Shown piece after piece: positions 1 through 54,205 of a stretch of DNA of 54,205 bases. The stretch's first letter is position 1; the number at the start of each line of letters is the position of its first letter. The stretch covers positions 1 to 54,205 of the forward strand of contig JACRBC010000077.1 of NCBI GenBank assembly GCA_016213245.1, written 5' to 3'. The stretch comes from Candidatus Solibacter usitatus (lineage in GTDB: Bacteria > Acidobacteriota > Terriglobia > Bryobacterales > Bryobacteraceae). The translations under genes and the position numbers were made by a program. The notes beneath the pieces are model-generated. The model was not told where the DNA came from. It did not search any database and was given only the letters and a program-made list of their open reading frames with translations.

Positions 1-272
1 GCCACGCCCATCAGGATGGCCAGGGCGTCTTTCGGCGCCACCTTCGGCAATGCGTGATGCGCGTCGTCGTAGTCCTTAATGAGCCGGGCGAGCAGTTTCT
101 GGAGCGTGCGCTCTTCGGCGGTCAGCTCGCGGCGAAAGAAATCGAGCTTCTCCAGCAGCGCCGCGGCGCGGTCGAGTTCGCGGCCGGATTCGATTACGCG
201 GGGAAGCGCCTCGGCCAGTAGCGCACCGTACCGCTGTTCGCCGATGGCGGTCGCCGCCCGTTTCGGTCGCAT
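1..272 (-). CDS. HigA-like antitoxin N-terminus (partial, runs off left edge)
   Basis: The minus-strand frame starts at an ATG (complement of 270-272) and stays open to the window edge, giving 90 codons. The protein begins MRPKRAATAIGEQRYGALL and carries a helical stretch with LEKLDFFRRELTAEE, then YDDAHHALPKVAPKDALAIL. This resembles the N-terminal helical region of HigA/XRE-type antitoxins, in which a short acidic/histidine segment precedes the phrase ending in FLM and then the helix-turn-helix. The DNA-binding part would lie outside the window, so the assignment rests on the N-terminal half only. No toxin gene is visible on this side. It is divergent from the helicase at 362. Confidence 0.5.
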   Translation of the reverse strand, partial: MRPKRAATAIGEQRYGALLAEALPRVIESGRELDRAAALLEKLDFFRRELTAEERTLQKLLARLIKDYDDAHHALPKVAPKDALAILMGV

Positions 273-350
273 TCAGGTGATGTTGGCAAAATGGGAATCG
301 CGATGCAAGCGGAGCCGGCGCCGATCAGTGCGGGCCAGGGGAGGCGTGCG

Positions 351-365
351 ATGATCAGGCGATGA
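351..365 (+). other. Four-codon upstream ORF coupled to the helicase start
   Basis: A Shine-Dalgarno-like GGGGAGG (338-344) lies 6 nt before an ATG at 351. That ATG opens a frame of four codons (Met-Ile-Arg-Arg) ending in TGA at 363-365. The TGA overlaps the helicase ATG at 362 as ATGA. The helicase start itself has no SD at a normal distance. The arrangement suggests translational coupling through a minimal upstream ORF. Confidence 0.35.
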
Positions 366-2884
366 TCCCGTGGGAGACGCTCAACGCCGAGCAGCGGCAG
401 GCCGTGGAGGCCTGGGACGAGGCGCTGATGGTGATGGCGCCGGTGGGGACGGGCAAGACCAACGTGTTGTCGCTGCGGGCGGCGCACGCCATCGAGAAGG
501 GGGTAAAGCCGCAGTCGGTGCTGTGCCTTTCGTTCACCAACAAGGCGGCGCGGGAGGTGAAGTCGCGGCTGGTGAAGCACCTGGGCAGGACGGCGGGGGA
601 GGTGACGGCGAAGACCTTCCACGGCTTGTGCGCGCAAATTCTGCGGGCGGAGTCCGACGCGGTGGGTTGGGACCGCGACTTTGTGATCTACGACGAAGAG
701 GACTGCCGCACGATCTTCGGCGAGGTGCTGAGAAGGGAAGGGATCCGCGCCTCGGAGCCGGAGCAGATCCAGTTCGAGTTCATGTTGATCGACGCCGCGG
801 CGCGGGCGCGGTTGAGCCGGTTTGAGGAGCCGCCGGGGCGACAGCCGCAGGAGGTTTTCGACGAATGCCTGCGGGAGTCGAGGGTGGATTCGATCAAGCG
901 CCGCGGGGGCGTGCGGTTCAAGCCGCTGTTGAGCGAGTACGTCTACGCTCTGCGCGAGCGCCACGCGGTGGACTTCGCCGACCTGATCGTGGGCGTGAAC
1001 CGGCTGTGGGACGAGAACCCGGAGGCGCTGGAGCGCTGGCGGGCGAAGTTCGGCTGGATCCAGGTGGACGAGGTGCAGGACACCAACCGCAGCGAGTACC
1101 GGCCGCTGCGGATGCTGGCCGAGGAGCACAAGCGGCTGTCTTTTTTCGGCGACATCGACCAGACGATTTATGAATGGCGCGGCTCGGCGCCGGGCGAAGT
1201 CCTGGCGGACTACAAGGCGCGTTTCGCGCCGGTGAAGGTGCTGCACTTTACGCGGAACTACCGCTCGACGCGGCGCATCATCGAGGCGTGCGAGAAGCTG
1301 ATCATGGCCTGCCCCGGGGCGCTGACGAAGGAGATTGTGCCGCAGTCGGCCGAAGAGGGAGAGGCGGTCGGCTCTTTCGAAGCGGCGAACACGAGGGACG
1401 AAGCGCAGTGGATCGCCGGGCGGGCGCGCCAGCTCGCCGGGCAGGGGGTGCCGTACAGCGAGATGGCGGTGCTGGTCCGGACCAACTTCACGGCGCGGGA
1501 GCTGTCGCGACATTTCGAGGAGCTGAAACTGCCGCACACGAAGGTGGAGGAGTTCAAGTTCTTCCAGCGGGCGGAGGTGAAGGACGCGCTGGCGCACCTG
1601 CGGCTGCTGGTGAATCCGCACGACAACAACGCGCTGGCGCGGTACCTGAGGACGCCGCCGAAGGGGGTGGGCGATGCGGCCGTGGAATCGTTGCTGGGCG
1701 AGCCGAGAGAGGCCGGGCTGAAGCTGGGCGACCTGCTCAGTACGGCCACGCTTGATGCGGGCGACCCCTTCCTGCGGTTGCTGGAAGCCGCCCGTGCGGG
1801 ACGCGTGGTGGTGTTCGACATCGAGTCGACGGGGCTGAAGATCGGAGAGGACGAGATCGTGGAACTGGCGGCGGCGCGCGGCGGCGCCGGCGGTTCCGGG
1901 CAGACGTTTCACGCCTATCTGAAGCCGTCGCGGCCCGTGGGCGATTCCGAGGACGTGCATCACCTCAGCGACGGCTTTCTTGCCCGCAACGGAGAAGACG
2001 CGCGCGCAGTGCTGGAACGCTTCCGCGAGTTCTGCGCCGGCTGCGTGCTGGCCGGCCACAACATCCCGCTGTTCGACGTGCCGATGCTCGCCAGCGCCTG
2101 CCGGCGCCTGGGTTTGGCCGATTGGGGGGACCGGCCGGCATTCGACACGCTGGACCTGACGCGCCGTTTTCACAGAATGCCTCGCTACAACCTCGGCGAG
2201 ATCTGCCAGCGGCTGGGCTTGAAAGCCGTGCCGGCGCACCGCGCCGGCGGCGACGTGGCGGCGACGGTGGATCTCTTGCAGGCCCTGCTTCCCAAGGTCG
2301 AGCAGGGGTTGCAGCCGCGCGTGGAGGCGGTGAAGAAATACGGGGCGCGGTTCAGGCCGCTGGCCCAGCAGGTGGAGCGGTGGCGGTCGAAGATGACGGA
2401 GGAGCGGCCGGCGGAACTGCTGGAGCGGGTCCTGGACGAGTCCGGCCTGCTGAAACACTACGGCAGGAACATCGAGGACGCGGCGCGGAAGGAGAACCTG
2501 GGAGAGCTGGTGGGGCATTTCCGCGGGTATGACGAAGCGTCCATGCAGCCGCTGGACGCGTTGATGCACGTGCTGGGCATCGCCGCGCTGGGGCGCGAGA
2601 TCGACGGGCAGGGCGCTGCGGACAATAGCCTTCTGCTGCTGACGGTGCACCAGGCCAAGGGGCTGGAGTTCGACACGGTGTTTGTCGCCGGAGCGGCCGA
2701 CGGAGAGTTCCCGCTGGGCCGCAGCGTACGCGCCGGGCTGGAGACGGAGGAGCACCGGCTGTTCTACGTGGCGGTGAGCCGGGCCAAGCGGCGGCTCTAC
2801 CTGAGCTACCCGATCGTCAGCAAGTGGGGCCGCGAGCAGTTGCGCAGCCGCTACATCCGTACGATTCTGGGATCTTCGAGCTGA
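362..2884 (+). CDS. UvrD/Rep-type superfamily 1 helicase with embedded DEDD 3'-5' exonuclease domain
   Basis: The 840-residue protein has the Walker A motif APVGTGKT (residues 26-33), the Walker B-type VDEVQDTN (about 235-242), GDIDQTIYEWRG (about 263-275), the motif IV region FTRNYRST (about 297) and the late motifs LTVHQAKGLEFDTVFV (about 759) and EEHRLFYVAVSRAKRRL. Between these, at about residues 480-645, lies a complete DnaQ-like exonuclease: FDIESTG (first Asp/Glu pair), LAGHNIPLFDVPML, FDTLDL, and AHRAGGDVAATVDLL with the final His/Asp. The nuclease therefore sits inside the helicase fold, probably in the 2B region, and is not appended. It is probably a DNA repair or recombination enzyme coupling unwinding and degradation. 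The GNAT gene follows after 3 nt. Confidence 0.9.
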   Translation: MIPWETLNAEQRQAVEAWDEALMVMAPVGTGKTNVLSLRAAHAIEKGVKPQSVLCLSFTNKAAREVKSRLVKHLGRTAGEVTAKTFHGLCAQILRAESDAVGWDRDFVIYDEEDCRTIFGEVLRREGIRASEPEQIQFEFMLIDAAARARLSRFEEPPGRQPQEVFDECLRESRVDSIKRRGGVRFKPLLSEYVYALRERHAVDFADLIVGVNRLWDENPEALERWRAKFGWIQVDEVQDTNRSEYRPLRMLAEEHKRLSFFGDIDQTIYEWRGSAPGEVLADYKARFAPVKVLHFTRNYRSTRRIIEACEKLIMACPGALTKEIVPQSAEEGEAVGSFEAANTRDEAQWIAGRARQLAGQGVPYSEMAVLVRTNFTARELSRHFEELKLPHTKVEEFKFFQRAEVKDALAHLRLLVNPHDNNALARYLRTPPKGVGDAAVESLLGEPREAGLKLGDLLSTATLDAGDPFLRLLEAARAGRVVVFDIESTGLKIGEDEIVELAAARGGAGGSGQTFHAYLKPSRPVGDSEDVHHLSDGFLARNGEDARAVLERFREFCAGCVLAGHNIPLFDVPMLASACRRLGLADWGDRPAFDTLDLTRRFHRMPRYNLGEICQRLGLKAVPAHRAGGDVAATVDLLQALLPKVEQGLQPRVEAVKKYGARFRPLAQQVERWRSKMTEERPAELLERVLDESGLLKHYGRNIEDAARKENLGELVGHFRGYDEASMQPLDALMHVLGIAALGREIDGQGAADNSLLLLTVHQAKGLEFDTVFVAGAADGEFPLGRSVRAGLETEEHRLFYVAVSRAKRRLYLSYPIVSKWGREQLRSRYIRTILGSSS

Positions 2885-2887
2885 GGC

Positions 2888-3694
2888 ATGGCACGGGACT
2901 TTTCGACTTCCGATATCGAGCTGGCGCGGCGGACGGAAGCCGCCGAGGCCGCCAACGGTTTTGGCCTGGCGCGCGGCGCCGAGCCCGGACTGGTGGAGGT
3001 GGAGCAGATCGCCGGCGGCTGCGCGATGTTCGCCGGCGCGGGCTCGCCGCTGACGCACGCCCTGGGCATCGGGATGAACGGCAAGCTGCCGGCGGGCGAG
3101 TTTGACCGGATGGAGGAGTTCTTCCGCAGCCGCGGGAGCGCATCGCTCATCGACCTGTGCCCGTTGGCGGACATGAGCGTGGTGGAAGAGGTGATGAAGC
3201 GTGGCTACCGCATCATCGAGTTCAACAACCTTCTGCTGCGCCGCGCGAGCGTGGAAGACGCCGGCTGCCAGGCGCCGCCGGATGTCGCCATCTCCGCCGC
3301 CGGTGAAGCGGCGCGTGAGGAGTGGTGCCGCCTGCTGGTGCGGGGTTTCAGCAGCACGGTGGAGATCGACGAGGCGGCGCTGCGGCTGGTAAGGGGGCTC
3401 ACCGGGGCGGGCACGAACTACCTGGCCCGCCTCGACAGCGCCGCCGTGGCCACGGCTGGGATGTCGATGCACGGCGGCGTGGCCATGCTCTACGGCGACA
3501 CGACCATCGCCGCGGCGCGCGGCCGGGGCGTGCAGCAGGCGCTCATCCGGCACAGGCTCGCCCAGGCGGCGCGGGCAGGCTGTGAGTGGGCGATGGCCTG
3601 CGTGATCCCGGGCAGCGGCTCGCACCGCAACTACGAACGCAGCGGATTTGAGCTGTTCTACATGCGGGTCAACGTGCAGCGGGACTTCGCGTAG
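2888..3694 (+). CDS. GNAT-family N-acetyltransferase
   Basis: A 268-residue protein. The C-terminal third carries the acetyl-CoA binding motif A as ARGRGVQQALIRHRLAQAA (about residues 209-226), followed by NYERSGFELFYMRV, typical of the last strand and helix of GNAT enzymes. The N-terminal half (about 1-120) contains GFGLARGAEP and FEF-like strands and could be a second, degenerate GNAT lobe, as in tandem-GNAT proteins. The substrate cannot be inferred. It starts 3 nt after the helicase stop, so co-transcription is likely. Confidence 0.75.
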   Translation: MARDFSTSDIELARRTEAAEAANGFGLARGAEPGLVEVEQIAGGCAMFAGAGSPLTHALGIGMNGKLPAGEFDRMEEFFRSRGSASLIDLCPLADMSVVEEVMKRGYRIIEFNNLLLRRASVEDAGCQAPPDVAISAAGEAAREEWCRLLVRGFSSTVEIDEAALRLVRGLTGAGTNYLARLDSAAVATAGMSMHGGVAMLYGDTTIAAARGRGVQQALIRHRLAQAARAGCEWAMACVIPGSGSHRNYERSGFELFYMRVNVQRDFA

Positions 3695-3703
3695 AGACAC
3701 CAC

Positions 3704-3788
3704 GCTGACCCGCTCGCTACCGCGGCTCTACTCGCTGCGCCCGCGGGAGTACGTGCTGACCCGCTCGCTACCGCTCGCGGCTCTGCTC
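3704..3788. repeat. Short direct repeat, two copies of a 19-bp unit
   Basis: The 19-mer GCTGACCCGCTCGCTACCG occurs exactly at 3704-3722 and again at 3755-3773. Each copy is followed within a few bases by CGGCTCT(A/G)CTC. The offset between copies is 51 bp. The block fills the whole intergenic space between the acetyltransferase and the convergent toxin gene. It is rich in CGCTCGC words and looks like an intergenic repeat family; no transposase or coding function is visible. Confidence 0.6.
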
Positions 3789-4032
3789 ATTTCGGGTGAG
3801 GAAAGATATCGGGAATGATGTAGGTGTCGCCGGCGATCTGGAAGATGAAGCGCCAATCCTTGCTGACTCTGGCTTGCCAGACATCGTTGGTTTCATCAAC
3901 CTTCTTGGCGCGCAGGGAAGGATATCGCAGGTTTTGGAGCAACAGGAGCGACTGCTTGTCGAAGACTTGCCGGATCTCCTTGGGCGCCCCGCTGTAGCTG
4001 CGGTCGAAGCGCTGGGTGCGGAGGAGCCTCAT
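3787..4032 (-). CDS. RelE/ParE-superfamily toxin (type II toxin-antitoxin)
   Basis: An 81-residue basic protein beginning MRLLRTQRFDRSYSGAPKEI and containing KQSLLLLQNLRYPSLRAKKV and WQARVSKDWRFIFQIAGDTY. The pattern of N-terminal F-D-x-x-Y, the central LRYPSLRAKKV-type basic loop, and the R-V-S/W-R-F-x-F strand is that of RelE/ParE/HigB-like mRNA interferases. The start ATG overlaps the stop of the upstream antitoxin gene by 4 nt (ATGA, 4029-4032), a typical antitoxin-first cassette. The target (ribosome-bound mRNA or gyrase) cannot be decided from sequence alone. Confidence 0.8.
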   Translation of the reverse strand: MRLLRTQRFDRSYSGAPKEIRQVFDKQSLLLLQNLRYPSLRAKKVDETNDVWQARVSKDWRFIFQIAGDTYIIPDIFPHPK

Positions 4033-4373
4033 GCGGCTGGGCGTTTGGGCTCTCTGGCCTTCAGCTTCCTGACTTCGCCGTGCAGTGAGTCGATGAACTC
4101 CTTGTGCGTGTCAAACGGCCCATGGACGCGGCCGTGCTTGACATCATCCAGGGCTGCGGCGATACGCGCATCCACAGCACGGCGTTGCTTTGGCGTGTAC
4201 TCGTCACCGGCGGACGGGAGTTTCGGGAGCAGGGTGATGATCCCACCGGATACTTTCACCTCCAACTGGTCGCCGTTCTTGATGCCAGCCTGGCGCCGGA
4301 CGCTCGGCGAGAAGAGCTGGCGGGTTTTCTCATTGACTGTGATGGTCATGCGTTGCGTCTTCATCTGAAGCAT
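4029..4373 (-). CDS. AbrB/SpoVT-type antitoxin
   Basis: The protein (114 residues from this start) begins MLQMKTQRMTITVNEKTRQ and continues LFSPSVRRQAGIKNGDQLEVKVSGGIITLLPK, a swapped-hairpin AbrB/MazE-like DNA-binding domain in about the first 50 residues. The C-terminal half, with RRAVDARIAAALDDVKHGRVHGPF, should be the toxin-neutralising segment. I chose the ATG at 4373 because a GAGAG lies about 9 nt upstream and the AbrB domain begins here; the frame is open to 4415, and 4364 is another possible start. It probably autoregulates the pair and sits just upstream of the RelE-type toxin. Confidence 0.8.
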   Translation of the reverse strand: MLQMKTQRMTITVNEKTRQLFSPSVRRQAGIKNGDQLEVKVSGGIITLLPKLPSAGDEYTPKQRRAVDARIAAALDDVKHGRVHGPFDTHKEFIDSLHGEVRKLKAREPKRPAA

Positions 4374-4446
4374 AACATCCCGCTCTCTGACCAGGAAGCA
4401 CGGCGCACTTCCCAATGCCGCCGCGGCAGATTCGCCCGCGGCCGGT

Positions 4447-5142
4447 CTACTTGCGCCCCGGGACCATCGGCACGAAGACCACCGGGTACTGGACGCGCTC
4501 GCTCACCTTGCCGGCGGCGTCCTTGTCGATGACCACCAGGTCCTGCCACTGGCGGCCGACCGGGGCAATGAGGCGCCCGCCGTTCTTCAACTGGCGGATG
4601 AGCTCCTGGGGTATTTCCGGCGGCGCGGCGGTGAGGATGATGCGGTCAAAGGGGGCCTCCTCCGGCCAGCCGAGGTAGCCGTCGCCGGCGCGCACGCGCA
4701 CGTTGCCGCAGCCGAGCGTTTGCAGCCGGGCATAGGACTCCCGGGCCAGCGGCTCGACGATTTCGATGGAGAAGACGCGCGCCGCCAGCCGGCAGAGCAC
4801 CGCCGCCTGGTACCCCGAGCCGGTGCCGATCTCCAGCACCTTGTGGCCCGGCTTGACGTCGAGCAGCTCCGTCATGGAGCCGACGATGTAGGGCTGCGAG
4901 ATGGTCTGGCCATGGCCGATGGGCAGGGGGCGGTCTTCGTAGGCCGAGCTGCGCACCGCCTCGGGCACGAAGAGGTGGCGCGGGATCTCGCGCATCGCGG
5001 CCAGCACGCCGGGGTGTTTCACGCCGCGGCGCTCGATCTGCGTGGTGACCATGCGGGCGCGCATGCCAGTCCAATCCTGCGCCTCCAGGCCGGCGGTCAG
5101 GCAAAGCGAGAAGGCGAGCGGGCTGCTGGGCCAGAGTTGCAT
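4447..5142 (-). CDS. pcm: Protein-L-isoaspartate O-methyltransferase
   Basis: Transfers a methyl group from S-adenosylmethionine to isoaspartyl residues in damaged proteins. The 231-residue product carries the family signatures HLFVP (residues 57-61), YEDRPLPIGHGQTISQPYIV (about 68-87) and the SAM-binding LEIGTGSGYQ (103-112). From the ATG at 5142 it gains a hydrophobic N-terminus (PLAFSLCLTAGLEAQ) that could act as a signal peptide, although it has no early basic residues. A cytosolic form could start at Met27 (5064). A TATCAT hexamer ends 8 nt before the 5142 ATG, supporting that start. Confidence 0.92.
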   Translation of the reverse strand: MQLWPSSPLAFSLCLTAGLEAQDWTGMRARMVTTQIERRGVKHPGVLAAMREIPRHLFVPEAVRSSAYEDRPLPIGHGQTISQPYIVGSMTELLDVKPGHKVLEIGTGSGYQAAVLCRLAARVFSIEIVEPLARESYARLQTLGCGNVRVRAGDGYLGWPEEAPFDRIILTAAPPEIPQELIRQLKNGGRLIAPVGRQWQDLVVIDKDAAGKVSERVQYPVVFVPMVPGRK

Positions 5143-5185
5143 CCGCCCTCATGATACGGCAACGGCGGGAAAAGGGAAGCCCCCG

Positions 5186-5548
5186 TCAGAAGTCGAGTTT
5201 GGAGAGGTGGTGCAGGAGCAGGTCGGAGGTGGTGAAAAGGGCGTCGGAAACTTTGGCGCGCGTCTTGTCGACGTCGATCGCCTCGCCGTCGATGAAGAGC
5301 ATGGTGAGGCGGCGGCCGGCTTTGTAGCCGCGGATGCCGGCGGCGGTTTCGCGGGAGTGGGAGGGGCGCTTGGCGAGGTCGAACAGGATGAGGTCGGGAG
5401 GATGGTTGAGGATGGCCCGGCCGCCGCGGGCGCCGTCCTGCGATTCCACCTCGACGGTCCAGCCGGCCTGGCGCAGTTCGGCGGCGCGCTTTTCGGCCGA
5501 AACGGGGTCCCACTGGAAAAGATAGAGTCTGCCGGGCATCAATGCCAT
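5186..5548 (-). CDS. Degenerate response-regulator receiver-like protein
   Basis: A 120-residue single-domain protein beginning MALMPGRLYLFQWDP. It contains AELRQAGWTVEVESQDGARG, a typical helix 1-strand 2 of receiver domains, then PPDLILFDLAKRP with Asp57 in the phospho-acceptor position. The later conserved Lys-Pro of true receivers is not evident; the corresponding stretch is LTMLFIDGEAIDVDKTRAK. It may be a CheY-like pseudo-receiver without normal phosphorylation. It is transcribed in the same direction as pcm and the carboxypeptidase-like genes, but no histidine kinase is nearby. Confidence 0.55.
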   Translation of the reverse strand: MALMPGRLYLFQWDPVSAEKRAAELRQAGWTVEVESQDGARGGRAILNHPPDLILFDLAKRPSHSRETAAGIRGYKAGRRLTMLFIDGEAIDVDKTRAKVSDALFTTSDLLLHHLSKLDF

Positions 5549-5567
5549 TATGGCTGGCCGGGGTGGC

Positions 5568-7166
5568 CTATGGGGCGGGTGAAAGCGGCACGGTGACGAT
5601 GGCGGCGGAGTTCGGCTCGACGCGCACCTGCGTGCCCCGGCCCCGGTAGGAGGCCACCCAGGAGGGGTCGGAGAGCATCGAGGGGTCGTTCATGGAGCCC
5701 AGCGGGATGGCGAAGGCGAAGGCGATATAGTCGCCCGGAGGGACTCCCACCGCGCGAAAGCGCCCGTCGGCGGCCGCCTGCTCGATGATCAGTTCGGCGG
5801 AGAGCCGGGAGGCGTCGGCCGGCGCCAGGACGACGAAAGCGCGCTCTTGCACGCTTCGGATGCCCTCAATCACTCCCTCCACGCGGCCGCCGTCGTTCGC
5901 CAGCAGCAGGCCGAGGTCGCGCGCGCCGGTGATGCTCCAGTCTGCCAGTGTGCCCTCCAGTTGGATCCCATCGAGGGAGACCGCTTTCAGGTAGATGTTG
6001 GGTTGAGAAGATTCGAGGCTGACGCGGTAGCGGTCGTGCTGGACGACGTTGAACTGGAAGTTACCCTGCTCGTCCACCCAGCGCGAGCCGTCGCTGGCCG
6101 CCTGGGCGGCCAGCGGGCGGAGGTTCACCCAGATGGCGTTGGCCGGCAGGCCGCCGCCTTGCAGCGTGGCGCGGCCGCGGATGGTGATGGGCGGGGTGAG
6201 CTGCAGCGCGAGGCCGGTGGCGTGGCTTTCAGCGATGTCGAGCTCCTGCATCGCGCTGCCGATATTCGCCGATTCGGCGGCGTAGGCGATCAGGCGGTAG
6301 CGCCCCGGCGGGATGTCGGTGAAGGCGAATGCGCCGCTTTCGGGGGTGTAGCGCGCCTCGTATTGAAATGTATCGTTGGGGTCCTGCGGCTTCATGTAGA
6401 CGGCGCAGCGGGAGGGCGGCGCCTGGCCTTCGCCGCTCAGGACCCGCCCCTCCACTTTGAAGAAAGGGACCAGCATGGGGCCGAAGTCGTAGCCGCCCAG
6501 CTCCTCGCCGGCCCCGATGATCACTATCTGCGCCTTGGAGGCTTCATAGACGCCGGGGAAGAAGGCGGGCGCCAGGTAGTTGGTGGGGCCGGCCGGGTCG
6601 CGAAAGCTGACGGTCATGGGGCCGGAGGGGTAGGCACGGAGGACGTAGGAGCCGGCCGGAAGGCGGGAGATGCGGAAGTCGCCGCTCCTGTCGATGTGAG
6701 CGGTGGAAACGGCCCGGTAGAGCCAGCGGCCGTTCATCCAGTAGCGTTTCTGGGCCTCGACGCGGGCGCCCAGCAGGGGCTGGCCGAGATGGTCGGTGAC
6801 CCGCCCGGCGATGACGGCGGCGGGTACCAGCAGGTAAGTCAGCCCGGTGGCGGAACACGAGGCCAGGTCCAGCCGGGCGGGGCTGCGGGCGGAGCGCGAC
6901 GACGGCGGGGCGAGCATTCCGGCCTTCTGGACGCTGACTTCATAGGTGGCCGCATCGAGGCCGAAGGCCCGGAAGCGGCCGTCGTCGCCGCTGAAAAAGC
7001 CCAGCGTGACGGGGGCGAGGCCGCCGTTGAAGCGGCGGAAGAGGAGCTTGGCGCGGGCCACCGGCGCGCCGTCCCCCTCGCGCAGCACCACCCCTTCGGC
7101 CGTGCACGGGCCGGACTGCGCCGGGGCGGCGGGCAGACAGGCGAGGACGAAGAGCAGTGTTCGCAT
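5568..7166 (-). CDS. Secreted carboxypeptidase-regulatory-like protein (paralog 3 of 3)
   Basis: A 532-residue protein with a signal peptide (MRTLLFVLACLPAAPAQ). An early beta-sandwich unit reads AEGVVLREGDGAPVARAKLLF and ends in DGRFRAFGLDAATYEVSVQK. A second is IAGRVTDHLGQPLLGARVEA followed by SGDFRISRLPAGSYVLRAYP, with further units to the C-terminus. These are the G-x-V-x-(D/G)-x-x-G-x-P-(V/L)-x-x-A and G-x-F-x-(F/I)-x-x-(L/V)-x-x-G-x-Y patterns of carboxypeptidase-regulatory (CarboxypepD_reg) domains. No peptidase catalytic domain is present. It lies 3 nt after its paralog at 7170-8825, so it is co-transcribed. Probable role: extracellular or outer-membrane scaffold or ligand binding (inference). 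Confidence 0.8.
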   Translation of the reverse strand: MRTLLFVLACLPAAPAQSGPCTAEGVVLREGDGAPVARAKLLFRRFNGGLAPVTLGFFSGDDGRFRAFGLDAATYEVSVQKAGMLAPPSSRSARSPARLDLASCSATGLTYLLVPAAVIAGRVTDHLGQPLLGARVEAQKRYWMNGRWLYRAVSTAHIDRSGDFRISRLPAGSYVLRAYPSGPMTVSFRDPAGPTNYLAPAFFPGVYEASKAQIVIIGAGEELGGYDFGPMLVPFFKVEGRVLSGEGQAPPSRCAVYMKPQDPNDTFQYEARYTPESGAFAFTDIPPGRYRLIAYAAESANIGSAMQELDIAESHATGLALQLTPPITIRGRATLQGGGLPANAIWVNLRPLAAQAASDGSRWVDEQGNFQFNVVQHDRYRVSLESSQPNIYLKAVSLDGIQLEGTLADWSITGARDLGLLLANDGGRVEGVIEGIRSVQERAFVVLAPADASRLSAELIIEQAAADGRFRAVGVPPGDYIAFAFAIPLGSMNDPSMLSDPSWVASYRGRGTQVRVEPNSAAIVTVPLSPAP

Positions 7167-7169
7167 GGG

Positions 7170-8825
7170 TTATCTCCCCTGCGGCGCCGGCAGGCTGACG
7201 GTGACGTTGCGCGTGGCGCCGCGGTCCAGCCGTACGCGCAAGCCGCGCGCGTCGAGGTCGGCCGGCAACTCAGCCGGGCCGTACGGGCTGCCAGCCAGTT
7301 CCATGGAGGGGTAGACGACGTACTCGCCGGGGCGGAGGTCCGCGACCGTGAAGGACCCATCGGGTTTCACCTCGCCGCTGGCGGCGGGGCGAAGCTCGCG
7401 TCGCGAAGGGTCGGCCGGCCACAGCAGGACGCTGGGGCGGGCAGCGAGGAGGTTGGGGTCGGCGCTTTCGACGCGGCCAGTGAGGCAGGCCGCGCCGCCG
7501 CGGAAGACCAGGCGGACGGGGCCGGGGAAGCCGGCGGTGAGGTCGACGTCGCGTTGGAGATAGTCGTCCGAACCGGAGCGAATGGCGGCCAGGTAGGTGC
7601 CCGGAACGGGCACTCCGGCGATGTTGAAGAAGGCCTTGCCCCCGCCGCTGAACTGGATGGTGAATGCGCCGTCGGGGCTCAGGCTTCCAGAACTGCTCGC
7701 GGCAATGCGGCCTTCTGAGGGCATCAGCAGCACACCCACCTGGCGCCAGTCCGGCTTGGCGTCGCCGGCGTCTTCGAGGACGGCCAAGCCGGCCACCTGC
7801 TGCATGGGGGCGGCGCGAAGAATGACGCCGTCGAGGTCGGCACTGCCGACGGTGATCTCCGCCGAAGCATTGCTGCCGGGGGGCATCCCGGATTCGATGG
7901 AGCGCGCGGTGATCACCCAGGCGCCGGGACGTACGCCCTGCAGCGTGAAATCCCCGTTGGAGAAGGCCTCGTTGAGGCCCGGCCGCCAGCCGAAGAAGCC
8001 ACTCATCGGCTCTGAAATGGACAGGACGAAACGGCGTAGCGGATTACCCTCGGCGTCCAAGGCGCGGCCTCGGACGCGGAACACCGGCTCGCGGCGCAGC
8101 CGGATTTCGAGCCCCGTCTGGACCGAGCCGGCCTGGATCTCCACCGGTTGGGCCTGGGCCTGGTCCGAGACGCCGGGGAAGTACGTGGCGACGTAGGCGG
8201 TGGCGCCGCCGCCCGGCAGCGGATAGAGGATCTCGCGGGACTCCATGTGGTCCACGGCCAGCAGGTAGCGGCCCGGATTGACCCCGGCCATGCGGAACTC
8301 GCCGCGGTCGTCCGTGGTGGCGAAGCCGGCGCCGGTGGAGAACGAGAACGACGGCACGCCGCGAACGGTGCGCTGGCGCAGCAACTGCAGCATGGCGCCA
8401 TGCACCGGGTCGCCGTTGTCGTCCAGGACACGGCCGGAAAGCACGGCCTGGGGAACGAGGGAGAGCGAGACGTCCCGCAACTCCTGGCCGGGCGCCAGCT
8501 TGGGCAGCGCGTAGGCGCCCGAGCCGGGTGGAAAGGTGAAGCCCTCCTTGCGGATCTGGACGCGGTAGACGCCGGGCTCGAGGCTATCGATGCGGAACTT
8601 ACCGGAGGAGTCGGTATAGACGCCAATTGCCGCCGGCGGGCGCTGCCCCGGCGCACGCTCGCGCACCGGCAGCAGCCCGATCTCCACCTGGCGGATCGGC
8701 TCGCCCGTCAACTGGTTGGTGACGACGCCTTCCACTACGCACTTGCGCGAGTCTTCGCCTGGTTGCGGCGCCGGCTGTGCGCCGGCTACAACAGCGAGCA
8801 GGGAGAGCGCCAGCGCCAGCCTCAC
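7170..8825 (-). CDS. Secreted carboxypeptidase-regulatory-like protein (paralog 2 of 3)
   Basis: A 551-residue exported protein (signal peptide MRLALALSLLAVVAGAQ). It follows the paralog pattern: VEGVVTNQLTGEPIRQVEIG then SGKFRIDSLEPGVYRVQIRK; LSGRVLDDNGDPVHGAML then RGEFRMAGVNPGRYLLAVDH; and a third unit near FRVRGRALDAEGNPLRRFVL. The C-terminus ends in DGSFTVADLRPGEYVVYPS and a final strand. No enzymatic motif is visible. The upstream paralog stops 4 nt before this start and the downstream one starts 3 nt after, indicating one three-gene transcript. Substrate or partner unknown. Confidence 0.8.
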   Translation of the reverse strand: MRLALALSLLAVVAGAQPAPQPGEDSRKCVVEGVVTNQLTGEPIRQVEIGLLPVRERAPGQRPPAAIGVYTDSSGKFRIDSLEPGVYRVQIRKEGFTFPPGSGAYALPKLAPGQELRDVSLSLVPQAVLSGRVLDDNGDPVHGAMLQLLRQRTVRGVPSFSFSTGAGFATTDDRGEFRMAGVNPGRYLLAVDHMESREILYPLPGGGATAYVATYFPGVSDQAQAQPVEIQAGSVQTGLEIRLRREPVFRVRGRALDAEGNPLRRFVLSISEPMSGFFGWRPGLNEAFSNGDFTLQGVRPGAWVITARSIESGMPPGSNASAEITVGSADLDGVILRAAPMQQVAGLAVLEDAGDAKPDWRQVGVLLMPSEGRIAASSSGSLSPDGAFTIQFSGGGKAFFNIAGVPVPGTYLAAIRSGSDDYLQRDVDLTAGFPGPVRLVFRGGAACLTGRVESADPNLLAARPSVLLWPADPSRRELRPAASGEVKPDGSFTVADLRPGEYVVYPSMELAGSPYGPAELPADLDARGLRVRLDRGATRNVTVSLPAPQGR

Positions 8826-8829
8826 GGCC

Positions 8830-10533
8830 TTACTTCCCGTCTGCCGGTAGGCTCACTACCTTGAGTTGCAGGTTGGTGGAGCCGGAGGGATCCACCTTCA
8901 CGCGGGTGGCCTTTCTCTCCAGGGCCTTGATCACCTCATCGTCTTCCAAAGCCTGCCCGTCGCTGGAGGAAAGCGCGAAGGCGATGTACTCACCCGGGCG
9001 GATGTTGGAAATCCTGAAACCACCGGCCTGGTCCACCGGCGCCCCGAAGCGTCCGGACATGGTGCTGCGCAGTCCGGGTTCCTTGGACAGGAGGTGGACC
9101 ATGACCTGTCCGCCGCCCTGGCCCTCGCCGCGTTCGACAGTGCCGGAGACCGCGCCGCCGTCGGTGCGAAAGACGACCTTGATCGGGCCGGGCGCGCCGC
9201 TGGTGAGGTCGATCTCCTTGGCCATGTACTCCTCACCGCCGATGCGGATGGAGGCCAGGTAGGTTCCCTGCCCCGCCGAGCCGAAGGCCGAGATGCGGAC
9301 CTTGCCTGGGGATGCCACCTGGAGGGAAAACGTGCCGTCGTCTTTCGGGCGGCCGGACGCGCCGCCCACGTACATGCTGGTGTCGGCGGGCATCAAGGCG
9401 ATGTTTATGCTGCTCAGCGTCTCCTTGGCGCCTTGGGGCAGCGTGCCTTCGATCGCCACCGTGCCGCTCAGCGTGACGGGCGGCAGGACGCGAATCACTA
9501 TGTCCTCGACGTCCTGGTTGGCCACATCCACCTGCGCCGTGGCGGACAGCCGCTCGCTCGGGTTGTTGCGGTTCATCGCGTTGACCATGATGACGTAGGC
9601 GCCCTTGGGGACATTGGCAACCTCAAACGAGCCGTCTTCCTTGCGGGAGACGCCACGTCCAATGCCTATGCCCACACCGCCGAGGCCGGAATCGTCCCGC
9701 GGGATGATGTTGGGGAAGAAGTCCTTCAGAGGCGAGCCGTCGGCGGCGAGGGCCGTCCCTCGGATCTTGAAGACCGGGACCTTCTTCAATTGAACGTCGT
9801 AACCGGTGAGTTCCGCGCCCGCCTCCACCTCCACGGGCGTAGCCTGGGTGGTGTCGGTGACGCCGGGGTAGAAGGTGGCAGCGTAGCCCATCGCGGGCTG
9901 GCCGGGCTGAGACGGCGCGGTGGCGGCCATCGGTTGGTTGGGGGAGGAGACCTGGACGATGTACTTGCCCGGGGAGAGGTTGGCGAGCCGGAATTCGCCG
10001 CGGTCGTTGGTCTGGGCGCCTTGCGACTGGGACATCCACCGCTTCTTGCCGCGCACGGAGCGCTGGGTGAGTCCCTGCACCATGGCGCCTTGCACAGGCT
10101 CGCCCTCCTCATCGAGCACGCGTCCGGCTATGATTGCCTGCGGCAGCATCGCGTAGCGGATTCCCTTGACATCTTGACCGGCGGCAACCTTGACCTGCAT
10201 GGAGGAACTGACCGTGCTGGTGCGCGGGATAGTGAATCCCTGCTTGCGGATGTTCACCATGTAGTCGCCGGGCTCGAGATCCGTGAAGGAGAAGCGGCCC
10301 TCAGCGTCGGTGACGGCGTTGAGCGCCTGGGGCGGTCCGGCGTTCGGCGCGGCGCCGGGCTTGCGATAGTACAGACTCACTTCGACGCGGCGAATGGGTT
10401 GCTTGGTGTTTTCCACTAGCACGACGCCTTCAACGGAGCCCTTCTTTTGTTCGGCTTGTGGCTGCTGGGGGGCGGTTTGAGCGCCGCAGGGCAGCAGCGT
10501 GAGAATCGAAAATAAGACGCTGTGAATTCTCAT
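8830..10533 (-). CDS. Secreted carboxypeptidase-regulatory-like protein (paralog 1 of 3, operon leader)
   Basis: The product is 567 residues from the ATG at 10533, chosen because it opens a clear signal peptide (MRIHSVLFSILTLLPCGAQ); the frame is open further upstream without one. Repeated beta-sandwich units include VEGVVLVENTKQPIRRVEVS with EGRFSFTDLEPGDYMVNIRK, and IAGRVLDEEGEPVQGAMVQG with RGEFRLANLSPGKYIVQVSS. The C-terminus has AGGFRISNIRPGEYIAFALS. It is first in a minus-strand operon with two paralogs. Tandem duplication followed by divergence is the simplest origin. Function unknown beyond likely cell-surface localisation. Confidence 0.8.
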   Translation of the reverse strand: MRIHSVLFSILTLLPCGAQTAPQQPQAEQKKGSVEGVVLVENTKQPIRRVEVSLYYRKPGAAPNAGPPQALNAVTDAEGRFSFTDLEPGDYMVNIRKQGFTIPRTSTVSSSMQVKVAAGQDVKGIRYAMLPQAIIAGRVLDEEGEPVQGAMVQGLTQRSVRGKKRWMSQSQGAQTNDRGEFRLANLSPGKYIVQVSSPNQPMAATAPSQPGQPAMGYAATFYPGVTDTTQATPVEVEAGAELTGYDVQLKKVPVFKIRGTALAADGSPLKDFFPNIIPRDDSGLGGVGIGIGRGVSRKEDGSFEVANVPKGAYVIMVNAMNRNNPSERLSATAQVDVANQDVEDIVIRVLPPVTLSGTVAIEGTLPQGAKETLSSINIALMPADTSMYVGGASGRPKDDGTFSLQVASPGKVRISAFGSAGQGTYLASIRIGGEEYMAKEIDLTSGAPGPIKVVFRTDGGAVSGTVERGEGQGGGQVMVHLLSKEPGLRSTMSGRFGAPVDQAGGFRISNIRPGEYIAFALSSSDGQALEDDEVIKALERKATRVKVDPSGSTNLQLKVVSLPADGK

Positions 10534-10680
10534 CGGAATGTCAGACGTATTATGCGACAAAAACGGTTGCGGGGAAAGCGGGCTACTTTGGGCTTGCAAC
10601 CGGGGCGCCAGTGATGATACGTTCCGCTTGGAGCGGCCCCCGGCTCGCCGGGCGCCCACGATTCAAGGGAGGTCCCCGCC

Positions 10681-11574
10681 ATGATGCGTCGCCGAGATTT
10701 CGTAGCCGCGCTCCCGCTGGCACGCGCGGTTGCCGCGCCGCCGGCCTACGAGCCGGTCCTGGCCGCGCAGGCCTACATCTTTAGCCAGGTCTACCCGATG
10801 CACAACCTGCGCATGGAGGATCGGATTCCCGAGGTCTTCGAGACCCTGAAATCGGCCGGCTACTCCACCGTGGAGCTGGTCAGCGGCTTCTTCACCGCCG
10901 ATAATGCCTCCAATACCGCGCAATCGCTGCTGCTGGCCCGCATGAAGTGCGTGGCCGTCTACAACGGCGGCGTCATGCACACCGCCGAGGGCGGCCGGGA
11001 GACCGTGCAGCAGACGCTCGCGCTGGCCAAACGCGTGAAGGCGGTGCATCCCATCGCCGCCATCAGTTTCAACCCCAACCCCAAGCCCAAGCAGGAGGCC
11101 AAGACCGACTCCGAACTTGGCGTGCAGGCGGAGAATCTGAACAAGCTGGCCAAGGACCTGAAAAAGATGGGACTGCGGCTGTACATCCACCAGCACGCCC
11201 CGGAGATGGCCCAGGAGGCGCGGGAGTGGCGCCATATCCTGAAGAACACCGACCCCAAGACCGTCGAGTTCTGCCTCGACACGCACTGGGTGCTCCGCGG
11301 CGGGCAGGACCCCATGACGCTGTTGAAGGAGTGCGGCACGCGCCTGGCCTCCATCCACCTGCGCAACTCCAAAGGCGGCGTTTGGATGGAGGATTTCGGC
11401 GACGGCGATTTGGACTACGTGGCGGTCGCGGCCTATCTGAAGCAGATCGCCTACCGGGGCTACCTGGTCGTGGAATTGGCCTATGACAAGAAGACCGAGA
11501 TGACCCGCACGCTGGAGGAGAACCTCAGGCGCAGCCGGGAATACACGGAACGGGTGTTCGGCGTAAAGGCATAG
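10681..11574 (+). CDS. Tat-exported sugar phosphate isomerase/epimerase-like TIM-barrel protein
   Basis: A 297-residue protein of the xylose isomerase-like TIM-barrel (AP endonuclease 2) superfamily. It opens with a twin-arginine-like leader (MMRRRDFVAALPLARAVAAP). The barrel shows strand-end acidic/histidine residues suited to metal binding: YSTVELVSGF, LYIHQHAPEM, VEFCLDTHWVL, LASIHLRNSKGG and YLVVELAYDK. The last two match the usual late D/H and E ligands. An SD-like GGGAGGT lies about 10 nt before the start. Such proteins are common in sugar-catabolic clusters of Acidobacteriota and Planctomycetota, but the substrate here is not indicated; neighbours are unrelated. Confidence 0.78.
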   Translation: MMRRRDFVAALPLARAVAAPPAYEPVLAAQAYIFSQVYPMHNLRMEDRIPEVFETLKSAGYSTVELVSGFFTADNASNTAQSLLLARMKCVAVYNGGVMHTAEGGRETVQQTLALAKRVKAVHPIAAISFNPNPKPKQEAKTDSELGVQAENLNKLAKDLKKMGLRLYIHQHAPEMAQEAREWRHILKNTDPKTVEFCLDTHWVLRGGQDPMTLLKECGTRLASIHLRNSKGGVWMEDFGDGDLDYVAVAAYLKQIAYRGYLVVELAYDKKTEMTRTLEENLRRSREYTERVFGVKA

Positions 11575-11610
11575 CCGCGGAATCAGGACCGGCTCTGGTA
11601 CGTTCCAGGC

Positions 11611-11639
11611 TTGCCCGAAAAGAGTGGGTGTGATATCAA
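11611..11639 (+). promoter_or_regulatory. Candidate sigma-70-type promoter for hfq
   Basis: TTGCCC (11611-11616) and TATCAA (11634-11639) are separated by 17 bp, upstream of the hfq TTG start at 11708. The predicted leader is about 60 nt. The match is moderate at both hexamers. Confidence 0.3.
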
Positions 11640-11707
11640 TGGAGGCAGATTGAAACCACACTTCGCGCTCTGAAAAAGGGCATCCGCGCAGTCGTCAGGA
11701 GAAGAAC

Positions 11708-12025
11708 TTGGAATCCCCCAACCGCCGCCTCATCCGTCCCCCCTTGGCCGATTCGAAGGAGCGAGCGTCTTCCAGCATGTCACGCGGCGCCATGCAGCAG
11801 AAGAAGCAGGCTCCCCCGGACACGACCAACGCGGAAAACTTCTACTACGTGAAGCAGATGCAGTCCAAGACGCCCGTCGTCATCGTGCTGCAGGACGGCG
11901 AGGAGTTGCACGGCACGTTGGAGTGGTACGACAAGGGCTGCCTGAAGCTGACGCGCGAAGAGGGCCCGAATCTGCTGGTCTTCAAGTCCTACATCAAGTA
12001 CCTGTATAAGCAGGAAGAGGCCTAG
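11708..12025 (+). CDS. hfq: RNA chaperone Hfq (Sm-like), acidobacterial type
   Basis: Sm-like RNA-binding protein that mediates sRNA-mRNA pairing. The core is [20 protein letters not shown], then [21 protein letters not shown] (Sm1) and the Sm2-like [16 protein letters not shown]; Hfq normally has F-x-x-x-Q early and YKHA in Sm2, replaced here by [11 protein letters not shown] use the TTG at 11708 because AGGAG (11697-11701) precedes it by 6 nt, giving 105 residues with a 40-residue N-terminal extension. An ATG at 11777 lacks an SD. Its stop shares CTAG (12022-12025) with the convergent thioesterase stop. Confidence 0.8.
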
Positions 12026-12510
12026 CCGGGGCCATCCTCCTGCGCCTTCCGGCGCAGTGCCAGACGCTGCTGCCGCCTTTCGCCGGCCGCCGCCCAACGG
12101 CGCTCTTCGATCTCACTCTCAGCCAGGGCCTGGGGAATCTCGCATGGCTTTCCCTCCTCGTCCAGCGCCACGAAGGTCAGGTAGGACGAGTTGGTGTGGC
12201 GGACTTCGCCGCTGTGGAGATCTTCCACCAGCACCTTGACGCCGATCTCCATCGAGGTGCGGAACACCCGGTTCACGCTGGCCTTGACGATCACCAGGTT
12301 GCCGATGTGGATGGGGTGGAGGAAAGTCATGTAGTCCACCGCCACGGTGACCACCGGGCAGCGGGCATGGCGCATGGCGGCGGTGGCGGCGGCCATGTCC
12401 ACCAGGTGCATGATGCGCCCGCCGAGCAGGTTGCCGAGGGGGTTGGCGTAGATGGGTAGGGCGAACTCGGAGAGCTCGCTCGCGGACTGGCGGACGGGAC
12501 GGCCTTCCAT
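12022..12510 (-). CDS. Acyl-CoA thioesterase, hotdog fold (YciA/BFIT-like)
   Basis: A 162-residue single hotdog-domain protein. [23 protein letters not shown] is the signature of YciA/ACOT-type acyl-CoA hydrolases, with the Asn/Gly turn and catalytic Asp on the long helix. It is followed by [21 protein letters not shown] and later [20 protein letters not shown]. It should hydrolyse acyl-CoA to acid and CoA. The start is set at 12510, where the domain begins; TACCTT (12517-12522 on the minus strand) ends exactly 6 nt upstream, suggesting a leaderless transcript. The stop overlaps that of hfq in CTAG. Confidence 0.85.
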
Positions 12511-12516
12511 GAGAGA

Positions 12517-12526
12517 AAGGTAGCAT
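12517..12526. promoter_or_regulatory. Overlapping divergent -10-like elements between thioesterase and TPR gene
   Basis: The two genes start 22 nt apart in opposite directions. On the minus strand TACCTT (12517-12522) is followed by 6 nt and the ATG at 12510. On the plus strand TAGCAT (12521-12526) is followed by 6 nt and the ATG at 12533. Both fit TANNNT-N6-ATG, and the space is too small for two normal leaders with SD sequences. Confidence 0.45.
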
Positions 12527-12532
12527 GGAGAT

Positions 12533-12844
12533 ATGTCGAGACTGGAAGCGGTAAAGGGGCTGGTGGCGCAGGATCCGGAGAACAGCCGGATCCGGTTCAT
12601 GCTCTGCATGGAGTACTCGAGCGCGGCGGATTGGCGCGCCGCGGTGGCGGAACTGGAGGAATTGCTGGCGCGCGACCCCGGATACATCGCCGCCTACTAC
12701 CAGGCGGGCAGGGCCAGCGAGCAATTGGGCGGCGAAGACGCGGCCAAAGCGTTCTACCGCCGCGGCATCGCGGCGGCCCGAACCGCGGGCGACCGCCACA
12801 CCGAGAGCGAACTGCAGGCCGCGCTCGACGTTCTGGGCGGCTGA
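12533..12844 (+). CDS. Small tetratricopeptide-repeat protein
   Basis: A 103-residue all-helical protein of about two to three TPR units. RIRFMLCMEYSSAADWRAAVAELEELLARDPG has the alternating small/large residue pattern of a TPR, followed by YIAAYYQAGRASEQLGGEDAAKAFYRRGI. No signal peptide, so probably a cytosolic adaptor. It starts 22 nt from the divergent thioesterase and is followed 8 nt later by the MerB-like candidate selenoprotein, with which it is probably co-transcribed. The partner is unknown. Confidence 0.75.
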   Translation: MSRLEAVKGLVAQDPENSRIRFMLCMEYSSAADWRAAVAELEELLARDPGYIAAYYQAGRASEQLGGEDAAKAFYRRGIAAARTAGDRHTESELQAALDVLGG

Positions 12845-12852
12845 GCCCGGTC

Positions 12853-13314
12853 ATGCACACTGCCGGCACGGTGGACGCCGAGCGCCGCCGCATCTTGCGC
12901 GCATTCCTCGAAACCGGCCTCGCGCCGGAGCCCGGCCCACTCTGGCCGGAACTGGCCCGCCAGCGCTGGATCGTGCTCGACGCCGATGGCCGGCGCTGGC
13001 ATGCCAACTGTGCCTGGGACGCACTGGCGGTGGCCGCCATGGTCAGGCGCGAACTCGGCCTGCCCAGCGTGCTTCCGCTGCGCTACGGCAATTCGCGGAC
13101 GCCGCTGGAGATCGAAGCGCCGCGCGAGGGTCCTGTGCGGAAGCAGGCGGTGGTCCACTTCGCCGTCCCGCTCCGCGAGTGGTGGCGCGACATCGCCTTC
13201 ACTTGAAGCGCCATGCTGCTGTTCCGGCCGGAACAGGACGTCGATGAGTGGTGCGCGCGGCGCCTGCTGGAGTCCCTCGGGCTGACGGGCGAGTTCTGGG
13301 CGCTGCCGGACTAG
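12853..13314 (+). CDS. MerB-like (alkylmercury lyase family) protein, candidate selenoprotein with in-frame UGA at 13204-13206
   Basis: Read with UGA as selenocysteine this is a 153-residue protein. The N-terminal part gives [17 protein letters not shown], matching the MerB C-x-x-D catalytic motif (Cys53, Asp56). It then gives [40 protein letters not shown] and a C-terminus [12 protein letters not shown] typical of MerB-like proteins. The UGA falls at position 118, 65 residues after Cys53; in MerB the two catalytic cysteines (96 and 159) are 63 apart. The frame has no other lesion and ends at TAG 13312-13314, sharing CTAG with the convergent gene. A hairpin at 13219-13236 fits a bacterial SECIS. 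Conventional reading stops at 13206 (117 residues). The substrate need not be organomercury; no other mer gene is nearby. Confidence 0.7.
13219..13236 (+). promoter_or_regulatory. Candidate bacterial SECIS hairpin
   Basis: CTGTTCCGGCCGGAACAG is a perfect 18-nt palindrome. As RNA it forms a 7-bp stem (13219-13225 with 13230-13236) and a GGCC apical loop (13226-13229). The loop begins 19 nt after the UGA at 13204-13206. This agrees with the known bacterial SECIS pattern: a short stem, a small loop with G in the first two positions, and about 16-37 nt between UGA and loop. The hairpin lies inside the downstream reading frame, as bacterial SECIS elements do. Confidence 0.6.
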
Positions 13315-14024
13315 TTCAGCTCCGGCGCCACCTGCTCCGGCGTGGTGACGCCCGGCGGCAGTTCCATGACGCGGATGTTGCGGAAGTGGATCAATCCGCC
13401 CTCCGATTCCAGGCAGAAGTAGCCCTTCCTGCGCGTGGAGCGGCTGATGCCGTTCACGAACTTGCCGTTGATCGCCAGCTTGATGACGCCGTCGACGGCG
13501 ACCACGTCGTAGGTGTTCCACTCGCCCTTGCCCTTGCAGCGGTTCTCCACCGACATGCTGCGCTCGCCGCGCGGGTTATCCGGAGTGGTCTTCACTCCGC
13601 CCACGCCCCACACCTCGCCGTGAACGTAGGCGATGGGCGGCGTAACGCCGTCGCGCTTGTGCAGGTTCGGCCAGTCGAGCTCCAGCATCTGGATCTCCAC
13701 GCCGTCCGGCAGCCGGTTGTTGGGGTTGGGCTGGGCGTTGCTCCAGGCGAAGACGCCGGAGTTCCCGCCGGGCTCCATGTGACGCCACTCGATGTGCAGG
13801 ATGAAGTTCTCGTACTGCTTCTCGCTGCGCATGACGCCGATGGGCCGGCCGCTGCAGATCAGCAGGCCGTCGCGGACCGACCAGGTGTCGGGATCGGTGT
13901 TGACGTTGACCCATCCGGAGAGGTCGCGGCCGTTGAACAGGTCGCGATACCCGGGGACGGTCTGGCTGGATGCGGCGAAAGTGAGCAGTCCGGTCAGCAG
14001 CGTGGCGGCCAGGAAGGAGTTCAT
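13311..14024 (-). CDS. Secreted DUF1080 / 3-keto-disaccharide hydrolase-domain protein
   Basis: A 237-residue exported protein (signal peptide [21 protein letters not shown]). It has the DUF1080 hallmarks [68 protein letters not shown], and near the end [21 protein letters not shown] and [12 protein letters not shown]. The fold is a concanavalin-like jelly roll; several members cleave 3-keto-glycosides, while many are uncharacterised. It is convergent with the candidate selenoprotein and shares CTAG as stop. TACCAT ends 8 nt before the ATG, suggesting a very short or absent leader. Confidence 0.85.
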
Positions 14025-14055
14025 GGCCGTTGATGGTATCGCAATACGCGGGTGG

Positions 14056-14544
14056 TTAGAACGGCACGTCGTCGTCGGTCACGCCGGAAGCGCCGAATTC
14101 GGGCTCCTGCGCGGCGGTGGCGGGACGCTGTTCGCGGGGCATGGCCACCGGGCCGCGTGCCGGGCGGGCCTCTTCCCAGCCTTCGCCGGATCCACCGGCG
14201 CCGCCTTCACCGCGGCTGCTCAGCAGGATCAGGTCCTCGGCGACCACTTCGGTGGAGTACTTCTTCACGCCGTCTTTGTCTTCGTAGCTGCGGGTCTGGA
14301 GCCGGCCCTCGATGTAGACCTGCTTGCCCTTGGTCAGGTACTGCGCCAGGTTCTCCTGCCGCCACACCACGACGTTGTGCCAGTCGGTCTCGTCCTTCCA
14401 CTCGCCGGTCTGGGAGTCCTTGATCCGGCGGTTGGTGGCGACGGAGAACTTGGAGACGGCAACGCCGCTGGGGGTGAAGCGGGTTTCAGCATCGCGGCCG
14501 AGATGGCCGATCAGGATCACCTTGTTGACACTACGGTTCGCCAT
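14056..14544 (-). CDS. ssb: Single-stranded DNA-binding protein
   Basis: OB-fold protein binding single-stranded DNA in replication and repair. The 162-residue product starts [20 protein letters not shown], with [38 protein letters not shown], and [21 protein letters not shown] Gly/Pro-rich linker leads to the acidic tip VTDDDVPF that recruits partner proteins. The ATG at 14544 is chosen because it gives the canonical N-terminus; the frame is open to 14616. TACGCT ends 8 nt upstream. Monocistronic as far as visible. Confidence 0.95.
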
Positions 14545-14695
14545 AATCTGGCAGCGTAGCACATCAAAGATTCCCCGGTTGAACCCTGCAGCGAAAAGAC
14601 GGATCATTCGATTCATACGTCAGGCCCCGGCGGGCGCCCCGGTTTCGGTGAGCCGCCGCAGGCTGTAGAATACTGGTCGGGAACGATCCGGGAGC

Positions 14696-15970
14696 ATGAT
14701 CGAAGGCATGTTGCTCAGCAAGACATCCCGTGGCGCGGCACTCGTCATTGCGGCGGGCGCGGCGCTGTTGTGCGGCGCAGCGGCGCCGGCGCAGAGCCTG
14801 CTGCCCCCCGGCCGCGGGGCGGCCCTGATCGGCAGCGACCTGGCGGTGCTGGAAGCGCGCGAATCCCGGAAAGACCTTCCCTGCCTGGTCACCCCCACCA
14901 GGCCGGTACTGGGCTTCGACCTGAAGTTCCACGCCGGATTCGAGATTGCGGTCCCGTTGCGCGAACTGGCCGGCAGCGAAAACCTGTTAACCATCCTGTT
15001 CCGGGTCACGTCAGACAAGGAGAAGGACAATCCGGCCTACTTCACGCAAAGGATCCGGGTGCCTTCCATCGACGAAGACGCCAAGGGGGAGGCCTACTTG
15101 CAGGGCGCGTTCGACATGGGCGAGGGCAAGTACACGGTCGACTGGCTGATGAGGGACCGGACCGAGCGCGTCTGCGCCAGCTTCTGGGAGTCCCTGGCCG
15201 AACTCCCCACCCGGGACAAGCCGCTGGAACTGAGCGCGAAACCCGGGGAGTTGCTGGCCAGCGAAAAGGAGGAGTTCGCTGACGAACCGGCTGTGGAGCG
15301 CAGCACCACCGATGGCGCCCTGGCGGTCAAGGTGCTGGTGAATTTCGCGCCGCAGAACTGGCGCGCCTCCAGCCTGCAGCCGATGGACACCTCCGCGCTG
15401 GTCTCCATGTTGAGGACGCTCCAGCGCGACCCTCGCGTGTCAAGGTTCTCGGTCGTGGCGTTCAACCTGCAAGAGCAGAGGGTGCTGTACCGGCAGCCGG
15501 CCGAGGATCGCATCGATTTTCCCGCCATCGGAGAGGCCTTGAAGGGGCTCCAATTGGGCCGTGTGGACGCGGCCAAGCTGCGGCAGAAGAACAGCGAGAC
15601 GGAGTTCCTGGGCGAGCTGATCACAGCCGAGTTGAGGGTGCAGGGCGAGTTGCCCGACGCCCTCATCTTCGCCGGACCCAAGGTGATGTTGCAGGAAAAC
15701 GTCGCTCCGGAGACCCTGCGCGTGGTGGGCGAGCCGGCCTTCCCCATCTTCTACATGAACTACAATCTCTACCCCCAGATGACGCCCTGGCGCGACACCA
15801 TCGGCCATGCCGTCAAGTACTTCAAGGGGCAGGAGTACACCATCAGCCGGCCGCGCGATCTGTGGTTCGCCGTGACCGAGATGGTGGGGAAGATAGTAAA
15901 ATTGAGGTCAGGGAAGCACCCCGCGACGAACGCTTCCAACGGGGGAACCGATGAGGCTGTGGCCCACTGA
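14696..15970 (+). CDS. Secreted protein of unknown function
   Basis: A 424-residue protein with a signal region (about residues 8-34, ending in CGAAAPAQS). I do not recognise a catalytic family. The mature part begins with an immunoglobulin-like stretch (FDLKFHAGFEIAVPLRELAG, LFRVTSDKEKDNPAYFTQRI, GKYTVDWLMRD) and continues with an alpha/beta region (TSALVSMLRTLQRDPRVSRF, VVAFNLQEQRVLYRQ, LPDALIFAGPKVMLQ) faintly reminiscent of a von Willebrand-like fold. TAGAAT (14666-14671) may be its -10. It overlaps the following methyltransferase gene by 20 nt, so the two are probably translated together. Confidence 0.6.
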   Translation: MIEGMLLSKTSRGAALVIAAGAALLCGAAAPAQSLLPPGRGAALIGSDLAVLEARESRKDLPCLVTPTRPVLGFDLKFHAGFEIAVPLRELAGSENLLTILFRVTSDKEKDNPAYFTQRIRVPSIDEDAKGEAYLQGAFDMGEGKYTVDWLMRDRTERVCASFWESLAELPTRDKPLELSAKPGELLASEKEEFADEPAVERSTTDGALAVKVLVNFAPQNWRASSLQPMDTSALVSMLRTLQRDPRVSRFSVVAFNLQEQRVLYRQPAEDRIDFPAIGEALKGLQLGRVDAAKLRQKNSETEFLGELITAELRVQGELPDALIFAGPKVMLQENVAPETLRVVGEPAFPIFYMNYNLYPQMTPWRDTIGHAVKYFKGQEYTISRPRDLWFAVTEMVGKIVKLRSGKHPATNASNGGTDEAVAH

Positions 15971-16535
15971 AATCGTGAAACGCGCGGCTCTGGCGGCGCT
16001 GGCGGTGATCATTCCGGCCTGGGCGGCGGACCTCGACCCGCAGCAGGCGGGCGTTCCCGCGCCGCAGAAGCTGGCGCCGTATGTCACCTCTCCTCAGCCG
16101 ATCGTCGAAAAGATGCTGGCGCTGTCGCGCTTGAAGAGCGGCGAGACGCTCTTCGACCTCGGCTGCGGGGACGGCCGGATACTGCTGTCGGCGGCGAAGA
16201 ACTTCGGAGCCAAGGCGGTGGGCGTCGAGCTCTCCCCTTCGCTTGCGCGGCGGGCCACGCAGTCGATTGAGGCCCAGGGACTGCAGGACCAGGTGAAGGT
16301 CATCCAGGGCGACATGATGGCCGTGGACGTCAGCTCAGCCAGCGTCGTCTCCCTGTACCTGCTCACCGACGCCAATGAGCAACTGCGGCCCAAGCTGGAG
16401 CGCGAGCTGAAACCCGGCGCGCGCGTGGTGTCGCTGGAGTTCAAGATCAAGGGCTGGAAGCCCTCCAGGGTGGAAAAGGTCGAGGTCCACCGCCACCCCT
16501 ACACGATGTACCTGTACGAGCTGCCGCAGAAGTAA
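15951..16535 (+). CDS. Exported SAM-dependent methyltransferase (class I)
   Basis: A 194-residue protein with a clear signal peptide (MRLWPTEIVKRAALAALAVI, cleaved near AWAAD). The Rossmann methyltransferase core has motif I as LFDLGCGDGRILLSAA, the acidic strand VGVELSPS, and QGDMMAVDVSSASVVSLYLL. The arrangement, with APYVTSPQPIVEKMLAL upstream of motif I, is seen in a family of small bacterial methyltransferases with export signals. The substrate is unknown, and it is unclear how SAM would be supplied outside the cytosol. It starts inside the end of the upstream secreted-protein gene (20-nt overlap), with GGGGAA as SD. Confidence 0.8.
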   Translation: MRLWPTEIVKRAALAALAVIIPAWAADLDPQQAGVPAPQKLAPYVTSPQPIVEKMLALSRLKSGETLFDLGCGDGRILLSAAKNFGAKAVGVELSPSLARRATQSIEAQGLQDQVKVIQGDMMAVDVSSASVVSLYLLTDANEQLRPKLERELKPGARVVSLEFKIKGWKPSRVEKVEVHRHPYTMYLYELPQK

Positions 16536-16560
16536 GCGCCGCTCGCGGTATCCTCCATTC

Positions 16561-18501
16561 ATGAGGCGTTTTCTCGCGCTGCTGGCCGTTCTGTCCGCGC
16601 CGGTGTGCGCCCAGACGGAGCTCAAGCCCGGCCGCAAGTACACCACCGTGGAGCGCCTGGCGCCGGAGCGCCTGGCCGCCGTCCGCGCCGCGCGCGAGGC
16701 ATTGGCCAAGGAGCGCAAGCAGTTGCCGCCCGTGGGCGTCTACAACGACTACGCCGCCGTGCTCCACATTCACGCCGAGGACGCCCCGCACACCCTGGGC
16801 AAGCGCGCCGAAGTGCTGGCCGCGGCCCAGGCAGCGGGCATCAAGGTGGTGATGTTCAGCGACCACAACGGGCCCCAGCCGGATACCTGGCAGGGCCTGA
16901 GGGACGGCGTGCTGTTTTTCGCCGGCGCGGAAAACGGCGGCAAGCACGAATTGGTCTACCCGGCGCCCGCGCCCGGCGTGCGCTTCCACTCCCATGTCGA
17001 GGGGCAGATGGACGCCTCCGCCGACGGCTGGGACGGCATGGAGATCTACAACCGCCACTCCGACGCCGAGGACGACCTGGACCTGCTGGCTTATCTGAAG
17101 GACGCCGCCAAGTCGCCGCAGAAGCTCCAGGAGCTCGCCGATCTCATGAAGCAGTACCCCGGCGAGATCTTCGGCGCCGGCTGCGACTACTGGCCGCAGA
17201 TCTTCGCCCGCTGGGACGCCATCCTGGCCGCGCGCCCCTTCGCCGGTATCGCCGCCAACGACGCCCACCAGAACACCGTGCTCGGGCCGTTGACGCTGGA
17301 TCCCTACGTGGTGTCCTTCCGCAACACCTCCACCCACGTGCTGGCGCGCGAGTTCAATGAGAAGGCCATTCAGGATTCGCTCCGCGCAGGCCGCGCCTAC
17401 GTCTCCCACGACTGGTTGTGCGACCCGGCGGGCTTCGCCTTCATCGCCGTCAACAATCTCGGCGTCTACCAGATGGGCGACACTATCCCCATGACGGGCG
17501 GCACGCGCCTGGTGGCCCGCGCGCCGGTGGCGGCGCGGTGGAGGATCTTCCACAACGGCAAGGTCGTGTATACGCAGACCGCCGAACAGGTGACGTTTCA
17601 GGCCGCCGAGCCCGGGGCTTACCGCGCCGAGGCCTGGCTCGAGCTGGACGGCGAGCAGCGGCCGTGGATCTACTCCAACGCCATCCGCCTGGAAAAGCCC
17701 TCCCTGGGCGCACTGACTCTGCCCGCCCAGGCTCTCGACGCGGGCATCGAAGCGGAGAAGGACATTGAGTACGCGCAGGGCGCGCCCGAAGACGCCGCCA
17801 AGCACAAGCTGGACATCTACCGCCCGGCGGGCGCGAAAAACGCCCCCGTCCTCTTCTTCGTCCACGGCGGCGCCTGGCGGCAGGGCGATCGCGGCCAGTA
17901 CCCGTTCTTCGGCAACCGCTTCGCCAAGGCGGGCTATGTCGTCGTGACGGTGAGCTACCGGCTCTCTCCGAAGTATCCCCACCCGGCCCACATTGAAGAC
18001 GTCGCCGCGGCCTTCGCCTGGACGGTGAAGAACGTCGCGCGGCACGGCGGCGACCCGGCGCGCATCATGATCGCCGGCCACTCCGCCGGCGGCCACCTGG
18101 TGACGCTGCTGGCCGCCAACCCCGAATGGCTCGCCGCCCACGGCCTCTCCTCGCGCAACATCCGCGGCGTGATGGCCCTCAGCGGCGTCTACGACATCTC
18201 CGGCCCGCTGATGGAGGGCAGCACTGTCTTCCCCGCCGATGCCGATGTGCGCCGCCGCGCCTCGCCAGTCAGGTTTGTGAAGGCCGGACTGCCGCCGTTC
18301 CTGGTCACCTACTGCCAGTGGGACTACGCCGCGCTGCCGCAGCAGGCCCTCATGCTCCATGAGGCCTTGCGAACCGCCGGTACGCCCGTTGCGCTGGTGT
18401 ACGTGCCCGGCGAGAACCATATCTCCGAAATGACCAACATTCCCAAGCCGGCCGACCCTACCGCGGCGGCCATGCTGCGCTTCATGGAGGGACTGCGTTG
18501 A
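16561..18501 (+). CDS. Exported fusion: PHP-like metal-dependent domain plus alpha/beta-hydrolase esterase
   Basis: A 646-residue protein with a signal peptide (MRRFLALLAVLSAPVCAQ). Residues about 60-400 form a PHP-type hydrolase: LHIHAED (His69, His71), FSDHNG (Asp101, His102), ENGGKHE, FHSHVEG and AANDAHQN, followed by a beta-rich region. Residues about 405-646 are a carboxylesterase-like alpha/beta-hydrolase with oxyanion motif HGGAW (435-439), nucleophile GHSAGG (Ser508) and a probable catalytic His620 in GENHIS. The two-enzyme fusion suggests sequential action on an esterified substrate (inference). TATCCT lies 6 nt before the ATG. The next gene starts at TTG overlapping this stop (TTGA). 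Confidence 0.8.
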   Translation: MRRFLALLAVLSAPVCAQTELKPGRKYTTVERLAPERLAAVRAAREALAKERKQLPPVGVYNDYAAVLHIHAEDAPHTLGKRAEVLAAAQAAGIKVVMFSDHNGPQPDTWQGLRDGVLFFAGAENGGKHELVYPAPAPGVRFHSHVEGQMDASADGWDGMEIYNRHSDAEDDLDLLAYLKDAAKSPQKLQELADLMKQYPGEIFGAGCDYWPQIFARWDAILAARPFAGIAANDAHQNTVLGPLTLDPYVVSFRNTSTHVLAREFNEKAIQDSLRAGRAYVSHDWLCDPAGFAFIAVNNLGVYQMGDTIPMTGGTRLVARAPVAARWRIFHNGKVVYTQTAEQVTFQAAEPGAYRAEAWLELDGEQRPWIYSNAIRLEKPSLGALTLPAQALDAGIEAEKDIEYAQGAPEDAAKHKLDIYRPAGAKNAPVLFFVHGGAWRQGDRGQYPFFGNRFAKAGYVVVTVSYRLSPKYPHPAHIEDVAAAFAWTVKNVARHGGDPARIMIAGHSAGGHLVTLLAANPEWLAAHGLSSRNIRGVMALSGVYDISGPLMEGSTVFPADADVRRRASPVRFVKAGLPPFLVTYCQWDYAALPQQALMLHEALRTAGTPVALVYVPGENHISEMTNIPKPADPTAAAMLRFMEGLR

Positions 18502-19448
18502 GCGAACCGCAATTTGACGTCGTCGGCGTGGGGCTCAACGCCACCGACACCATGATCCTGATTCCGCACTTCCCCGCCTACGGCGGCAAGGTGCCTTTTC
18601 TCAATGAAGTGATGAGCCCCGGGGGACAGGTGGCCAGCGCCATGGTCTGCTGCGCGCGGCTCGGGCTGCGGACCAAGTACATCGGTACCATCGGCGACGA
18701 TCTGCGCGGCGAGATTCAGTGGGAGAGCCTGCAGGGCTGCGGCATCAACCTGGACCACGTGCAGCGCCGTAAGGGCTGCCCCAACCAGAGCGCCTATATC
18801 CTGATCGATCAGACCACCGGCGAGCGCACCGTCTTCTGGAGCCGTCCCGACTGCCTCCGCATCGACCCCGAAGAGATCACTCCCGAACAGATCGCCTGCG
18901 CGCGCCTGCTGCACATCGACGGCCACGACACCACGGCCGTGGCCCATGCCGCCCGCATCGCCCGGCAGCACGGCATCCCCGTCACCGTCGACGTCGACAC
19001 CATCTACAAGGGCTTCGAGGACGTGCTGCCCAACGTCGACTACCTCATCACCTCCAGCGAGTTTCCGGAGCGCTGGACCGGCGAGGCAGACCCGCTGAAG
19101 GCGCTCACCCTGCTCCAGGACACCTACGGCATGAAGGTGGCCGCCATGACCCTCGGCGCTCACGGCGCCATCGCCCGTATGGACGGCCGCTTCGCCTACT
19201 CCCCGGCCTTCGTCGTCAACTGCCTGGATACCACCGGCGCCGGCGACGTCTTCCACGGGGCCTTCTGCTACGCCGTTGTCAAGGGCTTCTCCCTCGCCGA
19301 CACGCTCGAATTCTCCAACGCCATGGCGGCTCTCAATTGCACCGCCATGGGCGCCCGCGGGCGCATGGCCTCCGAGGCCGAGGCGCGTGCGCTCATCGCC
19401 CGCGGCGAGCGCCGCGAGAAGACCGACTTCGCGAGCTACCGCCGGTGA
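18498..19448 (+). CDS. PfkB-family sugar kinase
   Basis: A 316-residue ribokinase-fold kinase that phosphorylates a sugar or nucleoside using ATP. It has the N-terminal strand FDVVGVGLNATDTMI, the Gly-rich FLNEVMSPGGQVASAMV and the C-terminal PfkB signature DTTGAGDVFHGAF with catalytic base Asp250. The substrate is not identifiable. The TTG start (18498) overlaps the stop of the upstream fusion hydrolase as TTGA; rhomboid follows 4 nt later, then bshB1 and a sulfatase at 0-7 nt spacing, so genes 16561-22329 look like one operon. Confidence 0.88.
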   Translation: MSEPQFDVVGVGLNATDTMILIPHFPAYGGKVPFLNEVMSPGGQVASAMVCCARLGLRTKYIGTIGDDLRGEIQWESLQGCGINLDHVQRRKGCPNQSAYILIDQTTGERTVFWSRPDCLRIDPEEITPEQIACARLLHIDGHDTTAVAHAARIARQHGIPVTVDVDTIYKGFEDVLPNVDYLITSSEFPERWTGEADPLKALTLLQDTYGMKVAAMTLGAHGAIARMDGRFAYSPAFVVNCLDTTGAGDVFHGAFCYAVVKGFSLADTLEFSNAMAALNCTAMGARGRMASEAEARALIARGERREKTDFASYRR

Positions 19449-19452
19449 CCAG

Positions 19453-20118
19453 ATGATCCCGATTCACGACTCGCAGCGCAGCTTCTCCAAACCCTACGTC
19501 ACCATCCTGCTCATCGGCCTGAACGTGCTGGCGTTCCTCTTCGAACTCTCGCTCGATCCCTACACGCGCAACGACTTCATCGCCGTCTTCGGCCTCGTGC
19601 CCGAACGCTTCAACTGGATCAGCGTGGCCACCTCCATGTTCCTGCACGGCGGCTGGATGCACCTGCTCGGCAACATGCTCTTCCTGTGGGTCTTCGGCGA
19701 CAACATCGAGGACATCCTCGGCTCGGGCAAGTTCCTGCTGTTCTACCTGCTGTGCGGCGTGGGCGCGGCCGTGGGGCAGTACCTCATCAACCCGGACTCG
19801 CGCGTGCCGATGGTCGGCGCCAGCGGCGCCATCGCCGGCGTCATGGGCGCCTATATGATCAAGTTCCCGCACGCACGCATCACCATGGTCGGCTGGTTCA
19901 TCTTCATCTTCTCCTTCGATCTCCCCGCCTGGGTCGTGCTCATGTACTGGTTCGCCCTGCAGTTCTTCAGCGGCTTCGGCGCCATCTCCGACGTCTCCGC
20001 GCAGCGCGGCGGCACCGCCTTCTTCGCCCACATCGGCGGCTTCATCGCCGGCATGGCGCTCATCCACCTGTTCAAGACGCGCGACCGCTACCGGTTGCGC
20101 CGCGATCTGCTCTGGTAA
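19453..20118 (+). CDS. Rhomboid-family intramembrane serine protease
   Basis: A 221-residue polytopic membrane protein. It has HGGWMHLLGNMLFLWVFG (residues 65-82), the catalytic GASGAIAG with Ser124, and the catalytic histidine His193 in FAHIGGFIAG. Around six hydrophobic segments are visible, beginning at VTILLIGLNVLAFLF. It cleaves transmembrane substrates within the bilayer. The ATG at 19453 is chosen since the frame upstream overlaps the kinase gene and encodes no membrane sequence. Its stop overlaps the bshB1 start by one base (TAATG). Confidence 0.93.
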   Translation: MIPIHDSQRSFSKPYVTILLIGLNVLAFLFELSLDPYTRNDFIAVFGLVPERFNWISVATSMFLHGGWMHLLGNMLFLWVFGDNIEDILGSGKFLLFYLLCGVGAAVGQYLINPDSRVPMVGASGAIAGVMGAYMIKFPHARITMVGWFIFIFSFDLPAWVVLMYWFALQFFSGFGAISDVSAQRGGTAFFAHIGGFIAGMALIHLFKTRDRYRLRRDLLW

Positions 20119-20864
20119 TGTTCTACCCACCCTCGCTCGACCTGGAAAACGCGCCCGCGCTGGACGTCCTGGCCATCGCGGCGCACCCCGACGACATCGA
20201 ACAGACCTGCGGCGGCGCGCTGCTGAAGATGGCCGCCATGGGCTACCTCACCGGCGCGCTGGACTTGACCGCCGGCGACATGGGCACGCGCGGCACGCCG
20301 GAACTGCGCATGGAGGAGGCCCGCAAGGCCGCGGCCATTCTGCGCCTCGGCTTCCGCGAAAACCTGCAAATGCCCGACGCGCGGCTGGAGAACAGCCTCC
20401 CGCTGCGCATGACGCTGATGGGCGTCATCCGCCGGTTGAAGCCGCGCGTCCTCATCCTGCCCTACTGGGAGGCGCGCCATCCGGACCACTACGCCGCCTC
20501 GATCCTCGGCTTTGAAGCCGCGTTCCTCTCCGGCATCCGCAAGATGGACGAGCAGGCCGAGCCGCACCGCCCGTTCAAGGTGGTGTACGCGTCGATGTAT
20601 GCCAACGTGACGCCCTCCTTTGTCGTCGACATCACCCCGCACTTCGATGCGCGGATGGAGTCGCTCTTCGCCTACGAGTCGCAGTACGGCGAGACGGCGC
20701 AGGGCGGCGGGCTGTTCCCTGGCAAGGCGGAGATCCATGACCGCCTGCGTTCCATCGCGCGCTTCTACGGCAATCTGATCGGCGCGAAGTACGGAGAGCC
20801 CTACGTCGTCAAGGAGACCATGCGGGTGGACGACCTGGTGACCATGGGAGTACGCTCGTTCTGA
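20118..20864 (+). CDS. bshB1: Bacillithiol biosynthesis deacetylase BshB1 (PIG-L family)
   Basis: Predicted to deacetylate GlcNAc-malate in bacillithiol synthesis. The 248-residue product has the zinc motif DVLAIAAHPDDIEQTCGG (His23, Asp25, Asp26), the BshB1-specific LDLTAGDMGTRGTPELR, the region ENLQMPDARLEN, and PYWEARHPDHYAAS with further zinc/catalytic histidines. The GTRGTPELR and PYWEARHPDH combination is what separates BshB1 from general PIG-L deacetylases. bshA and bshC are not in the window. The start ATG overlaps the rhomboid stop by one base. Confidence 0.88.
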   Translation: MFYPPSLDLENAPALDVLAIAAHPDDIEQTCGGALLKMAAMGYLTGALDLTAGDMGTRGTPELRMEEARKAAAILRLGFRENLQMPDARLENSLPLRMTLMGVIRRLKPRVLILPYWEARHPDHYAASILGFEAAFLSGIRKMDEQAEPHRPFKVVYASMYANVTPSFVVDITPHFDARMESLFAYESQYGETAQGGGLFPGKAEIHDRLRSIARFYGNLIGAKYGEPYVVKETMRVDDLVTMGVRSF

Positions 20865-20871
20865 CCGGACG

Positions 20872-22329
20872 ATGACTACCACGACACGCAGAGCTTTTCT
20901 TCAGGGCGCCCCGGCGCTGATCCGCGGCAAACGGCCGCCCAACATCCTCTTCCTCTTCTCCGACGAGCACAACATCCGCGTCGCCGGCTACAACGGCAAC
21001 CGGCTGGCGCGCACGCCCAACCTCGACCGCCTGGCCGAGTCCGGTGTCGTCTTCTCCAACGCCTACTGCAACTCTCCTCTGTGCGTGCCCTCGCGCCTGT
21101 CGCTGACCACCGGCAAGTACGTCCACCGCATTAATGCGTGGAGCAATAATTGCCGCCTGCCTTCCGACGACTATCCCGGCACGCTGCCGCGCGTCATGAA
21201 CGCCGCCGGGTACGAGTCCTACCTGGCCGGCAAGATGCACTACGACCGCAATCACGGCTACGGCTTCAACGTCGTCATGCGCGGCGCGCACAACAACGGC
21301 CTGATGACCGGGCGCGGCGGGCGGCGCAATGCGGACGACCAGACAGTGAACCGCAAGGCCGCCGCCCAGAGGTTCCAGGACTTTCACACCGGCGACCGCT
21401 CCGAGGTGCTCGACGGCGACCGCGACGTCACCCGCGCGGTGGTCGACCTGCTTGAAAGGCGTTCGACAAGCGACAAGCCCTTCTTCCTGCTGGCCGGCTA
21501 TCTCGCGCCGCACTTCCCGCTGATCGTGCCTGAGCCGCTGTACAGGAACTACGAGGGCAAGGTGGGCCTGCCGCAGATCCCGCCCGGCCACCTCGACGCC
21601 CTGCCGTTGAACTACAAGCACCAGCGGCGCGGCTTCGGCACGGTGGACGTGCCGGACGACATTACGCGGCGCGGCCGCGAGCTCTATCACGGGCTCACCG
21701 AGTGGGTGGACGCCGAAATCGGCAAGGTGCTCGACGCCCTGCGCCGCAGCGCCGCGGCCGAGAATACCGTCATCGTGTATTCGGCCGACCACGGCGAGAA
21801 CATGGGCGAGCACGGCATGTGGTGGAAGAACTGCATGTACGAGCACGCCGCCCATGTCCCTCTGATCGTGAATTGGCCCGAGCGCTGGAAGGGCGGCCAG
21901 CGGAGGAACGGCGTCTGCTCGCTGGTGGACGTGGTCCGGACCATCGCCGAGCTCGGCGGCGCCCGCGTGCCGGGCGACTGGAACGGCGATTCGCTCGTTC
22001 CGCTGCTCGAAAACCGCAACGCGCCGTGGAAGGAGCGCGCCGTGAGCCAGTACTACGCCCACAACATCGCCTCCGGCTTTGCTATGCTCCGCGAGCCGCG
22101 TTACAAGTACGTCTACCATTGCCGCCCGGACGACCAGAACCCGCCCGAGCGGGAGCTCTACGACCTGGCGAAAGACCCGGGCGAGTTCCACAGCCTCCAC
22201 GCCGATCCATCGCAGCGCGCGCGCATGTTGCGCATGCACGATCTGCTGGTGAAGGAACTGGGCGAGGATCCGGATGAGACCGAGCGCCGCGCGCGCTTCG
22301 AGTTGGCTCGCGGCTACGCCGCCCCTTAG
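20872..22329 (+). CDS. Exported sulfatase (arylsulfatase family)
   Basis: A 485-residue type I sulfatase that hydrolyses sulfate esters. It has a twin-arginine-like leader (TTRRAFLQGAPAL), metal-binding FLFSDEHN, the formylglycine motif PLCVPSRLSLTTGKY (Cys71, C-x-P-S-R), YLAGKMHYDR, and later VYSADHGENMGEHGMWWKN with a second set of calcium ligands. Activity requires conversion of Cys71 to formylglycine; no maturase is in the window. Substrate probably a sulfated glycan. It is last in the plus-strand run from 16561, and its TAG overlaps the dapF TAA in TTAG (22326-22329). Confidence 0.92.
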   Translation: MTTTTRRAFLQGAPALIRGKRPPNILFLFSDEHNIRVAGYNGNRLARTPNLDRLAESGVVFSNAYCNSPLCVPSRLSLTTGKYVHRINAWSNNCRLPSDDYPGTLPRVMNAAGYESYLAGKMHYDRNHGYGFNVVMRGAHNNGLMTGRGGRRNADDQTVNRKAAAQRFQDFHTGDRSEVLDGDRDVTRAVVDLLERRSTSDKPFFLLAGYLAPHFPLIVPEPLYRNYEGKVGLPQIPPGHLDALPLNYKHQRRGFGTVDVPDDITRRGRELYHGLTEWVDAEIGKVLDALRRSAAAENTVIVYSADHGENMGEHGMWWKNCMYEHAAHVPLIVNWPERWKGGQRRNGVCSLVDVVRTIAELGGARVPGDWNGDSLVPLLENRNAPWKERAVSQYYAHNIASGFAMLREPRYKYVYHCRPDDQNPPERELYDLAKDPGEFHSLHADPSQRARMLRMHDLLVKELGEDPDETERRARFELARGYAAP

Positions 22330-23132
22330 GGCTCGAAGTAGAATTCGCCGCCGGCCACGATCTCCGCCGGGCCGGTCATAACCAGCGCCGCGCCCTCGGC
22401 GCGGAACTCCAGCGGTCCGGCCAGAGTATGGACGGTCACCGGGCTCTCCGCCAGGCCGCGCGCCATTGCCGCCGCCACCGCCCCGGTGGAGCCGGTGCCG
22501 CTGGACATGGTGAAGCCCGCGCCGCGCTCGTAAAAGCGCACGTCCAGCGTGTGGCGGTCCTGCACCCGGATGAAGCTCACGTTCGTGCGGTTGGGGAAGT
22601 GCGCGTGGCGCTCGATCTCCGCGCCCAGGGCCTTCCAGTCGAAGTCGAAGGAGTCAACCAGCAACGCGCACTGCGGATTGCCCACCCACAGGATCGTGCA
22701 CTCCTGCTCGCCGCCGGCGCACGGCAAAGCAAGGCGGAGTTCGTCGGTGCGCGGCTCGCCCATGTTCATCTCGAACTGATACTGTAGCCCGCGGCGCTCC
22801 AGCAGCCGCAGATGCTTCGGGCCGGCGCCGGTCTGGATGACGATCTCCGGGCCGGTGAGGTCGGCGTCGCACAGGAAGGCGGCCGCGCAGCGCGTGCCGT
22901 TGCCGGAGATCTCCGCGTCGCTGCCGTCGGAGTTGATCAGGCGGATGGAGGCCGGATTGCCGCCCGAGGGTGGTGTCACCAGCAGCCAGCCGTCGGCGCC
23001 CACGCCGGCGTTGCGGTCGCACAGCGCGACAGCGGCCCGCGCGAGCTGGTCCTGCGCCGGCGCGGCCTGGGCCCAGGTCAGCAGGAAGTCATTGCGCGCG
23101 CCATGCGCCTTGGCGAATGGGATCTTGGTCAT
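22326..23132 (-). CDS. dapF: Diaminopimelate epimerase-like protein, second catalytic Cys replaced by Ser
   Basis: DapF interconverts LL- and meso-diaminopimelate with two cysteines acting as acid and base. The 268-residue protein has the N-terminal AKAHGARNDFLL, GVGADGWLLV, and SGNGTRCAAAF with Cys82, the first catalytic residue. The second site, normally ACGTGAC, reads SSGTGST (residues 210-216), so Ser211 replaces the partner cysteine. Other DapF features such as NVSFIRV and YERGAG are intact. Either a variant epimerase or one with altered specificity. It overlaps the upstream membrane-protein gene by 4 nt (ATGA). Confidence 0.82.
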   Translation of the reverse strand: MTKIPFAKAHGARNDFLLTWAQAAPAQDQLARAAVALCDRNAGVGADGWLLVTPPSGGNPASIRLINSDGSDAEISGNGTRCAAAFLCDADLTGPEIVIQTGAGPKHLRLLERRGLQYQFEMNMGEPRTDELRLALPCAGGEQECTILWVGNPQCALLVDSFDFDWKALGAEIERHAHFPNRTNVSFIRVQDRHTLDVRFYERGAGFTMSSGTGSTGAVAAAMARGLAESPVTVHTLAGPLEFRAEGAALVMTGPAEIVAGGEFYFEP

Positions 23133-24709
23133 TGGTTGAACCGTGAAACACCTCGCCAGATCTCGACGGCCGGCGAATCCTTCTCAGCGTAGATTCTGAC
23201 ACATTCGTAGCGCCGCGGGCCTCTCCGCATGCGCCACATCGCCTGCGACACGCGGTCGCCCTGGATGGCGATGGCCCACTCCTCCCACAGCATCAGGTCG
23301 GGCCGGGCGGCGGCTGCGTCCCAGTAGGGCACGTCGCCTTCATGCAGCGATTCGCGCAGCGGGATACCCGCCTGACGCAGGATGCCCGTCTGGTCGCCGA
23401 AGCTCATGAAGATGCCCGCGCCGGGCTTGTACCGCGGCCGCAGGTAGTCGGCGGCGGCGGCGGTCCAGGCGCGCCGGCCGGCGGAGTTGGCCTGCGACTC
23501 CCGCCAGCAGATCCAGTTCTCCTTGCGCGGATAGCCGATCCATGGCGACACCGCTGCCATAATCACTACCACCGCCGCAACACCGCGGAGCTTCGCGGGC
23601 ATCAGCGCCACCAGCCCCGCCAGTCCCAGGCAGGCCAGCGGCAGCGCGTTCAAGCCGTAGCGCGTGTTGTACAGGGAATGCGGCCAGAGCTGCGGCACAT
23701 AGATCGGCGTTCCGCCGGTGTAGAGGCTCAACACGTAGAAGAGCGGCGCCGCCGCCAGCAGCAGGGCGGCCCACCAGCCGCGCTTGACCAGTACCGCGGC
23801 CAGTCCAACCATGCCCGCCCAGGCCAGCGGGCGTCCCAGGCAGAGCTCGGCCGCGGCGCGAAAGTACTGCCAGGCCGCGCCCCAATCGTGGTCGCCCGGG
23901 TAGCGCGGCAGCCCCGCGTCGAGCGACCGTTTGTAGATGGCCTGCGCCGACCAGGGGCCGTTGTAGAACTCCAGCGGGTTGGAGTAGAAGATCCAGTTGT
24001 GGGCGATCCAGTAAAGCGGCCCCAGCCCGGCGACAAGGCAGAAGGCCAGCGCGCCGCGCCAGCGCCGCTCGCCGCCGGCGGCGAAGAAGTAGAGCGCGGC
24101 GAACGGCAGCAGGAACCAGCCCTCGTAGCGCGTCAGCGCGCCGCACAGCGCGAACACGCCGCCCAGGACCGCATCCAGCGCCGAGCGCGTCTCTCTGAAC
24201 CGCGCGCAGGCGTACAGCAGCCCGCAGAGGAAGCACAGCCACATGGCCTCCGTCATCGGCGCGCTCTGCAAGGTGAGCAGGTTGGGATTCAGCGCGTATG
24301 CCGCAGCCGCAGCCGCGGCTGGCGCTTCGCTCCCGAAGATCCGGCGCACGGCCAGGTAGAGCAGCCAGCCGCCGGCAACGAAGCAAATACAAGCCGGCAG
24401 CGCCCCGCCGATGCCGCTGCGCCAGAGCGCGTCCACCTGCACGAAGGGCAGCATCAGCAGGTGCGGCAGCGGCAGCCAGACGGTGCCGATCTGCTCGTAG
24501 CCGGGCACGCGCGAGTCCAGGATGCGCCGCGCGATGTTCAGGTGCGCCTCGGCGTCGCCGTACCACAGCGTCCAGCCCTGCTGATGGGCGAGCCACGTGA
24601 ACGGCGCGCCCAGCGCGGCCAGCAGGCCCAGGACCGCCAGGCCCCGGCCGCCCGCCGGCCTAGAACGCCGTGAACTTGCGGAACTCTTCGAAGCGCCCTT
24701 CGATTTCAT
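23129..24709 (-). CDS. GT39/ArnT-like integral membrane glycosyltransferase
   Basis: A 526-residue polytopic protein with a basic N-terminus and roughly ten hydrophobic segments. The first periplasmic loop reads LWYGDAEAHLNIARRILDSR, with the D-A-E-A-H acidic motif typical of dolichyl- or polyprenyl-phosphate-sugar dependent transferases. Later features are LNPNLLTLQSAPMTEAMWL and ALTRYEGWFLLPFAALYFF. It probably transfers a sugar from a lipid carrier on the outer face of the membrane. The start at 24709 overlaps the upstream kinase gene by 50 nt; no better start is visible. A 4-nt overlap links it to dapF. Confidence 0.75.
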   Translation of the reverse strand: MKSKGASKSSASSRRSRPAGGRGLAVLGLLAALGAPFTWLAHQQGWTLWYGDAEAHLNIARRILDSRVPGYEQIGTVWLPLPHLLMLPFVQVDALWRSGIGGALPACICFVAGGWLLYLAVRRIFGSEAPAAAAAAAYALNPNLLTLQSAPMTEAMWLCFLCGLLYACARFRETRSALDAVLGGVFALCGALTRYEGWFLLPFAALYFFAAGGERRWRGALAFCLVAGLGPLYWIAHNWIFYSNPLEFYNGPWSAQAIYKRSLDAGLPRYPGDHDWGAAWQYFRAAAELCLGRPLAWAGMVGLAAVLVKRGWWAALLLAAAPLFYVLSLYTGGTPIYVPQLWPHSLYNTRYGLNALPLACLGLAGLVALMPAKLRGVAAVVVIMAAVSPWIGYPRKENWICWRESQANSAGRRAWTAAAADYLRPRYKPGAGIFMSFGDQTGILRQAGIPLRESLHEGDVPYWDAAAARPDLMLWEEWAIAIQGDRVSQAMWRMRRGPRRYECVRIYAEKDSPAVEIWRGVSRFNQ

Positions 24710-25571
24710 CGCGGGTCAGCGTGCGGAAACGATCGACGCCAAACTCCTCGCAGCAGAAGCTGCCCATTACCGAACCGTAGACCACGGCGCGGGCCATGTC
24801 CTCGTGCGTGGCGTCGTCCACGCCCACGCCGCGCGAGGCCAGGTAGCCTGTGAAGCCGCCGGCGAAGCAGTCGCCCGCGCCCGTCGGGTCCTTCAGCTTT
24901 TCCAGAATGAATCCCGGCACGCTGAAGTAGCCGCCCTCGTGAAAGAGCGTGGCGCCGTACTCGCCGCGTTTGATCACCAGGATCTTCGGACCAAGCGCGC
25001 GGATCTTCTCCGCCGCCCGCTTCAGGTTGCTCTCGCCGGAGAGCATCTTCGCCTCGCTGTCGTTGATCAGCAGGAAGCTCCAACCTTTGAGCGTCTCCAG
25101 AAGCTCGGCGCGGAAGTCGTTGATCCAGTAGTTCATCGTGTCGCCGCCCACCAGCCGCAACTCCGGCATCTGGTCGCGCACGGCTTTCTGCAGCCCGGGC
25201 TGGATGTTGCCGAGCATCAGGTAGGGCTGCGTCTTGTAAGCGGCCGGCAGCTTGGGGTCGAAGCCGGCGAAGACGTTCAGCTCGGTGACCAGCGTCTGCC
25301 GGTCGTTCATATCCTGGCTGTAAACGCCCTCCCAGAAGAAGCACTTGCCGGGCACGCGCTCCAGTCCTTCCAGGCCGATGTCGCGCAAGGCCAGCAGCGC
25401 GGTGTCTTCATCCGCGAAGTCGTCGCCGACCACGGCCACGATATCGGTCTTGGTGAAATAGCTGGCCGCCAGGGCGATATAGGTGCAGGCGCCGCCGAGC
25501 ATCCGGTCGACTTTGCCCGCCGGGGTGGTGACTCCGTCGTAGGCGACGGATCCGACAACAACAAGAGACAG
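24660..25571 (-). CDS. PfkB-family carbohydrate kinase, probable CTG start
   Basis: Ribokinase-fold kinase with the C-terminal signature DPTGAGDCFAGGFTGYLAS, VVGDDFADED and LLINDSEAKMLSGE. The first ATG (25502) opens at MLGGACTYIALAASYF, which already lies inside the domain. The family N-terminal strand is encoded upstream in the same frame as SLVVVGSVAYDGVTTPAGKV, and the only start-like codons there are CTG (25571) or ATT (25580). TACAAT lies 7 nt before the CTG, so a leaderless CTG start is proposed (303 residues); 25502 is the conservative alternative. Substrate unknown. The downstream glycosyltransferase gene overlaps. Confidence 0.8.
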   Translation of the reverse strand: MSLVVVGSVAYDGVTTPAGKVDRMLGGACTYIALAASYFTKTDIVAVVGDDFADEDTALLALRDIGLEGLERVPGKCFFWEGVYSQDMNDRQTLVTELNVFAGFDPKLPAAYKTQPYLMLGNIQPGLQKAVRDQMPELRLVGGDTMNYWINDFRAELLETLKGWSFLLINDSEAKMLSGESNLKRAAEKIRALGPKILVIKRGEYGATLFHEGGYFSVPGFILEKLKDPTGAGDCFAGGFTGYLASRGVGVDDATHEDMARAVVYGSVMGSFCCEEFGVDRFRTLTRDEIEGRFEEFRKFTAF

Positions 25572-25635
25572 TGTTTGAATTGTAGCCGCAGCGGAGCGGC
25601 CGCCTCAGCCTCGACGGTAGAATGGAGGGCAGGCC

Positions 25636-26784
25636 ATGGAATACTTGCGCAGGTGGGGCCCCATGCTGGTGGTGATCGTGCTCACGCTCGCCATGCAGGT
25701 GTACGTCGCCCGCCGCCTGTCGAACCATGCGGCGATGCGGCGCAGCCGGGTCCTGCAAACAGGGCTGCTGGCGGCGCTCGTGCTGGCCAGCGTCTGGATG
25801 GCGGTGCTGGTGCCCTACTGCATGCAGCACGAAAGCCAGCTCTTTCCCCCCGCGCTGGTGACGTGGCTGATGGCGCTCTCGCTCGCCTGGGTCATCGCCA
25901 TGATCTCAGCCACGCTGCTGGCGCGGCTTTCGCCGCCGCCCCAGTTCGACCCCTCGCGCCGCCGCCTGCTGGCCATGACGGCGCCCGTGGTGGCCGCCGC
26001 GCCGCTGCTTTCGGCCGGCTTCGGAGCCGTAGTGGCCCGCGCCGGCGCCCGGCTGGAGGAGATCGACGTCTGGATCCCCGGGCTGCCGGCGGACCTCCGC
26101 GGCATCCGCCTGGTGCAGTTGACCGACATCCACTACGGCCCCTTCTTCGGCCGCGCCGAACTGGAGCGCGCCGTGGCCATGGCCAACGAGACGCGCGCCC
26201 ACCTTGCGTTCATCACCGGCGACCTCATCACCCGGCGGGGCGACAATCTGGACGGCTGCTTGCAGGTCCTGCGCAATCTGCGCGCCGAAGCGGGCGTCTT
26301 CGGCTGCCACGGGAACCACGAAGACTACGCCGGCGCCAAACGCTACGTCACCGCGCAGGCCGCACTCATGGGATTCCGGTTCCTCCGCCAGCAGGCCTCG
26401 CCGCTCAAGTTCGGCTCATCGACGCTCAACCTGGTGGGATATGATTACCAGCGCATGGGCGGCCCACAGCTCGAAGACGCCGAGTCCATGGTGCGCCCCG
26501 GCGCCGTGAACCTCCTGCTGTCGCACTCGCCGGCGGTGTTCCCGCGCGCCGCCGCGGCGGGCTTCCAGCTCACGCTGGCCGGCCACACCCACGGCGGGCA
26601 GGTGAACGTCGAGATCCTCAGCGACCATCTGAACGTGGCGCGTCTCTTCACCCCCTATGTGAAAGGAGCCTACTCGCTTGGCAACTCGCGGCTCTACGTC
26701 AGCTCCGGGCTGGGCACCGTCGGCGTGCCCGTGCGGCTCGGCGCGCCCCCGGAGGTCAGCCTGATCCGACTGTGCGGCGCCTGA
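25636..26784 (+). CDS. Membrane-anchored metallophosphoesterase
   Basis: A 382-residue protein. Residues 1-110 contain several hydrophobic segments; a Tat-like SRRRLLAM follows at about 108-115, then another hydrophobic run. From about residue 150 it is a calcineurin-like phosphoesterase: LVQLTDIHYGPF, FITGDLITRRGD, CHGNHEDYAGA, LLLSHSPAVF and LAGHTHGGQVN, a complete dimetal site. The layout resembles YkuE/YaeI-type enzymes acting on membrane lipids such as UDP-diacylglucosamine, but specificity is not shown. SD GGAGGG precedes the ATG. The next phosphoesterase gene overlaps its end by 13 nt. Confidence 0.88.
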   Translation: MEYLRRWGPMLVVIVLTLAMQVYVARRLSNHAAMRRSRVLQTGLLAALVLASVWMAVLVPYCMQHESQLFPPALVTWLMALSLAWVIAMISATLLARLSPPPQFDPSRRRLLAMTAPVVAAAPLLSAGFGAVVARAGARLEEIDVWIPGLPADLRGIRLVQLTDIHYGPFFGRAELERAVAMANETRAHLAFITGDLITRRGDNLDGCLQVLRNLRAEAGVFGCHGNHEDYAGAKRYVTAQAALMGFRFLRQQASPLKFGSSTLNLVGYDYQRMGGPQLEDAESMVRPGAVNLLLSHSPAVFPRAAAAGFQLTLAGHTHGGQVNVEILSDHLNVARLFTPYVKGAYSLGNSRLYVSSGLGTVGVPVRLGAPPEVSLIRLCGA

Positions 26785-27512
26785 TTCTCAGCGACATCCA
26801 CTCGAACCTTGAGGCTCTGGAGACCGTGCTGCGCCACGCCGAGGGCGGCTACGACCAGGTGGTGTGCTGCGGTGACGTCGCTGGCTACAATGCCTCGCCC
26901 GTGGAGGTGGCCGCCTGGGCCAGGGAGCACGCCGGCGTGATCGTGCGCGGCAACCACGACCGCGCCTGTGGCGGCATCGAGGATCTGGAGTGGTTCAACC
27001 CCGCGGCTCGTATCGCCGCCATCTGGAGCATGAATGAGCTGGGGGAGGACGCCCAGGAGTGGCTGCGCGCGCTGCCCGCCGGCCCGCTCAGCTTCGACAC
27101 CTTCCAGCTCTGCCACGGCTCTCCGGGCGGAGAAGACGACTACCTGGCCGACGGCCACGACGTGGAGCCGCTCAAGGATCTCCTCACGCGCCGCATCTGC
27201 TTCGCCGGCCACACCCACATCCAGACCGGCTGGAGCTGGCAGCGCGGCGGTTTGCAGCGCCTGCCGCGGCCCGCGCCCTCGCAGGAGGAGCGCGTCATCG
27301 ACCTCGATCCCGATTACCTCTATCTGGTCAACCCCGGCTCTGTGGGCCAGCCGCGGGACGGCGATCCGCGCGCCGCCTACGCCATCTGGGACGACGCCGG
27401 CCACCTGCTCTACTTCCGCCGCGCGCGCTACAACGTCCGCGCCGCCCAGATGCGCATCATGGACGCCGGCCTGCCGCCTTCACTGGCCGACCGGCTGGCC
27501 TTGGGGCGCTGA
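26772..27512 (+). CDS. Cytosolic metallophosphoesterase (calcineurin-like)
   Basis: A 246-residue calcineurin-like phosphoesterase with GTG start. Motifs in order are LILSDIHSNLEAL, VCCGDVAGYNASP, IVRGNHDRACGG, FQLCHGSPGGEDDY, CFAGHTHIQTGW and LVNPGSVGQPRDGDPRAAY. The GDxVGY-type second motif and the NPGSVGQPRD ending are typical of the YfcE/MJ0936-like group of small phosphodiesterases. No signal peptide. Translationally coupled to the membrane-anchored paralog upstream (13-nt overlap). The end overlaps the convergent uvrC gene by 33 nt. Confidence 0.88.
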   Translation: MRRLILSDIHSNLEALETVLRHAEGGYDQVVCCGDVAGYNASPVEVAAWAREHAGVIVRGNHDRACGGIEDLEWFNPAARIAAIWSMNELGEDAQEWLRALPAGPLSFDTFQLCHGSPGGEDDYLADGHDVEPLKDLLTRRICFAGHTHIQTGWSWQRGGLQRLPRPAPSQEERVIDLDPDYLYLVNPGSVGQPRDGDPRAAYAIWDDAGHLLYFRRARYNVRAAQMRIMDAGLPPSLADRLALGR

Positions 27513-29315
27513 GCCGTCCAGCGCGGCGCGCAACTTCGCCGCCGCCGCCTTGCCGATGGCCGCGGCCAGCTCCGCCTCGCCGGCGGCCTTCACGCCCGAC
27601 AGGCTCCCAAAGGTCTTCAGCAGCTTCTCCACCGTGCGCGGCCCGACGCCGGGAATCGACTTCAGCTCGCTGGTGAGCGTGCGCGCGTCGCGCCGGCTGC
27701 GGTGGAAGGTGACGGCGAAGCGGTGCGCCTCGTCGCGCACCATCTGCACCAGGTGCAGCACCGGCGAGCTGCGGTCCAGAACGACGGGCTCGTCCTCGCG
27801 GCCGTGGACGTAGAGGATCTCCTCGCGCTTGGCCAGCGACGCCAGCGGCTGGTTCAGAACGCCCAGCGCCTCCAGCGACTCGGCCGCTGCGTGCAGTTGC
27901 CCCAGCCCGCCGTCGATCAGCACCAGCCCCGGCATCGGCCCGCCCTCTTCCTGCACGCGCTTGTAGCGCCGGGTGACCACCTCGCGCATCGACGCGAAGT
28001 CGTCGTTGCCCTCCACCGTGCGAATGATGAACTTGCGGTAGGCGGACTTCTTCATCCGCCCGTCCTCCCACACCACCATGCTGGCCACCTGGTCGGTCCC
28101 CTGGATGTGCGAGATGTCGAAGCACTCGATGCGCCGCGGAGCGTCGGGCAGCCCGAGCGCCTCCTCCAGCGCCGCGCTGATGGCCCGCGAGGTGGGCTTC
28201 AGCACGCGGAAGCGCTGCTCGAAGCTGTGCCTCGCGTTGGAGCCCACCAGCTCCAGCAGCGCCTTCTTCTCACCGCGCTGCGGGCTGTGGATCTCCACCT
28301 TGCGGCCGCGCTTCTCGCTCAGGATCTCCTCCAGCACCTCGCGGTCGTCCAGTTCCAGCGGCACGTGGATGCCCGCCGGCACCGGCTGCCCGGAGCTGTA
28401 CACCTGCATGAGCAGCGTGCTGAAGAACTCCTGCCCGTCCGGTTCCGCCACGTCCTCCCAGAAGAACTCGCGGCGGTCCACGATCCGGCCGTTGCGCAGG
28501 TGGAAGAGGTTCACGGCCACCTGCGGCGCCTCCACGTGCCAGGCGAAGATGTCGGTGTCGTTGCCGGAGGCGGCGGCCATCTTCTGCTTCTCCGCCACCT
28601 CCTCCACGGTGGCCATCAGGTCGCGCAGGGCGGCGGCGTGCTCGAACTCCATCGCCTCGGACGCCTGCTCCATGCGGGCCCGCAGGCCGCCGGCAAGGTC
28701 CACCGTGCGCCCTTCCAGAAAGAGCCGCGCGTCGCGCACGCTCGCCGAGTAGTCCTCAGCGGTGGTCAGGCCCGCCACGCACGGCCCCAGGCAGCGGTGG
28801 ATGTGGTACTCCAGGCACGGGTGCGTGTGCTCGCGCTTGAAGTCCACCGTGCAGGAGGGGATCCTGAAGTGGCGGTGGACGAACTTCACCAGGCGGTGGG
28901 CCAGGTTGCCGGGGAAGTAGGGGCCGAAGTACTGGCCGTCCTTTCTCACACGCCGCGTCACGTAGACGCGCGGCCACTTCTCGTCGGTCAGCTTGATGTA
29001 GGGGTAGGTCTTGTCGTCGCGCAGCAGCACGTTGAAGCGCGGCTTGTACTGCTTGATCAGGTTGTTTTCGAGCGCCAGGGCCTCCTTTTCGTTGTCGACC
29101 AGGATGTAGTCCAGGGCCGCGGCTTCGCGGATCAGGCTGCCCGTCTTGGCCTCCGCCAGCCGGTCTTCGTTGAAGTAGCTGCGGACGCGGTTGCGCAGGT
29201 TCTTCGCCTTCCCGACGTAGAGGACCGTCCCGGCATCGTCCTTGTACAGGTAGACGCCCGGTTCAAGGGGCAATTGCGCGGCTTTTTGGCGGAGCGCGTC
29301 GGCGCTGGAACTCAT
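27480..29315 (-). CDS. uvrC: Excinuclease ABC subunit C
   Basis: Makes the dual incisions in nucleotide excision repair. The 611-residue protein has the N-terminal GIY-YIG nuclease (GVYLYKDDAGTVLYVGKAKN, RVRSYF), a UVR motif (MEFEHAAALRDLMATVEE), the RNase H-like C-terminal nuclease (IECFDISHIQGTDQVASMVV, LVLIDGGLGQLHAA) and a terminal helix-hairpin-helix (LKSIPGVGPRTVEKLLKTF). Length matches the family. It starts 22 nt (to GTG) from the divergent TPR gene, and its 3' end overlaps the convergent phosphoesterase by 33 nt. Confidence 0.96.
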   Translation of the reverse strand: MSSSADALRQKAAQLPLEPGVYLYKDDAGTVLYVGKAKNLRNRVRSYFNEDRLAEAKTGSLIREAAALDYILVDNEKEALALENNLIKQYKPRFNVLLRDDKTYPYIKLTDEKWPRVYVTRRVRKDGQYFGPYFPGNLAHRLVKFVHRHFRIPSCTVDFKREHTHPCLEYHIHRCLGPCVAGLTTAEDYSASVRDARLFLEGRTVDLAGGLRARMEQASEAMEFEHAAALRDLMATVEEVAEKQKMAAASGNDTDIFAWHVEAPQVAVNLFHLRNGRIVDRREFFWEDVAEPDGQEFFSTLLMQVYSSGQPVPAGIHVPLELDDREVLEEILSEKRGRKVEIHSPQRGEKKALLELVGSNARHSFEQRFRVLKPTSRAISAALEEALGLPDAPRRIECFDISHIQGTDQVASMVVWEDGRMKKSAYRKFIIRTVEGNDDFASMREVVTRRYKRVQEEGGPMPGLVLIDGGLGQLHAAAESLEALGVLNQPLASLAKREEILYVHGREDEPVVLDRSSPVLHLVQMVRDEAHRFAVTFHRSRRDARTLTSELKSIPGVGPRTVEKLLKTFGSLSGVKAAGEAELAAAIGKAAAAKLRAALDGSAPQGQPVGQ

Positions 29316-29325
29316 CGCGAGGGCC

Positions 29326-29331
29326 TATACT
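29326..29331 (+). promoter_or_regulatory. -10-like hexamer for a leaderless TPR lipoprotein transcript
   Basis: TATACT is followed by exactly 6 nt and then GTG at 29338, matching the TANNNT-N6-start pattern seen elsewhere in the window. No good -35 hexamer is visible. Confidence 0.4.
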
Positions 29332-29337
29332 TTGATT

Positions 29338-29766
29338 GTGGCACGCGTGTCTCTCACCCTCCTGTTCGCCGGCCTGCTGGCCTGCGCGCAACAGGCGAAG
29401 CCGTCCAAGCCGGAAGCCCAGCCGCCCAGGCCGCCCGCCCACGCCGAACCGGAAGAAGAGGACGCCGTTTCGACGCCAAAAGAGTACACCCTGAACCCCA
29501 TCCAGGCCCAGTCGGAGATCAAGATCGGGCAGTACTACATGAAGCGCGGCCGCTACAAAGCGGCGGCCGACCGCTTTGAAGAAGCCACCCGCTGGAACCC
29601 GGGCGCGGCCGAGGCCTATCTGCTGCTGGGCGGGGCCCAGGAGAAGCTCCGGGACGCCAAGGCGGCGCGCGCCGCCTACGAGAAGTACCTGGAACTCGCC
29701 CCCGGCGCCAAGGACGCCTCCGGGGTCAAGAAGCGGCTGGCGAAGCTGCCGCCGGACAAGAGCTAG
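29338..29766 (+). CDS. TPR lipoprotein
   Basis: A small exported protein of about 142 residues. After a hydrophobic segment, SLTLLFAGLLAC contains a lipobox ending in Cys, followed by QQAKPSKPEAQPPRPP, a Pro/Lys-rich linker. Residues about 60-130 hold two TPR units (IKIGQYYMKRGRYKAAADRF; AEAYLLLGGAQEKLRDAKAA). It is probably an outer- or inner-membrane adaptor in envelope assembly (inference). The GTG at 29338 fits a leaderless start; TTG at 29332 is in frame and would add two residues. The stop shares CTAG (29763-29766) with the convergent TIR gene. Confidence 0.72.
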   Translation: MARVSLTLLFAGLLACAQQAKPSKPEAQPPRPPAHAEPEEEDAVSTPKEYTLNPIQAQSEIKIGQYYMKRGRYKAAADRFEEATRWNPGAAEAYLLLGGAQEKLRDAKAARAAYEKYLELAPGAKDASGVKKRLAKLPPDKS

Positions 29767-30332
29767 CGCGCCTGCCGCCGGCGCAACTCCTTGCGGATCA
29801 TTTGGACGATCTTCTGCGCGCCGGCGCTGAAGTCCGGGAAGAGATCGATGTACTGGAGTTGCTGGCGGATGCGGGCCGGGACGCTACACTCCTCCAGGCG
29901 GGCGGGGATGAAGTAGATGTCGTCGAAGGGCGAGTGGCGGGCGCAGTCGAGCGCATAGCGCATCTCGCTTTGGAAGGCGCCGCGCTTGCTCACCGAGCGG
30001 CGCGACAGGCAGGCGATGAAGAAGTCGGCCGTCTCGATGGCGCCCTCGATGGCCCGCGGCCAGTTCTGGCCGGGCAGGAGTTTGCGGCGGTCCATCCAGG
30101 GGTCGAAGCCGGCCTCATGGAGGCACGTGAACAGACGCTCCACCGCGGCGCCATCTTCTTCGGCGTAGGCGAGGAAGATCCGGGTGCGGTGGCTGGCTGA
30201 GAACTCGACCTCGCCGTCGCGTCCGAGGCGGAAGACGCCCAGGCGCTCGATACCCACCCGCCGGCCCTCCTCCAGGCAGCGCCGGACGAGGCGGGCGACC
30301 TGGTCGGCGGAACGGGGGGGCGGGCTAGTCAC
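29763..30332 (-). CDS. TIR-domain protein with HU-like N-terminal segment
   Basis: A 189-residue protein with GTG start. Residues 49-189 form a TIR domain: RIFLAYAEEDGAAVERLF, the box-2-like AGFDPWMDRRKLLPGQNW, and FFIACLSRRSVSKRGAFQ then SEMRYAL, where Glu123 occupies the position of the catalytic glutamate of NAD-hydrolysing TIR domains. Residues 1-47 (QVARLVRRCLEEGRRVGIER then LGVFRLGRDG) resemble the helix-beta part of HU-like proteins and the small gene upstream. It overlaps that half-HU gene by 8 nt. A TIR NADase used in phage defence or signalling is possible; the trigger is unknown. Confidence 0.75.
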   Translation of the reverse strand: MTSPPPRSADQVARLVRRCLEEGRRVGIERLGVFRLGRDGEVEFSASHRTRIFLAYAEEDGAAVERLFTCLHEAGFDPWMDRRKLLPGQNWPRAIEGAIETADFFIACLSRRSVSKRGAFQSEMRYALDCARHSPFDDIYFIPARLEECSVPARIRQQLQYIDLFPDFSAGAQKIVQMIRKELRRRQAR

Positions 30333-30543
30333 GGGCCGGTCCTTTCGGCCGCACGGGGCGCTTCTCGAAGCGGATGGCCGGCTTGCGGCCTGGTACCAGC
30401 CGGCCGAGGCCGGGCAGGGCGACGGTCTGACCCTTCTTCAGGCGTTTGAGGATGTGTTCGACAGCCCGGTCGAGTTCGTCGGCGGCCTGAGTGTCGCTCT
30501 GGCCGTCCTTTTTGAGCAGTTGAATGAGCGCATGCCGTTTCAT
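30325..30543 (-). CDS. Short HU-like DNA-binding protein lacking the canonical arm
   Basis: A 72-residue basic protein: MKRHALIQLLKKDGQSDTQA, then ELDRAVEHILKRLKKGQTVA and LPGLGRLVPGRKPAIRF. The two N-terminal helices followed by a G-x-V-x-L-P-G-L-G-x-L strand match the dimerisation half of HU/IHF proteins (usual length about 90), but the long DNA-wrapping arm is replaced by a Lys/Arg/Pro tail. The ATG at 30543 starts the HU core; 30555 is an alternative. It is translationally coupled to the TIR gene (8-nt overlap), whose own N-terminus looks like a second half-HU, so the two may pair. Confidence 0.6.
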   Translation of the reverse strand: MKRHALIQLLKKDGQSDTQAADELDRAVEHILKRLKKGQTVALPGLGRLVPGRKPAIRFEKRPVRPKGPARD

Positions 30544-30679
30544 GGCCGCGAGCATGGACCAACGCCGCGGATTCCTGCTCGACGGAAATAGCCTGATTCG
30601 CACAAGCCCAGCGTTTTCAAACAGGTGGCGGGGGCGACTTTTTTTGCTTCCCCTGTGAACGGCTCGTTTTCGCCCGGCG

Positions 30680-30685
30680 TACAAT
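30680..30685 (+). promoter_or_regulatory. -10-like element upstream of sulfatase
   Basis: TACAAT sits 9 nt before the ATG at 30695, predicting a transcript that starts at or within about 3 nt of the start codon. No SD sequence is present between them. Confidence 0.4.
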
Positions 30686-30694
30686 GCTGGTGTC

Positions 30695-32089
30695 ATGCTC
30701 AATCGCCGTCAATTCACCGCCGCTCTGGCCGCTCCCGCCGCGTCAGGGACAAAACTGAAAAAAGTGTCGAAAAGTGTCGAATCCGTCGTCCTGGTGGTGG
30801 CCGACGACCTGGGCCTGCACACCGGCGCGTACGGCGACACGGTGGCGCGGACGCCGCATCTGGACCGCCTGGCCGCAGAAGGCGTACGGTTCACGCACGG
30901 ATTCGCCACCACGGCCTCGTGCAGCGCCAGCCGCAGCGTTCTGCTGACGGGCCTGCACAACCACGCCAACGGGCAGTACGGACACGCCCACGCCGAGCAC
31001 CACTTCAGCCTCTTGCCCCACGTCCGGACATTGCCCCTCCTGTTGAAGGACGCCGGCTACCGGACGGGGCTGGTGGGCAAGTTCCACGTGGCGCCGGCCG
31101 GGGCGTTCGGGTGGGACATGCTGTCGGAGGGGATGGACCGGAACGTGAGCCGGATGGCGGAGACGGCGCGCAAGTTCATCGAAGGCTGCGGCGGCGCGCC
31201 GTTCTTCCTGCACTACGCCTTCGGAGACCCCCACCGCGCGGGCAAGGGGTTCGCCAACGACCGCCCGCAGCCGGGAGTCGCGAAGGGCGTCTTTGATCCG
31301 CAGCATGTACAGGTCCCCTCCTTCCTGCCGGACACGCCGGGCACGCGGGCGGAGCTGGCGGAATACTACCAGGCGGCCAACCGGCTCGATCAGGGCGTGG
31401 GAATGCTGATGGAGGTGCTGCGCCAGAGCGGGCGGCTGGACAATACGCTGGTGATCTTCCTGAGCGACAACGGCATGCCGTTTCCGAACGCCAAGACGAA
31501 CCTGTACGACGCCGGCGCGCACCTGCCGCTGATTGTCCGGCCGCCGGGCGGATGGCCGCGCGGCATGACGAACGAGGCGATGGTGAGTTGGGCCGACATC
31601 GCGCCCACCATCCTGGACTTCTGCCGCGCCCGGGGGCCGGAGTATCCGCTGCAGGGGCGCAGCTTTCTTCCGCTCCTGGAGCAGGCAAGGCCGGCCGGGT
31701 GGGACCTGGTGTTCTTCTCCCACACCTTCCACGAAGTGACCATGCACTACCCGGTGCGCGGCACGCGCACGCCGAGGTACAAGTACTTGCGGAACCTGGT
31801 GCACCAGGCGCCCTTCCCCCACGCCAGCGACCTGTGGGCCTCGCGCACATGGACCGATGTGCGGGCACAGGGCGAAAGCGGGATGATCGGCCGGCGGCGG
31901 GTGCATGACTACCTGTTCCGCGCTCCGGAGGAGTTGTACGACGTGGCCGCCGATCCCGGCGAGGTGAGGAACCTGGCGGGCGCCTCGGCGCACCAGACTG
32001 TGCTGGCGGAGTTGCGGCGCCAGACGCAGGAGTTCCGCCGGCGCACCGGGGATCCGTGGCTGATCAACGACAGTTACGAGTCGCGTTAG
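30695..32089 (+). CDS. Exported sulfatase (sulfamidase/heparan N-sulfatase-like)
   Basis: A 464-residue sulfatase with a Tat-like leader (MLNRRQFTAALAAPAA). It has VVADDLGLHTGAYGD for metal binding and the modification motif CSASRSVLLTGLHNHANGQY with Cys76; the motif is C-x-A-S-R, an accepted variant of C-x-P-S-R. GLVGKFHV, VIFLSDNGMPFPNAKTNLYD and a C-terminal RAPEELYDVAADPGEVRNL follow. The LLTGLHNHANGQYGH stretch is characteristic of the SGSH-like subgroup. It is the second sulfatase of the window, but on its own transcript. The TAG overlaps the convergent lipoprotein TAA in TTAG (32086-32089). Confidence 0.9.
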   Translation: MLNRRQFTAALAAPAASGTKLKKVSKSVESVVLVVADDLGLHTGAYGDTVARTPHLDRLAAEGVRFTHGFATTASCSASRSVLLTGLHNHANGQYGHAHAEHHFSLLPHVRTLPLLLKDAGYRTGLVGKFHVAPAGAFGWDMLSEGMDRNVSRMAETARKFIEGCGGAPFFLHYAFGDPHRAGKGFANDRPQPGVAKGVFDPQHVQVPSFLPDTPGTRAELAEYYQAANRLDQGVGMLMEVLRQSGRLDNTLVIFLSDNGMPFPNAKTNLYDAGAHLPLIVRPPGGWPRGMTNEAMVSWADIAPTILDFCRARGPEYPLQGRSFLPLLEQARPAGWDLVFFSHTFHEVTMHYPVRGTRTPRYKYLRNLVHQAPFPHASDLWASRTWTDVRAQGESGMIGRRRVHDYLFRAPEELYDVAADPGEVRNLAGASAHQTVLAELRRQTQEFRRRTGDPWLINDSYESR

Positions 32090-33258
32090 GGATTGCGGAT
32101 GGCGACCTGAAGGTTGGATTCCTGGCGTCCGGCGCCATAGCCCATGCGGAAGGGGAGGGGCTTGACGGAAGCGGGATTCGCCTCATAGGCCTCGCGCAGC
32201 GCCGGCTGCTTGCGGAACTGGAAGCTCTCCCCGTAGGGCCGCGTGTAGCCGCCGTAGAGCCTGACCTGCCAGGCGGGGGAGTTCAGGTGGCTCCACGGGA
32301 TGCCGGAGTCGTCCTGGATGATGGCATGGCTGTGTTCGAGGATCAGGTCGCGGATCACGGAGAAGCCCTTGTCGTGAAGCATGTAGGAGGTCGCCTTGAG
32401 CAGTGTGGCGGGACGGTTCAGGGAGGCCACATAGGCCCGGAAGCCGGGGTTGTCCCGCAAATGCCGGTCGTCGAGATTGAGCGAGACGTAGACCAGGCGG
32501 GCGGGAGGTTCGTTGCCGCGCCGGATGTCGAAGGAGAGGCTGCGGTTGTACCCGAAGGCGGTGGGTTTGGCATCTTCCTCGCGGCTGGCGAGGCGGCCCG
32601 TTTCGTCCACCTGCACATAGGAGTAGTCGAGGATGTCATAGCCGAGGCGGGCGAGCAGGATGAGGATGGGCTCGGCGACGCCATCGGTGACCTGGCCGCG
32701 GAGTTGATGGTCCATCTCGCGGGTGACAAAGAAGCTCTTGCCCAGCAGGGAGGAGAGCGTGCCAGCGATGGCGGGGAGACGCGCAGGGAGCTCCTCGACA
32801 GGGAAGTCCTCCACGTGAGGGACTCGCCCGGGCGGCTCCAGAGCCGCCATGGCGTAGGTGGTGTGGCCTGGAAGGAGCGCCAGCATGGTCAGGGCGTCGG
32901 CGCCGGAGAAGGGGTACCAGATGGCGCGGCCATCGAATGGGGCGCCGCTCAATTCCGACTGGTGGAACTTCGCCATGCCCTCTTTGCGCCGGGTCTCGAA
33001 CAGCGCCCAGAGCTCGTTCATGTTGCGGGCGTGATCGGTCCAGGCCGGTTCGGCTTCCAGGGCCTTGAACCGGCTCGCCGGCCGTCCAGGGAGGCCGGCC
33101 AGGAACCGGGCGGCGTCGCTGGCGTCGAGAGCCGGTTGGCTGGCCGGGAGCGCGCGGGCCGCCGGCGCGGCCGGTTTGGCGGCGGGGCCGTCGACGCCGC
33201 GGCAAGCGGAGAAAGCGAGAGGAAGAGCGAGAAGGATGTGGACGCCAGGGCGGATCAT
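32086..33258 (-). CDS. Lipoprotein of unknown function
   Basis: A 390-residue protein. The ATG at 33258 opens a lipoprotein signal (MIRPGVHILLALPLAFSACR, lipobox ending at Cys19); the frame upstream lacks one. An Ala/Pro linker is followed by a soluble domain with WYPFSGADALTMLALLPGH, SLLGKSFFVTREMDHQL, ILILLARLGYDILDYSYVQV and ATSYMLHDKGFSVIRDLILE. I do not recognise the family or any catalytic motif. TACACT lies 12 nt upstream of the start. It follows nrfA in the same direction at a distance of 35 nt, so it may be read through from the nitrite reductase operon. Confidence 0.65.
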   Translation of the reverse strand: MIRPGVHILLALPLAFSACRGVDGPAAKPAAPAARALPASQPALDASDAARFLAGLPGRPASRFKALEAEPAWTDHARNMNELWALFETRRKEGMAKFHQSELSGAPFDGRAIWYPFSGADALTMLALLPGHTTYAMAALEPPGRVPHVEDFPVEELPARLPAIAGTLSSLLGKSFFVTREMDHQLRGQVTDGVAEPILILLARLGYDILDYSYVQVDETGRLASREEDAKPTAFGYNRSLSFDIRRGNEPPARLVYVSLNLDDRHLRDNPGFRAYVASLNRPATLLKATSYMLHDKGFSVIRDLILEHSHAIIQDDSGIPWSHLNSPAWQVRLYGGYTRPYGESFQFRKQPALREAYEANPASVKPLPFRMGYGAGRQESNLQVAIRNP

Positions 33259-33293
33259 GTGGCTAGAACCAGTGTAGCCGCCCTGGCCGGTTG

Positions 33294-34688
33294 TCAGTTC
33301 CCCGCGTGAACCGCGGGTTTGAGATTGAGCGCCCGGAGTGCGACCTGGCCCTTGCGGATGGAGTCCAGGGCCTGGGTGAGCAGGCGGAGTTCCTCGCCGG
33401 GGGCATGGAAGCCGCCGGAGTTGTCGGCTTCGACGAAGTCGATGAAGAACTGGCCCTTGCGCTGGGCGGCCCACGCGTCCTTCAACTGCTCGCCGGAGGC
33501 GCCGGTTTCACGCGCCTTCTTGATGTCGGCGATGAGTTCCATCAGGGCGTCCAAGGCGACGTTGCGAGCTTCGAGGAAACGGCCCTGGATCTGCTCGACC
33601 CGGTCTTTCATCTCCTGCTCGGGGAAGCGGTGGCAGCCCTGGCAGGCGCGGTTGATGTTGAGCATGGGGCTGCGCACCCAGTGGTCGCTGATCTTGGCGC
33701 CGCCCTCGCGCTTGTAGGGCATGTGGCAATCGGCGCAGGCGACGCCGGAGCGGGCATGGATGCCCTGGCTCCAGAGCTCAAACTCGGGATGCTGGGCCTT
33801 GAGGACGGGCGCTCCGGTCTCCTTGTGGGTGAAGTCCTTGTGCTTCACCTCCTCGTAGTAGGCAAAGGCGTCTTCGGCCTTGAGTCCCTTGTGCCAGGGG
33901 AAGGTGAGGCGCTTCTCGTCGCCCTTCAAGTAGTACTCCACGTGGCACTGGCCGCAGACAAAGCTGCGCATCTCCTGGGCGGAGGCGTCGCGGTTCGGGT
34001 CGTAGTCCTTGACGCCCTGGGAGGCCTTCAGGTTGCGGATGCCTTCGAGGAAGGCGGGACGGGTGATGCGCAGGGCCATGGACGCGGGGTCGTGGCAGTC
34101 GATGCAGGCGACGGGGTGCTTGGCGAGCTTGGTGGCCTCGGCATAGGGCGTTTTGTTCATCACCTCAAAGCCCTTGGTGATGTCGCCGTTGCCCAGTTTC
34201 TTCATCACGGTATAGGTGGAAGCGTGACAGTTCAGGCAGGCGCCGGGCTGCTTGAAATCGAGGACGCGCTTGGTGTAGCGCTGGTCGTCGAGCATGTAGG
34301 CGTGGCCGCGGTCCTCGCGGAAGTCGACGCCGAAGGGGTATCCGGCCCACATGGTCTTGAGCCGGAGGTCCTCTTCGATCTTGCTCTGAGAGACGACGGC
34401 GCGGGGATCGGCCTGGGTGGGGGCGTGCGGCAGCGCCTCGGAGCCGCCGTAGCGCGTGCGGGTCTGGTCGACGGTGCGTTTGTAGGCGTCGTACTGGAGC
34501 GGGAAGTTCCTGCCCCAGACAGCCGGGTCTTCCGTATCGTCGGTGACCTCGACGACGCGGAAGAAGGTGCTGCGCGCCTCCTGTTTGTGTTCAAAGATGT
34601 TGACCAGCAGGGCGGCGGCACCGATGGTAAGGATGGCTGTGATGACGACGGCCCAGATGATTTTCTGCTTCAGTTTTGGGTCGGACAT
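33294..34688 (-). CDS. nrfA: Pentaheme cytochrome c nitrite reductase NrfA (CxxCH active-site type)
   Basis: Reduces nitrite to ammonium with six electrons at the outer face of the membrane. The 464-residue protein has an N-terminal membrane helix (IIWAVVITAILTIGAAALLV) and five heme motifs: CLNCH (151-155), CIDCH (195-199), CGQCH (245-249), CADCH (318-322) and CQGCH (349-353). The first site is CxxCH instead of the lysine-ligated CxxCK of classical NrfA, as in a known subset of NrfA enzymes. Further conserved features are GIHARSGVACADCHMPY and DHWVRSPML. AGGAAAG lies 5 nt before the ATG. nrfH is 31 nt upstream. Confidence 0.93.
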   Translation of the reverse strand: MSDPKLKQKIIWAVVITAILTIGAAALLVNIFEHKQEARSTFFRVVEVTDDTEDPAVWGRNFPLQYDAYKRTVDQTRTRYGGSEALPHAPTQADPRAVVSQSKIEEDLRLKTMWAGYPFGVDFREDRGHAYMLDDQRYTKRVLDFKQPGACLNCHASTYTVMKKLGNGDITKGFEVMNKTPYAEATKLAKHPVACIDCHDPASMALRITRPAFLEGIRNLKASQGVKDYDPNRDASAQEMRSFVCGQCHVEYYLKGDEKRLTFPWHKGLKAEDAFAYYEEVKHKDFTHKETGAPVLKAQHPEFELWSQGIHARSGVACADCHMPYKREGGAKISDHWVRSPMLNINRACQGCHRFPEQEMKDRVEQIQGRFLEARNVALDALMELIADIKKARETGASGEQLKDAWAAQRKGQFFIDFVEADNSGGFHAPGEELRLLTQALDSIRKGQVALRALNLKPAVHAGN

Positions 34689-34719
34689 AGTATCTTTCCT
34701 ATTGATGATGATGAGATCT

Positions 34720-35175
34720 TCAGTGGGCGTGGCCCACGTTTCGATGACAGGTGGTACACGAAGGGGAATCGCCTTCGTGCCTGGTGGCCCGGATACCCGA
34801 CGTGAGATCGTCGTGGCACTTCATGCAGGCCTCGTCGGCCACCCGGTGGTTCCGGGGAGTGATGATGATGTCGTCGGGAAACCTGCCCGAAGTGAAGGCC
34901 AGGGAGTGGTTGAAGCCGTTCAGCGCCTTGGTAAAGTATTTGGCGACGAGGCCGTCCGGGGCATGGCAATCGTTGCACACGGCGATCTGGTGATGGCTGG
35001 ACCGCTTCCAGCCATCATATTGCGCCTTCATCACGTGGCAGTTGGCGCAGGCGGCGGGGTCATCGGTCATGTAGGACGCCCCGCGGGCGTAGCCAAAGGT
35101 GTAGACCCCGAGCCCGATGAGCAGGCCGACTGGCAGGCCAAGGAGGATGGGAGCGATGGAGCCCTTTTGGTTCAT
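34720..35175 (-). CDS. nrfH: Tetraheme cytochrome NrfH, menaquinol-oxidising partner of NrfA
   Basis: NapC/NirT-family protein that oxidises menaquinol and passes electrons to NrfA. About 151 residues, with one N-terminal membrane anchor (SIAPILLGLPVGLLIGLGVY) followed by TDDPAACANCHVMKAQYDGW and the heme sites CANCH, CNDCH, CMKCH and CTTCH. The first-heme region with CANCHVM matches NrfH, in which Met can ligate heme 1. Start: ATG at 35175; GTG at 35178 is one codon longer. TAGCCT (minus strand, 35184-35189) precedes it and a CRP/FNR-type palindrome is centred about 41 bp upstream. Confidence 0.93.
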   Translation of the reverse strand: MNQKGSIAPILLGLPVGLLIGLGVYTFGYARGASYMTDDPAACANCHVMKAQYDGWKRSSHHQIAVCNDCHAPDGLVAKYFTKALNGFNHSLAFTSGRFPDDIIITPRNHRVADEACMKCHDDLTSGIRATRHEGDSPSCTTCHRNVGHAH

Positions 35176-35183
35176 CACGATTC

Positions 35184-35189
35184 AGGCTA
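35184..35189 (-). promoter_or_regulatory. -10-like element for nrfHA
   Basis: TAGCCT on the minus strand ends 8 nt before the nrfH ATG at 35175. A transcript would start about 7 nt downstream, near 35177, making the message leaderless or nearly so. The operator at 35211-35226 would then be centred at about -41.5. Confidence 0.4.
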
Positions 35190-35210
35190 ATGCAAATTTG
35201 GAGGCGCGGT

Positions 35211-35226
35211 TGTGACTAAAGTCACA
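35211..35226. promoter_or_regulatory. CRP/FNR-superfamily operator between nrfHA and the porin-napA operon
   Basis: TGTGACTAAAGTCACA is a perfect 16-bp palindrome containing TGTGA-N6-TCACA, the consensus of CRP-like regulators (also HcpR-type regulators of nitrite/NO genes). Its centre (35218.5) is about 41.5 bp from a start site predicted from TAGCCT for nrfH and from TACTCT (35248-35253) for the divergent porin. That is the class II activator position for both. The half site TTGAT of enterobacterial FNR is absent, so the regulator is more CRP/HcpR-like. Confidence 0.6.
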
Positions 35227-35247
35227 TTGCAGCAAAAAAAGAGCCGT

Positions 35248-35253
35248 TACTCT
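35248..35253 (+). promoter_or_regulatory. -10-like element for the porin-napA operon
   Basis: TACTCT predicts a start site near 35260, 28 nt before the porin ATG. The CRP/FNR-type palindrome is centred 41.5 bp upstream of that position. Confidence 0.35.
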
Positions 35254-35287
35254 TAATCTTGAAGTTGAAACCAAGGTCAGCCTAAGC

Positions 35288-36835
35288 ATGAGACAAACAC
35301 TACTATTAGCGGTTACATTGTGCGCCGGATGTGCGCTACTGCCAGCGTGGGCCGAGGGTGGCGAGCAAGGGCAGGCCGCGCCGGCGTCCAAGCCCGCGCA
35401 GGCGCCGGCCGCGGCCGCCAAGCCCGCCGCAGCCGCGCCTGCCGCCTTCAAGCCCATCAAGTGGGGCAACGTGGTGGTGAGCGGCAGCCTGAGGACACGG
35501 CTGGAGATGTGGGACTGGTTCGCGGGCAACGCGAACAACGATTACGCCTTCAGCGGCAACCTCTTCCGCTTGAGCTTCGCGCAGACGCTGAAGAAGGTGG
35601 ACTGGCAACTGGAGCTGGCCGCGCCGGTCCTGCTGGGCCTGCCGAAGGACGCCATCGCGCCGGCGCCCCAGTCGCAGTTCGGGCTGGGCGGCAACTACTA
35701 CGCGGCCAATAAGAACTCGCAGAACGCGGCGATGCTCTTCCCCAAGCAGGGCTATGTCCGGTTCAAGGGGCTGTTCGGGGACAAGGACCAGAGCGTCCGG
35801 CTGGGGCGGTTTGAGTGGATGGACGGCGGCGAGGCGATGCCGAAGGACCCGACGCTGGCGGCGTTGAAGCGGGACCGGGTCAACCAGCGGCTGATCGGGC
35901 CCTTTCCGTGGACGCACGTGGGACGGAGTTTTGACGGCGGGCATTATACGTCGAACAAGGGGCGGATCAACTACACGCTGGTGGGCGCGCTGCCGACGCG
36001 GGGCGCGTTCCAGGTGGACGGGTGGGGCAACCTGAAGGTGGGCTTCGTGTACGGGTCGGTGACGGGCCAGACGGGCGGGGGCAAAAGCGCGGGCGAGTGG
36101 CGTGCGCTGGCGATCTACTACCAGGACTGGCGGCACGTGCTCAAGACGGACAACCGGCCGGCGGCGGTGCGGCAACTGGACATGAACAGCATCCGCATCG
36201 GGACCTACGGCGGCCACTACATTCACAAGGTGGACACGGCGGCGGGCACGATGAACGTGATGTTGTGGGGCGTGCTGCAAAGCGGCAAGTGGGGGCGGCA
36301 GGACCATGCCGCGGGCGCCATCGACCTGGAGGCCGGCTGGCAGCCGAAGGCGCTGCCGAAGCTGAAGCCATGGCTGTCGGGCGGGTATTTCCACTCCAGC
36401 GGCGACGGCGACACGCAGGACAACAAGCACAACACGTTCTTCCAGCTTCTACCGACGCCGCGGCTGTATGCCCGGACGCCGTTCTACAACATGATGAACA
36501 ACGAGGACATCTTCGGCATGCTGACCGTACGGCCGCACAAGGCGGTGACGCTGCGCAGCGAGTTCCATGCGCTGCGGCTAGCCAACCGCAAGGACCTGTG
36601 GTACCTGGGGGGCGGGGCCTTCCAGCCCTGGTCGTTTGGTTACGTCGGGCGGAACACGAGCGGCGCGCGGAGCCTGGCCAACCTGTGGGACGTGAGTGCG
36701 GACTGGAACGTGAACGCCCACTTCGCCTTCACGGGCTACCTCGGCTATGTCGACGGCAGAGCGGCGGTGCAAACCATCTATCCGAAGGGGACGAACGGCA
36801 AGTTCGGCTACCTTGAACTGACCTACAAGTTCTGA
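35288..36835 (+). CDS. Outer-membrane beta-barrel porin (alginate-export-like) of the nitrate operon
   Basis: A 515-residue protein with a signal peptide (MRQTLLLAVTLCAGCALLPA, cleaved near AWAEG) and an Ala/Pro/Lys-rich linker. The remainder alternates polar and aromatic residues as beta strands: NVVVSGSLRTRLEMWDWFAG, VRLGRFEWMDGGEA, LRSEFHALRLANRKDLWYLG, and a terminal strand LGYLELTYKF-like ending in Phe, as expected for BAM-dependent barrels. Order and pattern resemble alginate-export/Campylobacter-type porins. Being first in the operon with a tetraheme cytochrome and NapA, it may admit nitrate or nitrite (inference). Confidence 0.7.
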   Translation: MRQTLLLAVTLCAGCALLPAWAEGGEQGQAAPASKPAQAPAAAAKPAAAAPAAFKPIKWGNVVVSGSLRTRLEMWDWFAGNANNDYAFSGNLFRLSFAQTLKKVDWQLELAAPVLLGLPKDAIAPAPQSQFGLGGNYYAANKNSQNAAMLFPKQGYVRFKGLFGDKDQSVRLGRFEWMDGGEAMPKDPTLAALKRDRVNQRLIGPFPWTHVGRSFDGGHYTSNKGRINYTLVGALPTRGAFQVDGWGNLKVGFVYGSVTGQTGGGKSAGEWRALAIYYQDWRHVLKTDNRPAAVRQLDMNSIRIGTYGGHYIHKVDTAAGTMNVMLWGVLQSGKWGRQDHAAGAIDLEAGWQPKALPKLKPWLSGGYFHSSGDGDTQDNKHNTFFQLLPTPRLYARTPFYNMMNNEDIFGMLTVRPHKAVTLRSEFHALRLANRKDLWYLGGGAFQPWSFGYVGRNTSGARSLANLWDVSADWNVNAHFAFTGYLGYVDGRAAVQTIYPKGTNGKFGYLELTYKF

Positions 36836-36844
36836 GGCGAGACT

Positions 36845-37264
36845 ATGCGGCATCTGATACTCATACTTATGGCGGGCGTAGTGTGTGCGCAGACGGTGAG
36901 GAAAGCAAGTCCAGCCAAGCCGGGCCACCCGGAGGTGGGCGTGGTGACGGGAGATTGCCTGTCGTGCCACCGCGACACCAGCCGGGAGGTGGTGGCGGAC
37001 TGGGAGGCGAGCACGCATGGCTCGCGCGGGGTGGTATGTATCGCCTGTCATGAAGCGCTGGGTCCAGCCTTCGTGCGGAGGCCGGCCGAGCAGCGCTGCG
37101 TGGCCTGCCATGGGGAGATGGTGAAGGCGCTGGCGACGCCGCCGATGAAGGGTACGAGCGGGGGGCCGAGGACTTGTTTCAGTTGCCACGCGCCCCACAG
37201 CCTCAGCCCGCACAAGAGCCTGTGGCATCCGGACGTGTCGAGCAAAGGAGGGAAGCGGCGATGA
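36845..37264 (+). CDS. Periplasmic tetraheme cytochrome c, probable electron donor to NapA (NapM-like)
   Basis: A 139-residue protein with a signal peptide (MRHLILILMAGVVCAQ) and four heme c motifs: CLSCH (38-42), CIACH (65-69), CVACH (85-89) and CFSCH (111-115), with extra histidines (STHGSRG, APHSLSPHKSLWH) as distal ligands. It resembles the small multiheme donors such as NapM that accompany NapA in some sulfate reducers, rather than diheme NapB or membrane NapC. Its TGA overlaps the napA ATG (ATGA, 37261-37264), indicating tight coupling. It lies 9 nt after the porin stop. Confidence 0.8.
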   Translation: MRHLILILMAGVVCAQTVRKASPAKPGHPEVGVVTGDCLSCHRDTSREVVADWEASTHGSRGVVCIACHEALGPAFVRRPAEQRCVACHGEMVKALATPPMKGTSGGPRTCFSCHAPHSLSPHKSLWHPDVSSKGGKRR

Positions 37265-39531
37265 GAGGTATCAGCCGGAGGAAGATCTTTCACCTGCCGG
37301 TGGTGACGTCGGCGGCGGCGCTATTGGGGCGGGCGGATTGGACGCCGCTGCGGGGGTTTGTGCCGGCCGAGCCGGAGCGATGGGTGAAGAGCGTGTGCCG
37401 GTACTGCGGCGCCGGCTGCGGCGTGTATATCGGCGTGACCGGCGGGAAGGTGACGGCGGTGAAGGGCGATGCGCAGAACCACAATCGGGGGTTTGTGTGC
37501 GTCAAAGGCGCCAAGCTGCCGGAGATCATGACGGCGCCGTCGCGCCTGAAGTATCCGCTGGTGCGGAAGAACGGCAAGCTGGAGCGCGCATCGTGGGAAG
37601 AGGCGATGGCGCTGGTGGCGGGCAAGTTCCGCGAGTCGATCGAGAAGAACGGGCCGGACTCGGTGGCGTTTTACGGTTCGGGCCAGGGGTTGACGGAAGA
37701 AACCTACGCCGCCAACAAGTTGTTCAAGGCGGGAATCGGGACCAACAATGTCGACGGCAATCCGCGGCTGTGCATGGCCTCGGCGGCGGGCGGCTACACA
37801 ACCAGCTTCGGCAAGGACGAGCCGATGGGGTGTTACGAGGACATCGATCACGCCGACGTCCTGCTGATCGTGGGCAGCAACATGGCCGAGTGCCACCCGA
37901 TTCTGTGGATGCGGGTGCTGGACCGGAAGGAAAAGAACCCCGGCACAAAGATCATCGTGGTGGATCCGCGGCGGACGCGGACGGCGCGGATGGCGGACAT
38001 GCACCTGGCTTGCAAGCCGGGGATGGACCTCACGATCATGAACGCGATGGCGCACGTGATTGTGAAGGAGGGGCTGGCGGACGAGGCGTTCTTGAAGGCC
38101 CACGTCACGTTCGGGCAGGGAGCAGAGGCGGGCAAGACGTGGGAGGAGTACCGGAAGTTCATCGACGCGTACACGCCTGAGCGGGCGGCGCGGGAGTCCG
38201 GCTGCCGGGCAGAGGACATCGTACAGGCGGCGCTGTGGTTCGCCGCGCGCGGCCGCGCGGCGATGACGCTGTGGACGATGGGAGTCAACCAGCGGGTGCA
38301 GGGAGTGTGGCTGAACAACCTGTTGATGAACCTGAACCTGTTGACGGGCAAGATCGGGCTGCCGGGTTCGACGCCGTTCTCGCTGACGGGTCAGCCGAAC
38401 GCCTGCGGCGGGGTCCGTGACGGCGGCGCGCTGGCGCATCTGCTGCCGTACGGACGGCTGGTGGCCAATGAAGCGCACCGCGCGGAGATGGAGAAGCTGT
38501 GGGGCGTGCCGAAGGGCAAGCTGGCGGCCAAGCCGGGGTATTCGGCAGTGGAGCTGTTCCAGGCGCTGGACGAGGGCAAGGTGAAGTGCCTGTACGTGAT
38601 GACCACCAATCCGGGACAGAGCCTGCCGAACGGGAACCGGTATCGCAAAGCGATGGCGCGGGAGGACACGTTCCTGGTGGTGGCCGAGGCGTTCCATCCG
38701 ACGCGGACGTCGGAGCTGGCCGATGTGGTGCTGCCGGCGGCGCTGTGGGCCGAGAAGGAGGGGGTCTACGGGTGCTCGGAAAGGCGCTACCAACTGCTGG
38801 AGAAGGCGATTGAGCCGGCGGGGGAGGCGAAGCCGGACATGGAGATCCTGCTGGAACTGGCCAAGCGGCTGGGCCACGGCAGTTTGTTCCAGTTCAAGGA
38901 TGCGGCCGGGGCGTGGGAGGAACTCCTCGCCCTCAGCCAGGGAACGGCCTACGATTTCACCGGCATGACGAGGGATCGGCTGAAACAGTCGCACGGGCTG
39001 CTGTGGCCGCTGCCGGCCGGGGCGGCCAGTGGAACCCGGCGCCGGTATGTAAAGGGGGACGATCCGCTGGTGCCGGCGGCGCATCCGGAACGGGTGAAGT
39101 TCTACGGCCGGCCCGACGGCCGGGCGGTGGTGTGGATGCGGGACCAGAAGGGGCCGGCCGAGCCGCCGGACGCCGAGTATCCGTTCACGCTGAACACCGG
39201 CCGCGTGCTGGAACACTGGCACACGGGAACGATGACCGGCAGCGTGGCGTCGCTGAAGGCGACGAACTACGTGGCGGTGGCCGAGATGAACCCGGCCGAT
39301 CTGAGGCGGCTGGGGGTGAAAGACGGCGACCAGGTGCTGCTGAAGTCGCGGCGTGGCGAGCAGGCCTTCGAAGTGCGGGAGACAGAAAACGGCCGGGAAG
39401 GCTCGGTCTTCGTGCACATGCACGATCCCAATCGTCTGTGCAACCTCCTCACAGTGGATGCCTTCGACGCGGCCTCGAAGGAGCCGGAGTTCAAGATCGC
39501 GGCGGTGAAGGTGGAGAAGGCCGCGAAGTAG
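37261..39531 (+). CDS. napA: Periplasmic nitrate reductase catalytic subunit
   Basis: Mo-bis-MGD enzyme reducing nitrate to nitrite in the periplasm. The 756-residue product starts with a Tat leader (ISRRKIFHLPVVTSAAALL). The [4Fe-4S] motif is CRYCGAGC with Cys46, 49, 53 and 80. RLCMASAAGGYTTSFGKDEP supplies the Mo ligand Cys171 and is the NapA signature; it is followed by MGCYEDIDHADVLLIVGSNM. GVNQRVQGVWLNNLLMNLNL and LNTGRVLEHWHTGTMTGSV also match NapA. It is somewhat shorter than typical NapA (about 830). The nitrite produced would feed the divergent nrfHA. No napD or napGH is present. Confidence 0.9.
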   Translation: MRGISRRKIFHLPVVTSAAALLGRADWTPLRGFVPAEPERWVKSVCRYCGAGCGVYIGVTGGKVTAVKGDAQNHNRGFVCVKGAKLPEIMTAPSRLKYPLVRKNGKLERASWEEAMALVAGKFRESIEKNGPDSVAFYGSGQGLTEETYAANKLFKAGIGTNNVDGNPRLCMASAAGGYTTSFGKDEPMGCYEDIDHADVLLIVGSNMAECHPILWMRVLDRKEKNPGTKIIVVDPRRTRTARMADMHLACKPGMDLTIMNAMAHVIVKEGLADEAFLKAHVTFGQGAEAGKTWEEYRKFIDAYTPERAARESGCRAEDIVQAALWFAARGRAAMTLWTMGVNQRVQGVWLNNLLMNLNLLTGKIGLPGSTPFSLTGQPNACGGVRDGGALAHLLPYGRLVANEAHRAEMEKLWGVPKGKLAAKPGYSAVELFQALDEGKVKCLYVMTTNPGQSLPNGNRYRKAMAREDTFLVVAEAFHPTRTSELADVVLPAALWAEKEGVYGCSERRYQLLEKAIEPAGEAKPDMEILLELAKRLGHGSLFQFKDAAGAWEELLALSQGTAYDFTGMTRDRLKQSHGLLWPLPAGAASGTRRRYVKGDDPLVPAAHPERVKFYGRPDGRAVVWMRDQKGPAEPPDAEYPFTLNTGRVLEHWHTGTMTGSVASLKATNYVAVAEMNPADLRRLGVKDGDQVLLKSRRGEQAFEVRETENGREGSVFVHMHDPNRLCNLLTVDAFDAASKEPEFKIAAVKVEKAAK

Positions 39532-39540
39532 AATAGGCGC

Positions 39541-40962
39541 ATGACGCGCCTGTTGCTGGCACTGATGGCCGCGGGGCTCTCCGCGCAGGAGATCCCGCTG
39601 TTCACCAAGGACTTTCCGCCGGAAGAATTTGCCGCGCGGCGCAAGGCCGTGTATGAGGCCATCGGGCCCAACGCCGTGGCGGTGCTGCAAGGAGCGCCGG
39701 CTCCGGCGGGGTATGTTCGCTTCCGGCAGACGAACGAGTTCTACTACCTGTGCGGCGTGGAAGCGCCGCACGCCTACCTGCTGCTGAACGGCGCGACGAA
39801 GCGGGCGGCGCTCTACCTGCCGCACCGCGACGAGCGGGCCGAGGCGACGGGCGGGAAGGTGTTGAGCGCGGAGATGGCCGAAGAGGTGCGGAAGTTGTCG
39901 GGCGTGGAAAGCGTGGGCCCGCCGGAGCAACTGGCGCGGGACCTGGCGCGGGCGGGATGGCCGTCGCGAGGCGCGCGTGAGCTGTACACGCCGCTGGCCC
40001 CGGCTGAAGGCCTGGCGGTCAGCCGCGACGTTGGCTTTGGGACGAACTCCGAGGCGTACAACGACCCCTGGGACGGGCGGCCATCGCGCGAGGGGCGGTT
40101 CGTGCAACTGCTCAGGGAGCGCTATCCGCAGTTTGAGGTCAAGGACCTGTCGCCGGTGCTGGACCGGTTGCGGCTGATCAAGAGCGAGCGCGAGATCACG
40201 CTGATCGAGAAGGCGACGAAGCTGGCCGGGCTGTCAATGATCGAGGGCATGCGGTCGACCGCGCCGGGGCAGAGCGAGCACGAGCTGGATGGCGTGGCGA
40301 AGTTCATCTACTTCCGCAACGGGGCGCAGGGGGAGGCGTACAACTCGCTGGTGGCCAGCGGGCAGAACGCCTGGTACCCGCACTACAGCGCGGGCAAGCG
40401 CAGGATGGATTCCGGCGACCTGGTGCTGATGGACTTTGCGCCGGACGTGGGCTACTACATGAGCGACGTGACGCGGCAGTGGCCGGTGAACGGCAAGTTC
40501 AGCGCCTGGCAGCGGGAGCTGTACGGCTTCTACGTGGCCTGCTACGAGGAGATGCTGAAGGCGATCCGGCCGGGCGTGCCGGTGAAGCAGATCAAGCAAG
40601 AGTCGGGTGAGGCGATGGGGAAGATTCTCGCCGGAATGACGTTCTCCAAGCCGGAGTACGAGAAGGCGGCCAAGCGATTTGTGGCGGCCTGGCAGATGTC
40701 GCCGGGGCTGGGGCATTCGGTGGGCATGGCCACGCACGACGTGGGCTCGCTGGGGGACGAACTGAAGCCGGGCATGGTGTTCACCATCGAGCCGGCTCTG
40801 ACGGTGCCGGAGGAGAAGATCTACATCCGGCTGGAGGACTTGATCGTGGTGACGGAGAAAGGCATCCGGGCGCCGAGCGGCTTCGTGCCGCGATCGATTG
40901 AGGCGGTGGAGGCGGAGATGAAGAAGCCGGGGCTCCTGAAGACCTACCCGAGGGTGGACTGA
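39541..40962 (+). CDS. Exported Xaa-Pro aminopeptidase (M24 family, aminopeptidase P-like)
   Basis: Removes N-terminal residues preceding proline. The 473-residue protein has a signal peptide (MTRLLLALMAAGLSAQ), the N-terminal AMP_N domain (FAARRKAVYEAIGPNAVAVL, RQTNEFYYLCGVEAPHAYLL) and the pita-bread catalytic domain. Its metal ligands are in LVLMDFAPDVGYYMSDVTR (two Asp), GLGHSVGM (His), FTIEPALTV (Glu) and IRLEDLIVV (Glu), a complete set. TAGAAT (39529-39534) overlaps the end of napA and sits exactly 6 nt before the ATG, so it can be transcribed separately from the nap operon. It is convergent with the GH95 gene (4-nt gap). Confidence 0.9.
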   Translation: MTRLLLALMAAGLSAQEIPLFTKDFPPEEFAARRKAVYEAIGPNAVAVLQGAPAPAGYVRFRQTNEFYYLCGVEAPHAYLLLNGATKRAALYLPHRDERAEATGGKVLSAEMAEEVRKLSGVESVGPPEQLARDLARAGWPSRGARELYTPLAPAEGLAVSRDVGFGTNSEAYNDPWDGRPSREGRFVQLLRERYPQFEVKDLSPVLDRLRLIKSEREITLIEKATKLAGLSMIEGMRSTAPGQSEHELDGVAKFIYFRNGAQGEAYNSLVASGQNAWYPHYSAGKRRMDSGDLVLMDFAPDVGYYMSDVTRQWPVNGKFSAWQRELYGFYVACYEEMLKAIRPGVPVKQIKQESGEAMGKILAGMTFSKPEYEKAAKRFVAAWQMSPGLGHSVGMATHDVGSLGDELKPGMVFTIEPALTVPEEKIYIRLEDLIVVTEKGIRAPSGFVPRSIEAVEAEMKKPGLLKTYPRVD

Positions 40963-40966
40963 GGGA

Positions 40967-43357
40967 TCAGGCGGGCGTGACCTGGTAGATGCGGTTGACG
41001 GCGGTGTCGAACAGGAGGACGCCGTTTTCGGCGCGGGCGCGGACGAGCCGGCCGGAGGAGGTGACGGCCAGAGGCCATCGGGCGCGCAGGCGGAGCGGGT
41101 TGCCGCGCAGGGAGCGGATGGAGGCTTGGACCAGCTTGCCGGCTTTCCACGCCATGTCGACCTCGAAGACGCCGCGGGCGCGGAGCCCCTTCACGCGGCC
41201 CTCAGACCAGGCCGACGGGAGGGCGGGGAGCAGGTGGACTTCGCCCGCATGGCTTTGGAGGAGCATCTCGGCGATGCCGGCCGTGCCGCCGAAGTTGCCG
41301 TCGATCTGGAAGGGCGGGTGGGTATCGAACAGGTTGGGGAGCGTGCACGTGGTGATGAGCATGGTCCAGAGCCGGTAGGCGCGCTCGGGGTCTTCGAGGC
41401 GGGCCCAGAAGTTCATCTTCCAGGCGGTGGACCAGCCGGTGGACTTGTCGCTACGGGCGTCGAGCGTCTTGCGGGCGGCCGCGGCGAGTTCGGGTGTCAG
41501 GCGCGGGCTGATCTGGCCGCCGGGGTGGAGGGCGAACAGGTGGGCGACGTGGCGGTGCTGGGGCTCGGGCTCGTCGTAGTCCTCCACCCACTCCATGAGG
41601 CGGCCGGTGCGCGGGCTGATCTTGAGCGGCGGCAGACGTTTCAGGGCTTCGTCGCAGCGGCGCCGGAACTCCGGATCGGCGCCGAGAATTTTCGACGCGG
41701 CGACGCAGTTCTGGAGAAGGTCGCGGCAGATGGCGATGTCCATCGTGGCGGCATAGGTGAACATGGCCACCATGCCGTCGGCCTTTCGGAACCGGTTCTC
41801 CGGGGAGTGAGACGGGGCTGTGACGAGCATGCCGGCGACAGGCGTTCCGGCGGGCGCTTCGACGAGGAAGTCGAGAATGAACTCGGCGGCGCCCTGCATG
41901 AGGGGAAAGCCGCGCTTTTCGAGGAAGTCGCGGTCGCCTGTGAATTGGTAGTGCTCCCAGGGGTGCTGGGCGAGCCAGGCGGCGCCCATGGGCCAGACGC
42001 CCCAGATGCCGTCGGCCGGGGCGGTGAAGCCGAAGATGTCGGAGAGGTGGTGGACCACCCAGCCTTTGGCGCCGTAGTGGACCTTGGCGGTGCGGGCGCC
42101 GGGGGCGGCGAGCGAGTCCATGTAGTCGAACAGGGGGAGCTGGCACTCGGCGAGATTGGCGGCGCCGGAGAGCCAGTAGTTCATCTGGAGGTTGATGTTG
42201 GTGTGGTAGTCGCTGTTCCAGGGGGCGTTGAAGTGCTCGTTCCAGACCCCTTGCAGGTTGGCGGGCAGAGTGCCGGGGCGTGAGCTCGCGAGCAGCAGGT
42301 AGCGGCCGTACTGGAAATAGAGGGCGGCGAGCGACTCGTCGCGGCCGCCGGCCTTGACGCGTTCCAGGCGCAGGCCGGTGGGGAGCGTGGAAAGCTCAGG
42401 ATGGGCGGGAAGCTCCAGCGAGACGCGGCGGAAGTAGACCTGGTGGGCGGCGGTGTGGCGGCGGAGGAGCTCCGGGAAAGGGAGGGCGCGGGCCTGGGAG
42501 ATGTGGGCGGAGACGACGCCCTCGACCGAGCGGGTGCGGAAGCTGGTGGCCGCCGCAATATAGAGGATGAGCTCATCTGCGCCCTCCACAGTCAGCGCCC
42601 CGTCGCCGGCGCGGAGGGAGCCGCCGGTGGCGGCGGCCTCCAGGCGGGCCTCGAAACGCAGGCCGAGGTCCTGGCCGGACCTGGGCTCGATGGCGGTGAG
42701 CTGGCCGCGGAGGATGAGGCGGCGGGGATCGGCGGGGTCGGCGGTGCAGAAGGCGTTCTGGGCGCGATGGAGGCGGACGCGGGCCGAGACACGGCCGGGC
42801 TGGTCGCAGGCGAGGCGGACGACGATCGCCTGCTCGGGGGAGACAAAGACCTGCCGTGTGTGCCGGGCGCCGCTGTGGACGAAGGAGGTGGTGGCGACGG
42901 CGGTGTCGAGGTCGAGCTCGCGGCGATAGGCGGAGACCTCATCGAGACCGGGCATCTCAAGGAGCAGGTCGGCCAGCGTCTGGTAGCTCTGGATCCGGTC
43001 CGGCACGCCCATCATGGTCTTGGAGGCGAGGGCGGTGGCCTCCAGCTCGCGGCCTTCGAAGAGCAGCCGGCGGACTTCGGGGAGATTCCTGAGAGCGGCG
43101 GGATTATTGCAGTTGCGGGGGTAGCCGGCCCAGAGGGTTTCTTCGTTGAGCTGGAGGCGTTCCGCTTCGACACCACCGAAGACCATGGCGCCGAGGCGGC
43201 CGTTGCCGACGGGCAGGGCCTGGTCCCAGCGGGAAGCGGGCTGGCGGTACCAGAGAGTGAGAGGGGAGTCGGGCGGGAGGGCGGAGCCCGTCACGCGCGC
43301 CCGGGAGGAGAGGGCGGCGGCCAGAAAGGCGCGGCGGGGTAGGGTGTAGTGGGGCAT
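40967..43357 (-). CDS. Exported glycoside hydrolase family 95 enzyme (alpha-L-fucosidase/galactosidase type)
   Basis: A 796-residue inverting glycosidase likely acting on fucosylated or galactosylated plant glycans. The ATG at 43357 opens a Tat-like leader ([18 protein letters not shown]); the frame extends upstream through a terminator hairpin. The N-terminal beta domain has [20 protein letters not shown] and [13 protein letters not shown]. The (alpha/alpha)6 barrel has [11 protein letters not shown], whose Asn pair matches the GH95 catalytic base-activating asparagines, and [17 protein letters not shown] near the C-terminus with the catalytic-region Asp. The length fits the family. Confidence 0.9.
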
Positions 43358-43369
43358 CGGCGGGCAAAG

Positions 43370-43397
43370 AAAGAGCACCCCCACAGGGGTGCTCTTT
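43370..43397 (-). terminator. Rho-independent terminator (bidirectional) after the PEP-CTERM gene
   Basis: A perfect 12-bp stem is formed by AAAGAGCACCCC (43370-43381) and GGGGTGCTCTTT (43386-43397) around a 4-nt loop. T-rich flanks occur in both directions. It lies 24 nt after the PEP-CTERM gene stop and only 13 nt before the GH95 start codon. Confidence 0.8.
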
Positions 43398-43420
43398 TCG
43401 GAAAGGAGGAGGTCAGGAGA

Positions 43421-44281
43421 CTACCGGCGGCGCCGGAGGCGAAGTCCGATGAGAGCCATTCCCGCCCCCATCATCATGTAGGTGGAGGGTTCAGGAACGG
43501 AAGAAACCGTGGCGCCCCACAGCCAGACGGTGCTAGGGCCGTTGGGCTCGCCGGGCCACCCGCCGTTGTCGAGGATGGAGATCTTGATGAGGGTGTCGCC
43601 CCAGAACGCCGGGTCGATGAACAGGGCGATGGCGTCGCGGCGCACGTCATGAGATCCGCCGCCGAGGATCTGGCCGAGGAACTGCTGCTGGTTCACGCTG
43701 GCGCGATAGGTGCCGCCGGTGTTGTGCATGCTGCTGTTGATCGTGTTGGTGTAGGTGAGGGGCAGCGAGTAGTTGTGATCGCGCACGTCGCTGTTGCCAA
43801 AGAGGCCGTAAGTGACGGTGGCGCTGGAGGCAAAAGTGAGGACGACGTCAATCCTGGCGCCGCTGGCTCCATCCACGCCCCAGAAGGTGTTCAGCAGGAG
43901 GAACACCGCCGACGCCTGCCGCACGTTCGTATCGAGGTCCAATTGCTGAGGCGTCAACGGCGGCTGACCGATTCGCGCTTCGGCGCCGCTCCAGGACTCA
44001 TTGGCGCCGCCGCCCGTACCGATGGTGAACGGCACGCTAGCGGCAGCGTCGCCGTAGGCTGAATTCACCGCGCCAATGGTCGGACTGGTAAATGAGGCTG
44101 TGACTGAACCCTGTGAGAACAATCCCCCGCCCCAGTAGCCATACGGTGAATCCCCGCCCGCATTGGCATCCGCGTTTCCCTTGCCGAGCGCGGCAAGGTT
44201 GAACTGGTAATACTGTGGGATCGCGCCTGCCGGCAATGCGACAAGCACCACCAACGCCAACACCACGACAAAGTAACGCAT
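43421..44281 (-). CDS. PEP-CTERM-sorted exported protein
   Basis: A 286-residue protein with a signal peptide (MRYFVVVLALVVLVALPAGA) and a C-terminal sorting signal: VPEPSTYMMMGAGMALIGLR followed by five basic residues. This tripartite PEP motif, hydrophobic helix and basic tail directs processing by an exosortase; none is in the window. The middle is Gly/Ser/Thr/Asn-rich (GKGNADANAGGDSPYGYWGG) and beta-type, with no catalytic motif, consistent with a surface or matrix protein. The start at 44281 has an extended GGAGGAGGAGG SD. A terminator follows the gene. Confidence 0.9.
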   Translation of the reverse strand: MRYFVVVLALVVLVALPAGAIPQYYQFNLAALGKGNADANAGGDSPYGYWGGGLFSQGSVTASFTSPTIGAVNSAYGDAAASVPFTIGTGGGANESWSGAEARIGQPPLTPQQLDLDTNVRQASAVFLLLNTFWGVDGASGARIDVVLTFASSATVTYGLFGNSDVRDHNYSLPLTYTNTINSSMHNTGGTYRASVNQQQFLGQILGGGSHDVRRDAIALFIDPAFWGDTLIKISILDNGGWPGEPNGPSTVWLWGATVSSVPEPSTYMMMGAGMALIGLRLRRRR

Positions 44282-44603
44282 GATCCTCCTCCTCCTCCCC
44301 AACAACGGGCCGATCTGCGACCATTTCTACGAGCACAAAAGACCGACAGTCGCTACTCGACCCACTTCTGGCATTAGAACACAGTTCTTTGTGCGTGCCA
44401 AGCATCTTTTTGTCTGTAAGATAGTGAGATTTGCTTCACCCTCGCCGTGAGGCGTCTGCGCTGGCCTGAAATCGGCCAGGGCGCCGTAGGCGATTGAAGG
44501 TGGCTACTGCGGCGGAAATGGAGAACACAAGGCGAATATGGCAGTTTGACGGATTGGGTGAGAGAAAGCAACGCCGCCTGGCACTAATACACGACTCATC
44601 CAC
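44282..44603. other. Intergenic region between the PEP-CTERM gene and the exported hypothetical pair
   Basis: This 322-bp gap holds the minus-strand promoter at 44373-44401. It also holds a small inverted repeat, CTGGCC-N7-GGCCAG at 44461-44479, that could form a 6-bp hairpin. It is less GC-rich than its surroundings. I found no tRNA, riboswitch consensus or convincing promoter for the plus-strand gene at 44604; a CTGGCAC at 44578 lacks the partner needed for sigma-54. Confidence 0.5.
44373..44401 (-). promoter_or_regulatory. Sigma-70-type promoter for the PEP-CTERM gene
   Basis: On the minus strand TTGGCA (44396-44401) and TCTAAT (44373-44378) are separated by 17 bp, close to the ideal spacing and consensus. 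The predicted start near 44366 gives a leader of about 85 nt that ends in the strong SD of the gene at 44281. Confidence 0.55.
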
Positions 44604-45065
44604 ATGCCGCCGGGAAAGCTCGCACTAATAGCGGTGATGCTGGCTCAGGCGCCGGGAATCGCCCAGAGAGGGGGTTCCGCGGTGTGCTACCTGGGAGGCA
44701 CGCTGGCCGGGTTGGAGGCTGGGGCGAACGGGTTACTGTCGACGGAAGATCCGGTCTCACTGGTGTTTGCGGGCAAGCGGGCGGCGGTGCGGGTGCCGTA
44801 TGAACGGATCAACCTGCTCGAATATGGCCAGAAAGTGGACCGGCGGCTGGTGGAGGCGATCCTGATCTCGCCGCTGTTGATACTGAGCAAGAAGCGGGAC
44901 CACTATCTGGCGGTGGGATTTGAGGCCGAGGACGGCAGGCAGCAGGCGATGTTGTTCCGAGTGGGGAAGGGGGCGGTGCGGGGAGTGCTGGTGAGTCTGG
45001 AGGCAAGGACGGGGCGCAAGGTGACCTACATGGACGAGGAAGCGCGGAAAGCGGGCAAGGGATGA
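44604..45065 (+). CDS. Small exported protein of unknown function
   Basis: A 153-residue protein with a probable signal peptide (MPPGKLALIAVMLAQAPGIA). The mature part reads VCYLGGTLAGLEAGANGLLS, LVFAGKRAAVRVPYERINLL, LLILSKKRDHYLAVGFEAED and AMLFRVGKGAVRGVLVSLEA. It looks like a compact beta-sandwich or PH-like domain, with no enzyme motif. I do not recognise the family. The TGA overlaps the next start (ATGA at 45062), coupling it to another exported protein ahead of the flagellar genes, but a flagellar role is not shown. Confidence 0.6.
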   Translation: MPPGKLALIAVMLAQAPGIAQRGGSAVCYLGGTLAGLEAGANGLLSTEDPVSLVFAGKRAAVRVPYERINLLEYGQKVDRRLVEAILISPLLILSKKRDHYLAVGFEAEDGRQQAMLFRVGKGAVRGVLVSLEARTGRKVTYMDEEARKAGKG

Positions 45066-45652
45066 GCGGGCTTGTGCTGGCAACGTTGGCACTGAGCGTC
45101 TGGCCGGCGGCCAGGGGGGACGAACTGGATGAGGTGGCGGCGCAATTGCCGCGGCTGAAACGGGTGTTCATCGACAAGTTCGGCGGCGGGGAGGGCGCCT
45201 CGCAACTGCGGGACATGATGATCGCCAGCCTGCAAAGGGCGCGGGTGTTTGTGGTGACGGAGAACGCCGAGCGCGCTGACGCGGTGATGCGCGGTTCGGC
45301 CGAGGACCTGGTATTCACCGACATATACCAGAGCAACGAATCGGTGGGGGCGCGGGCGGGCGTGTCGGTGGGCCGCGGAGCGACGGCGCGAAGCCGGGAC
45401 TCGGCCAGCCTGGGCGCCGGGGTGAGCGAGAGCGAGGGGTCGAGGATCCAGGAGCGAAAGCACGAAGCGTCGGCCTCGGTGCGGCTGGTGAACAAAGATG
45501 GTGACGTGATCTGGTCGACGACGCAGGAGAGCCAGGGCGCGAAGTTCCGATCGGCCAGCGCGGACGTGGCCGACAAGGTCACGCGACAGTTGTTGATGGA
45601 CATGGAGAAAGCGCGGGAACGGGGGGCGAAGGGTGGTGCGGGCAGCCGATGA
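45062..45652 (+). CDS. Exported protein of unknown function, CsgG/TolB-N-like
   Basis: A 196-residue protein with a short signal peptide (MSGLVLATLALSVWPAARG). VFIDKFGGGEGASQLRDMMI, LQRARVFVVTENAERADAVM then RGSAEDLV form an alpha/beta pattern (I-x-x-F/G, helix, strand, A-D-A-V-x-x-G) seen in CsgG-like and TolB N-terminal domains that assemble at the outer membrane. A Ser/Gly/Ala-rich central loop and ASVRLVNKDGDVIWSTTQES with a terminal helix follow. Ligand unknown. Coupled to the upstream gene by ATGA. Confidence 0.6.
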   Translation: MSGLVLATLALSVWPAARGDELDEVAAQLPRLKRVFIDKFGGGEGASQLRDMMIASLQRARVFVVTENAERADAVMRGSAEDLVFTDIYQSNESVGARAGVSVGRGATARSRDSASLGAGVSESEGSRIQERKHEASASVRLVNKDGDVIWSTTQESQGAKFRSASADVADKVTRQLLMDMEKARERGAKGGAGSR

Positions 45653-45683
45653 GAGAGATGGGCTTTTCGGCAGCAGAAAAGGT

Positions 45684-45710
45684 TAAAGGTGTTGTGTGAG
45701 CTTCCGAAGA
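45684..45710 (+). promoter_or_regulatory. Candidate sigma-28 (FliA) promoter upstream of flgM
   Basis: TAAAGGTG (45684-45691) and TCCGAAGA (45703-45710) are separated by 11 bp. The FliA consensus is TAAAGTTT-N11-GCCGATAA; the spacing is exact, TAAAG is complete, and the -10 keeps CCGA. The predicted start lies about 45 nt before flgM. Confidence 0.35.
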
Positions 45711-45764
45711 GGGAAGTGAGGAGCCGTGCGAACCCGCGCGTGCGGGGCAGCCGGTAAGCACAGC

Positions 45765-46145
45765 ATGCGTATAGACGACAAGCACATGGCGGGAATCGGG
45801 GCGCCGGGACTGGACCGGGCTCAGTGGGCCGAGAGCGGGGAGCAGCGGGCGGGACGAACGGCGCCGGACGGCGCCGGCGGGGTGCAGACCGACCGCGTGA
45901 GCCTGTCTGGGCTGGCGGCGCGGATTCAGGCCCTGGAGGATGGATCGGCGGAGCGGAAGTCGCGCCTGGAAGCGCTGGCGGCGGCCTACCGCGAGGGCCG
46001 GCTGGAGACCGACGGCGAGGCGGTGGGGGAGGCGGTGATCGAGGAGGCGCTGGCCGGCAGGGGCGCGGCGGGGGACCCAAAGGCGGGGGACCCAAAGGCG
46101 GGGGACCCAAAGGCGGGGAACCCAAAGGCGGGAAACGATGAGTGA
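45765..46145 (+). CDS. flgM: Anti-sigma-28 factor FlgM with C-terminal pentapeptide repeats
   Basis: Holds FliA inactive until the hook-basal body is complete. The 126-residue product begins MRIDDKHMAGIG; the FlgM core is TDRVSLSGLAARIQAL, then ERKSRLEALAAAYREGRLET and DGEAVGEAVIEEAL, matching the sigma-binding helices. After the core come four G-(D/N)-P-K-A repeats, an unusual tail. Start 45765 gives the usual M-(R/K)-I N-terminus; a GTG at 45726 is in frame. The stop overlaps flgN by 8 nt. Confidence 0.82.
   Translation: MRIDDKHMAGIGAPGLDRAQWAESGEQRAGRTAPDGAGGVQTDRVSLSGLAARIQALEDGSAERKSRLEALAAAYREGRLETDGEAVGEAVIEEALAGRGAAGDPKAGDPKAGDPKAGNPKAGNDE
46071..46130 (+). repeat. 15-bp tandem repeat (four units) within flgM
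   Basis: Four head-to-tail copies of a 15-bp unit (GGGGACCCAAAGGCG; the last copy has GAAC for GGAC) encode G-D-P-K-A three times and G-N-P-K-A once. Copies are nearly identical at the DNA level, suggesting recent slippage. Being a multiple of 3, copy-number change would not break the frame. Confidence 0.85.
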
Positions 46146-46524
46146 AGCGCTGGCGCTGGCGGCGGGATTGGAGCGGGAGCTACGGCAGGCCGAGGAGTGT
46201 CTGCTGGCGGCGCCGCGGCCCGGGCGAGACAGGGGAGGGGTGGACTGGGGCGAGTTGGAGCTGCGGCTGGAGCGCGGCGTGGACGGGATGGAACGGTTGA
46301 AGGGGCTCGCCTGCGGCGGGCTGGGGGAGGGCGCCAGGCGGGAGGCGGTCAACCTGGTGGAGGGGATTGGGGCGGGATTGAGGAGGGTAGCTGCGCTGCT
46401 GGAGCAGGCTGGGGAGATCTACGGGGGGTGGTTCGGGGTGAGCGGGGTGGAGGCGGGCTACACAGCCGGCGAGGCAACGCGGCGCGAAGTAGCGCGAGGT
46501 GTGAGGGTAGACCGGTTGGGATAG
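46138..46524 (+). CDS. flgN: FlgN-like flagellar export chaperone
   Basis: A 128-residue helical protein between flgM and flgK, the usual place of FlgN, which chaperones FlgK and FlgL to the export gate. It contains LAAGLERELRQAEECLLAA, LELRLERGVDGMERLKGL and GIGAGLRRVAALLEQAGEIY, heptad-rich helices as in FlgN. Sequence identity to known FlgN is weak, so the name depends on position and helical character. The ATG at 46138 lies within the end of flgM (8-nt overlap). Confidence 0.6.
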   Translation: MSEALALAAGLERELRQAEECLLAAPRPGRDRGGVDWGELELRLERGVDGMERLKGLACGGLGEGARREAVNLVEGIGAGLRRVAALLEQAGEIYGGWFGVSGVEAGYTAGEATRREVARGVRVDRLG

Positions 46525-46546
46525 GGTAACGGGGAAGGGGAGCGGT

Positions 46547-47908
46547 ATGGGCAATCTGCTGGTTTCGCTGCGCAACGCGGCCGGGGCGATGCGGGTATTC
46601 GAGCGGGGGATGGCCGTGGTACAGGGCAACGTCACCAACGTCTCGACGCCAGGCTACGCCAAGCAGAGGCAGATTCTGCAATCGATGAGGTTTGACCTGG
46701 AGGTGGGCTTGCCGGGCGGGGTGGCCTCGGGAGGGACGCTGGATTCGCGTAGCGAGTTTGCCGAGGCGGGGGTAAGGCGGAGCCTTGGTTTCCTGGGGGA
46801 GGCCGAGGAGCGGGCGCAACACCTGCAGGGGCTGGAGCCGGTATTCGCGCTGGATGAAAACAGCGGCCTGTCGCGGGCGATGAACCGGATGTTCCAGGCG
46901 TTCTCGGCGCTGGCGGTGGCGCCCAACGACAGTGCGGGGCGGCGCGTGGCGCTGGACCGGGCGGGAGACCTGGCGAGGAGTTTCCGGGCGGTATCGCAGG
47001 GCGTAGCGGAGGGCTTACGGTCGGCCGAGCGGGGGGTAGTGGAGCAGGTGGAGAGGATCAACGGGCTGGTGGGGCAGGTGGTGGAAGTCAACCGGCAGTT
47101 CCAGAGTGACTTCCGAGCGCAGGGCGATGCCGGCCTCCAGGCGCGGATGAACGACTTGCTGGAGCAGCTTTCCGAGGTGGCCGATTTCACGGTACTGAGG
47201 CAGGAAGACGGTACGGCGACGCTCTACCTGGGCGGGCAGACGCTGCTGGCGATCGGCGCCAGGCAATATGAGTTGAAGGCCGACACCAGCGGGCAGCAGG
47301 CGATGGTGCTGGACGCCGGGGGCCTGGATGTGGCGGGTCAGGTGAGCCGGGGGAGGCTGCACGCCGTGGTGGGCCTGAGAAACGAGGTGATCCCGGCGCA
47401 CCAGGCCGAGTTGGACGGTCTGGCGGCGGCGCTGGCCGACCGGGTGAACACGCTGTTGGGCGGGGGAGTGGACATGAGCGGCCAGCCGCCTGTGCAGGCG
47501 CTATTCCGCTACGATGCGGCGCTGGGGGCGGCAAGGACGCTGGAGGTCAACGACCTGGCGCCGGCGGAACTGGCGCTGGCATCGCCGGCCTCGCCGGGCG
47601 GCAACGCGGTGGCGCTGGAGTTGGCAGGGCTTTCGCAGGAGAAGACGGCGGGCGGGGTGACGTTCAGCGAGTACTTCGGCAACATTGCGGCGGCGCTAGG
47701 CCGGCAGGTGGCCGGGGCGCAGGAGACAGCCGGCACGCACCGGCAACTTGCGGCTCAGGCAAGGCAGCTTCGGGAGGACGCGCAGAAGGTGAACCTGGAC
47801 GAGGAAGCGATCGCGCTGATTGAATTCCAGCGCTCCTATCAGGCTTCGGCGCGGCTGGTGCAGACGCTGAACGAGATGACCGATACGGTGCTGAACATGC
47901 TCCGGTGA
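46547..47908 (+). CDS. flgK: Flagellar hook-associated protein 1
   Basis: Hook-filament junction protein. The 453-residue protein has the rod/hook N-terminal signature LRNAAGAMRVFERGMAVVQG then NVTNVSTPGYAKQRQ, and the matching C-terminal helix DEEAIALIEFQRSYQASARL then VQTLNEMTDTVLNML. The central region (LRSAERGVVEQVERINGLVG, LYLGGQTLLAIGARQYEL) is FlgK-like. GGGGAG precedes the ATG closely. Its stop is 20 nt before the SD-supported flgL start. Confidence 0.93.
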   Translation: MGNLLVSLRNAAGAMRVFERGMAVVQGNVTNVSTPGYAKQRQILQSMRFDLEVGLPGGVASGGTLDSRSEFAEAGVRRSLGFLGEAEERAQHLQGLEPVFALDENSGLSRAMNRMFQAFSALAVAPNDSAGRRVALDRAGDLARSFRAVSQGVAEGLRSAERGVVEQVERINGLVGQVVEVNRQFQSDFRAQGDAGLQARMNDLLEQLSEVADFTVLRQEDGTATLYLGGQTLLAIGARQYELKADTSGQQAMVLDAGGLDVAGQVSRGRLHAVVGLRNEVIPAHQAELDGLAAALADRVNTLLGGGVDMSGQPPVQALFRYDAALGAARTLEVNDLAPAELALASPASPGGNAVALELAGLSQEKTAGGVTFSEYFGNIAAALGRQVAGAQETAGTHRQLAAQARQLREDAQKVNLDEEAIALIEFQRSYQASARLVQTLNEMTDTVLNMLR

Positions 47909-47928
47909 ATGACGGGAGGCACAGGGCG

Positions 47929-48834
47929 ATGATGCGATCGATTGACGGCAGCGCGGACCGGTTCTTGGGCAGCCTGCGAGTAATCAACGCGCGGCTGGAG
48001 CGGGCCGAACGGCGGGTGGCGAGCGGCAAGCGGCTGACTACGGCGTCGGACGACCCGGACGCGGTGGCGCGACTTCTGCAGACGCGGACCGACGTTTCAC
48101 GGATGGAGCAGACGCAGACCAACCTGGGGCGTCTGAAGACGGAGGCAGACGGGGCCGAGAGCGCGCTGCAGACGGCGGTGAAGCTGTTCGACCGGGTTCG
48201 AACGCTGGGGATGACGGGGGCAAGCGGCATTCACACGGCGCTGACGCGGAAGGGGATCGCCGACGAGATCGGGTCCATCATGGAGCGTCTGGCGGGGTTG
48301 GCGAACACGCAGGTCGACGGGCGGTTCATCTTCTCCGGGGACAGCGATCAAGGGGCGGCATTCGACTTCGACCTGGCGCAAAACCCGCCATGGAGCGCCT
48401 ACCTGGGGGCGCCGGCGACACGGGAGGCGATGCATCCGACGGGGGTGACCTTTCCGGTGGCGATGACGGCGGGGGAGATTCTCACCTCCGCCCAGCCGGG
48501 GCTGGACGTGTTTCAGGCGGCAGAGAACCTGAGGCAGGCTCTGCTGGCGAACGACGAGGCGGGGATGAAGGCGGCGCTGGAGCCGCTGGCCGGGGTATCG
48601 GCGCATCTGAATTCGGCGCTGACGTTCTACGGCAATGTGCAATCGCAGTTGGAGGAGGCCACCGACACCACGGCCAAGCTCAAGACGAGGCTGACGACCG
48701 AGAAGGCGCAGTTGGAAGATGCCGATATAGCCGAGGAGATCGTGGAGTTGCAGCGGATGAAGTTCAACCAGCAGGCGGCGCTGGAAGTGCGGTCGAAGCT
48801 GCCGCAGACGAGTTTGTTCGATTACCTGGGCTGA
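47929..48834 (+). CDS. flgL: Flagellar hook-associated protein 3 (flagellin-like)
   Basis: Second hook-filament junction protein. The 301-residue protein has the flagellin-like N-terminal helix LRVINARLERAERRVASGKR, LTTASDDPDAVARLLQTRTD, a central domain with NTQVDGRFIFSGDSDQGAAF, and the C-terminal helix EEIVELQRMKFNQQAALEVR ending SLFDYLG. I chose ATG 47929 since GGGAGG (47914-47919) lies 9 nt upstream; a GTG at 47905 overlapping the flgK stop would add 8 residues. Last gene of the visible flagellar operon; flagellin genes are not in the window. Confidence 0.92.
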   Translation: MMRSIDGSADRFLGSLRVINARLERAERRVASGKRLTTASDDPDAVARLLQTRTDVSRMEQTQTNLGRLKTEADGAESALQTAVKLFDRVRTLGMTGASGIHTALTRKGIADEIGSIMERLAGLANTQVDGRFIFSGDSDQGAAFDFDLAQNPPWSAYLGAPATREAMHPTGVTFPVAMTAGEILTSAQPGLDVFQAAENLRQALLANDEAGMKAALEPLAGVSAHLNSALTFYGNVQSQLEEATDTTAKLKTRLTTEKAQLEDADIAEEIVELQRMKFNQQAALEVRSKLPQTSLFDYLG

Positions 48835-48841
48835 GCTGCGC

Positions 48842-50263
48842 TCAGGCGCGCCAACTGATGAGCTTGGGCTCGGTCATTTCCTCGATGGCGTAGCGGGGGC
48901 CCTCGCGGCCGGCGCCGCTGAGCTTGACGCCTCCGTATGGCATCTGGTCGACGCGAAACTGCGGCACATCGTTGATGAGGAATCCGCCGACCTCGACTTC
49001 ACGGGCGGCATGGAAGGCCTTGGAGAGGTCGCGGGTGAAGATGCCGGCCTGGAGGCCGTAGTCGGAATGGTTGACGCTAGCGATGGCTTCGTCGAGCGTG
49101 GAGTAGGAGTTGATGCCGGCCAGCGGGCCGAAGGCCTCCTGTTGAAAGACGCGGGAGTCCTCCGGGACGCCGGTGAGGACGGCGGGCGCGACGGTGGAGC
49201 GCGAGCGGGCGCCGCCGCACTGCAGTGAAGCGCCGGCCGCCTGGGCTTCAGACAGCCATTGCTGGACGCGGCAGGCCTCGGCCTCGGTGATGAGGGAGCT
49301 GACGGCGGTATCTTCGGCCAGCGGGTGGCCTATCTTCAGGGCGCGGGCGGCGGCGGTGAAGCGGACGACGAACTCGCCGAAGACGCGCTGATGGACGAAA
49401 ATGCGCTGCACGGAGATACAAACCTGTCCGGAATGGGCGAAGGCGCCGGGAACTGCGCGCTCGATGCAATCGTCGAGGTCGGCGTCGTCCTCGACGATGA
49501 GGGCTGAGTTGTTGCCGAGTTCGAGGGTGACGCGTTTGAGGCCGGCGCGGGCGCGGATGTGGAGGCCGACTTCGGCGCTGCCGGTGAATGTGATCATGCG
49601 CACGGCGGGGTGCTCGACGAGAAAGTCGCCGATGGCGGCGCCGGATCCGGTAACGACGTTGAGGGCGCCGTCGGGGAGTCCGCACCCGGACAGGAGCCGG
49701 GCGAGCATGATGGCGCAGACCGGGGTGGCGGAGGCCGGCTTGTGGACGACGGCATTACCGGCGGCCAGGGCTGGGCCGATCTTGTGGACGGAGAGGTTGA
49801 GCGGAAAATTGAAGGGCGTGATGGCGGCGATGACACCGAGGGGCTCACGGAGGGTCATGGCCATGCGGCCGCGGCCGGCGGCGGAGGCCTCCATGGGGAC
49901 GACTTCGCCGGCGAGGCGGTGGGCTTCCTCGGAAGAGAACAGGAGGGTGGAGGCGGCGCGTTCGACCTCGACGCGGGCCTCGCGAATGGGTTTACCGCTC
50001 TCGGAGCTGATGGTACGGGCGAACTCCTCCTTGTCCGCCAACAGGGCGGCGCTGGCGCGGCGGAGGATGGCGCTGCGCTCGTCCAGAGAGAGGCCGCGCA
50101 TGGCGCGGGCGGCGGCGCGGGCGGCGGCGACAGCCTGCTCCAGGTGAGCAGTGGAGGCGGCGAAGACGGTGGCGAACGGTTCGCCATCGTAGGGAACGGC
50201 AACCGTGATGGGCGCCTCAGAGCGGGCCTCGCGGCCGCCGATCCACATGGGGCATTCGCGCAT
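48842..50263 (-). CDS. NAD(P)-dependent aldehyde dehydrogenase
   Basis: A 473-residue ALDH-superfamily enzyme oxidising an aldehyde to its acid. It has the cofactor region PLGVIAAITPFNFPLNLSVH, KPASATPVCAIML, FTGSAEVGLHIRARAG, general-base glutamate in LELGNNSALIVEDDAD, and nucleophile Cys282 in HSGQVCISVQRIFVH, then QEAFGPLAGINSYSTLDEAI. The NNSALIV and QRIFVH patterns place it near the glyceraldehyde-3-phosphate/lactaldehyde (non-phosphorylating) subgroup, but the substrate is not certain. It is followed upstream on the same strand by a membrane protein gene at 12 nt. Confidence 0.9.
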   Translation of the reverse strand: MRECPMWIGGREARSEAPITVAVPYDGEPFATVFAASTAHLEQAVAAARAAARAMRGLSLDERSAILRRASAALLADKEEFARTISSESGKPIREARVEVERAASTLLFSSEEAHRLAGEVVPMEASAAGRGRMAMTLREPLGVIAAITPFNFPLNLSVHKIGPALAAGNAVVHKPASATPVCAIMLARLLSGCGLPDGALNVVTGSGAAIGDFLVEHPAVRMITFTGSAEVGLHIRARAGLKRVTLELGNNSALIVEDDADLDDCIERAVPGAFAHSGQVCISVQRIFVHQRVFGEFVVRFTAAARALKIGHPLAEDTAVSSLITEAEACRVQQWLSEAQAAGASLQCGGARSRSTVAPAVLTGVPEDSRVFQQEAFGPLAGINSYSTLDEAIASVNHSDYGLQAGIFTRDLSKAFHAAREVEVGGFLINDVPQFRVDQMPYGGVKLSGAGREGPRYAIEEMTEPKLISWRA

Positions 50264-50275
50264 GGCGGCCTCCTT

Positions 50276-51280
50276 TCAGCGTTCTCCATCCTCCATGTCA
50301 CCAAAACGGAAGCGCTGGCGCACGACTTTGCCGGAGGAATCGAGGATAGCCTCCATGCCGAAAGCGCCGCGGCCAGGGAGCCCGAAGCGCAGGTCGTAGA
50401 CTCTGACGCGGAGGCCGCCCTCGGGCGTGGAGGCGGGGGTCAGGCGCCAGAGGGGCGCTTGTGAGAAATCAAGGAAGACCCGGCCCGTTGCGCTGCGCCG
50501 GACCGCGGCGTCGATGGGAGCGGAGTCGGGCTTGTACCAGGACTGGCCGGCTTCCGGATCGAAGTCACCGAGGAGGTTGACGGGCAGGACGCGCCAGGAG
50601 CGCGGGGTTTCCACCACGCCGGTCCACGACCAGGGATTGGCCGGCGAGGGAAGGGCCAGGACGCGGAGTGGCGCTTCATGCTGGTAGAGGCGGGATTCGA
50701 GGGTGGCCAGAGCCTGATCATGGAGCCAGGCGCGCCCGCCGAGGTAGAGGCACAACAGAAGCAGGCCCGTGGCGGCCATGCCGCGCCCGCTGCCGGGACG
50801 GGCGCCGATCTCACTGTAGACCAGGCGGGCCAGCAGGGGGCCGAGCGCGCAGACCAGGAGGAGCGCCCAGATCCAGACGTCGATGATGTGAACCAGGTCG
50901 AGGTGGAGCCAGCGGCTGGAGAAGGGCAGCAGGAGGCGGATGGCGTAGACGTTGAGGAAGTCGAGCGCCAGGTGGCTGGCCGCGGCGGCAAGGGAGACGG
51001 CATAGGCGCCCAGCCATTGGCGGCGCGTAGGCTTGAGTTTCCGCGCGAGCAGCCACCACAGCGGGAGCGGCACAAGCGCGGCGAGCGGGAAGAAGAGCAG
51101 AGCGTGGGTAAAGCCGCGGTGGACGGCGAGGTAGTCGAGGGCGCCTGTCGAGCCGGAGACGATGTCGAGGTCCGGCACATTGGCGGCGGCGACGGCCAGC
51201 CAACCGGCGTGAGGCGCCAGGCGATTCAAGCCGGCGCGCGAGAGGAGAACGGCGGTGAGCGAGTGGGTGAGGTTGTCCAT
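50276..51280 (-). CDS. YdjM/DUF457-type membrane-bound metal-dependent hydrolase
   Basis: A 334-residue protein starting MDNLTHSLTAVLLSRAGLNR. The D-x-x-T-H motif at the start, followed by ANVPDLDIV, VHRGFTHALLFFPLAAL and SHLALDFLNVYAIRLLLPFS, gives the conserved His/Asp residues of the YdjM (DUF457) family of inner-membrane hydrolases. Four or so membrane helices (residues about 70-200) precede a soluble C-terminal domain of about 130 residues. The substrate is unknown. The ATG at 51280 overlaps the stop of the upstream gene by one base (TAATG). Confidence 0.8.
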   Translation of the reverse strand: MDNLTHSLTAVLLSRAGLNRLAPHAGWLAVAAANVPDLDIVSGSTGALDYLAVHRGFTHALLFFPLAALVPLPLWWLLARKLKPTRRQWLGAYAVSLAAAASHLALDFLNVYAIRLLLPFSSRWLHLDLVHIIDVWIWALLLVCALGPLLARLVYSEIGARPGSGRGMAATGLLLLCLYLGGRAWLHDQALATLESRLYQHEAPLRVLALPSPANPWSWTGVVETPRSWRVLPVNLLGDFDPEAGQSWYKPDSAPIDAAVRRSATGRVFLDFSQAPLWRLTPASTPEGGLRVRVYDLRFGLPGRGAFGMEAILDSSGKVVRQRFRFGDMEDGER

Positions 51281-52386
51281 TACTTGATTTCGACGGCGTA
51301 GACCTGAGGGGATCCGGAGCGGTCGCTGGTGAAGACGGCGAGCTTTTCGTCCGGGGAGAAAGAGGGGTGGGGATGGGTCCACTGGGGGCCATAGACGGTA
51401 TCGGTGGGGACCTCCATCCAACTGAGGGCGGCGGCGGTGGCGGAGCGGGCGGCCTCGAAGTCCCCGGCGAGAGCGTAGCGGGATTCACGCCACTGGGAGC
51501 CGCCGTTTGAGGCGCCGGACAGGCAGAGCGGGCGGCGCGCGCCCGTGGCGGCGTCAATCAGGAAGAGGCCGAGGTCGGGGTGGTTGGTATCGCAGAGGAT
51601 GCGCGTGCCGTCGCGGTTGGGGGTGATGTGCCAGGCGTTGAATTCGCAGATGGGTGTGCGGCGCCCGGTCTGCCAATCGAGGCGCCAGAGGCCGTGCGGC
51701 CAAACGGAGTAGACGAGGCCGCCGGTGCGGCCGAGGAAGGTCTCGTGCACGACGAATTCGTCGTTGCCGTGCTCGTAGAGGCACTCCACGTCCGAGCCGT
51801 CGCGGCGGACGCGGTGGATGCGCGGAGCGGGGTCGGCGGCGAACTCGATCCATTCGGGATCGATGGGGTGGAATTGCGGGTGGATGACGGTGCGGGGGAA
51901 GGGAATGACCTTCCAGGCGGCCCCGTCGATGTACCCTACGGCGATTCCGTTCCTGCCGGCCTGGCGGATGGCGGCCGTGAGCCAGAGGCCATCGGAGGAG
52001 AGGGAGAGCTCGCCAAGTTGGGCGCCGCGGAAGCGGGTGATTTCGAATTCCTCGAGCGAGTCCCTGTGGATCGCCCAGACCGAACCGCCGCGGACGAAGA
52101 AGACGCGCCGGCCGTCGGGGTGGATGGCCGGCGAGAAGGGGTGGATGGCCTCGCCGCCGGTCCACTGGCGGATGGGCCCGTGGGGGAACTGCTCCACCGA
52201 GAAGAGCTGGGCGGAGCCGGAGCGGTAGGAGGTGAAGATCAGCGTCTGGCCGTCGGGCGTGATGGAGCTTTGCAGGAAGTAGGTGGCATGGTTGATGCAG
52301 GGCGCCGAGGTGAGCTGGTGGATGACGGCGCCGGTATGGGCATCGACGCCGCCGCGGTGTTCGGAGGGGAGGAGAGAGTTCTTCAC
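51280..52386 (-). CDS. Beta-propeller protein, oligogalacturonate lyase (PL22)-like
   Basis: A 368-residue protein without a signal peptide, GTG start. The pattern SEHRGGVDAHTGAVIHQLTS, INHATYFLQSSITPDGQTLI then FTSYRSGSAQLF, AIHPDGRRVFFVRGGSVWAI, VRRDGSDVECLYEHGNDEFVV then HETFLGRTG, and NAWHITPNRDGTRILCDTNH matches PL22 oligogalacturonide lyases, seven-bladed propellers cleaving pectin oligomers by beta-elimination with metal-binding histidines. The TolB/WD40-like C-terminal strand TSDRSGSPQVYAVEI closes the propeller. Enzymatic activity is inferred. The GTG overlaps the upstream methyltransferase stop (GTGA). Confidence 0.65.
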   Translation of the reverse strand: MKNSLLPSEHRGGVDAHTGAVIHQLTSAPCINHATYFLQSSITPDGQTLIFTSYRSGSAQLFSVEQFPHGPIRQWTGGEAIHPFSPAIHPDGRRVFFVRGGSVWAIHRDSLEEFEITRFRGAQLGELSLSSDGLWLTAAIRQAGRNGIAVGYIDGAAWKVIPFPRTVIHPQFHPIDPEWIEFAADPAPRIHRVRRDGSDVECLYEHGNDEFVVHETFLGRTGGLVYSVWPHGLWRLDWQTGRRTPICEFNAWHITPNRDGTRILCDTNHPDLGLFLIDAATGARRPLCLSGASNGGSQWRESRYALAGDFEAARSATAAALSWMEVPTDTVYGPQWTHPHPSFSPDEKLAVFTSDRSGSPQVYAVEIK

Positions 52387-53057
52387 TTGAGGAAGATCAG
52401 GATATGCTGCCAGGGCAGGCCGGGCAACACGCGCTCGAAGCGCAGGCCTTCGGGTTCCAGTTCAGCGCGCACCTCGGCGACGCTCATCTTGTGCTCGGGC
52501 CGGATGGGGACGGAAGGATCCTCCTTGCGGAACTCCAGGAGGACGAGGCGGCCGCCGGGCTTGAGGGAGGCACGCAGCGCCCGGAGCATTTCTCGCGGTT
52601 TGGAAAACTCATGATAGACGTCGGCCAGGAGGATGAGGTCCAGGGCGTCCGCCGGGAGGCGGGGGTCGGCTTCGTAGCCGAGCAGGACCTCGACGTGATC
52701 AAGGCGCGCCTTCGAAACGCGCTCCTGGAGGAGACGGATCATGCCGGGCTGTATGTCGGTGGCGTAGACGCGGCCGCCCGGGCCGACCTGGCGCGCCAGC
52801 ATTTCGGTGTAGTAGCCGGAGCCGGCGCCGACGTCGGCGACGACCATGCCGGGACGGAGATCAAGCAGGCGGACGGCGAGGCGGGTGTGCTCCTCATTCT
52901 CGCGTCCGGAGCGCTCCAGCCAGGGTGCGCCGCCGACGCCCATGACGCCGGCGTAGACGCGGCCGGTGACGGGGTGGCGGGACTCCTGCGCGCGAAGAAG
53001 CGGAGAGTGCAGTCCGGACAGCGTGAGAGCGAAGAACACCCATGTGGGGGTTTGCAT
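52383..53057 (-). CDS. Exported SAM-dependent methyltransferase (class I)
   Basis: A 224-residue protein with a signal peptide (MQTPTWVFFALTLSGLHSPL, cleaved near LLRAQ). HPVTGRVYAGVMGVGGAPWL precedes the Rossmann core: VADVGAGSGYYTEMLARQVG (motif I), YATDIQPGMIRLL, DLILLADVYHEFSKPREMLR and LKPGGRLVLLEFRKED. The motifs are intact, so catalysis is expected if SAM is available. The natural substrate is unknown. First of a three-gene minus-strand run with the PL22-like and DUF457 genes. Confidence 0.82.
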   Translation of the reverse strand: MQTPTWVFFALTLSGLHSPLLRAQESRHPVTGRVYAGVMGVGGAPWLERSGRENEEHTRLAVRLLDLRPGMVVADVGAGSGYYTEMLARQVGPGGRVYATDIQPGMIRLLQERVSKARLDHVEVLLGYEADPRLPADALDLILLADVYHEFSKPREMLRALRASLKPGGRLVLLEFRKEDPSVPIRPEHKMSVAEVRAELEPEGLRFERVLPGLPWQHILIFLK

Positions 53058-53101
53058 GAGAGTGCCAGGTTCGATATGGTCTAGTCTGTAGGCTCGGAGG
53101 T

Positions 53102-53665
53102 ATGCGGATGTCGGTCAAACTTTCGCTTGCAGCGATATGCGTGGTCCCGGCCGTGATGGCAATACTGTTGACGGCCGGCGGCTGCTCAGGCATTGGGAAG
53201 AGCGGCGATAGCGGCAAGACGTACACATTGGGATCTGATGTCAGTGTAGGCCAGTTGACCTACACGGTGGTGCACAGCGAGTGGCGCGAGTCTCTCGACA
53301 GCGAAGAGGGTCCGCGGCTTCCGAAAGACCGCTTCCTGGTGCTCACGCTGAGGGTGTCCAACCGGGGGGGCGGCGAACTGGGCGTGCCGCTGCTGACACT
53401 GGTGGGAGAAGACGGCAAGGAGTACCGCGAACAGGACAAGGGGCTGGGCGTGCCGCAATGGCTGGGGCTGCTGCGAACGGTGCGGCCGGCGGAGACCGAG
53501 AACGGCAGGATTCTCTTTGACGCGCCGCAGGCGGGCTACAAGTTGCGGGTGGTGAGCGGCGGCGACGTGGAGACGGAAAAGAGCGCGCTGGTGGAGATTC
53601 CGCTGCACGTTGCGCCGCCGCCGGTGAAGAGCGTGGATCCGCTGGCCACGCCCGCGGCGAAATAG
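53102..53665 (+). CDS. DUF4352-like lipoprotein
   Basis: A 187-residue protein with a lipoprotein signal: VVPAVMAILLTAGGC ends in a lipobox Cys followed by SGIGKSGDSG. The mature domain is immunoglobulin-like: YTLGSDVSVGQLTYTVVHSE, LPKDRFLVLTLRVSNRGGGE, LTLVGEDGKEYREQDKGLGV and GRILFDAPQAGYKLRVV, the layout of DUF4352/telomeric-repeat-like extracellular domains. Function unknown. GGAGG precedes the start; ATG at 53108 is a second candidate. A truncated secreted-protein gene follows 16 nt later. Confidence 0.7.
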   Translation: MRMSVKLSLAAICVVPAVMAILLTAGGCSGIGKSGDSGKTYTLGSDVSVGQLTYTVVHSEWRESLDSEEGPRLPKDRFLVLTLRVSNRGGGELGVPLLTLVGEDGKEYREQDKGLGVPQWLGLLRTVRPAETENGRILFDAPQAGYKLRVVSGGDVETEKSALVEIPLHVAPPPVKSVDPLATPAAK

Positions 53666-53681
53666 CGTCACAATAGAAGCC

Positions 53682-54205
53682 GTGAAACGGCTTGCGGCGC
53701 TGCTGGTCCTGGGCGTGGTGGCGGAGGCCGCGGTGTCGGCGGCGCCGGCGCTGGCCGTGGTCCGCCCGACGCTGCACCACAAGCAGGAAGACGGGCCGTC
53801 GATTCCGGCCGACTACGAGTACTACTCCGGCGAACTGCTCTACCTGAGTTTTCGCATCCAGGGCTTCAAGGCGCAGAAGGACAAGGTAGATCTGCGCTGG
53901 ATGGTGGTGGCCACCGATCCGGAGGGCTTGCTGCTGATACCCGCGCTCAACGGCGCCGTCAGCGAAGAACTGGCGCTGGAAGACAAGAACTGGCAGCCGA
54001 AGATCGCCCAGACGCTGGCGCTGCCGGCGCAACTGGGTCCGGGGACTTACAGGCTAAAGATCTCCGTGGCCGACGAGTTCGCTTCGGCGTCGGCGGAGAG
54101 CGTGGTGGAGTTCCGTGTGGGCGGGCGCCCGTTGCCGAAGCTGGAGAGGTTCAGCATTCTGAACCTGAGGTTCCTGAAGGACGAAGCGGACCGGCAGGCG
54201 ATGGA
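53682..54205 (+). CDS. Secreted protein of unknown function (partial, runs off right edge)
   Basis: A GTG-started frame open to the window end (174 codons). It begins with basic KR and a hydrophobic signal (LAALLVLGVVAEAAVSAAPA). The mature part has PADYEYYSGELLYLSFRIQG, VDLRWMVVATDPEGLLLIPA, GPGTYRLKISVADEFASASA and VEFRVGGRPLPKLERFSILN, an Ig-like beta pattern of a periplasmic or surface protein. I do not recognise the family. It follows the DUF4352-like lipoprotein by 16 nt and is probably co-transcribed. Confidence 0.65.
   Translation, partial: MKRLAALLVLGVVAEAAVSAAPALAVVRPTLHHKQEDGPSIPADYEYYSGELLYLSFRIQGFKAQKDKVDLRWMVVATDPEGLLLIPALNGAVSEELALEDKNWQPKIAQTLALPAQLGPGTYRLKISVADEFASASAESVVEFRVGGRPLPKLERFSILNLRFLKDEADRQAM

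Follow-up and report, generated by a model that had tools for sequence, protein, structure and literature searches.

The window, a stretch of 54,205 nucleotides from Candidatus Solibacter usitatus, is one contig (C43) of a 3.83-Mb genome assembly that comprises 153 contigs and is 78.6% complete. A MerB-like gene lies on its forward strand at 12853-13314. The frame has 153 codons and one internal stop only, a TGA at codon 118 (13204-13206, proposed Sec118), and it closes at TAG 13312-13314. The preliminary description of this DNA had named the gene a candidate selenoprotein, citing a Cys53/Asp56 motif, an in-frame UGA 65 residues after the cysteine, and a frame that continued beyond the UGA without another stop and shared CTAG with a convergent gene. 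All of these were present when the frame was read: Cys53 is encoded at 13009-13011, Asp56 at 13018-13020, and the TGA follows 65 codons after Cys53, while CTAG at 13311-13314 is common to the end of the gene and the convergent ORF at 13311-14024. Past the TGA, on the same strand, is an 18-nt SECIS-type hairpin (13219-13236; CTGTTCC-GGCC-GGAACAG) that folds as a 7-bp stem with the loop GGCC. The flanking genes include one at 12533-12844 on the forward strand and one on the other side at 14056-14616 on the reverse strand, which we take from their sequences to be TPR-like and Ssb-like, respectively; tblastn matches to both were present in all 3 genus-mate stretches compared, those of the former beside the gene.

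The gene order around the locus, by names that we presume from sequence, is Hfq, thioesterase, TPR, the MerB-like gene, Ssb, VWFA-like and methyltransferase. This order was kept in 2 genus mates (G181 and G165) as far as the compared stretches extend, and the third (G127, locus L135) had approximately 2.5 kb of extra sequence between the MerB-like gene and Ssb. A DUF1080-like gene that adjoins the gene in the window had no query match in any of the 3 genus-mate stretches. Codon alignment with the same mates (L098, L099, and L100) placed 2 in-frame deletion junctions in the window copy, one of about 21 codons at 12990/12991 and one of about 39 codons at 13263/13264. The shorter gap surrounds a conserved MAxPFSxVxT stretch and the longer one lies near the C-terminus. 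The protein had been described as very compact; its length of 153 residues was correct, but genus-mate proteins have 210 to 214 residues, and the compactness is therefore due to the 2 deletions and is no family trait.

MerB carries Cys96, Asp99, and Cys159 as active-site residues. Profile alignment to MerB paired Cys53 with Cys96 and Asp56 with Asp99. The cysteine was present in all 52 aligned family members and the aspartate in all 44 members with TGA; the same column in the 8 members with TGC held Asp in 2 and Cys in 6. The read-through protein of the window scored 64.2 bits against the Pfam MerB model (PF03243; gathering cut-off, 27), and this model matched 52 of 52 members at E ≤ 0.1. A search of the PDB with a profile of the 52 members returned MerB2 (5c17, E = 4.8e-25) and MerB (3f2g, 5.9e-14; 1s6l, 4.2e-13). 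The Sec column aligned with the cysteine retained in 3f2g, which by its title is a C160S mutant, and thus corresponds to Cys159 of MerB, the second catalytic cysteine, as had been proposed for this gene. Used alone, the window protein found nothing in the PDB sequence search, where the alignment profile succeeded, and matched 0 families in NCBIfam. The MerB cut-offs of NCBIfam (NF009710 and NF033555) were not reached, with no match for the window protein and, for another member, L021, 58.6 bits (cut-off, 193) and 44.5 bits (cut-off, 200).

Structure models pointed to the same fold. The model of a genus mate was of high confidence (pLDDT 96.4, pTM 0.93), and all 11 of its PDB matches at E ≤ 0.001 were MerB or MerB2. 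The window model was weaker (pLDDT 82.7, pTM 0.58); it had no PDB structure match at E ≤ 0.001, and its first 11 matches, at E = 0.056 to 0.46, were MerB or MerB2. The family thus resembles MerB (PDB 3f0o, 3f2g, and 1s6l) and MerB2 (5c17) in fold, in the Cys96 and Asp99 equivalents and in having the Cys159 column, but differs in having a predicted selenocysteine for Cys159, in that the proteins scored did not reach the MerB cut-offs of NCBIfam, and in that mer genes were not found beside it in the ORFs scanned. Many proteins in the alignment of L017 to L096 have a winged-helix-like stretch ahead of the MerB core, which is shortened in the genus of the window. Pfam matches to this N-terminal stretch were weak (sigma-70 region 3 in 10 of 52 members, GntR in 6 of 52).

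We scanned genome contigs for relatives using the read-through protein with Cys in place of Sec, a query with no bias for TGA since it carried Cys at that column. The scan found 86 loci, of which 80 were kept. TGA was the codon at the Sec column in 77 of the 80, and TGC in 3, all of them archaeal (Thermoplasmatota). The 77 TGA loci span at least 11 phyla by our count: Gemmatimonadota (25), Chloroflexota (16), Acidobacteriota (15), Actinomycetota (5), Planctomycetota (3), Eiseniibacteriota, Verrucomicrobiota, Myxococcota, Thermomicrobiota, and Fidelibacterota (2 each), and Pseudomonadota (1), with 2 loci of no stated phylum. In the bacterial family to which the window belongs, 22 of 200 genomes had a match. 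TGA stood at the Sec column in the window copy and in G127, G165, G181, G147, G072, G096, and G035, and TGC in G032, G175, G030, G070, G110, G133, G041, G108, G111, G167, and G146; the other 3 matches were left out as members (G124, short, with TGA; G053, weak; G029, unrelated). All the loci that were kept comprise 85 TGA copies and 16 TGC copies. Within the genus, the gene with the same TGA was present in 3 of the 8 other genomes among the 200, and the remaining 5 searched (G047, G100, G145, G156, and G173) had no match.

The residue before the TGA was Thr in 85 of 85 copies, and the frame after it was closed by a stop codon in every TGA copy except L045, where the contig ends before a stop is reached. 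On a quick tree, the TGA rows required 2 changes and the TGC rows 2, and none of 500 shuffles was as low. Two copies had unusual tails. The tail of L089 after the TGA was unlike the others, and L109, a TGA-type copy from G096, ran for 240 codons beyond the TGA without a stop, into sequence that we presume to be acetyltransferase-like.

A rival account is an ordinary stop codon, with the downstream similarity being a relic or an error, and TGA is indeed the usual stop in the source genome, closing 34 of the 54 window frames that are 300 codons or longer. However, finding TGA at one column in 77 of 80 loci with a query that carried Cys is beyond chance, and the hairpin is conserved beyond coding need, as described below. 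We consider an ordinary stop very improbable: for the family, conservation already argues against it, and for the window copy the matter is one of possible decay, discussed below. Reassignment of the code was rejected, given the same 34 of 54 frames that TGA closes. A sequencing error, with TGA misread from TGC or TGT, was rejected as unlikely because the 3 genus mates carry the identical TGA. Decay downstream of the UGA without the hairpin had been named as a sign against a selenoprotein; the homologues instead continue past the TGA and retain the hairpin.

The hairpin was surveyed in the 85 TGA copies, 78 of which are distinct over 45 nt. The loop lies at a fixed place, 20 to 23 nt past the UGA, and reads GGUC in 73 copies, GUGA in 6, GGGG in 2, GGGC in 2, GGGA in 1, and GGCC in 1, the last being the window copy alone. 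In the well-known bacterial SECIS of Escherichia coli fdhF, a GGUC apical loop stands approximately 20 nt past the UGA, so the family hairpin is alike in both loop and spacing, and the window copy differs in its GGCC. Codon choice within the hairpin was skewed: Ser was TCG in 73 of 73 (0.349 elsewhere in the genes), Arg was CGG in 78 of 85 (background 0.277), and Glu was GAA in 63 of 84 (background 0.353). The mean contiguous stem was 5.84 bp in the 85 TGA copies compared to 1.89 bp in synonymous shuffles; in the 16 TGC (Cys) copies it was 1.31 compared to 1.15 bp.

Tested copy by copy, only 7 of the 85 TGA copies reached p = 0.05. The window copy had p = 0.284, an equally long stem arising in 28% of its synonymous shuffles, which does not exceed chance. 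The evidence from the stem therefore lies in the whole set, since single copies, including that of the window, mostly miss p = 0.05. Covariation was assessed in 79 aligned copies (78 distinct) against 500 shuffles that keep relatedness in. In the 7-bp helix, 90.7% of the cells were paired and 45 were double-change cells, with a covariation score of 0.250; 0 of 500 shuffles reached any of these values. Two weaker counts were the 14 further pair types, reached by 7 of 500 shuffles, and the 4 pairs changed on both sides, reached by 101 of 500. Folding energy of the whole region compared to synonymous shuffles separated the groups weakly, with a mean z of -0.96 for the 85 TGA copies and -0.56 for the 16 TGC copies. 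The position-specific stem test is the informative one, and the hairpin is conserved beyond coding need. The suggestion that the hairpin at 13219-13236 fits the SECIS pattern stands for stem and position, and its conservation in homologues bears it out; taken alone, however, the window hairpin is not beyond chance and its loop is GGCC rather than GGUC.

The source genome contains the machinery for selenocysteine that the preliminary description had proposed to look for. SelA (487.9 bits), selB (354.6 bits), and selD (362.2 bits) all scored above cut-off, and tRNA-Sec scored 78.8 bits (cut-off, 47). The selD gene (L130, at 54283-55188 of contig C129 in the source genome, G000) itself carries a single in-frame TGA, and the hairpin after it has, by eye, GGUC in its loop. 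Across 50 of the 80 scan loci sampled for selA, 2 were TGC archaea, neither of them above cut-off, and 44 of the 48 genomes with TGA loci were above cut-off. The other 4 gave partial matches (G203 and G205) or none (G208 and G217). Nine genomes with G numbers were also tested for selA, and 6 were above cut-off; in G165 the match was partial and lay at the end of a contig, and those in G072 and G096 were weak. Because 183 of the 200 genomes of the bacterial family have tRNA-Sec above cut-off, its co-occurrence with the gene is uninformative within that family. The TGA-bearing metagenome-assembled genomes G147, G072, and G096 had weak tRNA-Sec matches only, which either speaks against the simplest reading or reflects MAG fragmentation.

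Taken together, the Sec machinery, the same-column TGA and the hairpin kept in homologues support the selenoprotein interpretation, and the UGA of the window gene is very probably read as selenocysteine at the catalytic cysteine position of a MerB-like protein. The family as a whole is likely to be a widespread MerB-fold selenoprotein subfamily with a hairpin- and SelB-decoded UGA, and is predicted to function as an organometal lyase or a metal-binding protein.

The window copy itself is a reduced, perhaps eroding, member. Its tree distance from the shared fork was 0.40, compared to 0.27 to 0.30 for the genus mates (summed branches), and its dN/dS to the mates was 0.29 to 0.49, compared to 0.11 to 0.15 among the mates. 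The 6 neighbour genes had values of 0.10 to 0.26 for window to mates and 0.05 to 0.12 among mates, a smaller rise of the same kind, so much of the increase is lineage-wide. Strong relaxation of the window gene was dropped as an explanation for this reason. A real selenoprotein family of which the window copy is a decaying relic, its UGA now mostly read as stop, is a serious possibility to which we give somewhat less than even weight. Its GGCC loop is the only one among 85 copies, and the selD hairpin in the same genome retains GGUC. Moreover, 5 of the 24 columns that hardly vary among 51 relatives fall in the 2 missing segments, and the structure model of the window protein is of low confidence. 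On the other hand, neither deletion shifts the frame, all 7 bp of the stem are preserved, the 19 nearly invariant columns that lie outside the gaps are unaltered, and the rise in dN above that of the neighbours is modest. We lean slightly toward a window copy that still works.

A MerB-like selenoprotein is already known from reviews. In the available part of PMC9312934 (table, section 13), an alkylmercury lyase MerB-like protein is among the predicted selenoproteins, and in that of PMC13188914 the MerB-like predicted selenoprotein is given as SaoL, NF040728, with the motif CU. As far as their available parts extend, these reviews cite the 2008 GOS paper, the 2016 ISME J paper, and Haft and Gwadz 2023. 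A word beginning with MerB is absent from the main texts of the GOS paper (PMC2398784) and the ISME J paper (PMC5029168), and from the available part of the deep-Sep paper (PMC12013277). Section 7 of the GOS paper, in the part available, describes hypothetical families GOS_A to GOS_C with no named domains, and overlap of the present subfamily with one of these is possible.

The window gene could therefore be a plain member of the SaoL family, part of a Sec-assisted organometallic system. SaoL is itself a MerB-like selenoprotein in the table of PMC13188914, as far as that source was available, and the SaoL model matched 47 of 52 members of our family, with a best E-value of 2.4e-18. The scores, however, were far below the cut-off of 140 bits: L021 had 55.9 and L024 had 52.1, all scores listed were 55.9 or less, the E-value of the best member suggests fewer than 80 bits, and the window copy had no match. 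The SaoL cut-off was reached in 0 of 61 family genomes. In addition, Cys precedes Sec in the SaoL motif listed in the available part of PMC13188914, whereas here the residue ahead of the TGA is Thr in all 85 copies, and neighbour scans by Pfam family and ORF clustering found no recurring operon. Plain SaoL membership is thus improbable; the present subfamily has another motif and far lower SaoL scores.

The SaoL model also matched, in G053, a MerB-like gene in which 2 in-frame TGAs occupy the Cys96 and the Cys159 column and which scored 32.2 bits against Pfam MerB (cut-off, 27). A search with this double-TGA gene found a match in 9 of 396 genomes of the window's phylum. Eight of the 11 loci read hold both TGAs (L127, L136 to L141, and L145, from 7 genomes), and 2 partial loci (L142 and L143) have the second; L144 terminates at a TGA that occupies the first group's Sec column, and was taken as of that type. 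With the best hairpin taken per stretch and no shuffle control, the loop past the second TGA was GGUC in 10 of 10, placed as in the first family, and after the first TGA came a hairpin with a stem of 5 bp or more, whose loop was CGUGC in 7 of 8 and 3 nt long in L138. Seven rows of this second group formed one starred branch on the tree. These 8 loci constitute a putative double-selenocysteine group, with Sec at both catalytic Cys positions.

A plasmid of Rubrobacter radiotolerans carries a further relative (L129, 3950-4480), in which an annotated 270-nt merB (3950-4219) ends at the Sec-column TGA. This copy looks frameshifted, with the match resuming in another frame.

Genes near the family were surveyed in 108 ORFs from 29 loci (30 were picked and one gave none), with ORFs predicted from a rough GC-position rule. 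The genes next to the family vary from phylum to phylum, and no Pfam family was found in more than 2 among the 108 ORFs. Metal families, mercury and arsenic ones included, were absent from the 25 commonest of the 121 Pfam families matched, and when neighbour ORFs of 90 codons or more were clustered, no cluster exceeded 10 loci apart from antisense ORFs over the gene itself. MerA was above cut-off in 0 of 4 genomes, in which related reductases scored up to 345.6 of 454.45 bits. Since mer genes were not found nearby, a mercury role is suggested by the fold and residues, through analogy with MerB. In 9 Chloroflexota loci (L049, L052, L056, L057, L060, L063, L065, L066, and L077), the gene lies between genes that are presumably tsf-like and pyrH-like.

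By conservation, SelB would be recruited by the hairpin just past the UGA and would decode the UGA as selenocysteine. The selenocysteine would occupy the place of Cys159 of MerB, facing a Cys96-like thiol (Cys53) and an Asp99-like proton donor (Asp56). In MerB, the cysteine pair grips the metal and the aspartate protonates the carbon that leaves. By analogy, a thiol/selenol pair could hold the metal atom of an organometal compound, of which an organomercurial is the likeliest, and Asp56 would protonate the leaving carbon. Selenium would be expected to tighten mercury binding and to ease release to a cellular thiol. Since no mer genes were found next to it, the gene may encode an organometal lyase or a metal-binding protein that acts on its own, outside any inducible resistance cassette.

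Most predicted prokaryotic selenoproteins are considered redox enzymes in the abstract of PMC9312934. Here, selenocysteine would take the place of a catalytic cysteine that grips the metal, in the fold of a carbon-metal lyase. Such genes can be truncated at the UGA by automatic annotation, as with the merB of the Rubrobacter plasmid. We tentatively suggest, as a reading that has perhaps one chance in three, a Sec-dependent organometal lyase family outside mer and SAO operons and present in many phyla, with a sister group that is all-selenium, which could represent an overlooked sink for methylmercury or a related organometal. The finding raises the testable question of whether selenium aids cleavage of the carbon-mercury bond, and whether these bacteria may degrade methylmercury without a mer operon.
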